Assembly (NCBI RefSeq): GCF_000316195.1
Contig: NZ_JH994111.1
Span: 62,001 to 126,000 of the forward strand
Length of the DNA: 64,000 bases
Direction of reading: 5' to 3'
Source of the DNA: Brachyspira hampsonii 30446
Lineage (GTDB): Bacteria > Spirochaetota > Brachyspiria > Brachyspirales > Brachyspiraceae
Part shown: positions 1 to 64,000 of the stretch, piece after piece
Layout of the letters: each line of letters opens with the position of its first letter
Position numbering within the stretch: position 1 is the first letter of the stretch
Program-made: the position numbers and the translations under genes
Notes under the pieces: generated by a model
Databases searched by the model: none
The model's input: only the letters and a program-made list of their open reading frames with translations
What the model was told of the DNA's origin: nothing

Positions 1-2
1 AA

Positions 3-512
3 TTTCAATCTATAGTATCTAATATATTAAAGTATATGGGAGTTGAAGCTGAAGTTACTGCTAAAGAAGAGAGTGAAAAAAGAATTTATATTAATATTTC
101 TACGGAGGATTCTGGAGTTTTAATAGGTAAAAAAGGTGCTACATTAGAGGCTTTACAGTTCATTATATCATTAATAGCTTCTAAGAAATTTAATGATGAT
201 GCTGAAAGGCATATTATATTAGATGTTGATGGATATAGAGAAAGACGCGAAGAAACACTAAAACATATAGCCCGTCAAGCTGCTCAGCAGGCTAAAAAGA
301 CTAGAAGAGTTGTAGCTTTAGATCCTATGTCGCCTTATGAAAGAAGAATTATACACTTAGAATTACAAAATGATAATGATGTCGAAACTAAGAGTGATGG
401 TGAGCCGCCATACAGAAGTGTTAAGGTATATTCAAAAAGAAAAGGCGGTTATAATAATAAGAGATATAATGACAGAGGCGGTTATAATAAACCATATTAC
501 AGAAACAGATAA
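3..512 (+). CDS. jag: Jag/KhpB (SpoIIIJ-associated) RNA-binding protein, 5' truncated
   Basis: RNA-binding protein of the Jag/KhpB (EloR) family, which in other bacteria works near the YidC/SpoIIIJ insertase and in control of cell elongation. The frame is open to the left edge of the window, so the true start lies upstream; the ATG at 36 is internal to the domain. A KH domain with the GxxG loop (IGKKGATLEALQ) is followed by an R3H domain with the R-x3-H signature (ERRIIH). The C-terminus is a basic, Gly/Tyr/Arg-rich tail (about 25 residues), which would add nonspecific RNA affinity. Family members often sit downstream of rnpA-yidC, but that neighbourhood is outside the window. An intrinsic terminator follows directly. 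Confidence 0.9.
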   Translation, partial: FQSIVSNILKYMGVEAEVTAKEESEKRIYINISTEDSGVLIGKKGATLEALQFIISLIASKKFNDDAERHIILDVDGYRERREETLKHIARQAAQQAKKTRRVVALDPMSPYERRIIHLELQNDNDVETKSDGEPPYRSVKVYSKRKGGYNNKRYNDRGGYNKPYYRNR

Positions 513-526
513 TCTTATATGATTTT

Positions 527-556
527 AATGGGGCTTTTTAAGCCCCATATTTTTTA
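527..556 (+). terminator. Intrinsic terminator after jag
   Basis: Perfect stem ATGGGGCT / AGCCCCAT (528-535 with 541-548) around a T-rich loop, followed by a T-rich run. It ends the jag transcript. Confidence 0.85.
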
Positions 557-574
557 TTGTATTGAAATTTTATT

Positions 575-896
575 CTAATTCCCCGCCCACTATGCTTGGC
601 AATTAATTTGCAAACTTTTGTTTTCATTTTCTTTATAGCTATAATCTAAAAAGCATGCCCGCCCTAGCTTGTTTAAAATATACAGCTTTCAAAAACGCAC
701 GGTTAGCTATTCTAAACATATAAATTAATTAATCATTCAAATTAAATTATATAATAAAAATCTTTTCACCGTGCGTTGGGATAAGCAGCAAATTTAATAA
801 AAACTTGGGTGGGTTGTTCTTTTTTAATTTTAGCTTAAAAAGAAAAAATAATTAATATTTGCAATGAAAACAGTAAATATATAGGGTGGGGAATTA
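575..896. repeat. Family A palindromic repeat, copy A1 (complete)
   Basis: Fills the gap between jag and galE. Boxes in order: outer CCCCGCCCAC (581), middle GCCCGCCCTAG (about 657), inner AACGCACGG (694-702), inner complement CCGTGCGTT (769-777), middle complement ACTTGGGTGGGT (about 803), outer complement AGGGTGGGG (about 883). The boxes pair in nested order, giving a long imperfect hairpin. No open reading frame lies inside it. Confidence 0.85.
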
Positions 897-909
897 AATG
901 AAGCTGTAT

Positions 910-945
910 AACAAAGGGACTTAATTCAAGCCCCTTTGTTTTTCA
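910..945 (-). terminator. Hairpin downstream of galE
   Basis: AACAAAGGG / CCCTTTGTT arms around an AT-rich centre, placed just after the galE stop codon on the minus strand. The T tract is better on the plus strand, so it may act in both directions. Confidence 0.5.
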
Positions 946-955
946 TAAGTAAATA

Positions 956-1948
956 TTATCTGTCATTATATCCATTAGGGTGATTCTTATGCCAATTCCA
1001 TGCAGTTTGTACTATGGTTTCCAATGAGTCTATAGTAGGAGTCCAGCCCAAAACTTCTTTTGCTCTTTTACTGCTTGCTATAAGTTCTGATGAATCTCCT
1101 GCTCTTCTAGGACAAACTTCTGCAGGTATAGGATGTCCTGTTACTTTTCTAGCTACTTCAATAACTTCTTTTACGCTAAATCCGTTTCCATTACCTAAAT
1201 TGCATGAAACACTTTTACCGCCATTCTTTAAGTAATTCATAGCAGCAATATGTGCTAAAGCTAGATCGCATACATGTATATAATCTCTTAAACATGTTCC
1301 ATCAGGAGTAGGGTAGTCATCGCCGAATATTTTTATTGAATCTCTTTTTCCAAGAGGTACTTGAAGTATTAATGGTATTAAATGTGATTCAGGTTTATGA
1401 TCTTCTCCAATATGTCCGTCTGGGTTAGCACCTGAAGCATTAAAATATCTTAAAGCTACATAGTCAAAATCATAAGCTTTACTATACCAAGAAAGTATTT
1501 TTTCTAATGCTAATTTACTATCGCCGTAGGGATTAGTAGGCTCTTTTCTGCAGTCCTCTTCTAATGGTATTTTTTCAGGTTCTCCGTAAACTGCTGCTGT
1601 AGAAGAAAATATAAAATTCTTTACTTTTGCTTTAAGCATAGCATTAAGAAGATTAATTGAATTAGATACATTATTATAATAATATTTAGCTGGATTTTGT
1701 ACACTTTCACCAACTTCTATATAAGCACATAAATGCATAACAGAATCTATATCATGACTTTTAAAAATTTTATCAAGTAAATCACTATCTCCTATATTTC
1801 CATGATAAAAATTTTTGCAGTCTTTAATAGCATCTTTATGTCCATATTCCAATGAATCTATTATAACAGTTTCGATATTCTGATTTAAAAGTTCATTAAC
1901 TACATGTGAGCCTATATATCCGGCTCCTCCGCATACTAAAACAGCCAT
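956..1948 (-). CDS. galE: UDP-glucose 4-epimerase GalE
   Basis: Interconverts UDP-glucose and UDP-galactose (Leloir pathway; also supplies UDP-galactose for glycolipids and LOS). At 330 residues it has the normal family length. The N-terminal Rossmann motif GGAGYIGSH (residues 7-15) binds NAD. The SDR active site is complete, with SSTAAVYG at 115-122 and Y141-x3-K145 (YGDSK). It stands alone on the minus strand, with a sigma-70-like promoter at 1994-2021 and a hairpin after its stop codon. Bounded by family A (3') and family B (5') repeats. Assignment is secure at family level; substrate range (Glc only, or also GlcNAc) cannot be read from sequence. Confidence 0.93.
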   Translation of the reverse strand: MAVLVCGGAGYIGSHVVNELLNQNIETVIIDSLEYGHKDAIKDCKNFYHGNIGDSDLLDKIFKSHDIDSVMHLCAYIEVGESVQNPAKYYYNNVSNSINLLNAMLKAKVKNFIFSSTAAVYGEPEKIPLEEDCRKEPTNPYGDSKLALEKILSWYSKAYDFDYVALRYFNASGANPDGHIGEDHKPESHLIPLILQVPLGKRDSIKIFGDDYPTPDGTCLRDYIHVCDLALAHIAAMNYLKNGGKSVSCNLGNGNGFSVKEVIEVARKVTGHPIPAEVCPRRAGDSSELIASSKRAKEVLGWTPTIDSLETIVQTAWNWHKNHPNGYNDR

Positions 1949-1993
1949 ATTAATACTCCAAATTAAAAGTTTTATTTATTATTATATAAGTAA

Positions 1994-2021
1994 AGTATAA
2001 TTAAATTATAAAAAAAGTCAA
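1994..2021 (-). promoter_or_regulatory. Sigma-70-like promoter for galE
   Basis: On the minus strand, TTGACT (2021-2016), 16-nt spacer, TATACT (1999-1994), about 45 bases before the galE start codon. Confidence 0.5.
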
Positions 2022-2071
2022 AGAATTATTGTTATAAAATAAAATGTCAATATTTGATTATAATTAATATT

Positions 2072-2312
2072 AGATTTGTTTCAAAAATAATTTTATTTAT
2101 TAATTGTGAAGTAGACGGTAATAATGATGAAGTACTTCTAGAGAAGTAGTCCTGAAGCTATATCCTATATAATCTCGGACACTATTTGTGAAAGACTGCA
2201 TATTTATATATTAAATAATAAATTATTGCAACATACAAAATATTATTTTTATAATTGATAAATCATGAAAGTTTTATATATAATCTTATCAAATGCTTTT
2301 TAAACAAGTCTA
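2072..2312. mobile_element. Family B MITE-like element, degenerate copy B1
   Basis: Left end AGATTTGTTTCAAAA and right end TTTTTAAACAAGTCT are diverged versions of the family B inverted ends, each next to a TA dinucleotide. It keeps the family's GACTGCATATTTATATA block but has lost the G/C-rich core. It accounts for most of the 440-bp gap between galE and the kinase gene. No transposase is encoded. Confidence 0.65.
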
Positions 2313-2391
2313 TTTTATTTTTTTTATATATAAGATATAATATATTAATATTACTTACTAAATAATAAACAATAAAGATAAGGGAGTTTAT

Positions 2392-3321
2392 ATGATTTAT
2401 ACTTTAACACTAAATCCTGCAGTAGACTATTATATGGATATGAATAAATTTGATGAAGGAGAACTAAATAAAGTAAATAATTCATACACTTTAGCAGGAG
2501 GAAAAGGAATAAATGTTTCTAAAGTATTAAAAAATTTTGGTATAGAATCTGCTGCTTTAGGATTTTGCGGAGGTTTTACAGGTGATTATATAAAAGCAGA
2601 TTTAAATAAATATGGAATCAAAGATAATTTTATTTCTCTTGCAGAAGATACTAGAATAAATGTAAAAATAAAAACAGCAAAAAAAGAAACTGAAATAATG
2701 GGCAAATCTCCTAAAATATTGCAGGAGAATATAGATGAGATGCTTTATATTATAGATAATAATATTCATGATAATGATATATTAGTTCTTTCTGGAAGTG
2801 TGCCTAGTTCTGTGAAAGAAGATATTTATAAAGATATCATACAAAAAACGAAATCAAAAAATAATGTAAAAGTAATATTGGATTCAAGAGAGAATGCTTT
2901 TAAAATAGCGGTGAAAGAAAATGTTTTTCTTACAAAACCAAATATAAAAGAATTATCTGAATATTTCGGAAAGGATATAAAAACTGTATACGATATCATA
3001 ACTTATGCCAAGAAATTAGTAGAAGACGGAAGTGAAAATGTTATAGTATCATTGGGTAAAGATGGTTCTGCTTTAGTTAATAAAGACGGCTCTTATATAG
3101 GAAATGCTCCTGAAGGAAATCTCATTAGTTCTGTTGGGGCAGGAGATGCTATGGTAGCTGGTATTGTATATGGTATAAGCCAAAATTTAAATATACTTGA
3201 TTCATATAAATATGCTATAGCTTCAGGAACTGCTACTGCTTTCAGTGAGGGGCTTACTACATTTGAAAATATGAATAATTTATTGGATAAGATTGAAATA
3301 AAAGAGATTAATTTAAAATAG
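2392..3321 (+). CDS. fruK: PfkB-family sugar kinase, 1-phosphofructokinase (FruK/LacC type)
   Basis: ATP-dependent kinase of the PfkB/ribokinase superfamily, most like 1-phosphofructokinase (fructose-1-phosphate to fructose-1,6-bisphosphate) or tagatose-6-phosphate kinase. The start MIYTLTLNPAVDYY is typical of FruK/LacC. The sugar-binding AGGKGINVSKVL lies at 35-46 and the C-terminal GAGD anion hole with catalytic Asp at 249-252. At 309 residues it is full length. RBS AAGGGAG precedes the ATG. There is no adjacent fructose PTS gene or DeoR regulator, so its substrate is inferred from family similarity only. A strong terminator follows. Confidence 0.85.
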   Translation: MIYTLTLNPAVDYYMDMNKFDEGELNKVNNSYTLAGGKGINVSKVLKNFGIESAALGFCGGFTGDYIKADLNKYGIKDNFISLAEDTRINVKIKTAKKETEIMGKSPKILQENIDEMLYIIDNNIHDNDILVLSGSVPSSVKEDIYKDIIQKTKSKNNVKVILDSRENAFKIAVKENVFLTKPNIKELSEYFGKDIKTVYDIITYAKKLVEDGSENVIVSLGKDGSALVNKDGSYIGNAPEGNLISSVGAGDAMVAGIVYGISQNLNILDSYKYAIASGTATAFSEGLTTFENMNNLLDKIEIKEINLK

Positions 3322-3363
3322 AAAAAATTATTTGTTTTATTGATTTTATTATTTATTTTATTG

Positions 3364-3405
3364 CAGCAGAAGGCTTAGTTTTTTAGCTTTCTGCTGTTTT
3401 TATTT
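3364..3405 (+). terminator. Intrinsic terminator after fruK
   Basis: CAGCAGAAGGCT / AGCTTTCTGCTG stem (one G-U pair) followed by TTTTTATTTT. Confidence 0.85.
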
Positions 3406-3515
3406 TAATATGTAAACTAAAATCGTTAAAAATTTTTTTTAATTTTATATTTATTATTGATTTTAATTGATAAAACTATCATAATATAACTATAGAAAAG
3501 TAGATGGAGCTTTTT

Positions 3516-4208
3516 ATGAAAATAGTAAAACGAATCATTATTATTATGATCTTTATCAGTTCTTCTTTATTGTATTGCGAGTATTATGCAATAGGTGAAT
3601 GGCATTTAGTTGAAAAAATAGATCCTATAACAGATGAAAAAGAAATTTCTATTTTTATAAAAAAACAAGAAGAAAATAGTTTAAACTTCAATACTTTGAT
3701 GATAAAAGTAAACAGCAATTCCATTAATATAAATTTATATACTCCTTCTTTAATTTTTAAACAGCGTTTGAATGAAAATGATAAAATAGATATTATATAC
3801 AGATTAGGTAAGAATGAGCCTAGAAATACATCATTAAATAAATACGGTGAAACTGAATTTTATTCATTAACCAATTCTCAAACAGCAAGTCAGCAAAGTA
3901 TAATTTTACTTAAAGAATTATTATATAATAATTCCTTAGCTGTTAGAGCTGTAGAAACTATAGGCAGTGCAAAATATACATACACTTATGTATACGATTT
4001 GCAAAAATTAAAAGATATCCTATTGTATGCTGATTTAAGCAGTACTATATTAGAAAATTATCAATCAGAATTTGAATCTATAGTTGAAAATCAAATATCT
4101 AAAGATGAAAGTTCTAAAGATTCAGAAATATTAGAAACTCCTAAAACTAATCATAAAGATAATATATATATGATAGATGATATTAACTACGAAAAACCAA
4201 TTATTTGA
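3516..4208 (+). CDS. Exported protein of unknown function
   Basis: A 230-residue secreted or periplasmic protein. The start is placed at 3516 because GGAG (3506-3509) lies 6 bases upstream; an in-frame ATG at 3504 overlaps that RBS and is rejected. A hydrophobic signal peptide (MKIVKRIIIIMIFISSSLLYC) may end in a lipobox-like Cys, but no clear consensus is present. The mature part starts with a GEWHL...DPITDEKE segment, reminiscent of beta-rich domains of the VasI type, then has a Ser/Glu-rich C-terminal tail after about residue 190. The last 8 bases overlap the 3' end of convergent ruvC. No firm family assignment. Confidence 0.7.
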   Translation: MKIVKRIIIIMIFISSSLLYCEYYAIGEWHLVEKIDPITDEKEISIFIKKQEENSLNFNTLMIKVNSNSININLYTPSLIFKQRLNENDKIDIIYRLGKNEPRNTSLNKYGETEFYSLTNSQTASQQSIILLKELLYNNSLAVRAVETIGSAKYTYTYVYDLQKLKDILLYADLSSTILENYQSEFESIVENQISKDESSKDSEILETPKTNHKDNIYMIDDINYEKPII

Positions 4209-4683
4209 TACTATTGAATATTCTATTTCTTGAAGCATGGGCTAAAGCTATAGCTACAGCATCGGCTGTATCATCTTGAATAATATTAGAACCTGTAAAA
4301 AGATTAACCATTTTCATCATTGCATCTTTATTGGCATTTCCATTTCCTGTTATTTGAGATTTTACTTCTTTAGGTTTGTATTCTTGAAATTCTATATTAT
4401 TTAAAGTGAGAGCTAATATAATAACCCCTCTAGCTTCAGCAACTTTTATTGCTGTTTTAGTATTTTTTGAAAAAAACAGTTCTTCTATTGCAGCATTGCT
4501 TGGATTATACTTTTTGATAAGAGTATCTAATTGAGTATATATAAATGAAAGTCTTTGATTATATTCTTGATTTTGAAAAGTTTCAATAAGCCCGGAATTT
4601 ACTATTTTGTATGATGAGTTTTTACTTTCTATAAAAGCATAACCGCATCTGGCAAATCCCGGGTCTATTCCTAAAGTTATCAT
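4201..4683 (-). CDS. ruvC: Holliday junction resolvase RuvC
   Basis: Endonuclease that cuts Holliday junctions after RuvAB branch migration. The catalytic acidic residues are all present at almost the E. coli positions: D7 (GIDPGFARCGY), E67 (AAIEELFF), D138 and D141 (DDTADAVAIA). At 160 residues it is full length. It lies 38 bases downstream of yebC on the same strand, the common yebC-ruvC arrangement, and is probably co-transcribed from the yebC promoter. ruvA and ruvB are not in the window. Confidence 0.95.
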   Translation of the reverse strand: MITLGIDPGFARCGYAFIESKNSSYKIVNSGLIETFQNQEYNQRLSFIYTQLDTLIKKYNPSNAAIEELFFSKNTKTAIKVAEARGVIILALTLNNIEFQEYKPKEVKSQITGNGNANKDAMMKMVNLFTGSNIIQDDTADAVAIALAHASRNRIFNSIK

Positions 4684-4721
4684 AAAGATATTAATTGCTT
4701 TTGATTATTTATGATAAAATA

Positions 4722-5465
4722 TTATTCTTCTATTAAGTTATCAGTAATTTCTAAGTTAGTAGCAACTGCTGAAACATCATCATGATCTTCAAATAAACCT
4801 ATGATTTTCATAACTTTTTTAGCATCATTTTCTGCTATAGTCATAGTATTATCAGCAACGCGTACTATTTCAGCACTTTCAGGTTCAATGCCTTTAGCTT
4901 TTAGAGCATCAACTATAGAAGATAATGCCTCCATAGGTCCAGTGATAGTAAATACTTCTTCATCTTGTTCTATATCTTCAGCACCGGCATCTAAAACTAT
5001 ATCCATTAAACTCTCTTCAGTATTTCCAGCAGCAGGTATAATAACAACTGCTTTTTTCTTAAACTGCCAAGAAACTGCACCATTTTCTGCTAAGTTTCCG
5101 CCGTTTTTACTGAATATAGATCTTATTTCAGCAGCTGTTCTATTTTTATTATCTGTAGCAACATCCACTATGATAGCGACTCCTCCTGGAGCATAACCTT
5201 CATAAGACATCTCTTCAATATTAGCACCTTCGCCTGCACCAGCACCTCTTTTTATGGCTCTGTCTATATTATCATTAGGCATGTTAGTACCTTTAGCTTT
5301 TACTATAACCATTCTTAATCTAGCATTCTGGTCTGGGTCTGGGCTTCCGCCTTCTTTTACTGCGATTGTGATTTCTTTTGCTATTTTTGACCAAATTTTA
5401 CCTTTTTTTGAATCATTCGCGGCTTTTTTATGTTTAATACTAGCCCACTTGGAGTGTCCTGACAT
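4722..5465 (-). CDS. yebC: YebC/PmpR family protein (translation or transcription regulator)
   Basis: YebC/TACO1 family protein, 247 residues, full length. The N-terminus MSGHSKWASIKHKKAANDSKKGKIWSK is diagnostic in pattern (SGHSKW...KH.K...D..K). The central GYAPGGVAIIVDVATDNKNRT and the C-terminal EPESAEIVRVADNT are also family hallmarks. Members were named as DNA-binding regulators; more recent work links them to translation of difficult motifs such as polyproline. First gene of a two-gene unit with ruvC. A consensus promoter (5517-5545) and an RBS-like AGAGGTG precede it. Confidence 0.95.
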   Translation of the reverse strand: MSGHSKWASIKHKKAANDSKKGKIWSKIAKEITIAVKEGGSPDPDQNARLRMVIVKAKGTNMPNDNIDRAIKRGAGAGEGANIEEMSYEGYAPGGVAIIVDVATDNKNRTAAEIRSIFSKNGGNLAENGAVSWQFKKKAVVIIPAAGNTEESLMDIVLDAGAEDIEQDEEVFTITGPMEALSSIVDALKAKGIEPESAEIVRVADNTMTIAENDAKKVMKIIGLFEDHDDVSAVATNLEITDNLIEE

Positions 5466-5516
5466 ATTACACCTCTATTTATTAGATTTTTTATTTATAG
5501 ATTATTTATCGCTGTA

Positions 5517-5545
5517 ATTATATATTAAAATACAACTATTGTCAA
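5517..5545 (-). promoter_or_regulatory. Consensus sigma-70 promoter for yebC-ruvC
   Basis: Minus strand TTGACA (5545-5540), 17-nt spacer, TATAAT (5522-5517): perfect hexamers and spacing, about 50 bases before yebC. Confidence 0.85.
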
Positions 5546-5569
5546 CTTATAATATATATTTTGATTTAT

Positions 5570-7879
5570 TTAATCTATATTATATAAATTATTCTGAAAA
5601 TTATAGAATAAATTTTTTATATCCTCTAAATTCATATTAATAGTTTTTGCTGCATCTTGTATTGTTCCATATTTAAATATTAATAAATCTCCAATTTTTT
5701 GTAAATATAATTCTTTTATTCCATTGTATTTATATTCATTTAAAACAAATTCTATAAAAGCTAATTGTCTTTCTTCATATTGGTCTTTAATTTTTTCTAG
5801 GCATTTATCAGCTCTTTCTTCTCTCGTTATTAATTTTTTATTGTATCCTGCTATATATTCTATCACATCAAATATATCACTATTTTCAGCATTTAATAAT
5901 TCCTGCATTTTTTTAAATTCATTATCTAAAGTATATCCTTTTTCTTCAAATCTTTTTAATAATTCTTCTCTTGTTGAAGGGGCTTTCCATATTTTACGCA
6001 ATTCTTGTTCGGATTCAAAAAAGTTTGGAATGATTCCTAAAAAAGTTTTTATAAACTCATAAGATGATATTATCTTTTGAGAATTTTTATCATAAAATAA
6101 AGTTCCATTATCATATAATTCAACCTTTCTTCCGTCTCCTAATGTTATTTTTATAAGTTCTTTTTTCTTATGTTCTGTATCATCTTCATTGTCAGAATCT
6201 TCTGCAATATTAGTTTTGTCATTTATATTTTTTATGTTATGAGCATTTTCTGAAATAAATATAGTTTCACCATCCCACTGAGGATCTTCAAAATTCTTTG
6301 ATGCATTAACAAAATCATACACTACAAAATAATTTTTTTTATAATATAAACGAGTTCCTCTACCTATAATTTGTTTAAACTCTATAATATTATTTACAGA
6401 ACGAAGAAGAACTATATTTTTTATTTGGGCTGCATCAACCCCTGTGGATAATTTTTGAGATGTTGTAAGTATTGAAGGAAGTTCTTTTTCATTATACTGA
6501 AAAGTTCTTAAAATAATTTCACCGTCATTGCCATCTGCTGCTGTAACTCTTTCGCAAAAACTGTCATTACTAGAGCTTGGAAGTTCATTATTTATGATAT
6601 CTCTTATTATTCCTGCATGCTCTATATTTGCACAAAATACTATAGTTTTATCATATTTATTAATTTCATTTAGAAAATATTTTACTCTTTTTTCTTCTTT
6701 TTCTTTTATTTGAATGATAGTGTTATAATCACTTTGTTTATAAACTTTATCTTCATCAAAATTTTCTCCATCGATATCGTCGCTAGGATCATATTTATAA
6801 GTTTCAAAATTATCAGTTATTTGTCTTACTCTAAAAGGAGTTAAATATCCGTCATTGATACCCTCTTTCAAAGAATATACATAAACAGGATTTCCAAAAT
6901 AAGCATAAGTATTAGCATTATCTTTTGCTTTAGGTGTAGCGGTAAGTCCAAGATGCACTGCACTTTGAAAATGATCTAAAATATCCCTCCACTCACTTTC
7001 ATCATTAGCACCGCCTCTATGACACTCATCTATTATAATAAAATCAAAAAAGTCTTTTGTATATTTTTTATATAAATTTGATGACTTCATAGTTTGAAAA
7101 ATAGTAATATATACATGTGCAGACATAGGAATATCAGCATCTTTTTTTATATTTGAAGCCTCAAGTCTAATTACTCCACCCTTTGAGTTTATTTGCAAAA
7201 AAGTATTGTTAGCCTGATCAGCAAGTATATTTCTGTCAGCTAAAAATAGTATACGAGGTGTTGTAATTCCTATATCTTTTTTAGTCCATCTAGCTTTTAT
7301 TAATTTATTTGCGATTTCGCATGCTATAAGAGTTTTTCCTGTTCCTGTAGCCAAAGTTAATAATATTCTATTACGTTTTTCACTCAAAGCATTTATAACT
7401 GCATTTACAGCATTTTCTTGATAATACCTTATTGTAAATTGATTAATATACGGTACTTTTGTAAGTTTGTTAAATATTTCATTATCTTTTTTATATGTCA
7501 TATCCAAAAGCTCATTAGGAGTAGGATATTTTTTTATCATTATGCTTTTTTTAGTTTGCATATCTATTTGAGATATATTTTTACCGTCTGTAGCATAAGC
7601 AAAACGAATATTCAAAAGCGAAGCATATTTTTTAGCCTGACTAACAGCATCAGTATAAGAGCGATTCTCACTTTTAGCCTCAATAACCGCTAATTTAATA
7701 TTTTTATGCACCAAAACATAATCGGCTTTTAAAGGTGCAGCTCTTGTGCCGTCAGGATTAATTCTGCCTTGATTTATTGGAAACTCTCTAAAAACCCTTA
7801 TATCTTTAGAATCAATCCAGCCTATTTCTCTAAGCATAGGATCAATAATATTAGCTCTGGTGTCTGCTTCGGTAGGCAT
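5570..7879 (-). CDS. hsdR: Type I restriction enzyme R subunit (HsdR)
   Basis: Motor and nuclease subunit of a type I restriction-modification complex, 769 residues. The N-terminal PD-(D/E)xK nuclease is visible as D53 (KADYVLV), E67-A-K69 (IEAKSEN) and Q81-x3-Y85. The SF2 translocase has Walker A ATGTGKT (177-183), DECH box (284-287), TATP (313-316) and motif VI QIIGRGTRL. The C-terminal part resembles the EcoEI-type R C-terminal domain. It starts 2 bases after the hsdS stop, with GGGGAG inside the hsdS 3' end as RBS, so translation is coupled. It looks intact although hsdM is broken. Confidence 0.93.
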   Translation of the reverse strand: MPTEADTRANIIDPMLREIGWIDSKDIRVFREFPINQGRINPDGTRAAPLKADYVLVHKNIKLAVIEAKSENRSYTDAVSQAKKYASLLNIRFAYATDGKNISQIDMQTKKSIMIKKYPTPNELLDMTYKKDNEIFNKLTKVPYINQFTIRYYQENAVNAVINALSEKRNRILLTLATGTGKTLIACEIANKLIKARWTKKDIGITTPRILFLADRNILADQANNTFLQINSKGGVIRLEASNIKKDADIPMSAHVYITIFQTMKSSNLYKKYTKDFFDFIIIDECHRGGANDESEWRDILDHFQSAVHLGLTATPKAKDNANTYAYFGNPVYVYSLKEGINDGYLTPFRVRQITDNFETYKYDPSDDIDGENFDEDKVYKQSDYNTIIQIKEKEEKRVKYFLNEINKYDKTIVFCANIEHAGIIRDIINNELPSSSNDSFCERVTAADGNDGEIILRTFQYNEKELPSILTTSQKLSTGVDAAQIKNIVLLRSVNNIIEFKQIIGRGTRLYYKKNYFVVYDFVNASKNFEDPQWDGETIFISENAHNIKNINDKTNIAEDSDNEDDTEHKKKELIKITLGDGRKVELYDNGTLFYDKNSQKIISSYEFIKTFLGIIPNFFESEQELRKIWKAPSTREELLKRFEEKGYTLDNEFKKMQELLNAENSDIFDVIEYIAGYNKKLITREERADKCLEKIKDQYEERQLAFIEFVLNEYKYNGIKELYLQKIGDLLIFKYGTIQDAAKTINMNLEDIKNLFYNFQNNLYNID

Positions 7880-7881
7880 AT

Positions 7882-9108
7882 TTATAACTCCCCATTAAAA
7901 GCCTTGTTTAGAATAGACTTTTTTAAATTTTCTAAAAGTTCAAGTTTGTTTTGATAATTTTGTTTAATGATTTGTATTTTATTATTGAATGTGTCTAACT
8001 TATCAACAATTTTTTTCTGTTCTTCAATTTTTGGAAATGCAATAGTAAGTTTTTTTAATTTATTAAGAGATACTCCTCCTATTAACCCTGTTTTATTATC
8101 GTAAAAAATTTGCTTAAATTTTGGTGATTGTAAATAGTAGTAAACAAACATATGATTTAAATATTTATATTTTATTACAAAAGCACATAATTTATTTACA
8201 AAACATACATCTTCTTTCAATATACCTATTTTTCTTCCTGCACTTCCACCTTCTATGCATAACAAAATAGAATTTTTAGGGGCTATTTTAAATTTATCTT
8301 CATTTTTAGGAATTTTTATTCCATTTTCATAATTTATAACATTTGAAAATGATATATCTTTTGTTGCTATATAATTATAACCATCATCTAAATTAGAATA
8401 TTTTTGTTTTTTTATATTAGCATTTATACTATTTCCTGTATATATATTAAATACTTTATCAAATGTTTTCTCTTCCCAATCATCAGTATTTTCAGTAAAC
8501 ATTTTATTCAAATATGATTTATATAAATCTTCTATATTCTTTATATTTTCTTTTGTATTATTTTCTAAAGCCTCTATTTTTTGAAAAGCATTATCAAGTT
8601 TTTCTGTTATTCTTTTTTGTTCTTTAAGTGTAGGAAGTAAAAACGTTATCTTTTTTAATTCTTTGACAGATGATATATTTTGTATAGCACTTCCTTTTGA
8701 ACTTGAAAAAATCTTATTTTGAAAGTATGGAGATTGAAATAAATACATAAAAAAATTATTATCTATAATATTATTATCAAGTCTTATTTTTAATAATGCT
8801 TGATTTATAATACCTTTTTCTGTTCCTTCTGGTAAGAATACTATTTTACCCATAGTGCCTGAACAGCTTATTAAAAAATCTCCTGCTTTACAAGTAAATG
8901 CTTTTAATTCTTCATATTTTTCTTTAGTTATTCTATATCTGCACCAATTAGGATCATTATTAATAGGGTTATATTGTTCAAATACTCTTATTCCTTTTTC
9001 AACAAAAAATTCTTTTCTTAATGAACTTCCAAAAGGTCCTCGTTTTATAGAATATTTTTCTTTAGATATAATATCTTCTAATGTTTTCTCTTCCCATTCA
9101 TTTAACAT
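7882..9108 (-). CDS. hsdS: Type I restriction-modification specificity subunit (HsdS)
   Basis: DNA-recognition subunit, 408 residues. Two target-recognition domains alternate with two conserved helical spacers. The first spacer begins at LPTLKEQKRITEKLD and ends near SYLNKMFTE; the second begins at FPKIEEQKKIVDKLD and ends at SILNKAFNGEL. The spacers are repeats of each other, as in canonical HsdS, so the target is predicted to be bipartite. The ATG overlaps the hsdM stop by one base (TAATG), giving translational coupling. No inverted repeats or extra hsdS cassettes for specificity switching are nearby. Confidence 0.92.
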   Translation of the reverse strand: MLNEWEEKTLEDIISKEKYSIKRGPFGSSLRKEFFVEKGIRVFEQYNPINNDPNWCRYRITKEKYEELKAFTCKAGDFLISCSGTMGKIVFLPEGTEKGIINQALLKIRLDNNIIDNNFFMYLFQSPYFQNKIFSSSKGSAIQNISSVKELKKITFLLPTLKEQKRITEKLDNAFQKIEALENNTKENIKNIEDLYKSYLNKMFTENTDDWEEKTFDKVFNIYTGNSINANIKKQKYSNLDDGYNYIATKDISFSNVINYENGIKIPKNEDKFKIAPKNSILLCIEGGSAGRKIGILKEDVCFVNKLCAFVIKYKYLNHMFVYYYLQSPKFKQIFYDNKTGLIGGVSLNKLKKLTIAFPKIEEQKKIVDKLDTFNNKIQIIKQNYQNKLELLENLKKSILNKAFNGEL

Positions 9109-10551
9109 TATAAAATTTCCTTAAGTTCTTCCAAAATATTTTTATTTTCTTCTTCAATACTTAAAATATTTTCAATAATATCTTCTGGTTCTTCCAATAT
9201 GAATTCTTCATTTCTATTTGGGTTTTTTACTGATAAATCATAACTAGACTTATCTATATCTTTAATATTTACTAACCAAGAATTTTCGCTTACTTTTTTA
9301 TTTTCATAACAATTAATAAAATCTTCCAAATCTTTTTCATTTAAAGGATTAGTTTTGCCTAAATTCCTATTTAAATTTACTTGATAATACCATATATTTT
9401 CAGTGGGCTTTCCTTTTTCAAAAAATAATATTACGGTTTTACCCCTGCCTGAAATACTTTTGATGGTAAATCAAGAACTGCAAATAGATTGCAGCTTTCC
9501 AAAAATTCTTTTCTAAGATTGGCGGCATCTGAATTGCTTAAAAAAGTGTTTTTTACAACTATACCAGCTCTTCCGCCTTTTTTTAACATTTTTATGAAAT
9601 GCTGTAAAAAGAGATATGCCGTTTCCTTAGTACGCATAGGAAATTTGAAAGTACAGAATCTTGAGTGGCTGCCCCAAATGGAGGATTAGCCAATATTATA
9701 TCATATTTATTTCCAACAGATGTCATTATATTTTCTGATAATGTGTCTTTATGAACTATATTAGGAGCATTAATTCCATGCAGTATCGTATTCATTGTAC
9801 CTATAACATAAGGCAGAGGTTTGAACTCCTGTCCGTATAGAGTTTCTTTTTGAAGAATATTATATTTTTCTCCTTCAGACATATTTGCTTTTAAGTTATT
9901 CAAATAGTCATAAGCTTCAACTAAAAAGCCTGCAGAACCGCATGCACCATCATAAATTTTTTCACCTATTTTAGGTTTAATAACTTTTATAATTGCTCTA
10001 ATCAATGGTCTAGGGGTATAGTATTCTCCTCCTGCCCTTCCGCTGTTGCCCATTTTCATTATTTTATCTTCATAAAAATAAGAAAGTTCATGACGTTCTT
10101 CTGAAGTTTGAAATTTCATACTATTAATAATATTTATAACATCTCTTAATATATATCCGCTTTTTATTGAGTTTTGTACCTCGCTGAATATTTCTCCTAT
10201 TTTATATTCCAATGTATCTGCACTTAAAGCACTATCTCTAAAACTTTTTAAATATGGAAATAATTTAGTATTTACAAAATCTACTAGATCATCACCTGTC
10301 ATAAATTTATTATCAAGTTTGCCTTCTTTATTTAAAGGATATGCCCAAGACCCCCAAGTAAATTCTTTATCTAAAATATTTTTATATTCTTTTCCGCTTA
10401 ATTCACACTTATCTTTTTTTTCTTTTTCTAAATCATCAAGGTATTTTAAAAACAGTATCCAAGAAGTTTGTTCTATATAATCCACATCATTAGAACAGCC
10501 GCTATCTTTACGAAGTTCATTATCTATATTTTTAAAACATTGTTCAAACAT
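9108..10551 (-). pseudogene. hsdM: Type I methyltransferase subunit hsdM with two frameshifts
   Basis: N6-adenine methyltransferase subunit, readable end to end but only by changing frame twice. The first frame (from 10551) holds the N-terminal helical domain, the SAM-binding YDGACGSAGF and the catalytic NPPF. It shifts near 9648, where adding one T to a TTT run restores ...SNFPMRTKETAY. The second shift is near 9439, where adding one A to an AAAA run turns GVKP-stop into GVKTVILFFEKGKPT. The third stretch runs to 9108 with the usual C-terminal tail. Everything else is conserved, so the lesions are recent or are homopolymer sequencing errors. Without M the complex could neither methylate nor restrict. 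Confidence 0.85.
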
Positions 10552-10753
10552 ATAATATTCCTACATTTTTTTACATACTTTTAATTATAGTATAATATTA
10601 TTAAAAATCAAATTAATACTATTTTCAGCATATTATTTATAATTATAAAGAGAACTATATATTACTAAATACCATTTTTATAAAAATTTAGTTATTTTTA
10701 ATCATTGAAAAATAAAAAAGATGATTTAATATATTAATATAAAATTATGGGCT

Positions 10754-12028
10754 ATGAGTATGAGACATCTTTATAAATTGGATAATGCAGCTAAACTTTT
10801 TGTTTCTATAAAAAATAAAAAAAATATACCAATATTTAGAGTATCAGCAGTTCTTAATAATGAAGAAGTTAATCCTGATATACTTCAGCAGGCATTGGAT
10901 ATCACTATAAAAAGATTTCCGACTCTTTCGCTTATGATAAAGAAGGGAGTTTTTTGGAATTACTTTGAAGAAAATCATAGAAAATTAATTGTAGCAGAAG
11001 ACAAATATTATCCTTGTTATAATATAAACAGTAAATTAAATAATGGCTATCTTTTGAGAGTGGGATATTATAAATACAGAATATTTACAGAAGTTTATCA
11101 TTCTCTTGCAGATGCTTCATCTTTAATAAGTTTTTTTAAATCTTTGCTTTATCATTATTTTGTTTTATCAGGAAAAAATATTGATGACAAGAATGATGAT
11201 ATATTTAAAGATACTGTTCCTATTATAGCTGACTATGATGACAGCTTTTATGTTCATACAAAAAATAAAATAAAAACTAAAAAAGAAAAAAAGATAAAAA
11301 ATATTTATTTGATTAAAGGAAAGCCTTTAAAGTTTTATGGTGATAATGTGGTGCATGGCATATTAAGTTTGAAAAGGATAAAGGAAGAGAGCAAAAAACA
11401 TAATACCACTATCACCTCTTATATAATATCAGTTTTGGGTTATTCTATTTATGAAACTAGAATAAAAAACAGGTTTGATGGAAAAAATATAGTTATGTGC
11501 GTGCCTGTTAATTTAAGGAATATATTTCCTTCAATATCATTAAAAAATTTCTTCGGCATTGCTAATGTAGTTATTCCTACAGATAAAGAATTAACTTTTG
11601 ATGATATTATAATAATGACAAATAAAGAGATGAAAGAAAAAGTTAGTAAGGAAAAACTTCAGAATTTTATATATGAAAATACAAAATTAGAAAATAATAT
11701 ATTTGCTAAATTTATACCATTAGTTATTAAAAACTTTGCAGTTAATTTAGCCTTTGAACTTTTTGAAGATAAATTAAAAACTATGACAGTATCCAATTTC
11801 GGTAATATATCATTGCCTGATGATATGAAAGATTATATAAGACATTTTGAAGCCATTGTATATCCTACAATAAACAGTCCTTTAAATTGCGGTTTATGCA
11901 GTTTTGAAGATAAATTGTCAATTACATTCAATAGAACTGTGATAGAAACAGATATAATAAAATATTTTTTTAATTATATATCCAATATTACAGAAGTTGA
12001 AATTTATTCTAATGATTTTGGGGTGTAA
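10754..12028 (+). CDS. Condensation-domain-like acyltransferase (alcohol acetyltransferase family)
   Basis: A 424-residue protein of the CoA-dependent acyltransferase / condensation-domain fold, as in PapA-type and alcohol acetyltransferases. The catalytic HxxxD motif is H116-SLA-D120 in VYHSLADASS, and the second half carries the VPVNLR and TVSNFG segments expected for the latch/floor regions. It probably transfers an acyl group to a hydroxyl or amine; substrate unknown. No strong RBS; the ATG at 10760 is an alternative start. It overlaps nothing upstream and is followed after 5 bases by a zinc-ribbon membrane gene, then an esterase-like hydrolase, so the three form an operon. Confidence 0.75.
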   Translation: MSMRHLYKLDNAAKLFVSIKNKKNIPIFRVSAVLNNEEVNPDILQQALDITIKRFPTLSLMIKKGVFWNYFEENHRKLIVAEDKYYPCYNINSKLNNGYLLRVGYYKYRIFTEVYHSLADASSLISFFKSLLYHYFVLSGKNIDDKNDDIFKDTVPIIADYDDSFYVHTKNKIKTKKEKKIKNIYLIKGKPLKFYGDNVVHGILSLKRIKEESKKHNTTITSYIISVLGYSIYETRIKNRFDGKNIVMCVPVNLRNIFPSISLKNFFGIANVVIPTDKELTFDDIIIMTNKEMKEKVSKEKLQNFIYENTKLENNIFAKFIPLVIKNFAVNLAFELFEDKLKTMTVSNFGNISLPDDMKDYIRHFEAIVYPTINSPLNCGLCSFEDKLSITFNRTVIETDIIKYFFNYISNITEVEIYSNDFGV

Positions 12029-12033
12029 ATAAT

Positions 12034-12705
12034 ATGTCTTATTGTAATAACTGCAGATTGAAAATAAAAACTAATAGAAATATATGTCCTTTATGTTTAA
12101 AAGAATTAAATAATAATAATGATAATATGATGATAAATGAAGAATATCATTCTTATGAATGGTTTTATAAAATGCAGAAAAAAATCAATTCTAAAAAAAT
12201 AGTTTTGCTTTCATCATTAACGATGATAATAGTTTTGATAATAGTAAATATTTCAACTAATTCAAAATATAATTGGGCGGTAATATCTATTATATCCATA
12301 TTATGTGCATATTTCACATTTATATGTTTTACAGCCAATACTTTATATTTAAGGCAGAAATTGATTATAGAGTTTTTTATACTTATACCTCTTGTTATTG
12401 TAGTAGATATATTTAGCGGTTTTCATAAATGGTCATTTAATTATGTTATTCCATTTTTAGCTCTTGGATTAAATATAGCTATGTTTTTAATTGCCATTAT
12501 AGATAGAAAATATTTTAATGAATATGTTTCTTATATAGTGTCTTCTTCTTTTATATCAATAATGATTATAATTCTGCCTTTATTTCATTTTGTACTTTGG
12601 AGCAGTTTATCGGCTTTGGGAGGAGGTATTATAATTATTTTAGCTATGCTTATATTATTTAGAATTGATTTTATTTCATCTATAATAAAAATTTTTCACA
12701 TATAA
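12034..12705 (+). CDS. Zinc-ribbon multi-pass membrane protein (DUF6320-like)
   Basis: 223 residues. The N-terminus is a zinc ribbon with paired cysteines C4-x2-C7 and C18-x2-C21. A short Asn-rich linker leads to about six predicted membrane helices between residues 53 and 220. Similar zinc-ribbon membrane proteins (DUF6320) accompany acyltransferase and hydrolase genes in anaerobic Firmicutes, from memory and not checked. The RBS GGGG lies in the 3' end of the preceding gene, so translation is coupled. A scaffold or membrane-anchoring role for the acyltransferase is a guess. Confidence 0.7.
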   Translation: MSYCNNCRLKIKTNRNICPLCLKELNNNNDNMMINEEYHSYEWFYKMQKKINSKKIVLLSSLTMIIVLIIVNISTNSKYNWAVISIISILCAYFTFICFTANTLYLRQKLIIEFFILIPLVIVVDIFSGFHKWSFNYVIPFLALGLNIAMFLIAIIDRKYFNEYVSYIVSSSFISIMIIILPLFHFVLWSSLSALGGGIIIILAMLILFRIDFISSIIKIFHI

Positions 12706-12739
12706 AAAATATGTATTAAAATAGTTAAGGAGTATTTTT

Positions 12740-13696
12740 ATGGAAGATAAAAAAAATGTTGAAAAAGAGCAGATAAAACTAGAGAAAGAAAAAGATAAGT
12801 TAGAGATAAAAAATAATAAAATAGATGAAAAGAAAAGAAGAAAAAATTTACTTGGAGAATATTTAAGTTATCCAAGTATGGCTTTAAATTTTATAAGGTC
12901 TGATAAAAAAATAAAGCCTGAAAAGTATCAATTTGATAAGGATAAGGCTCAATATATATTATATTTTTCTCCTCAATTAAAAGAAAATGAAAGCCCTAGA
13001 AAACAGGTTATAGTTTATCTTTATGGAGGCGGCTGGAGAGAGGGTAATGCGAATTTATACAGATTTGTAGGAAGAAGATTTTCAAAGGAAAAATTTTATA
13101 CTATTTTGCTTGGTTACAGACTTAGTAAAAAATATAAATATCCAGCTCAAATAGAAGATGTATTCTCAGGGTTTAATAAGGCATTGGAAGTTTTAAAAAA
13201 TAAAAATATTGATTATTCAGATATTGTAGTAATAGGTTCATCAGCTGGGGCACATTTAGGAGCTTTGCTTGTATATTATAAAGAAATGCATAAGAAATAT
13301 AATGTAGATTCTAATATTTTTAAAGGTTATGTATCACTTGGAGGTCCTACTGATTTAAATGTATGCACTAATGATATAATTACTCCTATGCTTAATGAAT
13401 TATTTGAGGAAGGCTATAATAGAGAAGATGCTAATCCGTATAATCATATAGATGGAAGTGAAAAAACAAAGGTATTATGCGTTCATTCAGAATTGGATCC
13501 TATTTGCGATGTTAAGAATTCTATTAATTTTTCTAATAAAGTTAATAGTTTTTATAATGGTTTAGCTGATTGTATTGTATTTAATAATAAAAATATTTAT
13601 CATAATAATTTAGTTAATGGTATATTCTTTGAAGCTATGGACAGCGAACATATATTTGATAAAGTATTTAAGTGGATTGAAAGAATTGATAATTAA
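12740..13696 (+). CDS. Alpha/beta hydrolase (esterase/lipase, HSL-like)
   Basis: 318-residue hydrolase, probably cytoplasmic. The first 40 residues are a highly charged Lys/Glu stretch likely to form a coiled coil. The core has the oxyanion segment YLYGGGWREGN, a nucleophile elbow GSSAG (VIGSSAGAHLG), an acid in SELDPICD and a C-terminal His in SEHIFDKV, so the Ser-Asp-His triad is complete. RBS AAGGAG is 7 bases before ATG. As last gene of the acyltransferase operon it could hydrolyse the ester that the first gene makes, but the sequence gives no substrate. Confidence 0.8.
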   Translation: MEDKKNVEKEQIKLEKEKDKLEIKNNKIDEKKRRKNLLGEYLSYPSMALNFIRSDKKIKPEKYQFDKDKAQYILYFSPQLKENESPRKQVIVYLYGGGWREGNANLYRFVGRRFSKEKFYTILLGYRLSKKYKYPAQIEDVFSGFNKALEVLKNKNIDYSDIVVIGSSAGAHLGALLVYYKEMHKKYNVDSNIFKGYVSLGGPTDLNVCTNDIITPMLNELFEEGYNREDANPYNHIDGSEKTKVLCVHSELDPICDVKNSINFSNKVNSFYNGLADCIVFNNKNIYHNNLVNGIFFEAMDSEHIFDKVFKWIERIDN

Positions 13697-13805
13697 ATAT
13701 GCAGTTTTTAGTTTTTATTTATCATTTAAAACAAAATAAAAATGTATTGAGAAATTAATTGATGACGATAATGAATAAAACTAAATTATAAATTGGATAT
13801 ATTTT

Positions 13806-14381
13806 ATGAAAAAAATTTATTTGCTATTAGTTTTATTTGTTTTTATATCTATTAATGTTTATAGTCAGGATAATGCTTCCTCTATGGTAAAATCTATGCA
13901 AATAGAAGAAGTTGCAGACATATCTATATCCGATGAAAACTCAACTATGACATTTCAGCAATTAGCAGAAAATTATGCAGATATTATAATGAACAAAAAT
14001 GCCTCACCTGAACAATTAGAGGCATTAGGAAGTATAATTAAGTTATGGATGGATACTTTATCAGATAATTACACAAAAGATGAAATGTTTAATGAATACA
14101 GCAGAATCACATCCACTTTATCATGTATGTCTATACATTTGATATTAAGAATAGCAATAAAAGATAATAATATTCCCACAGAATCAGCCCAGAATAGTAT
14201 ATATAATTCTATTAATAATAAATTTATACCATCATTTGCCGAATTTAAAAATGACGGTTGGAAGACAGAATTTAATTTTTATGTTATTAATATGTCAGCA
14301 GCTGTATGCAAATGGTATGAAGATAAATCTAAGAAATTAGACTATCCGGACTTTAAAGTTTGGAGAGACGGCAGCTTCTAA
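13806..14381 (+). CDS. Exported protein of unknown function
   Basis: 191 residues with a clear signal peptide (MKKIYLLLVLFVFISINVYSQ, cut near residue 20). The mature protein is mostly helical by composition and has two Cys residues in its centre and C-terminal third (SCMSIHL and AVCKWYED). No family recognised. It may share a transcript with the 33-codon ORF that begins 36 bases later; the next terminator is after that ORF. Confidence 0.7.
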   Translation: MKKIYLLLVLFVFISINVYSQDNASSMVKSMQIEEVADISISDENSTMTFQQLAENYADIIMNKNASPEQLEALGSIIKLWMDTLSDNYTKDEMFNEYSRITSTLSCMSIHLILRIAIKDNNIPTESAQNSIYNSINNKFIPSFAEFKNDGWKTEFNFYVINMSAAVCKWYEDKSKKLDYPDFKVWRDGSF

Positions 14382-14417
14382 AAAAGCATTATTCATTATT
14401 CAAGGAGGAATTAAATA

Positions 14418-14519
14418 ATGACACAAACAGAAGATAAGGTAAAACAAGACCTTAAAAGTCTAATATCTAAATATAAGGAGCAGGCTACTGTGGTAATAAA
14501 AAAAAGCAAGGCTGTTTGA
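14418..14519 (+). CDS. Possible 33-residue small protein
   Basis: A short ORF starting MTQTEDKVKQDLKSL and ending KKSKAV, strongly charged and lacking a signal peptide or membrane segment. The reason to call it is a near-perfect RBS (AAGGAGG, 14403-14409) 8 bases before the ATG, followed by an intrinsic terminator about 65 bases after the stop. Amphipathic helix likely. Too short for a family assignment; it could also be the remnant 5' end of a longer gene. Confidence 0.55.
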   Translation: MTQTEDKVKQDLKSLISKYKEQATVVIKKSKAV

Positions 14520-14582
14520 TTTTTATTATTTTGGTTTATATTTAGAAAATTATTTTATTTATTAAAATAAATAAAATTTGCG

Positions 14583-14616
14583 AATCCTTCCTAAAATTTT
14601 TAGGAGGGATTTTTTA
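14583..14616 (+). terminator. Intrinsic terminator
   Basis: AATCCTTCCTAAAA pairs with TTTTAGGAGGGATT (one G-U pair), followed by TTTTTTATT. It ends the transcript of the exported protein and the small ORF. Confidence 0.8.
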
Positions 14617-14623
14617 TTAATTT

Positions 14624-14870
14624 GGCTTGTTTCAAAACTACTTGACAAGATTATATATATAAAAATTTTGTAATTTTATAATTTATAAAATAATGTTTGA
14701 TATGTTTTATAAATTATTGTTTTGGTATATAGATATGCAGTCCTTTGCCTTCCAAAGGTAATCTTATCGAGGCTGATAGCATCATAAAAGAAGTTTGGGT
14801 TGCTGCTACTGTGGCTTCATAGTAAATTAAAAAAATAAGTATTAATAAATCGAGTTTTGAAACAAGTCTA
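14624..14870. mobile_element. Family B MITE-like element, copy B2
   Basis: Ends GCTTGTTTCAAAACTA and AGTTTTGAAACAAGTC are inverted repeats, with TA after the right end. The interior has the ATATGCAGTCCTTTGCCTTC block and a diverged core. Any open frame inside it lacks an RBS and is not reported as a gene. Confidence 0.75.
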
Positions 14871-14907
14871 GTATGAAAAACATTTGTAAAAAATGAATAA
14901 TAATACC

Positions 14908-14935
14908 TTGACAAATAAAGTCTTTTAAGTAAAAT
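14908..14935 (+). promoter_or_regulatory. Promoter for cysS
   Basis: TTGACA (14908-14913), 16-nt spacer, TAAAAT (14930-14935), 31 bases before the cysS ATG. Confidence 0.75.
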
Positions 14936-14966
14936 GTTAATTATATTTTAAGGAATACAATTTAAT

Positions 14967-16385
14967 ATGAAAGATATAATATTTTATAATTCACTTACTA
15001 GAGAAAAAGAGGTATTTAAACCGATTAATTCCAATGAGGTTGGCATGTATTCATGTGGACCTACAGTATATAATTATGCTCATATAGGTAATTTCAGAGC
15101 TTATGTATTCAGTGATTTGCTTAGAAGGGTTTTAGAAGATTATGGATACAATGTTAAACTTGTTATGAATTTAACTGATGTTGATGATAAAACTATAAAA
15201 AATTCTAAAGAGAATCATATATCATTGAATGATTATACAAAAAAATATAAAGAAGCATTTTTTGAAGATATAAAGACATTAGGAATAAAAAAGGCTTCGG
15301 TAAATCCTGCAGCCACTGATCATATAAAAGAGATGATTGATATTATAGAACTGCTTAAAAAGAATGGTCATACTTATGAAGCAGATGGTTCTGTATATTT
15401 TAAAATAAGCACTTTTCCTCAATACGGAGAGCTTGCCAATTTGGATAAGCAGGAGCTTCTTGAAGGAGCTTCAGGACGCGTTCTTAATGATGAGTATGAT
15501 AAAGAAAATGCAAGCGATTTTGTACTTTGGAAGGCATATACTGAAGAAGACGGAGATGTTTATTGGGATTCTCCTTTCGGAAAGGGAAGACCGGGCTGGC
15601 ATATAGAATGTTCTGCTATGAGCTGTAAATATTTGGGTAAGCATTTTGATATACATACAGGAGGAATTGATAATAAATTCCCTCATCATGAAAATGAAAT
15701 AGCACAAAATGAAGCTGCTTTTGATGAAAAGTTTGTTAATTATTGGCTTCACTGCGAGCATTTGATAGTTGACGGTGAGAAAATGTCAAAATCTAAAGGA
15801 AATTTTTATACTTTAAGGGATTTGCTTGATAAAGGACTTTCTCCTGAGGCTATAAGATATTCGCTCATAAACTCTCATTATAGAAAGCAGTTAAATTTCA
15901 CTATAGAAGGAATTAAACAGTCTCAAAGTGCTATTGACAGAGTTAATGATCTTATATTCAGATTGAAAGATATAAGTAATAGTGAATCTAATGAAATTAA
16001 TGAGAATTTATTAAAAGAGTTAGAGATTTCTAATGAAAAGTTTTCAGATTCTATTTATAATGATTTAAATATATCAGAGGCACTTGGTATATTGTTTACT
16101 TTGGTTAAAACGGTAAATACTTCTTTTGATTCTATTAATGTTAATACAAGAGATGCTGTATTAAAATTTATAGAGAGAGTAAATAATATTATAAATTGTT
16201 TTAATATAGGCGATACTGATAAAAAAGAAGACAATGAAGAAGAAATTAATAAATTGATAGAAGAGAGAACTCTCGCTAAGAAAGAGAAAAACTATCAAAA
16301 AGCAGATGAGATAAGAAATCAGTTATTGTCTATGGGAATAGAGATAATGGATACGCCTCAAGGTGTTAAGTGGAAAAGAAAATAA
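14967..16385 (+). CDS. cysS: Cysteinyl-tRNA synthetase
   Basis: Class I aminoacyl-tRNA synthetase charging tRNA-Cys, 472 residues, full length. Signature elements in order: zinc-ligand Cys30 in CGPTVYNYAHIGN with the HIGH-like HIGN at 39-42, GRPGWHIECSAM, the zinc-binding HHENEIAQ region, and KMSKSKGNF (near 270). The C-terminal anticodon-binding region ends with the typical QKADEIRNQLLSMGIEIMDT. RBS AAGGA before ATG. The YprB-like nuclease gene follows after 24 bases and is probably co-transcribed. Confidence 0.97.
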   Translation: MKDIIFYNSLTREKEVFKPINSNEVGMYSCGPTVYNYAHIGNFRAYVFSDLLRRVLEDYGYNVKLVMNLTDVDDKTIKNSKENHISLNDYTKKYKEAFFEDIKTLGIKKASVNPAATDHIKEMIDIIELLKKNGHTYEADGSVYFKISTFPQYGELANLDKQELLEGASGRVLNDEYDKENASDFVLWKAYTEEDGDVYWDSPFGKGRPGWHIECSAMSCKYLGKHFDIHTGGIDNKFPHHENEIAQNEAAFDEKFVNYWLHCEHLIVDGEKMSKSKGNFYTLRDLLDKGLSPEAIRYSLINSHYRKQLNFTIEGIKQSQSAIDRVNDLIFRLKDISNSESNEINENLLKELEISNEKFSDSIYNDLNISEALGILFTLVKTVNTSFDSINVNTRDAVLKFIERVNNIINCFNIGDTDKKEDNEEEINKLIEERTLAKKEKNYQKADEIRNQLLSMGIEIMDTPQGVKWKRK

Positions 16386-16409
16386 AAACGAAAAATATAA
16401 GGGAATTAT

Positions 16410-17273
16410 GTGGATTTGATAAAAAAAACATTTCAGCATATAGAAGGTATAGGGCCAAAAAAAGAAAGTCTTTTATGGGAAGAAGGTGCTGTTGATTGGG
16501 AAGATACTTTAAAAAATATAAATTATTATGCTATGCCTGCAAGTATTAGAGAATCTTTGAAAGATGAACTTCCAAGAAGCATATATAATTTAAAAAATAA
16601 AAACTATAATTATTTTTTGAAAAGATTTCCTTCTTCTATAGTATATAGACTTTATCCTATACTTATGGATAAAACTGTTTTCCTAGATATAGAAACTACA
16701 GGAATAAAACCTGCTAAAGCCCATGTAACGGTTATAGGCTGTTATGACGGCAAGGAAATGAAAGTTTTTGTACATGGCAGAAATGAGCATGAATTTTTGG
16801 ATTATATAAAGAATTATTCTATAATAGTTACATTCAATGGCTCTTGTTTTGATATACCATTTTTGGAGAGATATTTTGCCACAACTATAAAATGTGCTCA
16901 GATAGATTTGCGTTTTGTACTTAAAGATTTAGGATATACAGGCGGATTAAAGAAAATAGAGCAGGATGTAGGTATTTCCAGAGGCGATGATATGGAAGGG
17001 GTTAATGGATATACTGCAGTTTTATTATGGAATTATTATCAGGATACCAAAGATGAAACCGCTATAGATTCTTTGATACACTATAATCTGCTTGATACTA
17101 TCAATTTGGAATATCTACTTTATTTGGCATATAATAAATATGCTGAAAGCTATAACTGTAGGCTTTTGGAATATAAGGATTTGCCTTCTGTTGATCATTA
17201 CAAGCCTAATAAGAAATTAATAGATGCTTTACATAAGAAGCCTTATAAATATGCTCCTAAAAGCGAAGATTAA
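16410..17273 (+). CDS. Ribonuclease H-like (YprB) exonuclease domain protein
   Basis: 287 residues. An N-terminal helix-hairpin-helix-like segment (HIEGIGPKKESLLWEEG) is followed by a DEDD-type RNase H-like fold: FLDIETTG gives D93 and E95, TFNGSCFD gives D148, and NLLDTINLEYL carries the last Asp, matching the YprB exonuclease-like family. The start is GTG at 16410 with AAGGG upstream; the ATG at 16408 is in another frame and stops after three codons. Probably acts on nucleic acid in the cytoplasm. Its 3' end overlaps the convergent dehydrogenase-like gene by 4 bases. Confidence 0.8.
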   Translation: MDLIKKTFQHIEGIGPKKESLLWEEGAVDWEDTLKNINYYAMPASIRESLKDELPRSIYNLKNKNYNYFLKRFPSSIVYRLYPILMDKTVFLDIETTGIKPAKAHVTVIGCYDGKEMKVFVHGRNEHEFLDYIKNYSIIVTFNGSCFDIPFLERYFATTIKCAQIDLRFVLKDLGYTGGLKKIEQDVGISRGDDMEGVNGYTAVLLWNYYQDTKDETAIDSLIHYNLLDTINLEYLLYLAYNKYAESYNCRLLEYKDLPSVDHYKPNKKLIDALHKKPYKYAPKSED

Positions 17274-18421
17274 TAAGCCTGTTCCAATATTGTCATTATT
17301 GAATCTAAATTCATAGTTCTAGGAAGCTGATCCATACCCGGATATTTTAATGCCAATTCTGCAACTTTATCAAACTTACTTCTGTCTATATTTATTTCAT
17401 TAAGTCTTGTAGGCAAGTTTATATTATGAAGAAATTGTTTTATATGCTGTGCAGATTGGTTTGCAATTTCAAAAGGAGTCATTTCCGGATCTATTCCGTC
17501 TATAACATTTGAAAGTACAACATATTTATCAGGTGCTACAGTGATATAATATTCCATAATATGAGGAAGCAATATAGAACATACCATAGATTTATTAACT
17601 GCATAAACACTATTTATAGCAATAGATAAAGCTCTTATAGCACCTAAACTGCTATGGCATGCAGAAGTGGCACATAGCATATTTGCTGTGGCTAAAGTTG
17701 TTATATTATCTATATTATTACTTTCAGATATAAGTTTTTTTAATCCCTGCATACTTATTTTCATAGCATGTACTATTAAAGGTTCTGTTATGCTTGTAAG
17801 AGTATTGCTCATATATATGTCAAATGATAAGGCAAATACTGATAAAGCACTGCTTATAGTATATTTTACAGGTACAGTTGCATATAAAGTAGGATCTATA
17901 ATACAATTAGATGAGTATATATTAGCTTCATTATTTTGTTTATTTACCTCATCATATTTATCATATAAGCATATTCCTGTGGCTATTTCTGATAAAGAGC
18001 CTAATATTGTAGGCACTGCTATAATAGGTAAAGGTTTATGGTATACGGGCTGTCCATTGATATAGTCTGAAGCTTCGCCGCTGTTTGTTACTACAATAGC
18101 TGCTCCTTTAGCAGTATTTTGTATTTTGAAGCCTCCTACTGCTACTATGGATTCTGCTCTGCTATATCTTACCAAATTGGCAATAATATCGGCAGCGTCG
18201 CTTGTACTTGTAGAATTTACATCAGAATAAACCATTACATTGATAAAGTTATCATTAAGTTTATTTACTATTTGATCTATTAATCCGGTTTGATTGAATG
18301 ATGCTCCATCTGTAACTAATACTGTTCTTCCGCCGTATTTCTTTATTGTATCAGATAAGCAGTCAAGAGAATCAATGCCGAATGTGATTTTTGTTGGTAT
18401 ATTAAATTCTATTATAGCCAT
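17270..18421 (-). CDS. Iron-alcohol-dehydrogenase homologue lacking the metal ligands
   Basis: 383 residues, full length for the iron-containing alcohol dehydrogenase family. The fold is clear: N-terminal GGRTVLVTDG, VAVGG, IIAVPT, IIDPTLYATVP and ILLPHIMEYY are all in place. The functional residues are not. The NAD loop GGGSxxD reads GGFKIQN (96-102), the PTTAGTGSE segment reads PTILGSLSE, and the D-x3-H metal pair is absent from the aligned SSALSVFALSFDIY. The two further metal His become Arg253 and Lys267 in an ungapped stretch. Redox activity is therefore unlikely; a structural, regulatory or new catalytic role is possible. Monocistronic on the minus strand. Confidence 0.8.
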   Translation of the reverse strand: MAIIEFNIPTKITFGIDSLDCLSDTIKKYGGRTVLVTDGASFNQTGLIDQIVNKLNDNFINVMVYSDVNSTSTSDAADIIANLVRYSRAESIVAVGGFKIQNTAKGAAIVVTNSGEASDYINGQPVYHKPLPIIAVPTILGSLSEIATGICLYDKYDEVNKQNNEANIYSSNCIIDPTLYATVPVKYTISSALSVFALSFDIYMSNTLTSITEPLIVHAMKISMQGLKKLISESNNIDNITTLATANMLCATSACHSSLGAIRALSIAINSVYAVNKSMVCSILLPHIMEYYITVAPDKYVVLSNVIDGIDPEMTPFEIANQSAQHIKQFLHNINLPTRLNEINIDRSKFDKVAELALKYPGMDQLPRTMNLDSIMTILEQAY

Positions 18422-18533
18422 AGTCTTCTTCTATATATGTATTTTTATATTTCTTATTATATATATTCGGAAATATTAACCTTAATTTTTAATTTAACAT
18501 TCAATTAATTTTATACATTTTATCATATTTACA

Positions 18534-18850
18534 CTTGCCCGCCCTTTTTCCTTACTGTTTTTATGTACAAATTCATTTTTATTTTCTTTATTATCTATAC
18601 AGAAATTAAAGCTGCCCACCCTAGGTTTTGTTAAGTTTTTAATCTCTTTAACGCACGGTTAGCAAAACTTTATATATAATTAAATTGTTATTATTAATCA
18701 ATTTTTATTTATGGCTTAGTTTTGCGTGCGGTAGAGAAACAATAAATTTAAACACAACTTGGGTGGGTGTTAAAATTTCAGTAAAGATACTAAAACTAAA
18801 ATGATTATAAATTCAAAATAGATAATAAACCTAAAGGCTGGGGTTCAAAA
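18534..18850. repeat. Family A palindromic repeat, copy A2
   Basis: Outer box CCCGCCCTTT, middle GCCCACCCTAGG, inner AACGCACGGTTAG, then GCGTGCGG, ACTTGGGTGGGTG and AGGCTGGGG. The inner arm extends further here: GCAAAACT follows the first inner box and AGTTTTGC precedes the second. Fills the gap between the dehydrogenase-like gene and the lipoprotein gene. Confidence 0.8.
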
Positions 18851-18866
18851 TAAATCAAAAAACAGA

Positions 18867-20114
18867 TTATTCTATTATGTATAAATATTCATCTTTTATG
18901 AATGAACTAATTTCATTAAAGCTCAAAACTATTTCTGTTTCACCTAAAACATAAGGAGTTATAGTATATATAGGCCATACAAAATGCACGCCGTCAGAAT
19001 AGATGTAAAAAGATGTATCAGCTAAAGTTATTTCATCTAATGGAACTAAATAATCTTCTTCTGTTCTATTATCTATTGATAAAAGTTTATCTCTCATAAT
19101 GCTTCTTAATTCATCATCATCAAAATCTTTTATAAAATTAGTAGCTTCTATTTTTTCACCTGTTTCTAGTGAGTATACTGAATTATAATTATTGTACACT
19201 CCATGGGCTCCGCCTAGATATAGTGTTGAAGTTCTTCTTATAGATATAGTTTTATCATTAAAATAAGTTATGTTGATAGATTTACTTGATTCATAGCTGT
19301 CAGCAGAATTTGTTAACCATTCATTATAAGGAGCACTCATATCATTTTCAAATAATTTTGATATATTGTCTTTTTTATCTTCAAATTCTAAATTTTCATT
19401 TCTTTTTAAATTATTTAGATTGAAACCTTCATTTATATCAAAAGAAATTTTATCATATACTTCTAATTTGTTAGTGTCATCAGGTATAAGCAAAAATATA
19501 GAATCTTTATATGAGAATGTTGATGCACTTCCATATTCATTAGTTTCAGAAACATCTGAATATGCATAGTTATATACTGCTGCTTTTAATGATGAAGCAG
19601 TATTTATTTCTTTTGATGAACTATTTAATGATTTGGAAGTCATTTTAAATGATGTAATATTTGAATATGTACTTTCTATACTGTCTCCGTTTTCAGCTTC
19701 TGCATATATTTTATTGTTCGTTATATCAAGAATGCTGTTTTTATCATAGAATTGATTTACATCATTATTTAAATTTTTATAATTAAAAGCTGCCTTTATT
19801 TTTTGATAATTAGGCATTAATTCAGAATCGCTATTTATATAGTCTGGCCATCTATCATTTAAATATACTGAACAGAAATCTCCTTCATCATTTTTCATAT
19901 AGTAGTAATGAGATATCCATTCTATATTTTTTTGTTTATAAGAGATATTATTTTCAGCATTATTATTGTTTGATTCTTCGGCTTGTTTTAATTCATTAGT
20001 TTGAGTTTCTATTGTATTAGTATTGGTTTGATTATTATTAATGTTATTATTTTTATTATTTGAACATGATATTATTAAAAGTATAAAAGATAATGCAAGA
20101 ATATTTCTAATCAT
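18867..20114 (-). CDS. Lipoprotein with DUF3298/RsiV-like domain
   Basis: 415 residues. Signal peptide with lipobox (LLIISC, Cys17) followed by an Asn/Thr/Gln-rich linker to about residue 60. The C-terminal half resembles the DUF4163-DUF3298 pair found in RsiV-type and other surface lipoproteins: LYLGGAHGVYNNYNSVYSLETGEKI, then the FIKDFDDDELRSIMRDKL helix and the final FYIYSDGVHFVWPIYTITPYV...IVLSFNEI strands. Probably anchored in the outer or inner membrane; in RsiV this fold binds lysozyme, but no sigma factor gene is adjacent. A good divergent promoter lies upstream at 20150-20178. Confidence 0.8.
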   Translation of the reverse strand: MIRNILALSFILLIISCSNNKNNNINNNQTNTNTIETQTNELKQAEESNNNNAENNISYKQKNIEWISHYYYMKNDEGDFCSVYLNDRWPDYINSDSELMPNYQKIKAAFNYKNLNNDVNQFYDKNSILDITNNKIYAEAENGDSIESTYSNITSFKMTSKSLNSSSKEINTASSLKAAVYNYAYSDVSETNEYGSASTFSYKDSIFLLIPDDTNKLEVYDKISFDINEGFNLNNLKRNENLEFEDKKDNISKLFENDMSAPYNEWLTNSADSYESSKSINITYFNDKTISIRRTSTLYLGGAHGVYNNYNSVYSLETGEKIEATNFIKDFDDDELRSIMRDKLLSIDNRTEEDYLVPLDEITLADTSFYIYSDGVHFVWPIYTITPYVLGETEIVLSFNEISSFIKDEYLYIIE

Positions 20115-20149
20115 AAATTGTTTTCCTAGATTTAAAAGATATAGTAAAC

Positions 20150-20178
20150 ATAATATTTTACATTGTTGTTTTTGTCAA
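20150..20178 (-). promoter_or_regulatory. Promoter for the RsiV-like lipoprotein gene
   Basis: Minus strand TTGACA (20178-20173), 17-nt spacer, TATTAT (20155-20150). Divergent from the oppA promoter, about 33 bases apart. Confidence 0.75.
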
Positions 20179-20210
20179 TATAAAATATTACTATATAAAG
20201 AAGTTTTTTA

Positions 20211-20238
20211 TTGACATTATAAAAGTTTATGATATAAC
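20211..20238 (+). promoter_or_regulatory. Promoter for the first oppA-type gene
   Basis: TTGACA (20211-20216), 16-nt spacer, TATAAC (20233-20238), 42 bases before the ATG. Confidence 0.75.
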
Positions 20239-20279
20239 ATAATTTATAACTTTATAATTTTTTATATAGGGGCTGTATT

Positions 20280-21887
20280 ATGAAAAAGATATTTATTGCT
20301 TTTTTGATGATTTTTTTGATTGTAATATCATGCGGTAAAAAATCAGAAACAAGTAGCGGAGCGGTTTCATCTGTATCAATAAATTTGGGACCTGAACCTA
20401 AGACTATGGATCCTACATTAAATTCTATCAATGTTGTATCATCTTATATACTTCATGCTTTTGAAGGCTTAACAAAGATAGATTCAAATAATAATGTAAG
20501 ACCCGGTATGGCAGAAACTTGGGATATATCAGACGATGGTTTGGTATATACATTTCATCTAAGAAAGAATGCAAAGTGGTCTGACGGTAAGCCTGTAACA
20601 GCACATGATTTTGAATATGCATGGAAAAGGGCAGTTGATCCGAATACAGCAGCTGAATATTCATATATGATGGAAATAGTAAAGAATGCTAAAGAGATTA
20701 ATGTAGGCAATATGGATTATAATAGTTTAGGAGTGAGAGCTATTGATGATTATACATTTGAAGTACAGCTTGAAAATCCTGCTATTTATTTTATAGACTT
20801 TATAGCTTCTACAGTAGTATTTATGCCTGTTAGAAAAGATATTATAGAACAATATGGAGATAAATGGACTTTAACTCCTGAAACATATATAGGAAATGGT
20901 CCTTATAAAATGAAAGAAAGGGTAATAGATGAGAGAATAGTTTTTGATATTAATACTAATTATTATGATGCTGATAAGCAGGTAGCTAAAGAGATTAATT
21001 TTGTACTTATGAGCGATCCGAATACAGCTATTGCAGGAATTAGAGGAGGCACTATAGATTTTTCTGCCTTAGAACCTCCTGCAGCTGAGATAGAAACATT
21101 AAAAAATGAAGGTTATATAGTGGCAAATAATGCTTTAGGTACTTATTATATAGAATTAAATATTACGAATAAGGCTTTTGCAGATAAAAGAGTAAGACAG
21201 GCTTTATCACTTGCCATAGACAGAAATTATATAGTATCAAATGTTACTAAAGGCGGACAGATTCCTGCTGGTGCTTTTGTGCCTACTGAAGTGAGAGGAT
21301 TAAACACTACATTTAGAAAAGAAAATAAAGAATATATAAATGTTAATGACTATGAGAATAATGTTCAAAAGGCAAAAGAGTTAATGGCTGAAGCAGGTTA
21401 TCCTAATGGTGCAAATTATCCTGTAATAGAATTAAAAGTGTCTCCTGGTATTTATGTATTAATTGGAGAGGCTTTGCAGCAGATGTGGAAAGAGACATTA
21501 AATGTTAATGTCTCTTTAGTACAGGAAGAGTTTCCTATAACACTTCAGTCTTTGATAGAAAAAGATTATCAAATGGCTAGAATGGGCTGGACAGGTGATT
21601 ATAATGATCCTATGACTATGCTTGATGTTATGGTAAGCGGCGGCGGAGTAAATCATACAGGATTTGCTAACAAAGAATATGATGATAAAATATTAACAGC
21701 TAAACAAAGCGAAGATAATAAGATAAGAATGGCAGCTATGGCTGAAGCTGAAAATATACTTATGGATGAGATGCCTATTATACCTTTATATTATAGAGCA
21801 GATTCATTTATGAAAAATCCTAAATTAGAAGGTGTGGTATTAAATCCTTTAGGAAGACATAAATTTAATTATTCATATATAAAATAA
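20280..21887 (+). CDS. oppA: Peptide ABC transporter substrate-binding lipoprotein (OppA type), paralogue 1
   Basis: 535-residue extracytoplasmic oligopeptide-binding protein of the SBP_bac_5 family. Signal peptide and lipobox (IVISC, Cys18) anchor it by lipid. Family hallmarks: PKTMDPTLN near the start, HAFEGLTKI, WDISDDGLVYTFHLRKNAKWSDGKPV, and RQALSLAIDRNYI in the second lobe. First of three tandem paralogues and closest to the second, which starts 18 bases downstream in the same transcript. No permease or ATPase gene is in the window, so it must use a transporter encoded elsewhere. Confidence 0.92.
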   Translation: MKKIFIAFLMIFLIVISCGKKSETSSGAVSSVSINLGPEPKTMDPTLNSINVVSSYILHAFEGLTKIDSNNNVRPGMAETWDISDDGLVYTFHLRKNAKWSDGKPVTAHDFEYAWKRAVDPNTAAEYSYMMEIVKNAKEINVGNMDYNSLGVRAIDDYTFEVQLENPAIYFIDFIASTVVFMPVRKDIIEQYGDKWTLTPETYIGNGPYKMKERVIDERIVFDINTNYYDADKQVAKEINFVLMSDPNTAIAGIRGGTIDFSALEPPAAEIETLKNEGYIVANNALGTYYIELNITNKAFADKRVRQALSLAIDRNYIVSNVTKGGQIPAGAFVPTEVRGLNTTFRKENKEYINVNDYENNVQKAKELMAEAGYPNGANYPVIELKVSPGIYVLIGEALQQMWKETLNVNVSLVQEEFPITLQSLIEKDYQMARMGWTGDYNDPMTMLDVMVSGGGVNHTGFANKEYDDKILTAKQSEDNKIRMAAMAEAENILMDEMPIIPLYYRADSFMKNPKLEGVVLNPLGRHKFNYSYIK

Positions 21888-21905
21888 AATGTTAGGAGAA
21901 GAAAT

Positions 21906-23507
21906 ATGAAAAAAGTAATGGCTGTATTTTTAATATTAAGTTTCTTATTTATTCTGTCATGCACAGGTAATTCTGGAAACAAAAATGATACTATAGTTAT
22001 TAATATGGGGGCAGAGCCTAGAACTATAGATCCTAGCTTAAACAGTTTGAATGTTGTTTCTGCTATGTTATTTCATGCATTTGAAAGTTTGACAAGAATA
22101 GGACCGGACGGAAAACTTACAAATGGTATGGCAGAAAGCTGGGATATATCCGAAGACGGAAAAGTTTATACTTTTCATTTAAGAACTAATGCTTTATGGT
22201 CTGATGGTAAGCCTGTAACAGCACATGATTTTGAATACGGCTGGAAAAGAGTTGTTAATCCTGATGTGGCAGCTCAATATTCTTCTTTATTAGAAATAAT
22301 AAAAAATGCTAAAGAGATTAATGCTGGTACTATGGATTATAATGAACTTGGAGTAAAAGCTTTAGATGATTATACATTTCAAGTAGAGCTAGTTGATCCT
22401 GCAGCTTACTTTTTAGAGTTTATGACTACAGTAGGAGTTTTTTCTCCTATAAGAAAGGATATTATAGAGCAGTACGGAGATGATTGGACTTTATCACCTG
22501 AAACTTATGTATGTAATGGTCCTTACCAAATGTCAGAAAGAGTTATGGATGAATATATAATTTTTGAGGCTAGAACTAATTATTATAATGCTGAAGAGAC
22601 TGTTGCTAAAAAATTAAAATTCCTTTCTATGGCAGATCCTAATACGGCTATTGCCGGAATCAGAGGAGGAACTATACATTTTTCAGCATTGGAGCCTCCT
22701 TCCAGTGAAATAGAAAAATTAAAAGCTGAAAATTATATTGCTCTTAGAGACGGAGCAGGTACTTTCTACTTATCTCTTAATATTACAAATAATGCTTTAA
22801 AAGATAAAAAAGTAAGGCAGGCTTTATCTCTTGCTATTGACAGAAATTATATAGTATCTAATGTTACTATGGGCGGACAGGCACCAGCTCAGGGATTTGT
22901 ACCTCCTACAATAGATGGTATTAGTAATTCATACAGAGCTGAGGCTGGTATATTAATAGATACTGATAATTATACTGCAAATGTAGAAAAAGCTAAGGCA
23001 TTAATGGCTGAGGCTGGATATCCTAACGGAGAAGGTTTTCCTGTATTAGAGATAAGAGTTTCTCCAGGTCTTCATATAATAGTTGCTGAGGCTATACAGC
23101 AGATGTGGAAATCTAATTTAAATATTGATGTAACATTAAAAAATGATGAGTATCCTCTTGTACTTCAGTATTTAGTAGAGAAAAACTTTGATATTGGTTC
23201 TATGGCTTGGAATGCTGATTACAGAGATCCTATGACTATGCTTGAAATAATGCTTACAGGAAATTCATTCAATTACGGTTCATATTCTAATCCTAGTTAT
23301 GATGTTTTGGTTAATAGTGCTAGAAAAACTGCTGATGCTTCTGTGAGAATGAAATACATGATGGATGCTGAAAAAATATTAATAGATGATATGCCTTTTA
23401 TACCTCTTTATCATAGAGCATTTACTTTAATGGTTAGTCCTAAATTGAAAGGTGTAGTATATAATACTTTGGGAAAACATAAATTTAATTACTGCTATAT
23501 AGAATAG
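21906..23507 (+). CDS. oppA: Peptide ABC transporter substrate-binding lipoprotein (OppA type), paralogue 2
   Basis: 533 residues, co-transcribed with paralogue 1 (RBS TTAGGAGAAG). Lipobox Cys19 (FILSC). The same landmarks recur almost unchanged: PRTIDPSLNSLNVVS, WDISEDGKVYTFHLRTNALWSDGKPVTAHDFEYGWKR split between the first and second lobes, and RQALSLAIDRNYIVSNVT. The peptide-contacting second lobe differs more, which suggests diverged specificity after duplication. A strong terminator at 23539-23568 ends this two-gene unit. Confidence 0.92.
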   Translation: MKKVMAVFLILSFLFILSCTGNSGNKNDTIVINMGAEPRTIDPSLNSLNVVSAMLFHAFESLTRIGPDGKLTNGMAESWDISEDGKVYTFHLRTNALWSDGKPVTAHDFEYGWKRVVNPDVAAQYSSLLEIIKNAKEINAGTMDYNELGVKALDDYTFQVELVDPAAYFLEFMTTVGVFSPIRKDIIEQYGDDWTLSPETYVCNGPYQMSERVMDEYIIFEARTNYYNAEETVAKKLKFLSMADPNTAIAGIRGGTIHFSALEPPSSEIEKLKAENYIALRDGAGTFYLSLNITNNALKDKKVRQALSLAIDRNYIVSNVTMGGQAPAQGFVPPTIDGISNSYRAEAGILIDTDNYTANVEKAKALMAEAGYPNGEGFPVLEIRVSPGLHIIVAEAIQQMWKSNLNIDVTLKNDEYPLVLQYLVEKNFDIGSMAWNADYRDPMTMLEIMLTGNSFNYGSYSNPSYDVLVNSARKTADASVRMKYMMDAEKILIDDMPFIPLYHRAFTLMVSPKLKGVVYNTLGKHKFNYCYIE

Positions 23508-23538
23508 ATTAAAAAATAATAATAATTTCTGATTTATG

Positions 23539-23568
23539 AAAGAGGCTTTATTATAAGCCTCTTTTTTA
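23539..23568 (+). terminator. Intrinsic terminator after oppA paralogue 2
   Basis: Perfect stem AAAGAGGCTT / AAGCCTCTTT followed by TTTTATTTT. Confidence 0.9.
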
Positions 23569-23640
23569 TTTTTTATTAAAATTTTTATCTGAAACGATTC
23601 AATTAGAAATATATACATTGAATTTAATTTTATTTAGTTA

Positions 23641-23668
23641 TTGACAAATATTTATATTAGAGTATAAA
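23641..23668 (+). promoter_or_regulatory. Promoter for oppA paralogue 3
   Basis: TTGACA (23641-23646), 16-nt spacer, TATAAA (23663-23668), 40 bases before the ATG. It shows that paralogue 3 is transcribed independently. Confidence 0.75.
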
Positions 23669-23707
23669 TAAGATGTTAACATAATAATTTAGTTTTGGAT
23701 AATCACT

Positions 23708-25300
23708 ATGAAAAAAATAATCTATTTATCAATTATCATTATTTTATTATTATTGAATGCCTGTAAAAATAAAGATTTATATAATGAAAGCATAAGAGTA
23801 AGCATAGGAGCTGAACCTCAAAGTATAGACCCATCATTTTTATCAGCTATAGACAGTATGATTTATGCAGTTCATGTATTTGAGGGACTAACTTCAAAAG
23901 ATAAGGATGGAAACATAATAGGAGGAGCAGCTGAAAGTTGGGATATTTCTGAAGACGGACTTACTATTACATTTCATTTAAGGGAAAACGCTAAATGGTC
24001 TGACGGTAAAAATGTTGTTGCTGATGAGTTTGTATATTCTTTTAGAAGGCTTGCCGATCCTAAAACAGCATCTTCATATAGTTTTTTAATATCATCTGTA
24101 AAAAATGCTGATAAGATTCTCAAAGGAGAACTTCCTATAGAAGAACTAGGAGTAGAGGCATTAGATGATAAAACTTTTGCGGTGTATTTTGAAAGTCCTA
24201 CAGCGTACTTTTTGGAATTAGCGGCCGTTCCTATATTTTCACCTCTTAGAAAAGAAGTTATAAGCGATAATTGGACTTATTCTCCTGACACATATATAGG
24301 TAATGGTCCTTACAAAATGATAGATAGAAAACCTGATGAGATAATATCTTTAGAATTAAATACTAATTATTGGAATAAAGATGACATAATAGCTAAGAGA
24401 ATAGATTTTGTTATGTTCTCTGATGTATCTACGGCTTATGCTGCTTTAAAGGAAGGATCTATATTATATTCATATAAGATACCTACTTCCGATGTAGATT
24501 TACTAAGAGAGGAAGGCTATTTAGTTACAACACCTTCTTTAGGCACAGCATATTATGCTTTGAATAATACAAATGAAGTTTTAAAAGATAAAAGAGTAAG
24601 AAGAGCCTTATCTCTTGCAATAGATAGAAATTATATAGTAGAAAATATTACTAAATTGGGAGAAATACCCGCAGCTGCTTTTATACCTTATGGTTTAAAA
24701 GATGTAAATGGTGATTTTAGAGAAAACGGCGGCGGATATTACAGTGTTAAGAAAGAAGATTATAAAGCAAATATTGAAGAAGCTAAAAAACTTTTAGAAG
24801 AAGCAGGCTATACTAATGGAGAGAATTTTCCTGTATTAGAGTTTAAAACTAATCCGGGAACAGGTGTTACAATAGCTGAAGCAGTTCAGCAGATGTGGAA
24901 AGAAAATCTCAATATAGATATGACTATCACTCAGGAGGAATGGTCAGTATTTCAAAGAAACAGGCAGACAAGACATTATGTGGTATGCCGTGCTGATTGG
25001 CTTGGAGATTATATGGATCCTATGACTTTTGCTGATCTATTTGTAAGTACAAGTGCAGGAAATAGAGTAGGGTATAATAATCCTGAATATGATAGGCTTA
25101 TATTAGAGGCTAAAAATACTATTGATAATAAAATAAGAATGGCTAATATGCATAAGGCTGAAGATAAACTTATAGGTGAAGATATGGCTTTTATACCTAT
25201 TTATCATTATACTTCTTCTTCAATGCAAAGCCCAAAATTGAAAAATGTTTTAGTTGATACTTTAGAAATAAGAAGATTTTTTTATTCGTATATAGAATGA
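23708..25300 (+). CDS. oppA: Peptide ABC transporter substrate-binding lipoprotein (OppA type), paralogue 3
   Basis: 530 residues, SBP_bac_5 family, lipobox Cys19 (LLNAC). It shares PQSIDPSFL, WDISEDGLTITFHLRENAKWSDGK and RRALSLAIDRNYIVENIT with its neighbours but is the most diverged of the three, and has its own promoter and terminator. It probably binds a different peptide set under different control. Upstream signal: no strong RBS is evident before the ATG (GGATAATCACT). Confidence 0.92.
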   Translation: MKKIIYLSIIIILLLLNACKNKDLYNESIRVSIGAEPQSIDPSFLSAIDSMIYAVHVFEGLTSKDKDGNIIGGAAESWDISEDGLTITFHLRENAKWSDGKNVVADEFVYSFRRLADPKTASSYSFLISSVKNADKILKGELPIEELGVEALDDKTFAVYFESPTAYFLELAAVPIFSPLRKEVISDNWTYSPDTYIGNGPYKMIDRKPDEIISLELNTNYWNKDDIIAKRIDFVMFSDVSTAYAALKEGSILYSYKIPTSDVDLLREEGYLVTTPSLGTAYYALNNTNEVLKDKRVRRALSLAIDRNYIVENITKLGEIPAAAFIPYGLKDVNGDFRENGGGYYSVKKEDYKANIEEAKKLLEEAGYTNGENFPVLEFKTNPGTGVTIAEAVQQMWKENLNIDMTITQEEWSVFQRNRQTRHYVVCRADWLGDYMDPMTFADLFVSTSAGNRVGYNNPEYDRLILEAKNTIDNKIRMANMHKAEDKLIGEDMAFIPIYHYTSSSMQSPKLKNVLVDTLEIRRFFYSYIE

Positions 25301-25326
25301 AATTATGTTTTATAGTATTAATAATA

Positions 25327-25370
25327 AAAAAGTTAGTATTTAATTTTTTGAATACTAACTTTTATTATTA
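25327..25370. terminator. Bidirectional terminator between oppA paralogue 3 and rhodanese gene
   Basis: AAAAGTTAGTATT / AATACTAACTTTT stem with A and T runs on opposite sides, serving both convergent genes. Confidence 0.8.
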
Positions 25371-25373
25371 TTA

Positions 25374-25694
25374 TTAATTATTTTTTAAGGCCATTGCTAA
25401 TTGACTATATCCGCCGTAAATTAGATTATAGATTTCTTCAAATCCTTTTTTGTGCATATAATGAGCTAAAGCTTCGGCTCTTGCACCTGTAGCACAATAG
25501 AGAAGATATTTTCCTGATTTATCTAAGCTATTAACTAAATTTTCAGCTTTAGGATCATTCAAATCTATTAATATGCTTCCTTCTATAGTACCTGTCATAT
25601 TAATTTCCATTTCGCTTCTTACATCTAATATTTTTATATCATTATTAGACTTTATCAAATCAGCAGCCTCTTTTGCATTTAAAGATTTTAACAT
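25374..25694 (-). CDS. Rhodanese-like domain protein
   Basis: Single-domain rhodanese, 106 residues, cytoplasmic. The active-site loop is YCATGARA with the catalytic Cys at about residue 68; the N-terminal ILDVRSEMEI (CH2A-like) and C-terminal YGGYSQLAMALKNN are typical. It likely carries persulfide sulfur or acts as a small sulfurtransferase. Monocistronic; convergent with oppA paralogue 3 and in the same direction as the GerMN gene upstream. Confidence 0.88.
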   Translation of the reverse strand: MLKSLNAKEAADLIKSNNDIKILDVRSEMEINMTGTIEGSILIDLNDPKAENLVNSLDKSGKYLLYCATGARAEALAHYMHKKGFEEIYNLIYGGYSQLAMALKNN

Positions 25695-25778
25695 TATAAC
25701 ACCTACTTTTTATATATACATATTATGGGTATATAATAACATGAATATATATAAAATCAAGATTATATTTTTATTAAT

Positions 25779-27653
25779 TTACTCAAATCTGCTGAAAGGT
25801 ATATTCTCTATAGCACCTTCCGCTCCTATAGTTTCATTTAATTGTCCATTAATAAGGAATATAACATTGTCTATACCTTCAAATTGAGTAGCTGTATATA
25901 CAAGCTGATAAATCTGTACCATAGTTCCTTCATTTCCAAGAGGATTAAATTCAAAGTTCTCATTGAAGTTCAAATATACTGTATTATTCTCAATGAATAT
26001 ATCAAGTAATTCAGTATCTTTAGGTATGCAGCTTATTATATTTCTATTATTCTCTTCATCAGTAGCACCAATCAATAATTCTTTTATAGCTTCCTCTACA
26101 GAAGATTTATTATTAAATTTCCTTTCTCTGAATATCAATGTAATAGAGCCTGTTGATTCGCTGTATTCAACTAAATATATTCCTTCGTTACTATTTTCTT
26201 TGAGTTTTCTTTCTTTTAAATCTCTAGTTATATTATTATTAGCTTTTTTTATATTATAATTATTAATATCATTTTGAGCTTTTTTAATAATTTCTTTTTT
26301 ATATTCTGCATTATTATTATTATTTATGATGCTATTATTTTTTAATTGTGAAGTTTTTCTTATATTATCTTTTACTATGTTTCCTCTGACTTCTTTTATA
26401 TCATTTTTTTCCTCTGAAGGCTTATTTATTATTGAATTATTATTTGCTTCTTTAATATTATTATTAACTGTATTATTATTATTTACGCTATTATTATTTT
26501 CTCTTACAACATTATTATTGTAATTAGGATTAACCATATCATTTATTACTCTGTTATAATCAATATTAGATTTATCCAGAGAATTAGTTATAGTATAAAT
26601 AGATGATTGTATTATATCTTTTCTATTTGGTAATGTATTATTATTTACGGTATTATTGTTTGTATTGGAATTCAGATTTTCTTTAGTATCATTAACTTGA
26701 TTATTATTGGCAGATATTTCTTTACTATTATTATTTAAATATTTATCAATATTAAAATTATAATTTTCATTTGTATTTGAATTATTTTGTTTAGTATTTT
26801 CTATATAACTTGCCGGAGCTCTTGTACTGAAAGTAGTAGTTGATGCCGGCTTCATAGTTGTAGTTTCTCTTTTAGTAGTATTATCTTTTGGTTTTAGAAT
26901 ATCATCAAATATGCTTTTTTTAGTCTCAGTATTATTTTGTCTATTAGCAGCATTTGTATTTTTTTTAGTATCCTGAGTATTATTATTATTCTGTCTGTTT
27001 TCTAATATCATTTGCTCTAGATAATTATGTGTTTTTTCTTCTTCAGGTGTTTTCATATCTGCGACAATGATATTTTCTTCACTATTATTTGTAATATTAT
27101 TTTCAGGTATTCTATTTAATGTATTCATTTTGTTTGATAATATTACTGATTCATGATTATTTCCGTAATCCACATATCCGCTGTCATAAAGTATAGAATT
27201 ATTGCTTCCGCTATTATTGAAGAAAGGAAGTAAAGATTCCTTTGTTATTATACTAGAATTTGTAATATTTTCAGACATCATATCCAAAGATGTTTCTATT
27301 TTGGAATTTGTTTCATAAGCCATTACAGATAGAGTTTCATTTGTATCAGTTTTTATAAAGAAGTTGAATAATGGTATATTATTTAAGAAACTCATTTTAT
27401 TTTGATCTTCTGTAATTCCATCGCTTTCCAATACTAATGCTTCTCTATGATTGATTGAGAAGAAATCTTTTATTGCTATATCCACCATAGGAGAATATTT
27501 TTTTACAACTGTAAATATCAAAGCTGCTGCGATGATAAAAGCTATTGAAATTATGAATGGTTTTTTTAGATTTATTTCTTTACTTTCATTTTTAATTTGT
27601 CTTGTATATGATATACTTTTAGATTTAGATTTAAGCTGCTCGTATCTTGGCAC
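25779..27653 (-). CDS. Membrane-anchored GerMN-domain protein with Asn-rich linker
   Basis: 624 residues in three parts. A basic cytoplasmic N-terminus (residues 1-30) leads to one membrane helix (about 32-50). A roughly 400-residue low-complexity region dominated by Asn, Thr, Ser and Lys follows. The last 135 residues form a GerMN domain (sporulation and spore germination family): SITLIFRERKF, VEEAIKELLIGATDEENNRN, FNENFEFNPLGNEGTMVQIYQLVYTATQF. In non-sporeformers GerMN domains are thought to sit at the cell envelope near peptidoglycan. The start is supported by its position directly after the charged leader, but the RBS (CCGGAGTG) lies about 8 bases upstream. Confidence 0.8.
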   Translation of the reverse strand: MPRYEQLKSKSKSISYTRQIKNESKEINLKKPFIISIAFIIAAALIFTVVKKYSPMVDIAIKDFFSINHREALVLESDGITEDQNKMSFLNNIPLFNFFIKTDTNETLSVMAYETNSKIETSLDMMSENITNSSIITKESLLPFFNNSGSNNSILYDSGYVDYGNNHESVILSNKMNTLNRIPENNITNNSEENIIVADMKTPEEEKTHNYLEQMILENRQNNNNTQDTKKNTNAANRQNNTETKKSIFDDILKPKDNTTKRETTTMKPASTTTFSTRAPASYIENTKQNNSNTNENYNFNIDKYLNNNSKEISANNNQVNDTKENLNSNTNNNTVNNNTLPNRKDIIQSSIYTITNSLDKSNIDYNRVINDMVNPNYNNNVVRENNNSVNNNNTVNNNIKEANNNSIINKPSEEKNDIKEVRGNIVKDNIRKTSQLKNNSIINNNNNAEYKKEIIKKAQNDINNYNIKKANNNITRDLKERKLKENSNEGIYLVEYSESTGSITLIFRERKFNNKSSVEEAIKELLIGATDEENNRNIISCIPKDTELLDIFIENNTVYLNFNENFEFNPLGNEGTMVQIYQLVYTATQFEGIDNVIFLINGQLNETIGAEGAIENIPFSRFE

Positions 27654-27755
27654 TTGTTCACTCCGGAGTATTATGTATCGTTTAAATTATCGATAAAAAT
27701 GGGAATGCTATTAGAATTTATTTTATAGGAGAGTTTTAGAGAATTATTTTTATAA

Positions 27756-27792
27756 AAAACCCTTTTAGAAAAACTATATTTCTAAAAGGGCT
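27756..27792 (-). terminator. Terminator after the TPR protein gene
   Basis: CCCTTTTAGAAA / TTTCTAAAAGGG perfect 12-bp stem (27760-27771 with 27779-27790), followed on the minus strand by TTTTTTATA. Confidence 0.9.
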
Positions 27793-27827
27793 ATTATTAT
27801 TTCTTATTTAATGATTTTTTTATTATT

Positions 27828-29126
27828 CTATTGTAAGTGAACAGCATTACGAGATAAGAAATTTTTTCTGTCATTAGCATATTTAGCTTTAGAAGAAGTA
27901 GGGTATTCGGCTAAATATTGATTATAAGTTTTATAAGCTTTTTCAAAATCTCTTATATTGTTATTGCCTTTTTCATATATTTCAGCTAGAAGAAGTATAG
28001 AATCTCCTCTTTTAGAAAATTTTACATTTTTTTCTAAAGATTTTTCTAATATATCAGCACCGTCAGATATTCTTCCAAGCTTTTTCAAACTGTCAGCTAT
28101 TTCATAAACAGCATTACCGTATAAAGGAGTTTGAGAATAATTGTTCATTACATCATTGAAGTATACAATAGCTTCATCATGTTTATTCTCAGATTTTTTC
28201 ATAATACCCATAGAATATATGGCTGCTGCTTTTTCATTATTATCAGCATTTTTTAATTTGGAAGCTTCATTATACATGTTAAAAGCATTGTTATAATCTT
28301 TCTTTTGATTATAAATATCTCCTATTCTAAAATGGCTGTATACAGAATATTTAGAATTCGGATATGAAGTTATAATATTACTATAAGTGTTAACCGCATT
28401 ACTGTAATCTTTAATATTTTTTAATTCTTCTGCTGAATTAAATAATGCTATTATTTCAGGATTAGTTTCAATTGCTTTAGCAGGTTTTTCAGCTTCTTTT
28501 TTTATTATTGAACTTTGAGCATTATTAGTAGCTGCTGTCTGATTAGTTTGATTTGTATTATTATTAGGTACGGCTTCATTTGTGCTTACTGTATTAGTAA
28601 TTGTATTATTAGTACTCATCATATCATTAGTCATAACATTATTAGTAGTCATCATGTTATTAGTATTATTAGTTTCATTATCAGGATCTAATATAGCATT
28701 AGTTTCCATAGAAGCTATGCCTTGACTATTAGTTACAGTTATAGTATAAAAGTATTTTCTTATTATACTTTCTTCATTATCAACTTGGAAATTAAGTTTT
28801 CCTATACCGGCTGTTAATGTTCTGAAAGTAAGGAAAGCATTAGTTTTATCTCTTGTGAATCTTACAAAATCAAGGTTAGTAGAATAGCTTGTTATACGAA
28901 TATATCTGTCGAAATTAGTAGCATTTAATTTTATTGAGAAAAGAGTATTTTCAGCTAAATCTACAGATTTAATCAAATCATCTTCTAGTGGTCCGCTTTT
29001 TATACGGCCTGAAGATGCATTAGTTACAACTTTATCATCTGGCTGCACAGTGATCGTTTCCTGAGCAAATGCGGCATTAATTATAATGAACATTGCCATA
29101 ACAGAAGAACATAAAAAAACACGCAT
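27828..29126 (-). CDS. Exported tetratricopeptide-repeat protein
   Basis: 432 residues, with a signal peptide (MRVFLCSSVMAMFIIINAAFA, cut before QE). An N-terminal beta-rich domain (about 25-140) is followed by a low-complexity Asn/Thr/Met linker (about 145-205). Five or so TPR units run from about 225 to the end (for example YPNSKYSVYSHFRIGDIYNQ, YNNAFNMYNEASKL and YEKGNNNIRDFEKAYKTYNQY). The layout recalls CpoB/YbgF or BamD-type envelope proteins, but no Tol-Pal or Bam genes are adjacent. It lies 22 bases after a small single-pass membrane protein gene and is probably in the same operon. A strong terminator follows. Confidence 0.82.
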   Translation of the reverse strand: MRVFLCSSVMAMFIIINAAFAQETITVQPDDKVVTNASSGRIKSGPLEDDLIKSVDLAENTLFSIKLNATNFDRYIRITSYSTNLDFVRFTRDKTNAFLTFRTLTAGIGKLNFQVDNEESIIRKYFYTITVTNSQGIASMETNAILDPDNETNNTNNMMTTNNVMTNDMMSTNNTITNTVSTNEAVPNNNTNQTNQTAATNNAQSSIIKKEAEKPAKAIETNPEIIALFNSAEELKNIKDYSNAVNTYSNIITSYPNSKYSVYSHFRIGDIYNQKKDYNNAFNMYNEASKLKNADNNEKAAAIYSMGIMKKSENKHDEAIVYFNDVMNNYSQTPLYGNAVYEIADSLKKLGRISDGADILEKSLEKNVKFSKRGDSILLLAEIYEKGNNNIRDFEKAYKTYNQYLAEYPTSSKAKYANDRKNFLSRNAVHLQ

Positions 29127-29148
29127 AATTCTCTCCTAAAAGTTAGTG

Positions 29149-29433
29149 TTATTTTTTTCGGCTTTCTACAAAATTTCTTGAGTATTCTAAATCTTCAAAA
29201 CTTAGATTGTCTTTTGTAGAGAGCATTTCACCTTTTATAATTTTTTCTTCATCTTCTTTAAGAATATTAATAGCTTTTGAGTTTTCTTCTTCTGGTGTTA
29301 ATGGTATAACTTTAGGTTTAGAACAAGAGCCTATTAATATTCCTGATAATATTGTTAATAATAACCAAATAAATAGAATTATAAAAAATAAGATCTTTTT
29401 TGTTTTATAAAAATCTTTTACTTTTTCAAGCAT
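29149..29433 (-). CDS. Small single-pass membrane protein
   Basis: 94 residues from the ATG at 29433, chosen because GGGG (29443-29446) sits 9 bases upstream; an ATG at 29448 would add five residues and overlaps that RBS. A basic N-terminus (MLEKVKDFYKTKK) precedes one membrane helix (about 15-38) that ends at a Cys (GSCSKP), then a charged helical tail. No lipobox spacing is certain. Probably the first gene of an operon with the TPR protein. Function unknown. Confidence 0.6.
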   Translation of the reverse strand: MLEKVKDFYKTKKILFFIILFIWLLLTILSGILIGSCSKPKVIPLTPEEENSKAINILKEDEEKIIKGEMLSTKDNLSFEDLEYSRNFVESRKK

Positions 29434-29592
29434 TAATTTATACCCCATAGTTAAATTATAAAATATAGTAAAAAAATTGCAATGAATTTATTTAGAAAAT
29501 GCAGTTAAAACTTATCGTATGATTGAAATAAATGTTTAGTATAAAAATAATCATGTTTGTATAATTTTATATGAATAAATAATAATTTTCAT

Positions 29593-29757
29593 TAGCAATA
29601 ATAAAAAATAATAATTTTTAAATACTAGAAAGCCAAACATAAAAATTAAATATTAGTTATGATATAAGTTTTTAAAGCGATAAACGAGCAGCTGATAACT
29701 GACAAAGGAAGTTGTCAGCTATATTTTAGCGAGTTTATCGCTAGCAATAATAAAAAA
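29593..29757. other. Two-tier hairpin flanked by 16-bp direct repeats
   Basis: The 400-bp gap before 29856 holds this structure. Outer arms AGCGATAAAC / GTTTATCGCT (29676-29685, 29733-29742) are perfect. Inner arms AGCTGATAAC / GTTGTCAGCT (29690-29699, 29711-29720) pair with one G-U. TAGCAATAATAAAAAA occurs at both 29593-29608 and 29742-29757. No T tract follows, so it is not a plain terminator. It may be a structured RNA, cruciform or small insertion. Confidence 0.6.
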
Positions 29758-29855
29758 ATTGATATTTTTTATTTCTAATACTTTACAAAAAATTAACGAG
29801 AATTATAATAAAGTAAACATAATATATAGATAAATACAGGAGAACAAAAATATAC

Positions 29856-30395
29856 ATGAATAAAATTTTACTTCTATTTATAACATTATTAATAATATCA
29901 ATGCAAGCATTCTCTGCTGCTGTAACTACACATTATAATAATTGGAAAATAAGAAGAATAAGCTATAACAATACTGATACAAAAACTGTTACAATGACTA
30001 TAAAAAATAATAATAGTTTGGAGGTATATATAGCTGCTAGAAATAATCAGCTTAGTGTAAGTATAAATTGGTATAAAGATAAAATAGATGAAAATACTCC
30101 TATAGTAGAATATAGTTTTAATAATTCTCCTTATAAATCTGTAGAGCCTTTTATGAGGTCTTCAAGTGATAATTTTGATATATTATATACAATCTCACCT
30201 GCTTTCGGAATAATACAGGAAAAAGAAGTTATTGAATTTCTAAATAAATTAATAAACAGCAAAACTTTATCAATAAAACCTAATACTGATGCTCAGGGAT
30301 ATACTATTGATGTTACAGGGTTAAAAGAGGCAATACAAAAAACTGATTTCTCAGGAACTTTATTTGATAAATACAAAAGTCAAATATTAAAATAA
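29856..30395 (+). CDS. Exported protein of unknown function
   Basis: 179 residues with a signal peptide (MNKILLLFITLLIISMQAFS, cut after AFSA). The mature part is beta-rich, with NNWKIRRISYNNTDTK and IEYSFNN-like strands, and a C-terminal TIDVTGLKEAIQ segment. The layout (short W-containing start, strands, then a final V-x-GL-x-x-AI helix) recalls the exported protein at 3516, but the identity is too weak for a family call. RBS AGGAG lies 13 bases before the ATG, rather far. Family A repeats follow directly. Confidence 0.65.
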   Translation: MNKILLLFITLLIISMQAFSAAVTTHYNNWKIRRISYNNTDTKTVTMTIKNNNSLEVYIAARNNQLSVSINWYKDKIDENTPIVEYSFNNSPYKSVEPFMRSSSDNFDILYTISPAFGIIQEKEVIEFLNKLINSKTLSIKPNTDAQGYTIDVTGLKEAIQKTDFSGTLFDKYKSQILK

Positions 30396-30417
30396 TATAT
30401 ACTAGAAATTTTACATT

Positions 30418-30620
30418 TACAACGCACGCAGAAGAAAGTTAAAAAATACAGCCTATTTAATATTCAAATTTTTATTATATTTTTTGTTTAGTTCACCGTG
30501 CGTTAAATAAATTTTAAATTTAATAAACACTTGGGTGGGTGCTAGCTTATAAAGATAATTAATATTAAAATTTAAAATAAGGCTCTAAATATTAAAGGGT
30601 GGGGTGTGTAATTAATTTTT
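30418..30620. repeat. Family A palindromic repeat, right part (A3)
   Basis: Begins at the inner box AACGCACGC (30421) and runs through CACCGTGCGTTAA, ACTTGGGTGGGTGC and AAAGGGTGGGG. The left outer and middle boxes are missing. Its inner loop is nearly identical to that of A4. Confidence 0.8.
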
Positions 30621-30639
30621 TAAAAACTTATTTGAAATC

Positions 30640-30880
30640 CCACCCTATAGGCTTTCAATCTTTTTCGATTTTTATAAACTATTTTTATTTTAAATCTCGA
30701 TAGTCATTCTAGTTGCCCACCCAATTTTTTTAAATTTACTAACTATTCACCGCACGCAGAAGAAAGTAAAAAAATATAGCCTATTTAATATTCAAATTTT
30801 TATTATATTTTTCGTTTAGTTCACCGTGCGTTAAATAAATTCTAAATTTAATTAACTCTCGGACAGATACTAAAATTATT
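30640..30880. repeat. Family A palindromic repeat, left part (A4)
   Basis: CCCACCCTATAGG (outer), GCCCACCCAATTTT (middle), CCGCACGCAG (inner) and CACCGTGCGTTAA (inner complement). The right half then degenerates to ACTCTCGGAC. Together A3 and A4 fill the 536-bp gap before the LUD gene. Confidence 0.8.
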
Positions 30881-30931
30881 ATTAAGTTATAAATATAATT
30901 AATATAGATATAAAACTTTCTTAAATAAAAA

Positions 30932-31564
30932 TTAGAATCCTAATTCCTCATCTATAAATATTATATGTATTCTTTCTTTTATATGGCATTTATTAACTAT
31001 AATAGTATATGCACATAATCTATTTTCTATATCGCAGTTTTCCTCATCGCATATCATATTGCCTGTGCAGCAAGGATTATCTACTTTAAATCTTACAGAA
31101 TTCTCTCCAGCGGCAATGTTTCTTACTCTTTTTACAGCATCTTCAACAGTATTACAAACTTTATTTCTTCCAACAATTAAAAATACTTTTTTAGGTCCGT
31201 AAATAGTAGCAGCAACTCTGTTTCCTCCTCCGTCTGTAGATACTATATCACCATTTTTTGTTACAGCATTAGCAGAACATAAATAAACATCACTGCTGAA
31301 TGCTTTTATCTCTGCTTCTGCTTTTAATTCCTTATTGTTTCTGTCAACAAAATTCTTATAGCCTTTCAAATCTTCTAATATACCCATTTGATTAACTGAT
31401 GTGCTTCCACCAAATGTTATAGTATCATTTTCTTTTATAAGAGATAATACAAACTTTTTTGCCTCTTCCTTATTACTGAAACTGTCAAAAGCAAAGCCTT
31501 TTTTATTAAACTTTTCTTTTAAAACTAAAGATAATCTTTGAAAATATTCTTCCTGAACTGTCAT
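30932..31564 (-). CDS. LUD-domain protein (LutC/YkgG-like, DUF162)
   Basis: 210 residues. The LUD fold appears as LSLIKENDTITFGGSTSVNQMGI (FGGS loop), VYLCSANAVTKNGDIVSTDGGGNRVAATIYGP and VFLIVGRNKVCNTVEDAVKRVRN. Family members take part in lactate oxidation (LutABC) or similar oxidoreductase complexes, but lutA and lutB are absent here. A Cys-rich C-terminal stretch (PCCTGNMICDEENCDIENRLC, split here only for naming) could bind a metal. A promoter-like TTGAAA-17-TATACT lies upstream. Confidence 0.85.
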   Translation of the reverse strand: MTVQEEYFQRLSLVLKEKFNKKGFAFDSFSNKEEAKKFVLSLIKENDTITFGGSTSVNQMGILEDLKGYKNFVDRNNKELKAEAEIKAFSSDVYLCSANAVTKNGDIVSTDGGGNRVAATIYGPKKVFLIVGRNKVCNTVEDAVKRVRNIAAGENSVRFKVDNPCCTGNMICDEENCDIENRLCAYTIIVNKCHIKERIHIIFIDEELGF

Positions 31565-31597
31565 AAAAAATCCTTCATTTATTATATTTATTAAACT

Positions 31598-31626
31598 AGT
31601 ATAAATACAACTTATATTTTTTTCAA
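31598..31626 (-). promoter_or_regulatory. Promoter-like site for the LUD gene
   Basis: Minus strand TTGAAA (31626-31621), 17-nt spacer, TATACT (31603-31598). The rest of the 320-bp gap up to 31886 shows no other feature. Confidence 0.5.
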
Positions 31627-31886
31627 TATCATTTTAGCTTTAATGCTTACTATATTTGCAGCTCTGACAATATATCTTACATAGATAAAAATTATAAATT
31701 TAATAAAAACTATACAAACAAATTTTAGAATAATCAAATATAAAGAATGATGTATGTATTTACATTTCTTTTTTTATAGTATGTAATATTACTGTCTTTT
31801 CTGTAAACAATATTTTTTGTTATAAATTTTATTTTTCACATTAACAAATATTTTATTTAGATTGCTTTGAAGTGTGGGAGGTTATT

Positions 31887-34166
31887 ATGTCAGAAAAACA
31901 ATTTAAGCCAAAAACTAAAGAAGAATTAAAAAAATTAGTAGAAGATGAAAAAATTAATCTTGGAAACATTGATACAAGTTTAATAACCGATATGAGCGAA
32001 TTATTTAGAAATAGTGAAAGAGAAGATTTCTCAGGTATAGAGACTTGGGACGTATCTAATGTTGAAAATATGAGCAGTATGTTTAAAGGATGCAAAGAAT
32101 TTAATCAGCCTCTAAATAGCTGGAATACCAATAAAGTTAAAGATATGTCAAGAATGTTTGAGAGCTGTTCTAACTTTAATCAGCCTTTAAATAATTGGGA
32201 CACTTCTAATGTTGGCAGTATGAACAATATGTTTCAAGAATGCAAATCTTTTAATCAAGACATTAGTAATTGGAATGTTTCAAAAGTAACAAATATGAAT
32301 TCTATGTTTAATGGATGTACAAGATTTAATCAAAATATAAGTAATTGGAATATAAAGAGCATAAAATATATGAGCTTTATGTTTGCCAATGCTTCATCTT
32401 TTAATCAGGATTTAAATAATTGGGATATAAGCAAGGTAAAAAGAATTAGTTTTATACTTAATCGTGCTAATAGTTTTAAAATAATTCCTTATAAATGGAA
32501 TTTTGATAATATAAAAGAAGATATTGAGTATATATTACCAGAAGAAATGCTTGATGAAATATATTCTAAAAAAGAACCTATTAATTTATTATGCTATTTA
32601 TTTTATGACAAATATTATGAAGATGAAAATTTACAAAAAGTAGATGTTAAATTGTGGCATAAGACTTTAAAAAATTCAATTAATAAAAAAATTATTTCTT
32701 TTGTTTCAAGATTAGAAAAAGATTTTGAAAATGAACTTAAAGATGAAAAAGATGCAGTTGATAATAATAATGCACATTTTCAAAATATTGAAGAGGCAGA
32801 AGAATATGTTAATAATAATTATGATAAGTCATTTGATAAAAGCATAAAATTTATAGATGATAAATATACTATCTTTACTAAAGACAGAAAAACAAAAATA
32901 AGTTTAAAGATGATTAGATTTATTTACGGAAGTTATTTAAAAGTCAAAGATAATGTTGTAAGATTAGAAATTATTGATGATATTATTAATTTGCTTGATA
33001 TAGAAAGTTTTATAAATGCATCTTATGAAATATTTTTAAGTGGCAGAAGTAAATTAGCTTCAAGAATTATTTGCGGTATATATGGAGATGGTAAAATAGT
33101 AGAAGATTATGTAAAAAGTTTAAAAAAAGAATTTTATCCGCGTTCATACTATGTTTATATTTTAGCTTTAAATAAAAATAAATATGCATTAAAATTACTT
33201 TGCGATACATCTTTAAAATCAAAAATAGAAAGCATAAAAAATGCAGCCGAATTAGCACTTGAAACTATATCCAATAGAATGAAACTTGAAAGATATGAAT
33301 TAGATGATTTACTAGTTCCTGATTTTAATCTTGATAAGAATGGCGAGAGAATAGTATATGCTGAAGATAAAGAATATAAACTTTTTATTGATGATAATAT
33401 GGAGCTTCATATTATGCATAATAATAAAGAATTAAAAACAGCACCTAAAACTTTTTCTAAAGAGTTAAAATCAGAAATAACTTTTATTAAAAAAGAGATA
33501 AAAAATATTGTAAAAAGCCAAAGAGATAAAATGATATATCTTTTAATGAATGGAAGAAAATATTCTTATAATTTTTGGAAATCTGTTTATATAGATAATT
33601 ATTTTTTTAATGGGTATGCTGTTAAATTGATTTGGAACTTATATGATGAAAATAATTTATTTTTAACAACATTCAGATATTTAACTGATGGAAGTTTTAC
33701 CGATTATAATGATAATGAAGTAAAAATCAATGAAAATAATTCTATTAGTTTAGCATACATTAAAGAAATGGATAATGATATTATAGAGAAATGGAAAAAA
33801 CAATTATCAGATTATGAGATTGTTCAGCCTATTAATCAATTAAGAGTTATTGATGATTTAGAAAAAGAATTTTATTCATATAATGGTGAATATAAATTAT
33901 CTAAGTTAAAAAATTTTGTTAATAAATATCCTTTTAATGAATATTATGAAGATTATTACACAATAGATGGATATAAATTTGAAGAGAAAGTAAGCGGTTT
34001 AGCATTAGACATATCAACAAATGGTATTAGCAGAGATAATGCTGACTTTGGAGATATGATAGAAATAGTATTAAAAATATTAAATATATCAGAAAATAAT
34101 AAAGATTTAGTTGATAGATTTATGTTTGGTTGTATTTTAATGCTTGAATATTTAAGAACTATGTAA
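31887..34166 (+). CDS. DUF285 repeat protein fused to DUF4132
   Basis: 759 residues, no signal peptide. Start set at 31887 because GGGAGG lies 6 bases upstream; the in-frame GTG at 31872 would include it. The N-terminal 200 residues carry about five DUF285/BspA-like repeats of the form F-x-x-CxxFNQ-x-x-x-x-W-(N/D)-(T/V)-S-x-V-x-x-M-x-x-M, a leucine-rich-repeat-like unit common on surface proteins. The centre is helical. The C-terminal part matches DUF4132 (the E. coli MolR-type family): LVPDFNLDKNGER, a lysine-rich helix, and a final W-x5-L-x-DYEIVQPINQL. The combination of surface-type repeats with a cytoplasmic-type domain is unusual. Two decayed relatives of the repeat part follow. Confidence 0.78.
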   Translation: MSEKQFKPKTKEELKKLVEDEKINLGNIDTSLITDMSELFRNSEREDFSGIETWDVSNVENMSSMFKGCKEFNQPLNSWNTNKVKDMSRMFESCSNFNQPLNNWDTSNVGSMNNMFQECKSFNQDISNWNVSKVTNMNSMFNGCTRFNQNISNWNIKSIKYMSFMFANASSFNQDLNNWDISKVKRISFILNRANSFKIIPYKWNFDNIKEDIEYILPEEMLDEIYSKKEPINLLCYLFYDKYYEDENLQKVDVKLWHKTLKNSINKKIISFVSRLEKDFENELKDEKDAVDNNNAHFQNIEEAEEYVNNNYDKSFDKSIKFIDDKYTIFTKDRKTKISLKMIRFIYGSYLKVKDNVVRLEIIDDIINLLDIESFINASYEIFLSGRSKLASRIICGIYGDGKIVEDYVKSLKKEFYPRSYYVYILALNKNKYALKLLCDTSLKSKIESIKNAAELALETISNRMKLERYELDDLLVPDFNLDKNGERIVYAEDKEYKLFIDDNMELHIMHNNKELKTAPKTFSKELKSEITFIKKEIKNIVKSQRDKMIYLLMNGRKYSYNFWKSVYIDNYFFNGYAVKLIWNLYDENNLFLTTFRYLTDGSFTDYNDNEVKINENNSISLAYIKEMDNDIIEKWKKQLSDYEIVQPINQLRVIDDLEKEFYSYNGEYKLSKLKNFVNKYPFNEYYEDYYTIDGYKFEEKVSGLALDISTNGISRDNADFGDMIEIVLKILNISENNKDLVDRFMFGCILMLEYLRTM

Positions 34167-34186
34167 AATTATTTTATTTATAATAA

Positions 34187-34509
34187 ACTTGTTTCAAAAG
34201 TATTTGATAAGATTATATATAAAATTTTGATAATTTATAAATTATCAAAATAATATTTTACATATTATATATATTATTATTTTAGTATATAAATATGCAG
34301 TCTTTTTGATTCTTGCCTGCCGAAGGCACGCACAGCGAGGCGTACTTCGTATGGGACACCACCGAGTAGGTGCCTTGCCTACGGCACGCAGAGCGGACGG
34401 CAAAAGAAGTGGGGGTGTGGCAACGCAGTGTACTTCGTAGGCAAAGCCCCAACTATAATTTAAAAATATTAAATTAAAAATTTATAAATTTAGTTTTGAA
34501 ACAAGTCTA
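34187..34509. mobile_element. Family B MITE-like element, copy B3
   Basis: Inverted ends ACTTGTTTCAAAAG and AGTTTTGAAACAAGTC, right end followed by TA. The interior has a long G/C-rich core with repeats such as GCCTACGGCACGCAGAGCG and CTTCGTAGGCAAAGCCCC. The right end lies directly against the truncated DUF285 pseudogene. Confidence 0.8.
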
Positions 34510-34512
34510 ATA

Positions 34513-34785
34513 AAATAGATACTTCTTTAATAATAACAAATATGAGCGAAGTTTTTAGAGATTCTAAATTAAAAAATTTTGATAGAATTGAAACTTGGGA
34601 TACTTCAAATGTTACTAAAACGGAGGTATGTTTTGGGTAGCTGTTAACTTTAATCATAATATAAATAGCTGGAATACTTCTAATGTTACTGATATGTAGG
34701 ATATGTTTCTAAAGTAAAAAATATGAAAACTATGTTTATATATTCAGGTATGCAAAATAATATGCCTTCTTGGTATAAAGATTAA
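34513..34785 (+). pseudogene. Decayed DUF285 repeat gene, 5' end lost at the MITE
   Basis: Readable pieces in more than one frame: IDTSLIITNMSEVFRDSK, then IETWDTSNVT, then after a stop NFNHNINSWNTSNVTDM, then SKVKNMKTMFIYSGMQNNMPSWYKD and a genuine end. These match DUF285 repeats of the intact upstream gene (IDTSLITDMSELFRNSE). In-frame stops (TAG at about 34637 and 34697) and frame breaks make it nonfunctional. The missing 5' end coincides with the MITE border. Confidence 0.75.
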
Positions 34786-34824
34786 TTTATAATGAAAATT
34801 CTTAAGTTTATAAATTTTTTTATT

Positions 34825-34848
34825 CAACTTTTTTTGCCAAAAAAGTTG
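34825..34848. terminator. Perfect 10-bp hairpin between the DUF285 remnants
   Basis: CAACTTTTTT / AAAAAAGTTG with a TGCC loop. It follows the first remnant and may have been its terminator. Confidence 0.4.
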
Positions 34849-34941
34849 CAAAAAGACAAATTCTATAATAATAAAAATTTGAAAATTGAAAATATTAAAA
34901 AAAAATATAAAATAACATAAAAGCAATTATGACATATAATT

Positions 34942-35250
34942 ATGAAGTACAAACCTCAAACAATAGAAGAATTGCAAAAATTAGTGAAAGATGAAATCAT
35001 TAATTTTGAAGCATTGATACAAGTTTAATAAAAGATATGAGCTATTTATTTTTGGGAAGCATAAGAAAAAATTTGATGGTATAAAAAAGCTAAAATACAT
35101 TAAAAGTTCTTAATAGTATGTTTGATAATACTAAAATTTTAATAATAATATAAATAGTTTAAATGTATCCAAGCAGATCCTAATCATATGAGAGATGTGT
35201 TTGATAACTCAGCAATTAAAAATAATACTCATTCTTAGTATAAAATTAAT
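34942..35250 (+). pseudogene. Second decayed DUF285 repeat gene
   Basis: Starts with an intact N-terminus, MKYKPQTIEELQKLVKDE, like the intact gene's FKPKTKEELKKLVEDEKI. It then loses frame in ..INFEALIQV-stop, where one missing base would give the expected N-x-DTSLIKDMSYLF. Later pieces include MRDVFDNSAIKNNTHS-stop-YKIN, a decayed version of the usual SWYKD-type end. Multiple stops; no function expected. Confidence 0.7.
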
Positions 35251-35299
35251 TTATACTGAAACAACTTTTACTTTAATTTAATTACTTTAAGAAAAATAT

Positions 35300-35642
35300 T
35301 TATTCTAACTCCCCGCCACATAAGTTCATTATCTTATTTAGACATTTTTATTTTTTAATATACTTATAACTTCATCTGTTATTTAAAGCACCCACCCTAG
35401 ATTTATTTAAATATTACAGTCTTTTTACCCGCACGCATGGAAAAATTAATAAAATATAAATAAAATTAAAGAACAAATATAATTAATATTAAAAATTTGC
35501 TTAAACGTGCGGGTAATGGGAACAATAAATTTATAAAAAACTTGGGTGGGTGTGTATTTAATAATTACAACTTTTAAATATTAATGAAGTTATAATAAAA
35601 AATGAAAACATATAATTTTAAGGGGGTGGGCTTGTAATTAAA
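35300..35642. repeat. Family A palindromic repeat, copy A5
   Basis: CTCCCCGCCAC (outer), GCACCCACCCTAG (middle), inner CCCGCACG (35428-35435) with CGTGCGGG (35506-35513), then ACTTGGGTGGGTG and AGGGGGTGGGC. The inner pair differs from the usual AACGCACG / CGTGCGTT on both arms together, so pairing is kept. Confidence 0.85.
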
Positions 35643-35655
35643 ACTTTAAAAATAA

Positions 35656-35697
35656 AAAATAGCCAGTCCCATTATAAAAATGAGACCAGCTATTTTT
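35656..35697 (-). terminator. Terminator after flaB
   Basis: AAAAATAGC...GTC...CAT pairs with ATG..GAC...GCTATTTTT around a short loop, with T runs on both sides. It separates flaB from the family A repeat. Confidence 0.8.
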
Positions 35698-35723
35698 AAT
35701 TAGTCTGCTATAAATGAACTAAA

Positions 35724-36581
35724 TCATTGTACCAAACGTAAAACACCTTGAGTCATAGTGTTAGCTTGAGCCAACATAGCCAAGTTAGTCTGACTTAAAA
35801 TTTGGTCTTTAGCAAATTTAACAGAAGTTTCAGCCATATCAGTATCTCTGATTCTGCTTTCAGAAGCTGCAGTGTTTTCATAAGCGATCATCAAACCTTG
35901 AGCAGTAAGCTCTAATCTGTTTTGATAAGCACCTAAGTTAGATCTTTGTTTAGAAACTTTCATTAAAGCTTCATCAACTATACCTATAGCACTGTTAGCT
36001 TTGTCTATAGAAGAAATAGAAATACCAGTACCTTCAGCAGTTTGTAAGCCTAAAGCAGCAGCTGTCATAGTTCCTATATAAACTCTTCTTCTTTCATCCA
36101 TGTTGGCACCCATATGAAACCACATAGAAGCAACAGGAGAACCGCCTTCATTAGGGTTAGCAAATCTTCCAGTTAACATGTTAAGAGTATTGAACTGAGC
36201 TTGGCTAGCAATACGATTAACTTCATCAACTAATTGAGAAACTTCAACTTGAATAAGCATTCTGTCAGCATCAGTATAGATACCGTTAGCAGATTGTACA
36301 GCTAATTCACGAATTCTTTGTAAGATGTCTTGGCTCTCTTGAAGATATCCTTCAGTAGTTTGAATGAAAGATATACCGTCTTGAGTGTTTCTTTCAGCCT
36401 GACGCAAACCGCGGATTTGTGTTCTCATTTTTTCAGATACTGCAAGTCCTGAAGCATCATCTCCAGCTCTGTTGATTCTTAATCCAGAAGATAAAGCAGC
36501 CATGTCTTTAGAAAGGTCTACATTTCTGAATTTTAATGTACGCTGTGCATTTATAGCACTAATGTTATTATTGATGATCAT
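35724..36581 (-). CDS. flaB: Periplasmic flagellin core protein FlaB
   Basis: Core filament protein of the periplasmic flagella, 285 residues. The N-terminus [20 protein letters not shown] and the segment [24 protein letters not shown] form the conserved D0/D1 domain. The variable outer domain is short, as in spirochaete FlaB, and the C-terminus ends TQGVLRLVQ. The start at 36581 is chosen over the ATG at 36587: GGAGG directly abuts the latter but is 6 bases from the former, and mature FlaB proteins begin MIINxN. The gene has its own sigma-28-like promoter, a leader of about 240 bases and a terminator. FlaB lacks a signal peptide because it is exported by the flagellar apparatus. Confidence 0.96.
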
Positions 36582-36832
36582 CGTCATCCTCCATGATATT
36601 TATTCAAAAAGGCATCCGTGCCTAATTGGCAAAAAATATTAAAGAGAATTTAAGGTATTCCGACAATCTAAATGACTATATGAAGTTGCCAAAATACCAT
36701 TAAATCCTATAGTAAGAATATATTACGCCAAAATATATTCTTAATAAATTATATGGTATCAACTAAGCAAATAGGGAGTTCGAGACCGCCAAATACTTGA
36801 ACTCTCATTTTGCTATACAATAATTTTCGGAC
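36582..36832 (-). promoter_or_regulatory. Structured flaB leader with a CsrA-site-like hairpin
   Basis: Reading toward flaB, three hairpins occur: GAGTTCAAG / CTCGAACTC; TAAGAATATATT / AATATATTCTTA; and AATTTAA-GGTATT / GGAATACCTTAAATT. They are followed by GGCA-CGGA-TGCC (36622-36611), a stem with GGA in its loop 30 bases before ATG. The RBS itself reads ATGGAGGATG. GGA in a loop plus GGA in the RBS is the CsrA pattern. Confidence 0.55.
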
Positions 36833-36860
36833 GCTTCGGCATAAAGTTTAATTTGGTTTA
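36833..36860 (-). promoter_or_regulatory. Sigma-28-like flagellar promoter for flaB
   Basis: Minus strand TAAA (36860-36857), 16-nt spacer, GCCGAAGC (36840-36833), compared with the FliA consensus TAAA-N15-GCCGATAA. No sigma-70 promoter of similar quality is closer to the gene. Confidence 0.65.
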
Positions 36861-37124
36861 GCACTTTTTTCCTTTTTTTCTAAAAAAAATTAAAAATAAT
36901 CATTATACGATACATTTTGTACATAAAATACAAATTTATTTAAAATCATCTTAATTCATATTGAAAAATATCAAATATAATCATCAAATTTATAAAAAAT
37001 AATATATATTTTCTATATTTTAAACTGTAAATATTTTTTTATCTTTAGCAGTTTTATTAATTTTTTTAATAATTTTAAAATTTAATCACATTACAAACCT
37101 ATGCATTTAGGGATTACAAATTTA

Positions 37125-37228
37125 AATAGCAATTGGGCGGGTGCTTAAACTTCTAATTAAGCATTTAGGAAAATTCAAATATAATTTTCTAAACTAATTA
37201 AAAAATATAAAAGGCGGGTATGTAAATA
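37125..37228. repeat. Family A repeat, right-half fragment (A6a)
   Basis: Only AATTGGGCGGGTGC and AAAAGGCGGGTATGTAAAT remain, immediately before a full copy. The preceding 36890-37120 shows nothing beyond AT-rich DNA. Confidence 0.65.
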
Positions 37229-37245
37229 ATTTCTTAAATTTAATT

Positions 37246-37572
37246 ACACTTGCCCACCCTCTAGCTTTATAAGTTAAATCTGAAACTCTTATCTTTTATT
37301 TTTTTATTACTAAAATTAGACTTTTTAATTCCCACCCTAATATACTTAGATTTAAAAATTATTCAAACGCACGCATAGCAGAACTTAAAATATAAATCAA
37401 TTAATAATCATAATTCAAATAATGTATAAAATTTCATTCACCGTGCGTTTAGTAGATAACAAATTTAAATAGCACTTGGGCGGGGAATTATAAATTCTAT
37501 ACAAGCATTTAAGAAAAGTTAAATATCATTTTCTTAATGAATTGAAAAATATAAAGGGTGGGTATGTAAGTA
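37246..37572. repeat. Family A palindromic repeat, copy A6 (complete)
   Basis: GCCCACCCTCTAG, TCCCACCCTAATA, AACGCACGCATAG, CACCGTGCGTTTAG, ACTTGGGCGGGGA, AAAGGGTGGGTATGTAAGT. All six boxes are present in nested order. Confidence 0.85.
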
Positions 37573-37872
37573 AAATTTTTTATTTTGTTTTATAACAAAT
37601 TACAGATTTTAATCAAAATTTCCAATTTATTTCTAATTTTCATAGTGAAATCCTATATTTATAGCTAATTCTCAATATTTATAAATATATTTTACATTAA
37701 TTTGTTATATATAACTCATTTATGTATTATATGTATTAATAACTAATAAATATCTATATGTTTTGTAAATTTATTGTAAATTATTTGTAAATAAATATTG
37801 CTTAATTTTTACATTCTGCTATAATTATAAATGTAAAGAGATTTTACAATACTAAACATAAGGAGATACATT

Positions 37873-38253
37873 ATGACTAACAGCTTAAACCTTTTTATTA
37901 AAATTACACCTAGCAAATTACCTGAAAATATTAGAAGATTTATTGCTTCTAATTACAGCAAAGCTAAAATAGTTTATATTGACATAAGAAAAGAACAATA
38001 TGAAATAAAATTAAGCAATGGAATTTATATAAATTTTGACAAAAACGGAGCTTGGAATTATATAAGCAGTGATGATAAATTATCTGAAAATATACTTCCA
38101 AAAAATATAGCCGGCAAAATAAAAAACATAATGAAAAAATATAATAATGCTTATATTTTTGAAGTGAGCAAAAGAATAGAATTCTATAAAATAAGATTGA
38201 CTAATTCTTTGGAAATATGCATAAGAAATAACGGACAATTAATAATGGCATGA
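37873..38253 (+). CDS. PepSY-like (DUF2874) two-repeat protein
   Basis: 126 residues, cytoplasmic by the absence of a signal peptide. Two half-repeats: LPENIRRFIASNY...YEIKLSNGIYINFDKNGAW and LPKNIAGKIKNIMKKYNN...YKIRLTNSLEICIRNNGQL. Each ends in the (V/I)-x-L-xNG-x-x-I-x-x-x-x-x-G pattern of PepSY-like DUF2874 proteins, which usually are exported. RBS AAGGAGA is 6 bases before the ATG, and TTGCTT-16-TATAAT (37798-37825) is a likely promoter. A terminator follows. Confidence 0.7.
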   Translation: MTNSLNLFIKITPSKLPENIRRFIASNYSKAKIVYIDIRKEQYEIKLSNGIYINFDKNGAWNYISSDDKLSENILPKNIAGKIKNIMKKYNNAYIFEVSKRIEFYKIRLTNSLEICIRNNGQLIMA

Positions 38254-38285
38254 CTTTAATAATTTTGTATCTCCTAAATATGAAT

Positions 38286-38316
38286 AAAGCCTTGAATATA
38301 TTCGAGGCTTTTATTA
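38286..38316 (+). terminator. Terminator after the PepSY-like gene
   Basis: AAAGCCTTGAA / TTCGAGGCTTT stem (one G-U), followed by TATTAAAA. Confidence 0.75.
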
Positions 38317-38345
38317 AAAAAATAAAAATAAAGGTATATAGGGTA

Positions 38346-38450
38346 TTGACAAAAAACTATTATATAATAAAATAATAAAAAACTAAGAAGATATATGAAA
38401 AAAAGTAAATAAAATGCAATCGCTTTTATTTTAAGTGATTGCATTTTTAT
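38346..38450 (+). ncRNA. Candidate small RNA: promoter plus terminator with no real ORF
   Basis: TTGACA (38346-38351), 16-nt spacer, TAAAAT (38368-38373). About 40 bases later a strong terminator follows: AAATGCAATCGCTT / AAGTGATTGCATTT, then TTTATTTT. The transcript would be about 70 bases; the only ORF is five codons (MKKSK). A diverged copy of the promoter and the ATGAAAAAAGTAAA start occurs at 39901. It could equally be a remnant of a lost gene. Confidence 0.5.
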
Positions 38451-38605
38451 TTTATTAATTTTAATACAAGTATAAGATTATATATTTTCATTAACTATAA
38501 ACTCAATTTAAATTGTATACAAAATTTGTAAGTAAATTCAAAATTAAATCTGGGATTTATAATTATCCAAAAAGTTTAAATAAAATTTTAAAAACTGAAA
38601 TTAAA

Positions 38606-38812
38606 TATTCCCACCCTCTAGGCTTTTTATATTTATTAGTTATTTTTATATTATTTTTCTTTTTAGTTTCAAACTGTTATTACAGCACCCACCCTAGATT
38701 CATTTAAGTTTAAAAATATATTTACCGCACGAATAATAAAATTAGAAATATCTAATTATTTTAAATGATAATTTTTATTATGTATAATAATCTTCACACC
38801 GTGCATAATTGA
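38606..38812. repeat. Family A palindromic repeat, left part (A7)
   Basis: TTCCCACCCTCTAGG, GCACCCACCCTAG, CCGCACGAATA, then CACCGTGCATAAT. The right middle and outer boxes are missing. An open frame through it (38513-38707) follows the repeat and is not a gene. Confidence 0.8.
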
Positions 38813-38910
38813 ATAAACATATATACCGTATTGACAAAAAAACCATGTACATTAGAATTGAAAAACTATATATGATAAAATAATTTTAATAAAAGAGTAC
38901 TTAAATAAAA

Positions 38911-39462
38911 ATGAAAATTAAAAAAAATGATAGCAAAGATAATGTAATAGTTTTTATACTATATCTATTCTTGTCTTTAATTATACCTACTACTGCAATA
39001 ACAATTTTTGCTATGGCTGATAAAAATATACAAGAAAAAAAAGAAATAATAGATAATAATAAAAAACAAACTAATGCAGACAATTTTGACAAAGAAGAAA
39101 CACTTCAAAAAATAATAACATTATTATTATTAAAAGGGACTTCATCATCTAAATATAGCGGATCAAAAGCGGATTTGAATATTGTTGGTGTGAGAGTATT
39201 GCTTGTATATGCAATGACTTATATATTATCGCTTGCAATTACCGCAATTATAGCCCAAAAATATTATAATGAAGAGATAAAAATAAAAGAAGATATTAGA
39301 GAGACTATAGTATCAACATTAATAGGGTTAGCTACTTTGGTTGGAATTCTATTTCTTTTAATAGTAATAGTAATAAAAATGGAAAGTAATAGAGAATATT
39401 TAGCTTTCAGCGGAGTGATTTTCGGTTTTATAGCATATATTATAATTAGGAAAATTTCTTAA
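38911..39462 (+). CDS. Small multi-pass membrane protein, island family
   Basis: 183 residues: a basic N-terminus, one membrane helix (about 12-35), a charged soluble stretch (36-100), then three helices, ending YLAFSGVIFGFIAYIIIRK. The same order and a similar end (YLS-x-x-x-G-x-x-x-G-x-x-x-A-x-x-x-x-K) recur in proteins at 40132, 41405 and 44630. No known family. The RBS is weak. A TTGACA at about 38831 gives a possible promoter, followed by an AAAAACTATATATGATAAAAT block resembling the one at 38346. Confidence 0.6.
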   Translation: MKIKKNDSKDNVIVFILYLFLSLIIPTTAITIFAMADKNIQEKKEIIDNNKKQTNADNFDKEETLQKIITLLLLKGTSSSKYSGSKADLNIVGVRVLLVYAMTYILSLAITAIIAQKYYNEEIKIKEDIRETIVSTLIGLATLVGILFLLIVIVIKMESNREYLAFSGVIFGFIAYIIIRKIS

Positions 39463-39519
39463 TTAAATTTATTAGTATTATAAAAAATATATATTGAAAA
39501 TTTTTAACTTTATAATTTT

Positions 39520-39894
39520 TTTATTGTTCTTTTTTCCGCCGCACACCTGCCTACGGCACGCAGAGCGAGGCGGACTTCGTCAAAAGAACCTTATATCCTC
39601 GACAAGCTCGGATACGCTTCGTGAAAGTGCAAGCCTAAAAATAATACTAATTATATTTTATATGTAGGATAAATTATTAAATTTAACCTAAAATATAGCC
39701 TTTTTGCTTCTCGCCGAAGGCGTACTTCGTATGTGGCACACCGAAGGCGGACAGCGTCACAAAAGAAGTGGGGTTTGGCACGAATGTGTACTTCGTAGGC
39801 AAAGCCCTGCAAATATTTTAATTTGACTAATTATAATTGTTTATGTATATACTAAAAATTTTTAGGTTTGTCAATTTAGTTTTGAAACAAGTCT
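39520..39894. mobile_element. Family B element, composite copy B4
   Basis: Right end AGTTTTGAAACAAGTCT (39878-39894) is intact; the left end is decayed. It contains two G/C-rich cores in a row (CGGCACGCAGAGCGAGGCGG near 39556 and GAAGGCGTACTTCG near 39715), so it looks like nested or recombined insertions. Confidence 0.65.
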
Positions 39895-39900
39895 GCTCTA

Positions 39901-39928
39901 TTGACAAAAAAAGCATATATAATAAAAT
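39901..39928 (+). promoter_or_regulatory. Promoter abutting MITE B4
   Basis: TTGACA (39901-39906), 16-nt spacer, TAAAAT (39923-39928), followed by ATGAAAAAAGTAAA, a seven-codon ORF. It resembles the candidate small-RNA promoter at 38346. It lies 200 bases before the next gene. Confidence 0.55.
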
Positions 39929-40131
39929 GATAATAGGATTATGAAAAAAGTAAAATGCTTCTAAATTCAATTATAGGCATTTATTAATTTGCACAATACA
40001 GTTTTATTTTCTATTATAAAAGTCTATATTATCATAAATAAAAAAGTATTGTTTTTCTTAATCATTATATTTTAATAAAAATATATTCATAAATACAAAC
40101 GATTATAGAATAAAAAAATAATAAAGTTATT

Positions 40132-40689
40132 ATGAGAAAAAGAAAAGAAATAAAAGACAGAGAAGAAAATATTTATATAAGAGCTATTCTTGTTATTGTA
40201 CCTACTATGGCAATAATGATAGGATTGATATTGTTTATAATTAATGCCCCTAAAATATTAAATAAGTATGATGTAGTAAATAATAAATCAGAAATGATTG
40301 ATAAATATTCTAAAAAATATGATTTTACTAATGAAAATAAAAAATATAATTTACTTAATTTAGTTATACATTCTCTATATCCTAGACGACTTCATTACGG
40401 GAGATTTGAATGGATCCCAGAGAGTTTATTTTTTAGAGTTATAATCATGTTTTTTCTTAGCTTTTCATCAGCACTGTTTGGTATTTTAGCAATTCGTAAA
40501 ATAAAAAAAGAAGGATTAAAAAATAAGAAGGAGTTAATAATTAATTTTCTTCCATTACTATGGATTTTAATTACTATATTTGCTTTCTTTATGCTAAAAG
40601 ATAATATTATAACTTCCAAAGAATATTTAAGTATAGCGGCTGGTATTATATTAGGTTTACTACTTGCAAATTATAAATACAAGAATTAA
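40132..40689 (+). CDS. Small multi-pass membrane protein, island family
   Basis: 185 residues. Highly charged N-terminal 16 residues (RKRKEIKDREEN), first membrane helix about 18-40, a soluble basic/Tyr-rich stretch (45-100), then helices at about 100-120, 135-155 and 160-182. It ends YLSIAAGIILGLLLANYKYK, like the relative at 38911. No RBS is apparent. It ends 21 bases before the next gene, so the two likely form a unit. Function unknown. Confidence 0.6.
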   Translation: MRKRKEIKDREENIYIRAILVIVPTMAIMIGLILFIINAPKILNKYDVVNNKSEMIDKYSKKYDFTNENKKYNLLNLVIHSLYPRRLHYGRFEWIPESLFFRVIIMFFLSFSSALFGILAIRKIKKEGLKNKKELIINFLPLLWILITIFAFFMLKDNIITSKEYLSIAAGIILGLLLANYKYKN

Positions 40690-40710
40690 TAAGGATAATA
40701 AAAAATATTT

Positions 40711-41343
40711 ATGAAAGATATAATTTTTAATTTAATATACAAAATCAATATACCAGAAAATAATTTATTTAGAATATCTGCATTATTTTTATGCTCTTTT
40801 ATAATAGTGTTTTCTATATTAGTATTGATTAAAGGAGATTTGAGTCTTGATGATTTTTTAGGTGATAGTGATGGTATAGGTTTGGGAATAATGATAATAT
40901 TAGTAATAGCATTTTTTGGAGTATCAGAATTTTTTATAATAAAATACATTGAAAACATTTATGAATATATATTTATAGCAATTGGTATTATAACGGCATT
41001 ATTTAATATAAAAGATGACAATATAAAAAAAACATTTTTTGTTGCTTTGATATTTTTCTTTATTCTTTTATATGCAGCATTTTTTAATGCACCTTCAGCT
41101 ATAAATGATGCAGCTATCAATAATCAAAACATTACAAATAATTATACTAATGATTTGAAATCAACTTTATCAAATCAAAAAGCTATTGCTCACTTATTAT
41201 TAGGATACAACAATCTTTTTGCTTCGGTTTTATTAGGTGATATTACATTAAAAGATTATATAATAATATCATTAATTTTCATTTTATCTACAATTATAAT
41301 TATTTATATAATTAAAAGAATTGAAAAGAGAAAACCAAAATAA
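40711..41343 (+). CDS. Multi-pass membrane protein of unknown function
   Basis: 210 residues with about five membrane helices (about 22-42, 58-78, 84-98, 110-128, 183-203) and a soluble Asn-rich stretch (130-165). It ends in a basic tail (KRIEKRKPK). It has more helices than the neighbouring small membrane proteins and lacks their C-terminal motif, so it is not a clear relative. It lies 21 bases after the preceding gene; AAGGA is rather far upstream of the ATG. Confidence 0.6.
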   Translation: MKDIIFNLIYKINIPENNLFRISALFLCSFIIVFSILVLIKGDLSLDDFLGDSDGIGLGIMIILVIAFFGVSEFFIIKYIENIYEYIFIAIGIITALFNIKDDNIKKTFFVALIFFFILLYAAFFNAPSAINDAAINNQNITNNYTNDLKSTLSNQKAIAHLLLGYNNLFASVLLGDITLKDYIIISLIFILSTIIIIYIIKRIEKRKPK

Positions 41344-41404
41344 GGCATTTTAATAATTTTAATTTTGTTATTTTTTATATTTTTATAATAGTTTCACTAT
41401 AAAA

Positions 41405-41986
41405 TTATTCATTCTTATTTTTATCCTTATCCCTAAGGTATTTACTAATTCTCAATGCTATAAATGATAGTATACCGCCAGAAAAGAAAGCTAATAACTC
41501 TATCATGCTTTCAATACTTCCGTTCATATTAAAAATAGCCATGTTTCCATGTATTTTATAAATAATAGCCAAACTAACTATAAGAATTACAGCAAATGCA
41601 ATAAGATAAAATTTATAAGAGTAATTTTTAAAAAAAAGCATCTCTGCCAAAATGCCTATGATAGCACATCCTATAAAAAATATTATTACTAATCTCGAAA
41701 ATAAATCTTCTGAAGCCTCTCCAAAATCTACATCATAAGGCTCATTATCTCTATTCAAATAGCGTCTGTATCTAATTTCCTTAGTTTCTATACTGTTATC
41801 AAAATCATAACTATTTTCTACAATAACATTATTATCACTTACTATATAGTTTCCATTATAGATGTTATTTTCTTCATTGTTACTTTCTTCTATTATACTA
41901 GATATATTATAATGATGTTTTGTCATTTCATTATAAAATATAAAAGAAATAATAATTAATATAACTGCTAATACACTAATTTTCAT
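41405..41986 (-). CDS. Small multi-pass membrane protein, island family
   Basis: 193 residues. N-terminal helix (LAVILIIISFIFYNEM), an Asn/acid-rich soluble part with EIRYRRYLNRD, then three helices and a basic end (RISKYLRDKDKNKNE). It is the closest relative of the protein at 44630: both share IISxIFYN near the start, a NYIVSDN/NYIIEDN stretch and an RRYR cluster before the second helix. RBS AGGTAGG before ATG. Convergent with the gene at 40711. Function unknown. Confidence 0.6.
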   Translation of the reverse strand: MKISVLAVILIIISFIFYNEMTKHHYNISSIIEESNNEENNIYNGNYIVSDNNVIVENSYDFDNSIETKEIRYRRYLNRDNEPYDVDFGEASEDLFSRLVIIFFIGCAIIGILAEMLFFKNYSYKFYLIAFAVILIVSLAIIYKIHGNMAIFNMNGSIESMIELLAFFSGGILSFIALRISKYLRDKDKNKNE

Positions 41987-42055
41987 AATACCTACCTTTT
42001 TGATAATCCTTCATTTATTATAAATTTAAATAATTTTTATTTCAATGAATTTTAC

Positions 42056-42250
42056 TATAACCCCCGCCCCCTATATTTTTTACTTTATTCTAAATTGCTG
42101 CTTTTCTTTTTTTACTGCTTAATTAACATTTATTAGCACCCACCCAAAGCATTATTAAAAAATAAACATATATATAACTCATGTATAGTGAAAAATATAT
42201 TTTTTATATCTATATAAAATACTCACCGCATGAATAATAAAACTAAAAAA
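42056..42250. repeat. Family A palindromic repeat, left part (A8)
   Basis: CCCCCGCCCCC (outer), GCACCCACCCAAAG (middle), then CACCGCATGAATAAT in place of the inner box. The right half is missing. Diverged copy. Confidence 0.65.
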
Positions 42251-42363
42251 TGAAGTTTTTAAATTAAATTATAATTTACAATATTATAAATGCTTGACAA
42301 CAATTAAATATTATATTATCATAAGTATATGGTTATGTTAGTTTTTTTGAAAAAATCTTGTAA

Positions 42364-42430
42364 CAGTCTACAGTCTACAGTCTACAGTCTACAGTCTACA
42401 GTCTACAGTCTACAGTCTACAGTCTACAGT
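42364..42430. repeat. Heptanucleotide tandem repeat (CAGTCTA)9.6
   Basis: Nine perfect copies of CAGTCTA plus CAGT, 67 bases, with no mismatch. It lies about 200 bases before the zinc-ribbon gene and downstream of TTGACA (42295-42300) with a 17-nt spacer to TATCAT, so it may sit in the 5' leader. Length is likely to vary between strains. Confidence 0.9.
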
Positions 42431-42623
42431 AATTAATTCATTATCTATAAAATTTATATTATCAAATTTACTTTTATTACTAAACAAATATTTTCTTTTG
42501 TTGTTGCATAAATTAATATCTAGTTACAAGGTAAAAAATATATATTTCATAAAAATATTATGTACAAATTTCAATTATACTAAAATAATTGTTAATAATA
42601 AATAAAAAATAAGGAGATTAATT

Positions 42624-44156
42624 ATGTTTTGTTCAAATTGCGGAAATAAAATAGATCAAGGAGCAAAATTTTGCACTAATTGTGGGGAAAAATTAAATAG
42701 TGCTGAAGAAAATAAACTTGCTCAAGAAAAAGAAGACATATCTGATAAATCTACATCGTACGCTGTTGCAGATAATATTGATTTAAAAGATAATAAAGAC
42801 GAAAATTATATAGACGTAATAAAAAAACAAGTGGAAGATATAAAATCAGATACTGATGTAGTTATTATATATACAGATGATAAAGAATTCAATGAGTTAG
42901 CAAAAATTATCAATAAAGATGAAATTATATTAAGTTTCATTACAGGTGTTCAATCTTTTAGTAATGAAAAAGTTTTTGTTATTTTAACTACAAAAAGAAT
43001 TATATTTACTGAAAGATTAATTTTTAAATCTATTATAAATGAAAAATTTTCAATACCTTTAAAAGCAATAGATAAAGTCGAATTGTTAGATACCTCAATT
43101 ACAATAAATTATAATGAAAATTTATGTGAATATATAAATGGATTAACTAATGATAAAAAAACTCTTAATTTGTTTATATATAAAATCAATAAAGAATTAG
43201 AAAAATATCCTAAAAAAGAATACATTGAAATAGAAAAAGCATCATATAATAAAACAGATAATGTAGAATACAGGTATATAGGAAAAAATAATGTGAAAGC
43301 CTTAGGAGAATATGAACAATATATTGCAGCATTTTTGGGTATAACAGGAGAATTAGATGATAATAAAAATAGAGAGATAGGCAGTTATGCAACTTTATTT
43401 AAATTCTATGATACTAAACCAAATATAATTAAATATCTATTTAAAAAACCTAATTTTTCATTAGGAAGTTTTTTACCAATGGCAGATTATTATTATTACG
43501 GAATGTATGGATATGCTTTTTTATCATCATTAATATATGCTGCATTTATCATTTTAGCATGTACAACAGCTCATTATTTTGAGTCAATTTTTATAGGAGT
43601 TGCTATAAATTACATAATAAGCAATAGCGGAGCTTTTTATAGAACATTTAAAAAAAGAGTAAAAATTGCTGAAACTGAAAAAGATACTGAAAGCAGATTA
43701 GAAAAATTTAAAAGTATACATAAATTTCCTTATGATTATAAAAAAATTTTAATAATATCAGCTTGTTCAGTTATTGCATTTTTCATTATTTCTTTTCTTA
43801 TAATACCTAAAGCAGCTGCACAAGATGGAAAATATATTCAATTAGTTAAAAATTCGACATTTCATTCTTTACCAAATATAACCGTAGAAGAGTTAATAAA
43901 TGGATCAATAGATAATCCTAAATGGGAACAAATAGTAGCTAATGATGGAAAAAATTATGTTAATGTTTATGGTGATTTATTTGGATTTAATGTAATAATA
44001 CAGTTTAAAATAAACAATGAAGAAAATGGTTGGCGTGTACATGCTTTAGAAGTAGATGGAAAACCTGAACCTGTTGGAAATATAGCTCAGGATTTATATA
44101 ATATATATTTAGGTAAGGATGAAATAGATAATATAGAAGAATATTTTGAGTATTAA
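42624..44156 (+). CDS. Zinc-ribbon, PH-like and membrane domain protein
   Basis: 510 residues. N-terminal zinc ribbon with C3-x2-C6 and C17-x2-C20 (FCSNCGNKIDQGAKFCTNCG), then an acidic linker. A PH-like domain follows at about 85-195 (VFVILTTKRIIFTE...IPLKAIDKVELLD), the fold used in bacterial membrane proteins. The middle has paired helices around 290-330 and one at about 375-392 (ILIISACSVIAFFIISFLII). The last 110 residues are outside the membrane and end in an acidic tail. RBS AAGGAG is 7 bases before the ATG. No exact family recognised. Confidence 0.7.
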   Translation: MFCSNCGNKIDQGAKFCTNCGEKLNSAEENKLAQEKEDISDKSTSYAVADNIDLKDNKDENYIDVIKKQVEDIKSDTDVVIIYTDDKEFNELAKIINKDEIILSFITGVQSFSNEKVFVILTTKRIIFTERLIFKSIINEKFSIPLKAIDKVELLDTSITINYNENLCEYINGLTNDKKTLNLFIYKINKELEKYPKKEYIEIEKASYNKTDNVEYRYIGKNNVKALGEYEQYIAAFLGITGELDDNKNREIGSYATLFKFYDTKPNIIKYLFKKPNFSLGSFLPMADYYYYGMYGYAFLSSLIYAAFIILACTTAHYFESIFIGVAINYIISNSGAFYRTFKKRVKIAETEKDTESRLEKFKSIHKFPYDYKKILIISACSVIAFFIISFLIIPKAAAQDGKYIQLVKNSTFHSLPNITVEELINGSIDNPKWEQIVANDGKNYVNVYGDLFGFNVIIQFKINNEENGWRVHALEVDGKPEPVGNIAQDLYNIYLGKDEIDNIEEYFEY

Positions 44157-44237
44157 TTTAAAATTACTTAAGTTAATATTGTAAATTTATGATTTATAAT
44201 GTTACTTAACTTTGTATTAAATAAAGTTAACTTAAAA

Positions 44238-44602
44238 AACAAGGGTGGATAGAATAAAATAAGTTTTAAAACTTAATTACATTTTCCCACCCTTTAGGCT
44301 TTTTATTATAACTGCAATTTTTGTGTTATATTTCTTTTTAATATCACCTGTTATTTAAGCTGCCCACCCCAATTTTTTAAATTTGTTAGTTATTTAAACG
44401 CACGCAAGGCTAAGTTTTAAACATAATATATATCTAAAATTCAAAATATTATCAATTATAAAATTTTGTTCACCGTGCGGTTAGTAAATCTATCATTCTA
44501 AATAAAACTTGGGCGGGCGTTAAAAAATATAAATGTAACTTTTAAATGTAAGTAATGTTTATTAAGAAAAATAGTATTGCAAATCTTAAAGGGCGGGAAT
44601 GA
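44238..44602. repeat. Family A palindromic repeat, copy A9 (complete) with a fragment before it
   Basis: An outer-box fragment (AAGGGTGGAT, about 44241) precedes a full copy: TTCCCACCCTTTAGG (44284), GCCCACCCCAATTT, AACGCACGCAAGG, CACCGTGCGGTTAG, ACTTGGGCGGGCG and AAAGGGCGGGAATG (to about 44602). The outer ends ATTTTCCCACCCTTTA / TAAAGGGCGGGAATGAAAAT are clear inverted repeats. Confidence 0.85.
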
Positions 44603-44629
44603 AAATAAAGTTTAATTTAAGTAAATATA

Positions 44630-45112
44630 TTATTTAAATATTAATCTTGCCAATATAAAGCCTACTATAAAGCCTATAGGTAAAGATAAATATTCCAATA
44701 TGTTTTTTATATTCTCATAATTTATAAAAATAATTATCCCTGTAATTATAACAGATAAAATGAGTATTATTTTGGCAGGTATTAATTCTTTTTTATAGAA
44801 TTTATTTTTTGATAATAATATAAAACTAAGTAAAAAACCTATAATAAGAGATCCTGTGAACATAATAAAGACTCTGTCCCCTTCAAGGTCAAGATCATGT
44901 CTGTATCTTCTTCTTCTACTGATTATGTTTTGATATTTAATATCAGAGTCTGTATTATAATTATCTTCTATAATGTAGTTGTTTTCTATATAGTTTAATT
45001 TATGAATATTGTTTTCTAAGTTTTTATTATTATTTTTTATCAAATCATTATAAAATATGTAAGAAATTATAATGAGTATTAATATAATATCTATTTTTTT
45101 TAAGAATTTCAT
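44630..45112 (-). CDS. Small multi-pass membrane protein, island family
   Basis: 160 residues. N-terminal helix (DIILILIIISYIFYNDL), an Asn/acid-rich stretch, an Arg cluster (SRRRRYRHDLDLEGDR), then three helices ending YLSLPIGFIVGFILARLIFK. Closest relative is the protein at 41405. The closing motif matches the proteins at 38911 and 40132. The RBS TAGGA lies 7 bases before the ATG. A remnant MITE core lies upstream. Function unknown. Confidence 0.6.
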   Translation of the reverse strand: MKFLKKIDIILILIIISYIFYNDLIKNNNKNLENNIHKLNYIENNYIIEDNYNTDSDIKYQNIISRRRRYRHDLDLEGDRVFIMFTGSLIIGFLLSFILLSKNKFYKKELIPAKIILILSVIITGIIIFINYENIKNILEYLSLPIGFIVGFILARLIFK

Positions 45113-45247
45113 TTTATTTCCTAAATATGCCTTCTAAATAGAGTTATACTATAATTTAAAACTTATTTTATTTCAATATAAAAAAGGTTTTACATTCTTG
45201 AATAATAAGCGATTTTATTATATAATATTCTACTATTATAGTTATTT

Positions 45248-45320
45248 TTTGCAGGGCTTTGCCCCGCACCCCACTTCTTTTGGTGACCCAAAGAAGCAAA
45301 AGGACTGCATTTTTTAACTT
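45248..45320. mobile_element. Family B core fragment (B5)
   Basis: Keeps GGGCTTTGCCCC, CACCCCACTTCTTTT and AAAGAAGCAAAAGGACTGCAT, the G/C-rich core seen complete at 61750-61830, but both inverted ends are lost. It occupies the gap before the DUF2723 gene. Confidence 0.65.
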
Positions 45321-45427
45321 AAAACTATTTGTTAAAAAAGATTTCTTTTAATTCTTAAAATTATTTATTTAAATATGTCACTATTAAGATATATAATTTT
45401 TTATAAATAAAAAGAGGTAAATAATTA

Positions 45428-48400
45428 ATGGCAAAACTTTCACATCTGGAAAAAGAGTATATCAAAGCTAATTATAAAAATAAAAGCATTGATGAGCTTA
45501 CAAAAAAGTTAGAAAAAGACAGAGAGTTAATAGAAGAATATATTAATAATCTGCAAAACAGTCAAAAAACTAGTACAAAAAATAATAAAAAAGAAAAATC
45601 TAATAAAGAAAACAGCGGAAATATACTTTCAAAACTATTTTCAAAAAAAGATAATGAGGAACCTATTTTTAAAAGATATGAGGTAAAACCATATCATCTT
45701 TCAAAAATAGATGCAATATTTGCTGCTATAGCTTTTCTTTTCACATTCTTTTTGTATTTGTTTACGCTTACTCCTTCACTTTCAGCAGGAGATAACGGAG
45801 AGCTTACAACGGCGGCTTACTTCTTGGGTGTAGGGCATGCTCCGGGATATCCTTTCTATACTTTAATGTCCAAATTATTTACTTATATACCTTTTGGAAA
45901 TATAGCTTGGAGAACCAATCTATTTTCAGGTACTTGTGCTGCTATTGCTATGATTTTCTTTTATCTTATTATGGTAAAAGTGCTTGGACAAAACAGAGTT
46001 GAAAGAGGATTTTCTCCAATAGTGCAAATACCAGCACTTTTTGCAAGTATTGCATTCGCTATATCTGATAATATGTGGGCACAGGCTACTATGGCTGAAG
46101 TTTATAGTTTGAACATACTTCAAATAGCCTCTATGCTTTTAATACTTGTTTACTGGTTTGAAAATGTATGGAAACATGCATATGATGAAGTGCCTTATTA
46201 TGGAAATAAATATTTAATGGCTTTCGGATTTCTTTACGGTGTGGCACTTGCAAATCACCATGTAACTTTGCCTTTTGCTTTTGCTCCGCTTTTGTTTATA
46301 GCAATAGTTTTATTCTTGGTTCATAAAGACAGATATATTAATCATATAGAAACTTCTTTTATATCAATATTTGTATTTTTGGTATTATTATTTATAGGCG
46401 GTTTCGGATACTATAGATTTATTATGAATTATGAGGCTTATTTATATTTCCCTCCGGGAGTAGCTTCTAATGATTCAATATTTTCTATAATATTTAAGCC
46501 TTTCGCTGATATGAATATAATGAGCGATATATTTACAGCACTTGCCAACGGTTCTTATTTAAGACCAGATATGATACAGAATCTTAAAGTTCCATTCTAC
46601 CCTACTTTATATAAAGGAATGTTTTTAGTATTCTGGCCTTTATTTTTAGTAGTTGTTTGGTGCTTAGTATATAGATATTTCTTATGCAAAATAGATAAGT
46701 TTAATAATGATAATGATTTTATAACAGGAATATCAATATCATATTATAAAATGCTTTTAATGCTTGCAGTAGGGGTTATGATATATGCGTACATGCCTAT
46801 AAGAGCAAGAGCTTTACCTCCTCTAAACTGGGGACAATTAAATGAGCCTTCAGGCTGGGAGAATTTAAGCTATTTATTTAGTATGATACATAGAAAACAG
46901 TACGGATCTTCAGGAAATGATATAGCTGCTGCCTTCATACTTCACCCAGAACAGGTATCTGCTTTGATAAATATATTCAAAACTCAATTAACAGTTTTAG
47001 GATTACTGTTCTTAATACCTGGATTATTTCAAATATTTAAGAAAAATAAGTTTATAGGTATATTCTCAGTATTCGGACTTTTAAGTTTTGCTGTGTCTCT
47101 TATGGCATATACTAATCCGCCTCCAAGTGTAAGAACTTTATCATTTGTAGAAGTATTTTTCCTTCCAGCAACTTTATATATGCTTGTAATAATAGGTTTT
47201 GGCTTTCAATGGTATATGGAATATTTTAATACTAATATAAAAAATGTATTAAAACCTGCTAAAGAGGAAAGTGCCGATACAAAGTTAAAGCCTTATCATG
47301 CAGTATCACTTATAGCAATATTTGCAATAATGATACCTATATTTGTAATGAATCTAAGCCGTAATAATAACTCAAAAGATTACAGCAACCATGATTATTC
47401 ATATAATATGATGAACTCGCTTCCAGATAATGCGATATTTGCAACAGAGGGAGGTGACAACCAAGTATTCGGACTTGTATATTATACTATGGTTGAAAGA
47501 AGAAGACCAGATTTGAAAATATATGACCAAAAGGGTAATGTATTTGAAAGAATATATGGAAACCTTATGAAAACTGACGGCAGATGGCTTGGAGATATAA
47601 GCGATGCTGTTGATAAAGACTTTATAGAGTCTGGAAGACCTTATTATATGGCTTGGAGACGAGATGGGCTTTACAGGCTTGGCGATTACTACTTCAAGGC
47701 TTATGGTTTGGTATTCAAAGTACAGCCTATCAAATATGCTTTGGTTGATGAATTAGAGTTCTTTAAAGTGCTTACTGTTAATGACTATAAAGATATTGCC
47801 AAAGAGCATTTAAAAAGAGATTATGAGAATGAAAAACTAGCAGCAGATTTAAATGCATTGTTAGATGAAGGCTTAATTTCTGTAGCAAGAAAAAATATTT
47901 ATGACGGTAACGAAGAGATAACTTTTGTAAAAATGTATGAACTTCCTTTTCCAGAGTTTAAAACAGAAGAGGATTATTGGAACAGCTATACTATGCAGGG
48001 AACTGCTGAAGAGATTTCGCATTATGATTTCTTAACCAGAGAGATCTTTGTAAGTTCATATTCTCTTGCTAAAATAGATTTATACAATAGAAGAATAAAA
48101 ACATATCAGAAACTTTTAGGCTTTATGGGTAATGGAGACATTGCTAAAAATGGCATTACAAGAGAAGAAGCTAATCAAAAAATAGCAGAGTTTCAGGATT
48201 TGAAAAAGCAGGAAGAAGAGAGAATGCTTACTATAGGTTTTGATATGTCTAATGTATACTTTGCTGTGGGCAATCAGGCTATTATGGACGGCAACTATGA
48301 AAGAGCTGCTTTAATGTTTGAAGAGCTTATAAAACTAGAAAAACTTATTTATCCTGCTTACTTTAATTTGGCTGCTTCTTATGAATATTTGGCGCGTTCT

Positions 48401-49162
48401 AAAGATACTCCTTATGATAAAGAGGCAGAGTATTTAAATAAAGCTAAAGAAACTCTATCAAGAGCAGAAAGAACTTTCCACAGAGGTAAAGATATGGGAG
48501 ATGCTGCAAGAGAGCAGAATCAAACTTATCAGCAGATAAAACAATTTATGGCTAGAATAGATGCACAGCTTAAAACTACAAGACAGCAGGCTGATAATCT
48601 AAAATCTCAGGCCATGAAAGAAGATACTTTTGAAAGCTATTCTTCTTATGCTAATTATATATATCAAAACAGACAGGATATAGAAGAAACTCTATGGGCT
48701 AAATTAGAAGCTAAAAAGAGAGCAAGAAGCAAAGAACATTTAATAGGTGTTAATAAAGATATATCAATACTTTATGCTAATCTTGGAGATACAGCAAGTT
48801 CTATCAGTATATTAAATGATACTCTAAAAATGCCAGACTTAACTAGAGATGAAAGAAGAGGATTAGAATTTGATTTAGCTAATATTTATCTTAATAATAA
48901 AATGTATGATGAAGCTGTAAGCACATATTCAAAATACACTAATGATCTTACTCAAGACGGTGCATTTGCCTTGTATGCTATAGGACATATATACATAGAA
49001 CAGAATAAGGTTGTAGAGGCTTTAAATATATATAATGACTTCAAAAGGATAATGTCTCCTTTAGCAGCAACTAATGATGTGATAGCTAATTTGGATAAAG
49101 ATGTAGAAAGCAGAAGACTTCAGATAATGCAGTATTTGGCTTCTATGAATAATGTACAGTAA
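45428..49162 (+). CDS. Large DUF2723 membrane protein with TPR C-terminus (GT-C-like)
   Basis: 1244 residues, the largest gene here. A charged, cytoplasmic N-terminal helix region (1-95) precedes a multi-spanning DUF2723 region (about 95-660). DUF2723 is related to protein O-mannosyltransferase-like GT-C enzymes; the hallmark loop TPSLSAGDNGELTTAAYFLGVGHAPGYPFYT contains the acidic Asp/Glu pair. A large outside domain follows (about 660-900), then TPR-like helices (about 940-1230, for example AALMFEELIKLEKLIYPAYFNLAASYE). It may transfer a lipid-linked sugar to protein or lipid in the envelope. Terminator at 49181-49216. Confidence 0.88.
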   Translation: MAKLSHLEKEYIKANYKNKSIDELTKKLEKDRELIEEYINNLQNSQKTSTKNNKKEKSNKENSGNILSKLFSKKDNEEPIFKRYEVKPYHLSKIDAIFAAIAFLFTFFLYLFTLTPSLSAGDNGELTTAAYFLGVGHAPGYPFYTLMSKLFTYIPFGNIAWRTNLFSGTCAAIAMIFFYLIMVKVLGQNRVERGFSPIVQIPALFASIAFAISDNMWAQATMAEVYSLNILQIASMLLILVYWFENVWKHAYDEVPYYGNKYLMAFGFLYGVALANHHVTLPFAFAPLLFIAIVLFLVHKDRYINHIETSFISIFVFLVLLFIGGFGYYRFIMNYEAYLYFPPGVASNDSIFSIIFKPFADMNIMSDIFTALANGSYLRPDMIQNLKVPFYPTLYKGMFLVFWPLFLVVVWCLVYRYFLCKIDKFNNDNDFITGISISYYKMLLMLAVGVMIYAYMPIRARALPPLNWGQLNEPSGWENLSYLFSMIHRKQYGSSGNDIAAAFILHPEQVSALINIFKTQLTVLGLLFLIPGLFQIFKKNKFIGIFSVFGLLSFAVSLMAYTNPPPSVRTLSFVEVFFLPATLYMLVIIGFGFQWYMEYFNTNIKNVLKPAKEESADTKLKPYHAVSLIAIFAIMIPIFVMNLSRNNNSKDYSNHDYSYNMMNSLPDNAIFATEGGDNQVFGLVYYTMVERRRPDLKIYDQKGNVFERIYGNLMKTDGRWLGDISDAVDKDFIESGRPYYMAWRRDGLYRLGDYYFKAYGLVFKVQPIKYALVDELEFFKVLTVNDYKDIAKEHLKRDYENEKLAADLNALLDEGLISVARKNIYDGNEEITFVKMYELPFPEFKTEEDYWNSYTMQGTAEEISHYDFLTREIFVSSYSLAKIDLYNRRIKTYQKLLGFMGNGDIAKNGITREEANQKIAEFQDLKKQEEERMLTIGFDMSNVYFAVGNQAIMDGNYERAALMFEELIKLEKLIYPAYFNLAASYEYLARSKDTPYDKEAEYLNKAKETLSRAERTFHRGKDMGDAAREQNQTYQQIKQFMARIDAQLKTTRQQADNLKSQAMKEDTFESYSSYANYIYQNRQDIEETLWAKLEAKKRARSKEHLIGVNKDISILYANLGDTASSISILNDTLKMPDLTRDERRGLEFDLANIYLNNKMYDEAVSTYSKYTNDLTQDGAFALYAIGHIYIEQNKVVEALNIYNDFKRIMSPLAATNDVIANLDKDVESRRLQIMQYLASMNNVQ

Positions 49163-49180
49163 AAAACAATATTTTAATAA

Positions 49181-49216
49181 AAAGGCTTGCTATTAAATTA
49201 GCAGGCCTTTTTTATT
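49181..49216 (+). terminator. Terminator after the DUF2723 gene
   Basis: AAAAAGGCTTGCTA / TAGCAGGCCTTTTTT stem with a T run. Confidence 0.85.
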
Positions 49217-49315
49217 ATATTGATTTTTAAAAAATAAAATGAATTATATATTGTTTATTTTAGTAAAAAATAAAATATCATAAATATCATCAAACTTAAA
49301 AAGGAGAGCATATTT

Positions 49316-49681
49316 ATGAATAATAATCAATGGTTTTTATTTTCTGGAATAGAACATAAAGAAATTAAAACAGCATCATATTGTCTAGATTATATTACTT
49401 GGGATAATACTAATTGGACTGCTATTTTTCATGATGGATATTTTGTACATTATAGAAATGGTGACAAAAATAATTGTCATACTGAAGATTATTTATACTA
49501 CAAAGATGTAAATTTTAATAATTTTAGATTAGATATAAAAGGAGATAAAATATTTATATCTCCGAATGGAGATCTATCTAAATCCAGAGAGGTTGATTGT
49601 ATAGAATATATTGGCTGGGATGGAAAAAAATGGAGAGCTGAATTGCTTAGACTCATAAATAATTTACATCCAGATCTATAA
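49316..49681 (+). CDS. Small soluble protein with an internal repeat
   Basis: 121 residues, no signal peptide. A short motif occurs twice: CLDYITWDNTNWTAI (about residue 23) and CIEYIGWDGKKWRAE (about 95), of the form C-x-x-YI-x-WD-x-x-x-W-x-A. The centre is Tyr/Asn/His-rich (HDGYFVHYRNGDKNN). RBS AAGGAGAG lies 8 bases before the ATG. No family recognised. Monocistronic with its own terminator. Confidence 0.65.
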   Translation: MNNNQWFLFSGIEHKEIKTASYCLDYITWDNTNWTAIFHDGYFVHYRNGDKNNCHTEDYLYYKDVNFNNFRLDIKGDKIFISPNGDLSKSREVDCIEYIGWDGKKWRAELLRLINNLHPDL

Positions 49682-49695
49682 ATAATAAATGTTTT

Positions 49696-49727
49696 AGGCT
49701 TACTAATTAAATTTAGTAGGCCTTTTT
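49696..49727 (+). terminator. Terminator after the small repeat protein gene
   Basis: AGGCTTACTAA / TTAGTAGGCCT stem (one G-U pair) followed by TTTTATTT. Confidence 0.8.
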
Positions 49728-49755
49728 ATTTGCCAAAAATTACAAAGTTTATATC

Positions 49756-49980
49756 AGACTTATTTCAAAACTCAATTTTTTAATTAGTTTAGTATTTTTT
49801 TTATTATATTTGGGGATTTACATAAAACTTAAATCACCACTTATTTTGCATACACTTTGCAGCCGTAGGCAGATAAAATACGGCATATTTATATACTAAA
49901 ATAGAGTTTAAAACATTATTTTTATAATTAACAAATTACTATTTTTATATATAATCTTGTTAAGTCTTTTGAAACAAGTA
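49756..49980. mobile_element. Family B MITE-like element, copy B6
   Basis: Ends AGACTTATTTCAAAACT and CTTTTGAAACAAGT are inverted repeats. The interior differs from other copies (GCAGCCGTAGGCAGATAAAATACGGC). It directly abuts the metX stop codon. Confidence 0.7.
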
Positions 49981-49982
49981 TA

Positions 49983-51083
49983 TTAGTTATTTAAAAAATT
50001 TTTTATATATTTAGTCTGTTCCGTATTCTTAAGTAAAAAAGCATCATGTCCGTAATTAGATTCTATTTCATGAAATATCGTATCTATACTAGAATGATGG
50101 TATGCAGAAACTATCTCTGCTGACTGTGTGCTTGGATAAAGCCAATCCGATATAAAAGATATAACAAGAACTTTTTCTAAACTAATATTTTTTTTATGTT
50201 TTATTTTTTTTATTTCATCTTTAACATCAAAGAAATCCATAGCTTTAGTAAGATATAAAAAACTATTTGCATCAAATCTTGATGTAAATTTTTCTCCGTT
50301 ATAATGAAGATAATTTTCTACTTCAAAAGAAGGAGTAAAATATTTAACAGCTTTTTTTCTCTTTCTTCCGAATTTTTTTCTCATATACTCTTCACTCATA
50401 TATGTAATATGTCCGAGCATTCTAGCTAAAGCAAGTCCTCTGTCAGGAGTAGACATACCATAATATTTTCCGCCGTACCATTCAGTATCTTCTGTTATTG
50501 CCTGTCTTGCTATTTCATTTAAAGCTATCTGCATAGGAGAATGACTCATAGAGCTCGCTATTACTATTGCTTTTTCCATCATTTGAGGATAAGAAGCCGT
50601 CCATTGTAATACCTGCATTCCTCCCATAGAGCCGCCTGCAACACAATAAAGTTTATTTATTCCTAAACTATCAACTAATATCTTTTGTACTTTTACTATA
50701 TCTTTAATCGTGAAAGTAGGGAAATCTGTACCATAATATGAATTACTATTCGGCTTTTTGGAAGAAGGTCCTGTTGTTCCGCTGCAGCCGCCTAAAACAT
50801 TAGAACATATTACAAAATATTTATCCGTATCTATTGCTTTTTTCTTACCTACAAAATTATCCCACCAAGAGAGAACATCGGCATCTCCTGTAAAAGCATG
50901 GCATACTAAAATGGCATTATCTTTATTAACATTTAAATGTCCGTTTAATGTATATGCTATAGTTAATTCATTTATTGAAGCTCCATTTTCAAATTTGAAA
51001 GCCTTATCATAATTAAAATATTTAATTTCATTGTTTTCCTGTTCATTATTTTTATCTTCTTTTTTGTTTTTTATATTCTTCAT
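49983..51083 (-). CDS. metX: Homoserine O-acetyltransferase (MetX)
   Basis: Acylates homoserine to O-acetylhomoserine, the committed step toward methionine by direct sulfhydrylation; family members may use acetyl- or succinyl-CoA. 366 residues, alpha/beta-hydrolase fold. The family motif GGCSGTTGPSS, the nucleophile elbow AGGSMGGMQVLQW and the C-terminal His in NYGHDAFLL are all present; the Asp is in ISDWLYP. It follows metY in the same direction with a 61-base gap that contains an intercistronic hairpin. RBS GAGGG. Control of the operon is probably by the attenuator upstream of metY. Confidence 0.93.
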   Translation of the reverse strand: MKNIKNKKEDKNNEQENNEIKYFNYDKAFKFENGASINELTIAYTLNGHLNVNKDNAILVCHAFTGDADVLSWWDNFVGKKKAIDTDKYFVICSNVLGGCSGTTGPSSKKPNSNSYYGTDFPTFTIKDIVKVQKILVDSLGINKLYCVAGGSMGGMQVLQWTASYPQMMEKAIVIASSMSHSPMQIALNEIARQAITEDTEWYGGKYYGMSTPDRGLALARMLGHITYMSEEYMRKKFGRKRKKAVKYFTPSFEVENYLHYNGEKFTSRFDANSFLYLTKAMDFFDVKDEIKKIKHKKNISLEKVLVISFISDWLYPSTQSAEIVSAYHHSSIDTIFHEIESNYGHDAFLLKNTEQTKYIKNFLNN

Positions 51084-51100
51084 AAAATAACCCTCTTATC

Positions 51101-51134
51101 AAAACAGGAGTAAATATTTATACCCCTGTTTTTT
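51101..51134 (-). promoter_or_regulatory. Intercistronic hairpin between metY and metX
   Basis: AAAACAGGAGTA / TACCCCTGTTTT (one mismatch) around AATATTTA. The minus-strand T run after it is short, so it may be a weak terminator or RNA-processing site between the two cistrons. Confidence 0.45.
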
Positions 51135-51144
51135 ATATTGTAAA

Positions 51145-52440
51145 TTATTTATTTGCTATAGTTAAAGCCTCATCTAAATAATAAAGTATATCATCAATAT
51201 GTTCTATACCTATTGAAAGCCTGATAAAGTTTTTGCTTATTCCACCTTTTTTCAATTCTTCTTCAGATAATTGAGAATGTGTAGTAGAAGCAGGATGGGC
51301 AACTAAACTCTTAACATCTCCAACATTTACCAAATGGGAGAATAATTTGATATTATCTATAAATTTAACTGCAGCTTCGTATCCGCCTTTTATGCCAAAT
51401 ACAACCATTCCTCCGAATTTATCTTTTAAATATTTACTTGCCGTATTATATGAAGGATCATTTTTAAGTCCAGGATATCTTACCCATTCAACTCTATCAT
51501 CTTTTTCTAAAAACTCAGCAACTTTTAAAGCATTAGAACAATGTCTGTCCATTCTTACTGCTAGAGACTCGGTTCCCTGAATAAATACCCAAGAGTTATC
51601 AGGTGAAAGACAAGCACCTAAATTTCTAAGCGGTACAGTTCTTACTCTCAGAGTAAATGCTATATTTTTAAGCTCATCTGGTAAATCATAAGCCCATCTT
51701 AATCCATGATAATTTGAATCTGGCTGTGAAAATAGAGGGAATTTATCGCTTTGCCAATTAAAATTACCGCTGTCAGTGATTATTCCTCCGATAGCACTTC
51801 CATGTCCGCCTATCCATTTTGTAAGAGAGTTGATTACAATATCTGCACCATGTTTGATAGTCTGTAAAAGATAAGGTGTTGTAAAAGTAGCATCTATAAC
51901 TAGAGGTATTCCCGCATCATGTGCTATTTTAGCAACTGCTTCAATATCTGTAAAATCTAATGAAGGGTTTGAAATTGTTTCTATAAATATTAATTTGGTT
52001 TTATCAGTGATAGCCTTAGCAAAATTAGAAGGATCTTTAGCATCTACAAATTTTGTATTGATTCCAAGTTTAGGAAGTATTGCAGCAAATTGAGAATATG
52101 TACCGCCATATACATTAAATGATGAAACTATTTCATCTCCTGCTTCACATATAGTTATTATAGTATAGAATATTGCATTTGTTCCAGATGATACCGCAAT
52201 AGATGCCTTACCGCCTTCCATAGCAGTAATTCTTTTTTCTAATACATCTGCTGTCGGATCGCCAAGTCTTGTATAAATATACCCAAGTTCTTTTAAATCA
52301 AATAAATCAGCAGCATGTTTTGAATCTCTAAACAAATACGAAGTAGTTTTATATACCGGAACTCCTCTGCTCCCGAATATATCATTAGAATCCTGTCCTG
52401 CATGTGCTGCTAATGTTTCAAATTTTAATTCTCTTGACAT
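51145..52440 (-). CDS. metY: O-acetylhomoserine sulfhydrylase (MetY)
   Basis: PLP enzyme of the Cys/Met metabolism family that makes homocysteine from O-acetylhomoserine and sulfide. 431 residues from MSRELKFETLAAHAGQ at 52440, where AAGGAG lies 9 bases upstream. A longer in-frame extension to 52542 exists but crosses the attenuator terminator and is not used. The PLP Lys lies in SLTKWIGGHG, and the long mid-protein insertion (LRWAYDLPDELKN...RNLGACLSPDNSWVFIQGTESL) marks the MetY rather than MetB/MetC class. First gene of the metY-metX operon. Confidence 0.94.
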   Translation of the reverse strand: MSRELKFETLAAHAGQDSNDIFGSRGVPVYKTTSYLFRDSKHAADLFDLKELGYIYTRLGDPTADVLEKRITAMEGGKASIAVSSGTNAIFYTIITICEAGDEIVSSFNVYGGTYSQFAAILPKLGINTKFVDAKDPSNFAKAITDKTKLIFIETISNPSLDFTDIEAVAKIAHDAGIPLVIDATFTTPYLLQTIKHGADIVINSLTKWIGGHGSAIGGIITDSGNFNWQSDKFPLFSQPDSNYHGLRWAYDLPDELKNIAFTLRVRTVPLRNLGACLSPDNSWVFIQGTESLAVRMDRHCSNALKVAEFLEKDDRVEWVRYPGLKNDPSYNTASKYLKDKFGGMVVFGIKGGYEAAVKFIDNIKLFSHLVNVGDVKSLVAHPASTTHSQLSEEELKKGGISKNFIRLSIGIEHIDDILYYLDEALTIANK

Positions 52441-52465
52441 CTTTATAATACTCCTTAATGATAAA

Positions 52466-52500
52466 ATAAAAAAAAGCCGCCAAATAAATTTGACGGCTTT
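52466..52500 (-). terminator. Attenuator terminator in the metY leader
   Basis: Minus strand AAAGCCGTCAAAT / ATTTGGCGGCTTT followed by TTTTTTATTTTAT. It lies between the leader peptide and metY, so transcription must pass it to reach metY. Confidence 0.85.
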
Positions 52501-52541
52501 AAAGTACAAAATAAAAAATAAATTATTATTGACAGCCATCA
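52491..52541 (-). promoter_or_regulatory. Antiterminator pairing in the metY leader
   Basis: UGAUGGCU (52541-52534), inside the last codons of the leader peptide, is complementary to AGCCGUCA (52498-52491), the 5' arm of the terminator: 8 bp with one G-U. The two structures are mutually exclusive. Confidence 0.7.
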
Positions 52542-52603
52542 TTATTAAACATACACATTTGCATGAGGCAAAACATTTTGTTCATAACGATGATTGTTTT
52601 CAT
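52526..52603 (-). CDS. Met/Cys-rich leader peptide upstream of metY
   Basis: A 25-codon ORF (ATG at 52603, TAA at 52528-52526) in the metY leader. Six codons are Met and three are Cys; residues 7-18 read MNKMFCLMQMCM, and the end reads NNDGCQ. Upstream TTTAGGAAAT supplies a plausible RBS about 9 bases before ATG. Such enrichment in the end product of the operon it precedes is typical of attenuation leader peptides. Stalling at Met codons 10-16 would leave the antiterminator 5' strand free; reaching the stop codon would cover it and let the terminator form. Function is inferred from layout. Confidence 0.78.
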   Translation of the reverse strand: MKTIIVMNKMFCLMQMCMFNNDGCQ

Positions 52604-52645
52604 TTACAATATTTCCTAAAATATTTATTTAATAATTAATTAAAG

Positions 52646-52674
52646 ATTATACAACAATATAAAATTATTGTCAA
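52646..52674 (-). promoter_or_regulatory. Consensus promoter for the metY leader
   Basis: Minus strand TTGACA (52674-52669), 17-nt spacer, TATAAT (52651-52646): perfect consensus. Transcription would start near 52639, giving a leader of about 200 bases. Confidence 0.88.
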
Positions 52675-52819
52675 CAGTAATTAGTTTTATTTTTTTAAGT
52701 ATTACAATAATTTTAAATAAAGCTTTAATCATAATTAATATAACTAAATATTCGACTTAAAACAATAAGTCTAATATTAGGTAATAAAATTTAAATCAAA
52801 ATCTTATTTAAATTAACAT

Positions 52820-53032
52820 TTCATTTAACGCACGCTAAATCGATTTATATAATAAATTTAAATTGAATTAATAACTAAATTATATTTCTTTAACTGCTAT
52901 GCGTGCGTGTTAATACATTATAAATTTAAATAAAACTAGGGCGGGTGCTTTAATTTATAATTTGACTAACAAAATAATTGAAGTTATATTTTAAAAAGAA
53001 ATTAGTAAATATAAAGGGTGGGGTATGTAATT
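52820..53032. repeat. Family A palindromic repeat, right part (A10)
   Basis: Inner AACGCACGCTAAATCG, then GCTATGCGTGCGTG, ACTAGGGCGGGTGC and AAAGGGTGGGGTATGTAATTAA. The left outer and middle boxes are missing. It lies between the metY promoter and the end of the DUF262 gene. Confidence 0.8.
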
Positions 53033-53045
53033 AAAACTGTTTTAT

Positions 53046-53090
53046 AATAAAAAAAGGAGCTTAGCTTTTAATTTAAGTTAAACTCCTTTA
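53046..53090 (-). terminator. Terminator after the DUF262 gene
   Basis: AAAGGAGCTTAGCTT / AAGTTAAACTCCTTT stem (wobble pairs) followed on the minus strand by TTTTTTTATTAT. Confidence 0.8.
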
Positions 53091-53114
53091 TTTTAACAAC
53101 AAATTAATTATTAT

Positions 53115-55604
53115 TTATTTTTTAGAAAAAGCGTCTATAACATGTATCAATGTATTTTTATATTCATCTAACATTTCACCATAATTATCCAAATCTTTCA
53201 TATAATACCAATCATCATTAGGATCTTTATTATATCCATCGAAATTAAGTCCTTTATCTTTTATTAATTCAAAAACTTGTTCAGATATTTCTGCATTTTT
53301 AAAAGGTTTTTGTTTTCTTAATCCGCACTGAATTATATAGCCAGCAGTAGTAAAACCCACTAAAACTTTTTCATTTTCTATTTCTATTTCTTTAGCTAAA
53401 GTAACCCAACTATAACAATATGAAATTTCCTTATTTGGATATCTTAATATTCTTTCTCCTTTAATATTAGGATTATTAGTTCCATCATAATAGTACAATT
53501 TAAAGTCTTTAAAGTTTGCATTGTCTTTCAATAATTGATAAAACATTGTATGCACTTTAGTTGTCAATGGTATATCCCAATGAGTACTATTTCTATACTG
53601 ATAATATAAATAATAACCGCTATATAGATGTTTTTTTACTTCACCTGAATATGAATATTCTTTATTGTATAAAGTTACATCATTGTCATTTGCATCTTTA
53701 GCATTTTTTATTAACAAATATTTCCAATGGCTATCATCTTTATAATTATCTATTATATTCTTGCATTTATCCGATATAGTTTTATTTACTTTATCATTAA
53801 ATATAGTATTTATAAACTCTTTTAATTTATTTGGATATTTTATCAATAATTTTTTATTATCATTATCTTTATCTTTATTATTTCTAAATATAGATATTGT
53901 TGTAGAACGATAAGGTCTAAAATTTTCTATTTCATTTTTATCAATAAATACTAATATAGCCCTATGTATTAAATAATTTCCATTTTCATTATTAAAGCCA
54001 TTTTTAGTAAAAATATAATTTACTACATTAACTATATTTTCATTACTTATATTGTCTAATAAGAAATCAATATTACCTTGTAAAAATACATTATTCTCAC
54101 AGGCGTAAATTATTTTTCTAATCTTTTCATCACAGCTTTTTAATATATCTAATTTATTTTGTTCTGATTCAACTATTATTTTCAATATCTCTTGATGATT
54201 ATCATTATAAGGTTTTAATAATATTTTTCCATTTTCTATAAATGATTTTATAAAACTAATTTGGAATTTTAGTTCATCATCATTGCCAATATGTTCATAG
54301 TAAATAAATATAAAATTCCTTATAAATCTCAATATATCTTTATAATCTTTGATTTTTTTAATTATTGAATCTATATTTTCATTTTCTTTATAATTTTCTT
54401 CTTTATATATTTTATTTAAAATAATAAAAAAACTAAACAGTAATATTTTATATTTCAAATCATAATTATTTATTTTAAGCAAAATAATATAGTCATCTTT
54501 TTTATCAAAAATGTTTATATTTTCTTCAAAAGTAGATATTTTATTATTATAAATATTTCCATCATATATACAAAATATTTCATTAAATAATTCAATGGTT
54601 TTACTAGTGGTTAATTTATAAAATATATCCAATATATTAACTATAAATTTTATATTACATTCTAACATACAGTTTTTACTATCATCAATATATTTTGTGT
54701 CTGTTTTTATTACAAATAAATTAAAGAAATCTTTTAGATATGATCCTATTTTTTCATTTTTTTTCTTTATATATTCACATTGTTCTGCATATAACATTCT
54801 AAATACAAAATCAAAAAAGTTTTTAAAAATACTGTCTATATCATTTTTCTCACTATCTTTTGAAAATTCCCAGAAAAAATCAGACCAAGTTGTATCTATT
54901 TTTTCTTTAAATTCTGCTAAAAGATTAACATCTATTTTTCCATCTAAAAAACTTTCAAGCTTTGATTTAAATATTTCAAAATCTGTTAATTGCTTTCCCC
55001 TTGAGTTCATTTTTATATATAAATCATCAGGATCCCCTTCTATATATTCACAATAAAATTGTATGCCATTTAATTTGCTGCTTTTAATATTTTTGTTATT
55101 TTTAACTCTTTTATGAATATCATCTATTACTTTAAGCATTCCTTTAACAGTTGTATCTTTTTCCCAAAAGTTTAAAAACTTAATATTATCTTTTAATTTG
55201 TCTGATAACTTTTCATTTGTTTCTAAATTAATTTCATTTCTTTTTATACTTAATAAAAATGATATAAAGTCCTTTGATGAATTTCTAGTTTCATAAGTAA
55301 ACTTTTTTAATCGTTCTCTTTCAAAGTTGAAATACCAATAAAATAAAAATAAAGTTGTCAATCTTTGCTGCCCATCTAATAAATAAAAAATGCCGTTATC
55401 TTTTACTCCATATATATAGTCTAATATTAATTCTCCTTTATCATTTGATAAAAAATCAACAATAACATCTAAAAAATCATCTCTTATTTTTTCTGCTTCA
55501 TTAGTATTTCTTCCCTGAGCATAACCTCTTTGTATAATAGGCACAACGACATTATTTTCGTATTTATTTAATAATGATATAAAATTTTCTTTATTATCAC
55601 TCAT
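53115..55604 (-). CDS. DUF262-domain protein (GmrS-like), probable defence gene
   Basis: 829 residues from MSDNKENF at 55604, where AAGGAG is 7 bases upstream; an earlier in-frame start overlaps the preceding gene. The N-terminal DUF262 (ParB/Srx-like NTPase) has VVPIIQRGYAQGR, the nucleotide motif LDGQQRLTTLFLFYWY and KMNSRGKQLTDFEIFKSK. The middle is helical; the C-terminal part (about 640-829) contains YCYSWVTLAKEIEIENE and was not recognised. It lies 10 bases after a DUF262-DUF1524 gene, so they form an operon. DUF262 proteins of the GmrSD/BrxU/SspE type act in antiphage defence with modified DNA as trigger; the trigger here is unknown. Confidence 0.75.
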   Translation of the reverse strand: MSDNKENFISLLNKYENNVVVPIIQRGYAQGRNTNEAEKIRDDFLDVIVDFLSNDKGELILDYIYGVKDNGIFYLLDGQQRLTTLFLFYWYFNFERERLKKFTYETRNSSKDFISFLLSIKRNEINLETNEKLSDKLKDNIKFLNFWEKDTTVKGMLKVIDDIHKRVKNNKNIKSSKLNGIQFYCEYIEGDPDDLYIKMNSRGKQLTDFEIFKSKLESFLDGKIDVNLLAEFKEKIDTTWSDFFWEFSKDSEKNDIDSIFKNFFDFVFRMLYAEQCEYIKKKNEKIGSYLKDFFNLFVIKTDTKYIDDSKNCMLECNIKFIVNILDIFYKLTTSKTIELFNEIFCIYDGNIYNNKISTFEENINIFDKKDDYIILLKINNYDLKYKILLFSFFIILNKIYKEENYKENENIDSIIKKIKDYKDILRFIRNFIFIYYEHIGNDDELKFQISFIKSFIENGKILLKPYNDNHQEILKIIVESEQNKLDILKSCDEKIRKIIYACENNVFLQGNIDFLLDNISNENIVNVVNYIFTKNGFNNENGNYLIHRAILVFIDKNEIENFRPYRSTTISIFRNNKDKDNDNKKLLIKYPNKLKEFINTIFNDKVNKTISDKCKNIIDNYKDDSHWKYLLIKNAKDANDNDVTLYNKEYSYSGEVKKHLYSGYYLYYQYRNSTHWDIPLTTKVHTMFYQLLKDNANFKDFKLYYYDGTNNPNIKGERILRYPNKEISYCYSWVTLAKEIEIENEKVLVGFTTAGYIIQCGLRKQKPFKNAEISEQVFELIKDKGLNFDGYNKDPNDDWYYMKDLDNYGEMLDEYKNTLIHVIDAFSKK

Positions 55605-55614
55605 AATATTCTCC

Positions 55615-57438
55615 TTATTTATTTTTTTCATACAGATAATCACTTATTGAATTGATGATATTATCCAAATAATCTTTTTTGTCATTTTTTGTCCATAATA
55701 GTATATCCCTAGGATCTTTTGTATAATATTTTAAAAATAGATTCTTTGTAGATATAGGAATATATTTTTTATTATTTTTAATTAAATCTTTAATTTTTTT
55801 TAGTTTCATAGGAAAAATAGAGTTACTCAATGTAGTATTATTATTTACATCTATTAATGCCAAATTAGAAATATTATTTTCATCATATAAATAATTATTT
55901 TCTTCTGATGTTATAAAGTCCCCACTATTTTCTAATGATTTTTCATAAATAAAAAATAATGCATCTAATATATAATTAAATTTATCTTCTATTTTGAAAT
56001 TATTAAAAGCTTCATCTAAATTTTTATATTCATCTTTTATTAATTCTTTATTTTGAAGTATATATTGTTTATTTTCTTCTATAAATTTTTCTTTTTCTTT
56101 ATCAGATAATTTTTGTGATTTTCTTGCATGTATATGCTCCAAAGATGGCTTTATTTTTTTGTATTCGTCAAATGGAAATCTTATATTTTCTTTCAAGCTT
56201 TCTATTATATTGAATAATAATAATATTTTTATTATTTGAATATTATTATTATCATATTTCAATTCTAATATATTTTTTTCTAACTGTTCATGATTATTAG
56301 CATTAATACTTTTTTTTATATCTTCTTTTATTTTATTATTAAAGTTTTCTTTAGTGTTTAGTTATTTATCTTTCACAACATATGATAATATAGTTTTTAA
56401 CTCTTTTGAACGAGAGGCTATTAAATAACCGATATCATTATATAAATTATCATCTTCATACCATTCTTTTAAAATATAAAAATATTTTGAAAGCTCTTTC
56501 CAATTTTCAGTTAAATTTTTTTTATCTTTAAACTTTTTATAAAAATGTTCAAATATTTCATATTTTGTTTTTACAGTATTATTATTTTCTTTTTCTATAC
56601 CATATATTAACTCAAATAAAAAATCCATTCTAATGTCAGCATTATCATTATTAGAAATAAAATACCAGAATTTATCGTTTTCTAATTCTATTTCCATATT
56701 TTCCCATTGATTGGCAATATTTATTTGTTTTAATTCTTCTACTTTTTTGCTGCTGTCATTATCATCTTTAAAATTTGATTTATGTAAGAATATAGCCTTT
56801 ATCAATTCACTATCAGTAAGTGGTATTTTTCCTGCATTAAGCCTTTGAAAAACTTCATTTTCGTCATCGCTTCCTATATTATACCATATTATATTTACAT
56901 TATTTAATAATTTTTCCTTAAAGTCTTCTTTCTCTATTTGATTATTTTCATTTTTATTAAACCAAATATCTATATATTTATAAGCTTCAAAAATATAATA
57001 ATAGTCTATGTTTTGTTTATAATCATTTTCTGGTGTATTTATATCAATATCATCTAAAAATTCTTTATTTTGTTTTGTTTCGTATTTTAAAGTAAATAGT
57101 TTATTATTTTCATTATTATTTAAATATTTTAATATCAAATAAATTGTGGTTAATCTCTGCTGCCCATCTACTAAATTATATTGTTCTTTATTATCATCTT
57201 TTTTTACATATTTTACAGCTATAGGGTTAAGACAATACTTCTCATCTCCTTTTTTATTTTCTATAAATTCTTTTATATCTTCCAATAAAGCCTGAACTTC
57301 GCCATTTTCACCTCTCCATCTATACCCCCTTTGATAGCTAGGTATAACGAAATTATATTCTATATTATTATATACTATTAACTCGTTTATGCTTCGCATT
57401 TCTACAGATTTATTATTTTGCTTAGTTGATTCTGCCAT
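55615..57438 (-). pseudogene. DUF262-DUF1524 (GmrSD-like) gene interrupted by one stop codon
   Basis: N-terminal half (57438 to 56362): DUF262 with FVIPSYQRGYRWRG, NLVDGQQRLTTIYLILKYL and FQRLNAGKIPLTDSELIKA. It ends at TAA (56364-56362) after VVKDK. The same frame continues with LNTKENFNNKIK and leads into the C-terminal half, which has the DUF1524 HNH-like nuclease segment SLEHIHARKSQKLS and NISNLALIDVNNNTTLSNSIF. Replacing the single stop gives about 606 codons, the usual fused GmrSD length. The C-terminal half could also be translated alone from a TTG at 56262, but no RBS supports it. It starts at MAESTKQNN with AAGGA upstream. Probably inactive or read through. Confidence 0.8.
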
Positions 57439-57549
57439 ATAATAGTCCTTAAAAATAAATATACACTGTATAGTATAACATATTTTAATGACAAAAACTG
57501 TCTTAAAAAAATCAAAAAATAAAAATTTAAAAAATATTTTATTATCATA

Positions 57550-57593
57550 TTGACAAAAATATAATTTAGTATTATAGTACCAATATACTAAAT
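57550..57593 (+). promoter_or_regulatory. Promoter and inverted-repeat operator of the rrf2-hcp operon
   Basis: TTGACA (57550-57555), 17-nt spacer, TATAGT (57573-57578). Arms ATTTAGTAT (57564-57572) and ATACTAAAT (57585-57593) are perfect inverted repeats surrounding the -10 box, a likely binding site for the Rrf2 product. Confidence 0.7.
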
Positions 57594-57614
57594 TAGTAAT
57601 AACAGGAATAAAAA

Positions 57615-58064
57615 ATGATTCCAATATCAGAAGCCTCAGCTATAGCTCTGCACTCTGCAGTATATATATCTATTAAAGAGTTTGCATCTCTTAAAGATAT
57701 AGCAGAAAGATTTGATGTTTCGCCTAATCATTTATCGAAAGTTCTTCAAGCACTTGTAAAGGTGGGGTATCTTACTTCATCAAAAGGACCTGCAGGCGGA
57801 TTTAAAATTGCTGAGGGTAAAGAAAATGCTTCTTTTTTGGATATATACGAAACTATAGAGGGTAAAAATTGGCAGAGAAGCTGTTTGTTTCATTCTAAAT
57901 GCGGTAAATATTGTTCAAGCTGCATAATGGGTGATTTAGTTAATGATATAAACAGAAAGTTCAAAAACTATATGGAAAGCCATACAATCAAAGATCATTA
58001 TTTATTAGATGATGATTTCAAGATAAATAAAACAGATGATAAAAAATCAAAACAAAAAAAATAA
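57615..58064 (+). CDS. Rrf2-family transcription regulator (NsrR-like)
   Basis: 149-residue winged-helix regulator. The helix-turn-helix is in SLKDIAERFDVSPNHLSKVLQALVKVGYLTSSKGPAGGF, a strongly conserved Rrf2 pattern. C90, C96, C100 and C103 could hold a [2Fe-2S] or [4Fe-4S] cluster, as in IscR or NsrR. It lies 12 bases upstream of hcp in the same operon, so it probably senses nitrosative or oxidative stress and controls hcp and itself through the operator at 57564-57593. The C-terminal tail is basic. RBS ACAGGA. Confidence 0.88.
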   Translation: MIPISEASAIALHSAVYISIKEFASLKDIAERFDVSPNHLSKVLQALVKVGYLTSSKGPAGGFKIAEGKENASFLDIYETIEGKNWQRSCLFHSKCGKYCSSCIMGDLVNDINRKFKNYMESHTIKDHYLLDDDFKINKTDDKKSKQKK

Positions 58065-58076
58065 ATGGAGGATTAA

Positions 58077-59726
58077 ATGGACAATAAAATGTTTTGTTAT
58101 CAATGTCAGGAAACAATGAATAATACAGGCTGTGTTACTTCTGGAGTATGCGGTAAAAAACCAGATTTAGCCTATTTAGAAGACTTACTAGTTCATGTAA
58201 CTAAAGGACTTTCTAATATAACAACTGCTATAAGAAAAGAAGGCGGAAAAGTAGATAAAAAAGTTAATCATGATGTAACATTCAATTTATTTACTACTAT
58301 AACAAATGCGAACTTTGATAAAGAAGTTTTTTATAAGAGAATAGAATACACAGCAAAACTTTGCAATGAATTAGCAAATCAGGTAAAAGACAAATCACTT
58401 ATACTTGAAGAATCTCTATGGACACCTAAAAGCAAAGAGGATATGGACGCTAAATCAAAAACAGTAGGCGTATTGGAAGAGAAGAACGAAGATATAAGAA
58501 GCCTTAAAGAAACTGTTATATACGGAGTTAAGGGATTAAGTGCTTATATAAGACATGCTAATATGCTTGATTATGAGAATGAAGAGGTTGATGCTTTTAT
58601 ACAGAGAGCTTTAAATGATACATTAAGAGATGATATAAATGCCGATGAACTTTTAGCTTTGGTACTTGAAACAGGTAAAAACGGTGTTGATGGAATGGCA
58701 CTTCTTGATAAGGCTAACACTTCTACTTACGGTAACCCAGAAATTACAAAAGTTAATATAGGTGTAGGAAAAAATCCTGGAATATTAGTATCTGGTCATG
58801 ATTTAAAAGATATAGAAATATTGTTAAAACAAACAGAAGGCACAGGAGTAGATGTATATACTCATTCTGAAATGCTTCCTGCTCACTACTACCCAGAATT
58901 AAAAAAATATAAACATTTTGTAGGAAATTACGGCGGAGCTTGGTGGGATCAAAGAAAAGATTTTGAAAGTTTCAACGGACCTATACTAATGACTACAAAC
59001 TGTATAGTAACTCCTTTACCAAGTTATAAAGACAGAGTATATACAACAGGGGCAGCAGGTTTTGAGGGCTTAAAACATATAGAAAGCCATACAGATAAAG
59101 AAAGCGATAAAGATTTTACTCCTATAATAGAGCATGCAAAAAAATGTCAGCCTCCTAAAGAAATAGAAAGCGGTTTTATAGTTGGAGGATTTGCCCATAA
59201 TCAGGTATTATCACTTAAAGATAAAATTGCTGAAGCTGTAAAATCAGGTGCTATAAAAAGATTTATTGTAATGGGCGGATGCGACGGAAGACATAAAGAG
59301 AGAGAATACTATACTGAATTTGCTCAAAAACTTCCTAAAGATACTGTAATATTAACTGCAGGCTGTGCTAAATACAGATACAATAAATTAGATTTAGGCG
59401 ATATTAACGGCATACCTAGAGTATTGGATGCAGGACAATGTAATGACTCTTATTCATTAGCTGTTATTGCTTTGGGACTTAAAGATTTATTCGGTTTAGA
59501 TGATATTAATGACTTGCCTATAGTTTATAATATAGCTTGGTATGAACAGAAAGCTGTTATAGTTTTACTTTCTCTTCTATATTTAGGCGTAAAAAATATT
59601 CATCTTGGACCTACGGTTCCTGGATTCTTATCACCTAATGTAGTTAATATATTAGTTTCAAAATTCGGAATCTCTGGAATAGGAAATGTTGATGAAGATT
59701 TGAAAAAATTCAACTTGATAGCATAA
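58077..59726 (+). CDS. hcp: Hybrid cluster protein / hydroxylamine reductase (Hcp)
   Basis: 549 residues, full length. The N-terminal cluster motif C7-x2-C10-x8-C19-x5-C25 ([20 protein letters not shown]) holds a 4Fe-4S cluster. Ligands of the hybrid cluster appear in [11 protein letters not shown] (His), TTNCIVTPL (Cys), [10 protein letters not shown] (Cys) and DAGQCNDSY (Cys), and [11 protein letters not shown] is the usual C-terminal signature. The enzyme reduces hydroxylamine in vitro and acts as an NO reductase in some bacteria. Preceded by its Rrf2 regulator; RBS GGAGG. No hcr reductase gene is adjacent. Confidence 0.95.
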
Positions 59727-59741
59727 TACTCCAAATATGAA

Positions 59742-59777
59742 AAAGAGCTTAACTTTTATAAGTTAGGCTCTTTTTTT
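59742..59777 (+). terminator. Terminator after hcp
   Basis: AAAGAGCTTAACTT / AAGTTAGGCTCTTT stem (one G-U) with TTTTTATA. The remaining gap to 60192 holds only AT-rich DNA and the promoter at 59975. Confidence 0.85.
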
Positions 59778-59974
59778 ATACATAGCTAAATAATCATACT
59801 TTTAAAGTATTAATTAATTTACTTTAAAACATATATGATTTTTATTTATTTTTCTTTATATTAAATCAATAAATAAATATAAAAAACAAAGTTATCAATC
59901 TATAAAATAATCAAAAAATAATTAAAATACAAATTCTTACAAACTTAAAAATTTTTAAAATAAACATATTATTG

Positions 59975-60003
59975 TTGACATTCATAGCATTATTATATAC
60001 TAT
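59975..60003 (+). promoter_or_regulatory. Promoter-like site upstream of the GH32 gene
   Basis: TTGACA (59975-59980), 17-nt spacer, TACTAT (59998-60003). It would give a leader of about 180 bases. AGGAG at 60039 is followed by no ATG. Confidence 0.5.
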
Positions 60004-60192
60004 ATTATCATATACAATAGTGTCATCAAATATTCTTTAGGAGTTTATTATTATATTAAATCTAATTCAAATATAACTATAGAAATATATAAAAAATAAT
60101 TCTTTTTAATAATTCTCTAATAACTAAAATTAATTTTCTATTAAAAAATTATTAATAGGTCTTAAAGATAAATAAAATAAATAGGATATAAT

Positions 60193-61644
60193 ATGAAATT
60201 AATCAGCAAAAAAATAGTATCAGTTATTTTTATAGGTTTTGCAATAATTGTAACCGGTATTTTAATTTATAATAATAAAACGCTTATTAATAAAAGTTTT
60301 GATACAAATCTAAGACCAAAATACCATTTTACACCAAAGTCAAATTGGCTCAATGACCCCAACGGATTATGCTATTATAACGGCTCATTTCATTTATATT
60401 ATCAGTATAATCCTTTTGCTCCTTGCTGGGGTGCTATACATTGGGGACATGCCACAAGTAAGGATATGTTAAATTGGAAGTATGAAGATATAGCATTAAA
60501 ATATGATAATGAATATGATAAGGACGGATGTTTTTCTGGAAGTGCAATAGAAAAAGATGGTAAGCTTCATATATTCTATACAGGAGTTCAATATCATAAA
60601 ATAAAATACAATGAATATAATATACCTATTCAGGAAGACCCTAACGGATTTACTCCTTCTCAAATACATGCTTTTTCAGAAGACGGAGGATATTCATTTA
60701 AAAAAATACTCCCGCCTTCAATAATGCCAATAAAAGATAATCAAATGAGAGATCCTAAAGTTTTTAAAACTAAAGAAGGTTTTTACAGAATGGTGCTGGG
60801 AGATACTGAAGATTATAAAAAAGGAAGTATTGTATTTTATAAAAGTGAGGATCTTAATAAATGGGAATTTGAAGGAAAATGGACTAGTGATAAATTCGGC
60901 TGGGGCTGGGAATGTCCTGATTTTTTTGATTTAAATAATAATGATGTTTTAATATTTTCTCCTATGGGAGCTGGAACTAAAGAATATCCTAATATTGCTA
61001 TGTATTTAACCGGTCAAATGGATTTTAGTAATTTTAATTTTAATATAGAAAGTAAAGGATTATTAGATGAATCTTTTGAAATGTATGCTCCGCAGACTTT
61101 TAATTATTATGATGAAAAAAAACAAAGAGAGAGAAGAATTATGATAGGCTGGATAAGAATGTCAAAGCCTTTTGATAATAATAATAATTTCTGCGGAATG
61201 ATGACTATACCTAGAGAATGCTTTATAGAAAATGGAATATTCAAAACTTATCCTATAGAAGAATTTAACAGCAAAAGAAAAGGAAGATTAAAAGATTTAA
61301 AAAATACTAAAAATCTTTATGATATTGAGTTTAAAATAAAAGATAATTTTAATATGACATTATTTGCTGACAGCAGTAAAAAAGGACTTTATTTAAATTA
61401 TGATAAAAATAACAGCTTATTAACCATAGACAGAAAAGATGTGAAATTTGAGGGAATATCAGGGGCTGAAAAAATAGAGATAAAAATAGATTTATCATCT
61501 GATATTAGAATAATAGCTGATGTATCCGTTATTGAAATATTTATTAATAAAGGAGAAAAATCATGTTCATTTACTGTTTATCCTTTGGGTGAAAATATTT
61601 TTATTGAAAATGATAAAGATATGAATATATACAATATATACTAA
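60193..61644 (+). CDS. GH32 beta-fructosidase (levanase/sucrose hydrolase type)
   Basis: 483 residues. A basic start and one hydrophobic helix (about 9-27) form a signal anchor. The GH32 catalytic set is complete: WLNDPNG with nucleophile D55, MRDPKVF (Arg-Asp-Pro stabiliser) and WGWECPDFF (acid/base Glu). The C-terminal beta-sandwich continues to SVIEIFINKGEKSCSFTVYP. It hydrolyses sucrose or fructans. The export signal fits use of dietary fructan or sucrose outside the cytoplasm. No adjacent sugar transporter or regulator. The start is weakly supported (AGGATATAAT). Confidence 0.92.
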   Translation: MKLISKKIVSVIFIGFAIIVTGILIYNNKTLINKSFDTNLRPKYHFTPKSNWLNDPNGLCYYNGSFHLYYQYNPFAPCWGAIHWGHATSKDMLNWKYEDIALKYDNEYDKDGCFSGSAIEKDGKLHIFYTGVQYHKIKYNEYNIPIQEDPNGFTPSQIHAFSEDGGYSFKKILPPSIMPIKDNQMRDPKVFKTKEGFYRMVLGDTEDYKKGSIVFYKSEDLNKWEFEGKWTSDKFGWGWECPDFFDLNNNDVLIFSPMGAGTKEYPNIAMYLTGQMDFSNFNFNIESKGLLDESFEMYAPQTFNYYDEKKQRERRIMIGWIRMSKPFDNNNNFCGMMTIPRECFIENGIFKTYPIEEFNSKRKGRLKDLKNTKNLYDIEFKIKDNFNMTLFADSSKKGLYLNYDKNNSLLTIDRKDVKFEGISGAEKIEIKIDLSSDIRIIADVSVIEIFINKGEKSCSFTVYPLGENIFIENDKDMNIYNIY

Positions 61645-61689
61645 AATGATTTTTTGAATTTAAAACATTTGAAGAAATTGTTATAGAAA

Positions 61690-61940
61690 ATAGACTTGTT
61701 TCAAAACTAAATTTATAAATTTTTAATTTAATATTTTTTTAATTATAGTTGGGGCTTTGCCCCAAACCCCACTTCTTTTGTGACGCTGTCCGCCTTCGGT
61801 GTGGCACAAAGAAGCAAAAAGACTGCATATTTATATACTAAAATACTAAATTATGCAACATGTAAAACATCATGTTTATAATTTTAAAATTAAATAATTT
61901 TTATAATTAATCTTGTCAAGTAGTTTTGAAACAAGTCTAA
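61690..61940. mobile_element. Family B MITE-like element, copy B7 (best complete copy)
   Basis: GACTTGTTTCAAAACT (61693-61708) and AGTTTTGAAACAAGTC (61922-61937) are perfect inverted ends, with TA on both outer sides, the target duplication of Tc1/mariner/IS630-type insertion. Core: GGGGCTTTGCCCC, CCCCACTTCTTTTG, GTCCGCCTTCGG, AAAGAAGCAAAAAGACTGCAT. No transposase. Confidence 0.88.
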
Positions 61941-62000
61941 TACTAATATATTAAAAACAAAATATAGTTATTTAGCCATATACTAAAACATTTTAAATAA

Positions 62001-62927
62001 TTATCTGTTTTCGGCTCTAAATCTAGCTGGGTCTGTAAATGGACGCCTGCCTTGAAACTTTGATAAATAAACTATATTGCTTGCTATATTTATAAAGCCG
62101 TTATCTCCGTATTTCATTATAGTTTCTTTTGCCTGCTTATCTTTCATCATATAATATGCCAAAGGTACTTCATCTATAAATAAATGACATAATATTCGTC
62201 CGAAAACATCATAAGAAGATACAAGCATACTTACATTTGAAGCATCATTGATTTTCTTTTCAATATATGCTTTAACATTGCTTCCATAATTCTGCTTTAA
62301 TTCTGGAGCATCAACTCCTATAAATCTATAATAATTATCTTTATATCTTATAGTATCTCCGTCTGATACTTTTATAAAATCCTTATCTAAAGAAACTAAA
62401 TACTTTGGATTAATATTATTAGTATCTATTTCTCTAAAGTCTTTATTTGTTATAGATAAAAAGATCTTTGTATTATTACTGTCTCTTAGAGTTAAATATT
62501 CTTCGCTATTTATATCATTAATATTCAAAACCACATGTATATAATGAATTTTAAAAAATCTAAGTTTATCAATTAACTTATCATCACTAGCATAAACAAT
62601 AATATTATTTTTAAAAAATAAACTATAAAAAATTAGTTTAAACTTACCAATAAATTTTATACTTGGAAAATATTTGCTTATATATTTTTTATCTTCATCA
62701 CTTTCAGCATATAACACATAAACTCTATCTCTGTTTTTTATATAATCATAAATAATAGAAGTTTTATTGTTTTCTATCATGCTCATTATTGATTTTAAGT
62801 CTATAATTAAATCTTTGCTTTCTTTAATACGAGAAGTTTTTATTATAAATATTAAAACAAATATTATTATTACAGTATAAATAAAAGTCTTTATAATTTT
62901 TTCACTTTTTTTATTAGAAGTTCGCAT
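62001..62927 (-). CDS. Membrane-anchored staphylococcal-nuclease-like (SNase) protein
   Basis: 308 residues. An N-terminal membrane helix (about 13-30) precedes an unrecognised region (35-175). The SNase-like domain occupies about 178-300: VSDGDTIRYKDNYYRFIGVDAPE, a core substrate-binding strand, and DVFGRILCHLFIDEVPLAYYMMK, with catalytic-type residues around Arg in FGR. It probably cleaves extracellular nucleic acid outside the inner membrane. Starts inside the 3' end of thiE (37-base overlap, RBS GAGG 11 bases upstream), so the two are translationally linked. The pairing with thiE has no obvious functional reason. Confidence 0.82.
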   Translation of the reverse strand: MRTSNKKSEKIIKTFIYTVIIIFVLIFIIKTSRIKESKDLIIDLKSIMSMIENNKTSIIYDYIKNRDRVYVLYAESDEDKKYISKYFPSIKFIGKFKLIFYSLFFKNNIIVYASDDKLIDKLRFFKIHYIHVVLNINDINSEEYLTLRDSNNTKIFLSITNKDFREIDTNNINPKYLVSLDKDFIKVSDGDTIRYKDNYYRFIGVDAPELKQNYGSNVKAYIEKKINDASNVSMLVSSYDVFGRILCHLFIDEVPLAYYMMKDKQAKETIMKYGDNGFINIASNIVYLSKFQGRRPFTDPARFRAENR

Positions 62928-63583
62928 TTAGCTTTTATATCCTCAGAAGATACTATCTCAGTAAGCATGCATAAACTCATAGCTTTATGTTCTATAAGCA
63001 TATCCATATTATTTAATTTTATACCGCCTATACATACGAAAGGAATATTCAGATTATTGACTACATAATCAAGATAATCAATACCTGTAGCTTCATTAGC
63101 ATCAGGTTTTGTATTAGTTGAAAAAATAGGACCTATCCCTATATAATCAGCAGAAGTATTAACTGACTCTTCAGCCTGTTTTTGATTAGTAGTAGAAAGT
63201 CCTATAATCTTATCAAATCCTACAATTTTTCTCACAACTTCAATAGGCATGTCTTTTTGACCTATATGTACTCCGTCAGCATCAACTGCAATAGCCAAAT
63301 CAGCATAATCATCTATTATAAATAAAGCATCGTATTCTTTTGTAAGCTCTCTAATTTTTAAGCATTCCTCATATTTTTCACGCATATATTTATTAGGATT
63401 ATCTTTTTCTCTATACTGTATAATTTTTATTCCGGCTTCTAGCATAGATTTGACAACTTCTATATTATTTCTGCCGTTAGAAAAATCTTCTGCCGTTACG
63501 CAGTATATACTGTCTTTAAAATATCTATCTTTTAATATTTCTCTTCTTTTTTTAATATCAGTTAAATTTTTAATATCTTTCAT
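62891..63583 (-). CDS. thiE: Thiamine-phosphate synthase ThiE
   Basis: 230-residue TIM barrel that joins HMP-pyrophosphate and thiazole phosphate to thiamine phosphate. Motifs QYREKD, FIIDDYADLAIAVDADGVHIGQKDMP, GLSTTN, GPIFSTNTKPDA and GGIKLNN are present. It is slightly longer at the N-terminus than most ThiE (extra 30 residues). It sits alone, with the SNase gene downstream. No TPP riboswitch (THI box) is visible upstream: only about 70 AT-rich bases separate it from a family A repeat. Confidence 0.93.
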   Translation of the reverse strand: MKDIKNLTDIKKRREILKDRYFKDSIYCVTAEDFSNGRNNIEVVKSMLEAGIKIIQYREKDNPNKYMREKYEECLKIRELTKEYDALFIIDDYADLAIAVDADGVHIGQKDMPIEVVRKIVGFDKIIGLSTTNQKQAEESVNTSADYIGIGPIFSTNTKPDANEATGIDYLDYVVNNLNIPFVCIGGIKLNNMDMLIEHKAMSLCMLTEIVSSEDIKAKCELLIKKVKKL

Positions 63584-63649
63584 AAAATGATTCCTAAAAT
63601 TTATTTATTGCATTTTAGTATAACTTTATATTTTTTTCAAATTAAAAAA

Positions 63650-63858
63650 TTATACGCACGCAGAGTAAAATAATAAATATTAATAAATTAACATTCATAT
63701 TTTTTTAATAAACAACAATAAATTAACCGTGCGTTAAATAAAATTCTAAACCTAATAAAAACTTGGGCGGGTGCTAAAAAATCTAATTTAAGCAGCAGAA
63801 TAAATAAAAACTAAAATATGAAAGTAAAATAACAAGGAATAAAGGGCGGTAAGTGAAA
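63650..63858. repeat. Family A palindromic repeat, right part (A11)
   Basis: ACGCACGCAGAG, AACCGTGCGTTAA, ACTTGGGCGGGTGC, AAAGGGCGGTAAGTG; left outer and middle boxes missing. Confidence 0.8.
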
Positions 63859-63881
63859 ATTAAATTTTTTGCTTTATTTTT

Positions 63882-64000
63882 GTTCCCACCCTCTAGGTTT
63901 TCTAAACTCACTGTCATTTTTTATATTGTTTTTCTTTTTAGTCCATCTGTTATTTTAACTGCCCACCCAAGATTTTTTTAAATTTAGTGCATATTCACCG
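63882..64000. repeat. Family A repeat, left part, cut by the window end (A12)
   Basis: TTCCCACCCTCTAGG, GCCCACCCAAGATTTTT, and the first bases of an inner CACCG box at the last position. Continues outside the window. Confidence 0.7.

What the first reader, a model, noticed from the sequence alone, without database searches (positions are those of the whole stretch)
53115..57438. Tandem DUF262 genes forming a GmrSD-like defence operon, one with a nonsense codon
A DUF262-DUF1524 gene and a second, larger DUF262 gene are 10 bases apart. DUF262 and DUF1524 together make type IV restriction enzymes (GmrSD), but a pair of two different DUF262 proteins with a long unrecognised C-terminal domain in the second is less familiar. 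The first gene is stopped once by TAA at 56362 in an otherwise open frame.
Basis: partly seen in the sequence, partly recalled or inferred. Interest (0 to 1): 0.6.

Follow-up and report, generated by a model that had tools for sequence, protein, structure and literature searches.

The report
Broken two-gene GrwAB-type phage-defence operon
Two neighbouring genes form a recently described kind of bacterial defence system that recognises and cuts phage DNA carrying chemical modifications; here a stop codon has cut off the DNA-cutting part of the first protein, so this copy is probably switched off although intact copies exist in relatives.

Summary
On the minus strand, gene A (57438..55615) encodes DUF262 followed, after one in-frame TAA (56364-56362), by a DUF1524-type HNH nuclease. 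Gene B (55604..53115, 829 aa) starts 10 bases later and encodes DUF262 plus a long region with no Pfam domain. The pair is a conserved two-gene unit: 77 of 84 loci outside the genus have an intact A directly upstream of B, most of the rest are contig-edge or broken copies, and one spirochaete encodes A and B as one 1311-residue protein. The QR, DGQQR, FxxxN and E-H-N-N residues are invariant in 46 A proteins, and all nuclease residues lie beyond the stop. This is the anatomy of GrwAB, a modification-dependent restriction system described in Vibrio cholerae in 2025, so it is a new member of a known kind. I could not obtain GrwB for direct comparison. The stop looks recent: the frame beyond it is open, keeps the catalytic residues and shows no relaxed selection. 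Two additions: the operon is a cassette at a variable site (empty in one related species), and B proteins in the genus are mosaics of modules with different histories, which suggests exchangeable specificity modules.

The parts
55615..57438 (-). gene A (GrwA-like): DUF262 + helical linker + DUF1524-type HNH nuclease, interrupted by one TAA
   Evidence: profile match 3-574/577 E=9.7e-164 with one TAA inside; AlphaFold model mean pLDDT 85, Foldseek best DndI 9jfl E=2e-8 and SspE
56788..57372 (-). DUF262 (GmrSD_N) domain of A, residues 23-217, with QR(36-37), DGQQR(91-95), F197/N201
   Evidence: PF03235 E=6.5e-32; motif residues invariant in 46 of 46
56362..56364 (-). in-frame TAA, codon 359 of A
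   Evidence: intact relatives, e.g. L056, have a sense codon here
55618..56178 (-). DUF1524-type HNH nuclease region of A, residues 421-607, beyond the stop: E434, H435, N525, N534, N539, K545
   Evidence: all six residues invariant in 46 of 46; 36 of 46 homologues match PF07510; strands at 431-435 and 526-530 in the model
53115..55604 (-). gene B (GrwB-like), 829 aa
   Evidence: B-type proteins in 55-member alignment A4
54957..55577 (-). DUF262 domain of B, residues 10-216, with QR(25-26), DGQQR(77-81), Y196/N200
   Evidence: PF03235 E=4.5e-23; residues invariant in 55 of 55 (Y196 in 54)
53685..54947 (-). helical middle of B, residues 220-640; part resembles the SspE C-terminal helical region
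   Evidence: model m44d23107b6a2; 7dri Z 7.2 over 206 residues, rmsd 5.9, weak for a helical match
53970..54134 (-). conserved hinge of B, residues 491-545 (E503, G510), 84-96% identical in five loci whose flanking modules differ
53118..53687 (-). C-terminal region of B, residues 640-829, alpha/beta, low-confidence model, no family
53053..53089 (-). terminator-like hairpin followed by T run after B; about 40-70 bases here are shared by loci with different alleles
   Evidence: fold z -3.8; matches in L061, L071, L072, L174; the consensus scan did not list it
53120..57529 (.). segment absent in a related species (108 bp in its place) between the metY-like gene and rrf2-hcp
   Evidence: L167 of genome G004

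Best explanation
This is a GrwAB-type two-protein, modification-dependent (type IV) restriction system. A and B are made from one operon and act together. Their DUF262 domains bind and hydrolyse NTP and sense modified DNA, and the HNH domain of A cuts it. B, with DUF262 and a long helical and C-terminal extension, is probably the partner that helps recognise the target; its modules are exchanged between species. In this genome a recent nonsense codon removes the whole nuclease domain of A, so this copy should not restrict DNA. Shown here: anatomy, invariant motifs, near-obligate linkage, one natural A-B fusion, cassette location, mosaic B proteins. Taken from GrwAB work: both proteins needed, NTPase and nuclease residues needed, modified phage DNA as target. 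Inferred: complex formation here, B as the specificity partner, loss of function.
For: Linkage: in 84 loci outside the genus with a separate B gene, 77 have an intact A immediately upstream on the same strand, gap -209 to +14, most often -4. Four more have broken or partial A, three start at or near contig ends, and none has the reverse order. L157 is one 1311-aa reading frame with both DGQQR motifs and the HNH, A then B. Motifs: QR, DGQQR, F..N, E, H, N, N, N, K invariant in 46 A; QR, DGQQR, N200, E481, E503 invariant in 55 B. The window's H435-N525-N534 spacing (90, 9) equals that of GrwA H431-N521-N530 quoted in PMC12137116. Folds: A resembles DndI and SspE; B resembles SspE and DndI through DUF262 and the helices. 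Stop recent: dN/dS versus the closest intact copy is 0.32 before and 0.26 after the stop; lineage changes 26N/17S before and 13N/14S after.
Against: The GrwB sequence could not be reached, so homology of B to GrwB itself is by architecture only. The window's own nuclease part gives no Pfam hit. No activity, complex or target was tested. The C-terminal quarter of B is modelled with low confidence. Some relatives' copies are also broken, so the system is not always kept.
Confidence: 0.83

Rival explanations
1. The TAA is a real gene boundary: A is naturally split into a DUF262 protein and a separate HNH protein, like GmrS and GmrD.
For: GmrSD exists as two proteins in some strains (PMC4619093). 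Selection after the stop is not relaxed.
Against: Intact relatives, near and far, are single reading frames. The first in-frame start codon after the stop is a TTG 33 codons on (56262) without a GGAG-like site before it, whereas A and B both have one (by eye).
Confidence: 0.08
2. The TAA is a sequencing or assembly error and the gene is intact.
For: Frame and catalytic residues are otherwise perfect; single genome, no reads available.
Against: A single substitution-type difference rather than the usual homopolymer indel; broken copies are common in the genus.
Confidence: 0.12
3. The operon defends by another route (for instance abortive infection or RNA targeting) or has a non-defence role.
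For: B is large and mostly uncharacterised; about a quarter of it has no reliable fold.
Against: GrwAB, of the same layout, needs NTPase and HNH residues, and phage escape maps to the DNA-modification enzyme DpdA (PMC12137116). The HNH residues are invariant here.
Confidence: 0.06

Closest known systems
GrwAB (V. cholerae VSP-II of the WASA lineage; PMC12137116)
   Same: Two genes in the same order: DUF262-DUF1524 first, DUF262 with unknown C-terminal domains second; same motifs; same H-N-N spacing as GrwA.
   Different: Host is a spirochaete (inferred from my knowledge of its gene content, not named by a tool); A is interrupted; sequence of GrwB not compared; no activity tested here.
TgvAB (V. 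cholerae VPI-2; PMC11411939)
   Same: Two DUF262 proteins, one with DUF1524, both needed.
   Different: Nuclease is in the second gene; the partner's extension is described as distinct from that of GrwB. A pair of that layout is elsewhere in this genome (L054).
GmrSD / BrxU / SspE / DndI
   Same: DUF262 plus HNH in A; A's model matches DndI and SspE.
   Different: These act as single proteins (or DUF262 and DUF1524 as two proteins), without a second DUF262 partner of type B; SspE and DndI work with phosphorothioate marks.

Membership tests
GrwAB | Two-gene operon, DUF262-DUF1524 gene first and DUF262-plus-unknown gene second | tested here: met
   architecture of GrwAB
[quoted passage not shown]
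   in B the F is Y (54 of 55 members)
GrwAB | HNH catalytic residues H, N, N in the DUF1524 domain of A | tested here: met
   invariant in 46 of 46; in this copy encoded beyond the stop
GrwAB | Sequence homology of B to GrwB beyond DUF262 | not testable with these tools
   no collection gave the V. cholerae gene; architecture only
GrwAB | Both proteins required; protection against phages with 7-deazaguanine or sugar-modified cytosine DNA | not testable with these tools
   experiment needed
TgvAB | DUF262-only gene first, DUF262-DUF1524 gene second | tested here: not met
   order is reversed here; met by the separate pair L054
Single-protein GmrSD (Eco94GmrSD, BrxU, SspE) | Complete system in one DUF262-DUF1524 protein | tested here: not met
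   A is accompanied by B in essentially all assessable loci, so it is filed under the two-protein kind; whether A acts alone was not tested

The most novel reading that the evidence does not exclude
B (GrwB-like) is a modular target-recognition subunit. Within this genus its DUF262, helical and C-terminal modules are exchanged by recombination around a conserved hinge, much as HsdS specificity domains are, giving new phage or modification specificities to one nuclease partner.
Probability: 0.35. Interest if true: 0.6.

Novelty: new member of a known kind. Interest (0 to 1): 0.33.

Why it matters
It shows that the two-protein GmrSD-like layout found in V. cholerae is spread over many phyla, with strict gene order and at least one natural fusion that argues for a working complex. 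The mosaic B proteins and the cassette site give a ready set of natural chimaeras for asking which part of the partner chooses the DNA modification, an open question for type IV enzymes (PMC12409362).

Tried and rejected
Pfam, NCBIfam and PADLOC give no name for B beyond DUF262 and none for the nuclease part of A alone. PDB sequence search with B found nothing reliable (a weak eL22 ribosomal-protein match, E 0.03, was set aside as chance). Phage records hold no close relative of B. A search for GrwAB itself through 369 genomes of the class of an Acinetobacter locus found three genomes with B-type genes (one of them the starting genome); in the one whose pair I fetched (L185) the residue numbers do not match GrwA. 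Structure search of the B C-terminus is uninformative because the model is poor there. The terminator scan listed no terminator although folding supports a hairpin.

Full report
What is there. On the minus strand of the window, gene A runs from ATG 57438 to TAA 55615-55617 in one frame that is open except for a TAA at 56362-56364, codon 359 of 607. Gene B starts 10 bases later at 55604 and ends at 53115, 829 residues. In the A frame there is 1 stop; the other five frames of the same stretch have 24 to 112. Both proteins begin with DUF262 (PF03235, E=6.5e-32 and 4.5e-23).

The part of A after the stop. On its own it has no Pfam match. Its identity as a DUF1524-type HNH nuclease rests on relatives: 36 of 46 homologues match PF07510, and the E-H ... 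N ... N residues are invariant in all 46 aligned sequences (E434, H435, N525, N534, N539, K545 in read-through numbering). The AlphaFold model (mean pLDDT 85) matches DndI (9jfl, E=2e-8) and SspE best, with low full-length TM-scores, which may reflect a different arrangement of domains. A profile of the family, built from 45 outside homologues and the window's read-through, matches the window's own genome over positions 3-574 of 577, across the TAA, at E=9.7e-164. So the stop removes the entire nuclease domain and leaves DUF262 and part of the linker.

The pair is a unit. A profile scan of bacterial genomes with B returned 80 loci from Bacteroidota, Bacillota, Actinomycetota, Pseudomonadota, Campylobacterota, Spirochaetota and others, and plasmids gave five more that I opened. 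Among 84 loci with a separate B gene, 77 have an intact A directly upstream on the same strand (overlap or gap from -209 to +14, most often -4). Two have A broken into pieces (L108, L144), two have a partial A (L121, L140), and three begin at or near a contig end (L080, L117, L153); none shows B before A. In L157, an uncultured Spirochaetales genome, A and B are one 1311-residue frame with two DGQQR motifs, which argues for a complex. In the window's genus, 13 of 26 genomes have B-type genes, mostly as intact pairs, with several decayed copies.

What it most likely is. The layout is that of GrwAB, found in 2025 on a V. cholerae island: GrwA is DUF262-DUF1524, GrwB is DUF262 followed by unknown domains, both are required, NTPase and HNH residues are required, and escape mutants of a 7-deazaguanine phage map to the modifying enzyme DpdA (PMC12137116). 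The window's H435-N525-N534 spacing equals that of GrwA H431-N521-N530; the first distance varies from 68 to 113 in the family and two other members share 90, so this is consistent rather than decisive. TgvAB (PMC11411939) is a related two-protein system with the nuclease in the second gene; a pair of that layout (DUF262-DUF7834, 477 aa, then DUF262-DUF1524, 670 aa) is present elsewhere in the same genome at C3:468.8-472.2 kb (L054). I did not obtain the GrwB sequence, so membership is by architecture and motifs.

The stop. Compared with the closest intact copy (genome G016, 77% identical), dN/dS is 0.32 before the stop, 0.26 after it, and 0.43 in B. Changes on the window's lineage are 26 non-synonymous to 17 synonymous before and 13 to 14 after. 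Numbers are small, and most divergence is probably older than the stop, but nothing suggests long decay. The first in-frame start codon after the stop is a TTG 33 codons on, with no ribosome-site-like sequence before it (read by eye), so a functional split is less likely. A sequencing error cannot be excluded without reads.

Location. In genome G004 the flanks are present without the operon: window 51004-53119 and 57530-59857 match L167 at 94% identity with 108 bp between them in place of 4.4 kb. The site lies between a metX/metY-like pair and rrf2-hcp. Other species carry A-B pairs from other branches beside the same hcp gene (L061, L071, L072; A alone at a contig end in L073) or the same metY gene (L169, genome G008), and genomes G004, G009 and G025 have no pair at the matching flank. 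Short flanking stretches at the start of A and just after B are shared between sites with different alleles, so the operon behaves as an exchangeable cassette.

Mosaic B proteins. Identity to the window's B changes abruptly along the protein. Against G011: 80% in residues 1-235, 36% in 250-490, 26% in 545-690. Against G003: 45%, 36% and 91%. The stretch 491-545, with invariant E503 and the nearly invariant G510, is 84-96% identical in five loci. The tree of the first module rejects that of the second, and the reverse, by about 259 and 314 log-likelihood units (AU p below 1e-60); the third module's data did not reject the other trees, so its exchange rests on identities only. This suggests module exchange as in HsdS specificity subunits, and makes B a candidate for target choice. 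That is an inference; I did not test it, and I did not find it in the papers read.

Fold of the B extension. Residues 220-510 are helical and resemble the helical C-terminal region of SspE (Z 7.2 over 206 residues at 5.9 A, weak for helices). Residues 640-829 are modelled poorly and no fold can be claimed. No Pfam family beyond DUF262 is shared by the 55 B proteins; three single-member hits look like chance.

Verdict. The interest lies less in the stop codon than in the strict pairing, the natural fusion and the mosaic B proteins.

Noticed in passing
window 52900-53050: One copy of a dispersed intergenic repeat of about 135-150 bp; one search lists 47 matches in the own genome (the self-match and some partial ones included), mostly 71-79% identical. 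No reliable Rfam match in this stretch. Function unknown.
   Followed up: partly
L054:4766-8229 (own genome C3:468.8-472.2 kb): An intact TgvAB-like pair (DUF262-DUF7834, then DUF262-DUF1524 with H579) in the same genome as the broken GrwAB-like pair.
   Followed up: partly
L055 (own genome C3:224 kb): A decayed DUF262 gene with several stops.
   Followed up: no
L157:4342-8277: Natural fusion of A and B in one 1311-residue protein.
   Followed up: partly
window 31872-34166: 764-aa protein combining DUF285 repeats with DUF4132, an unusual-looking combination.
   Followed up: no
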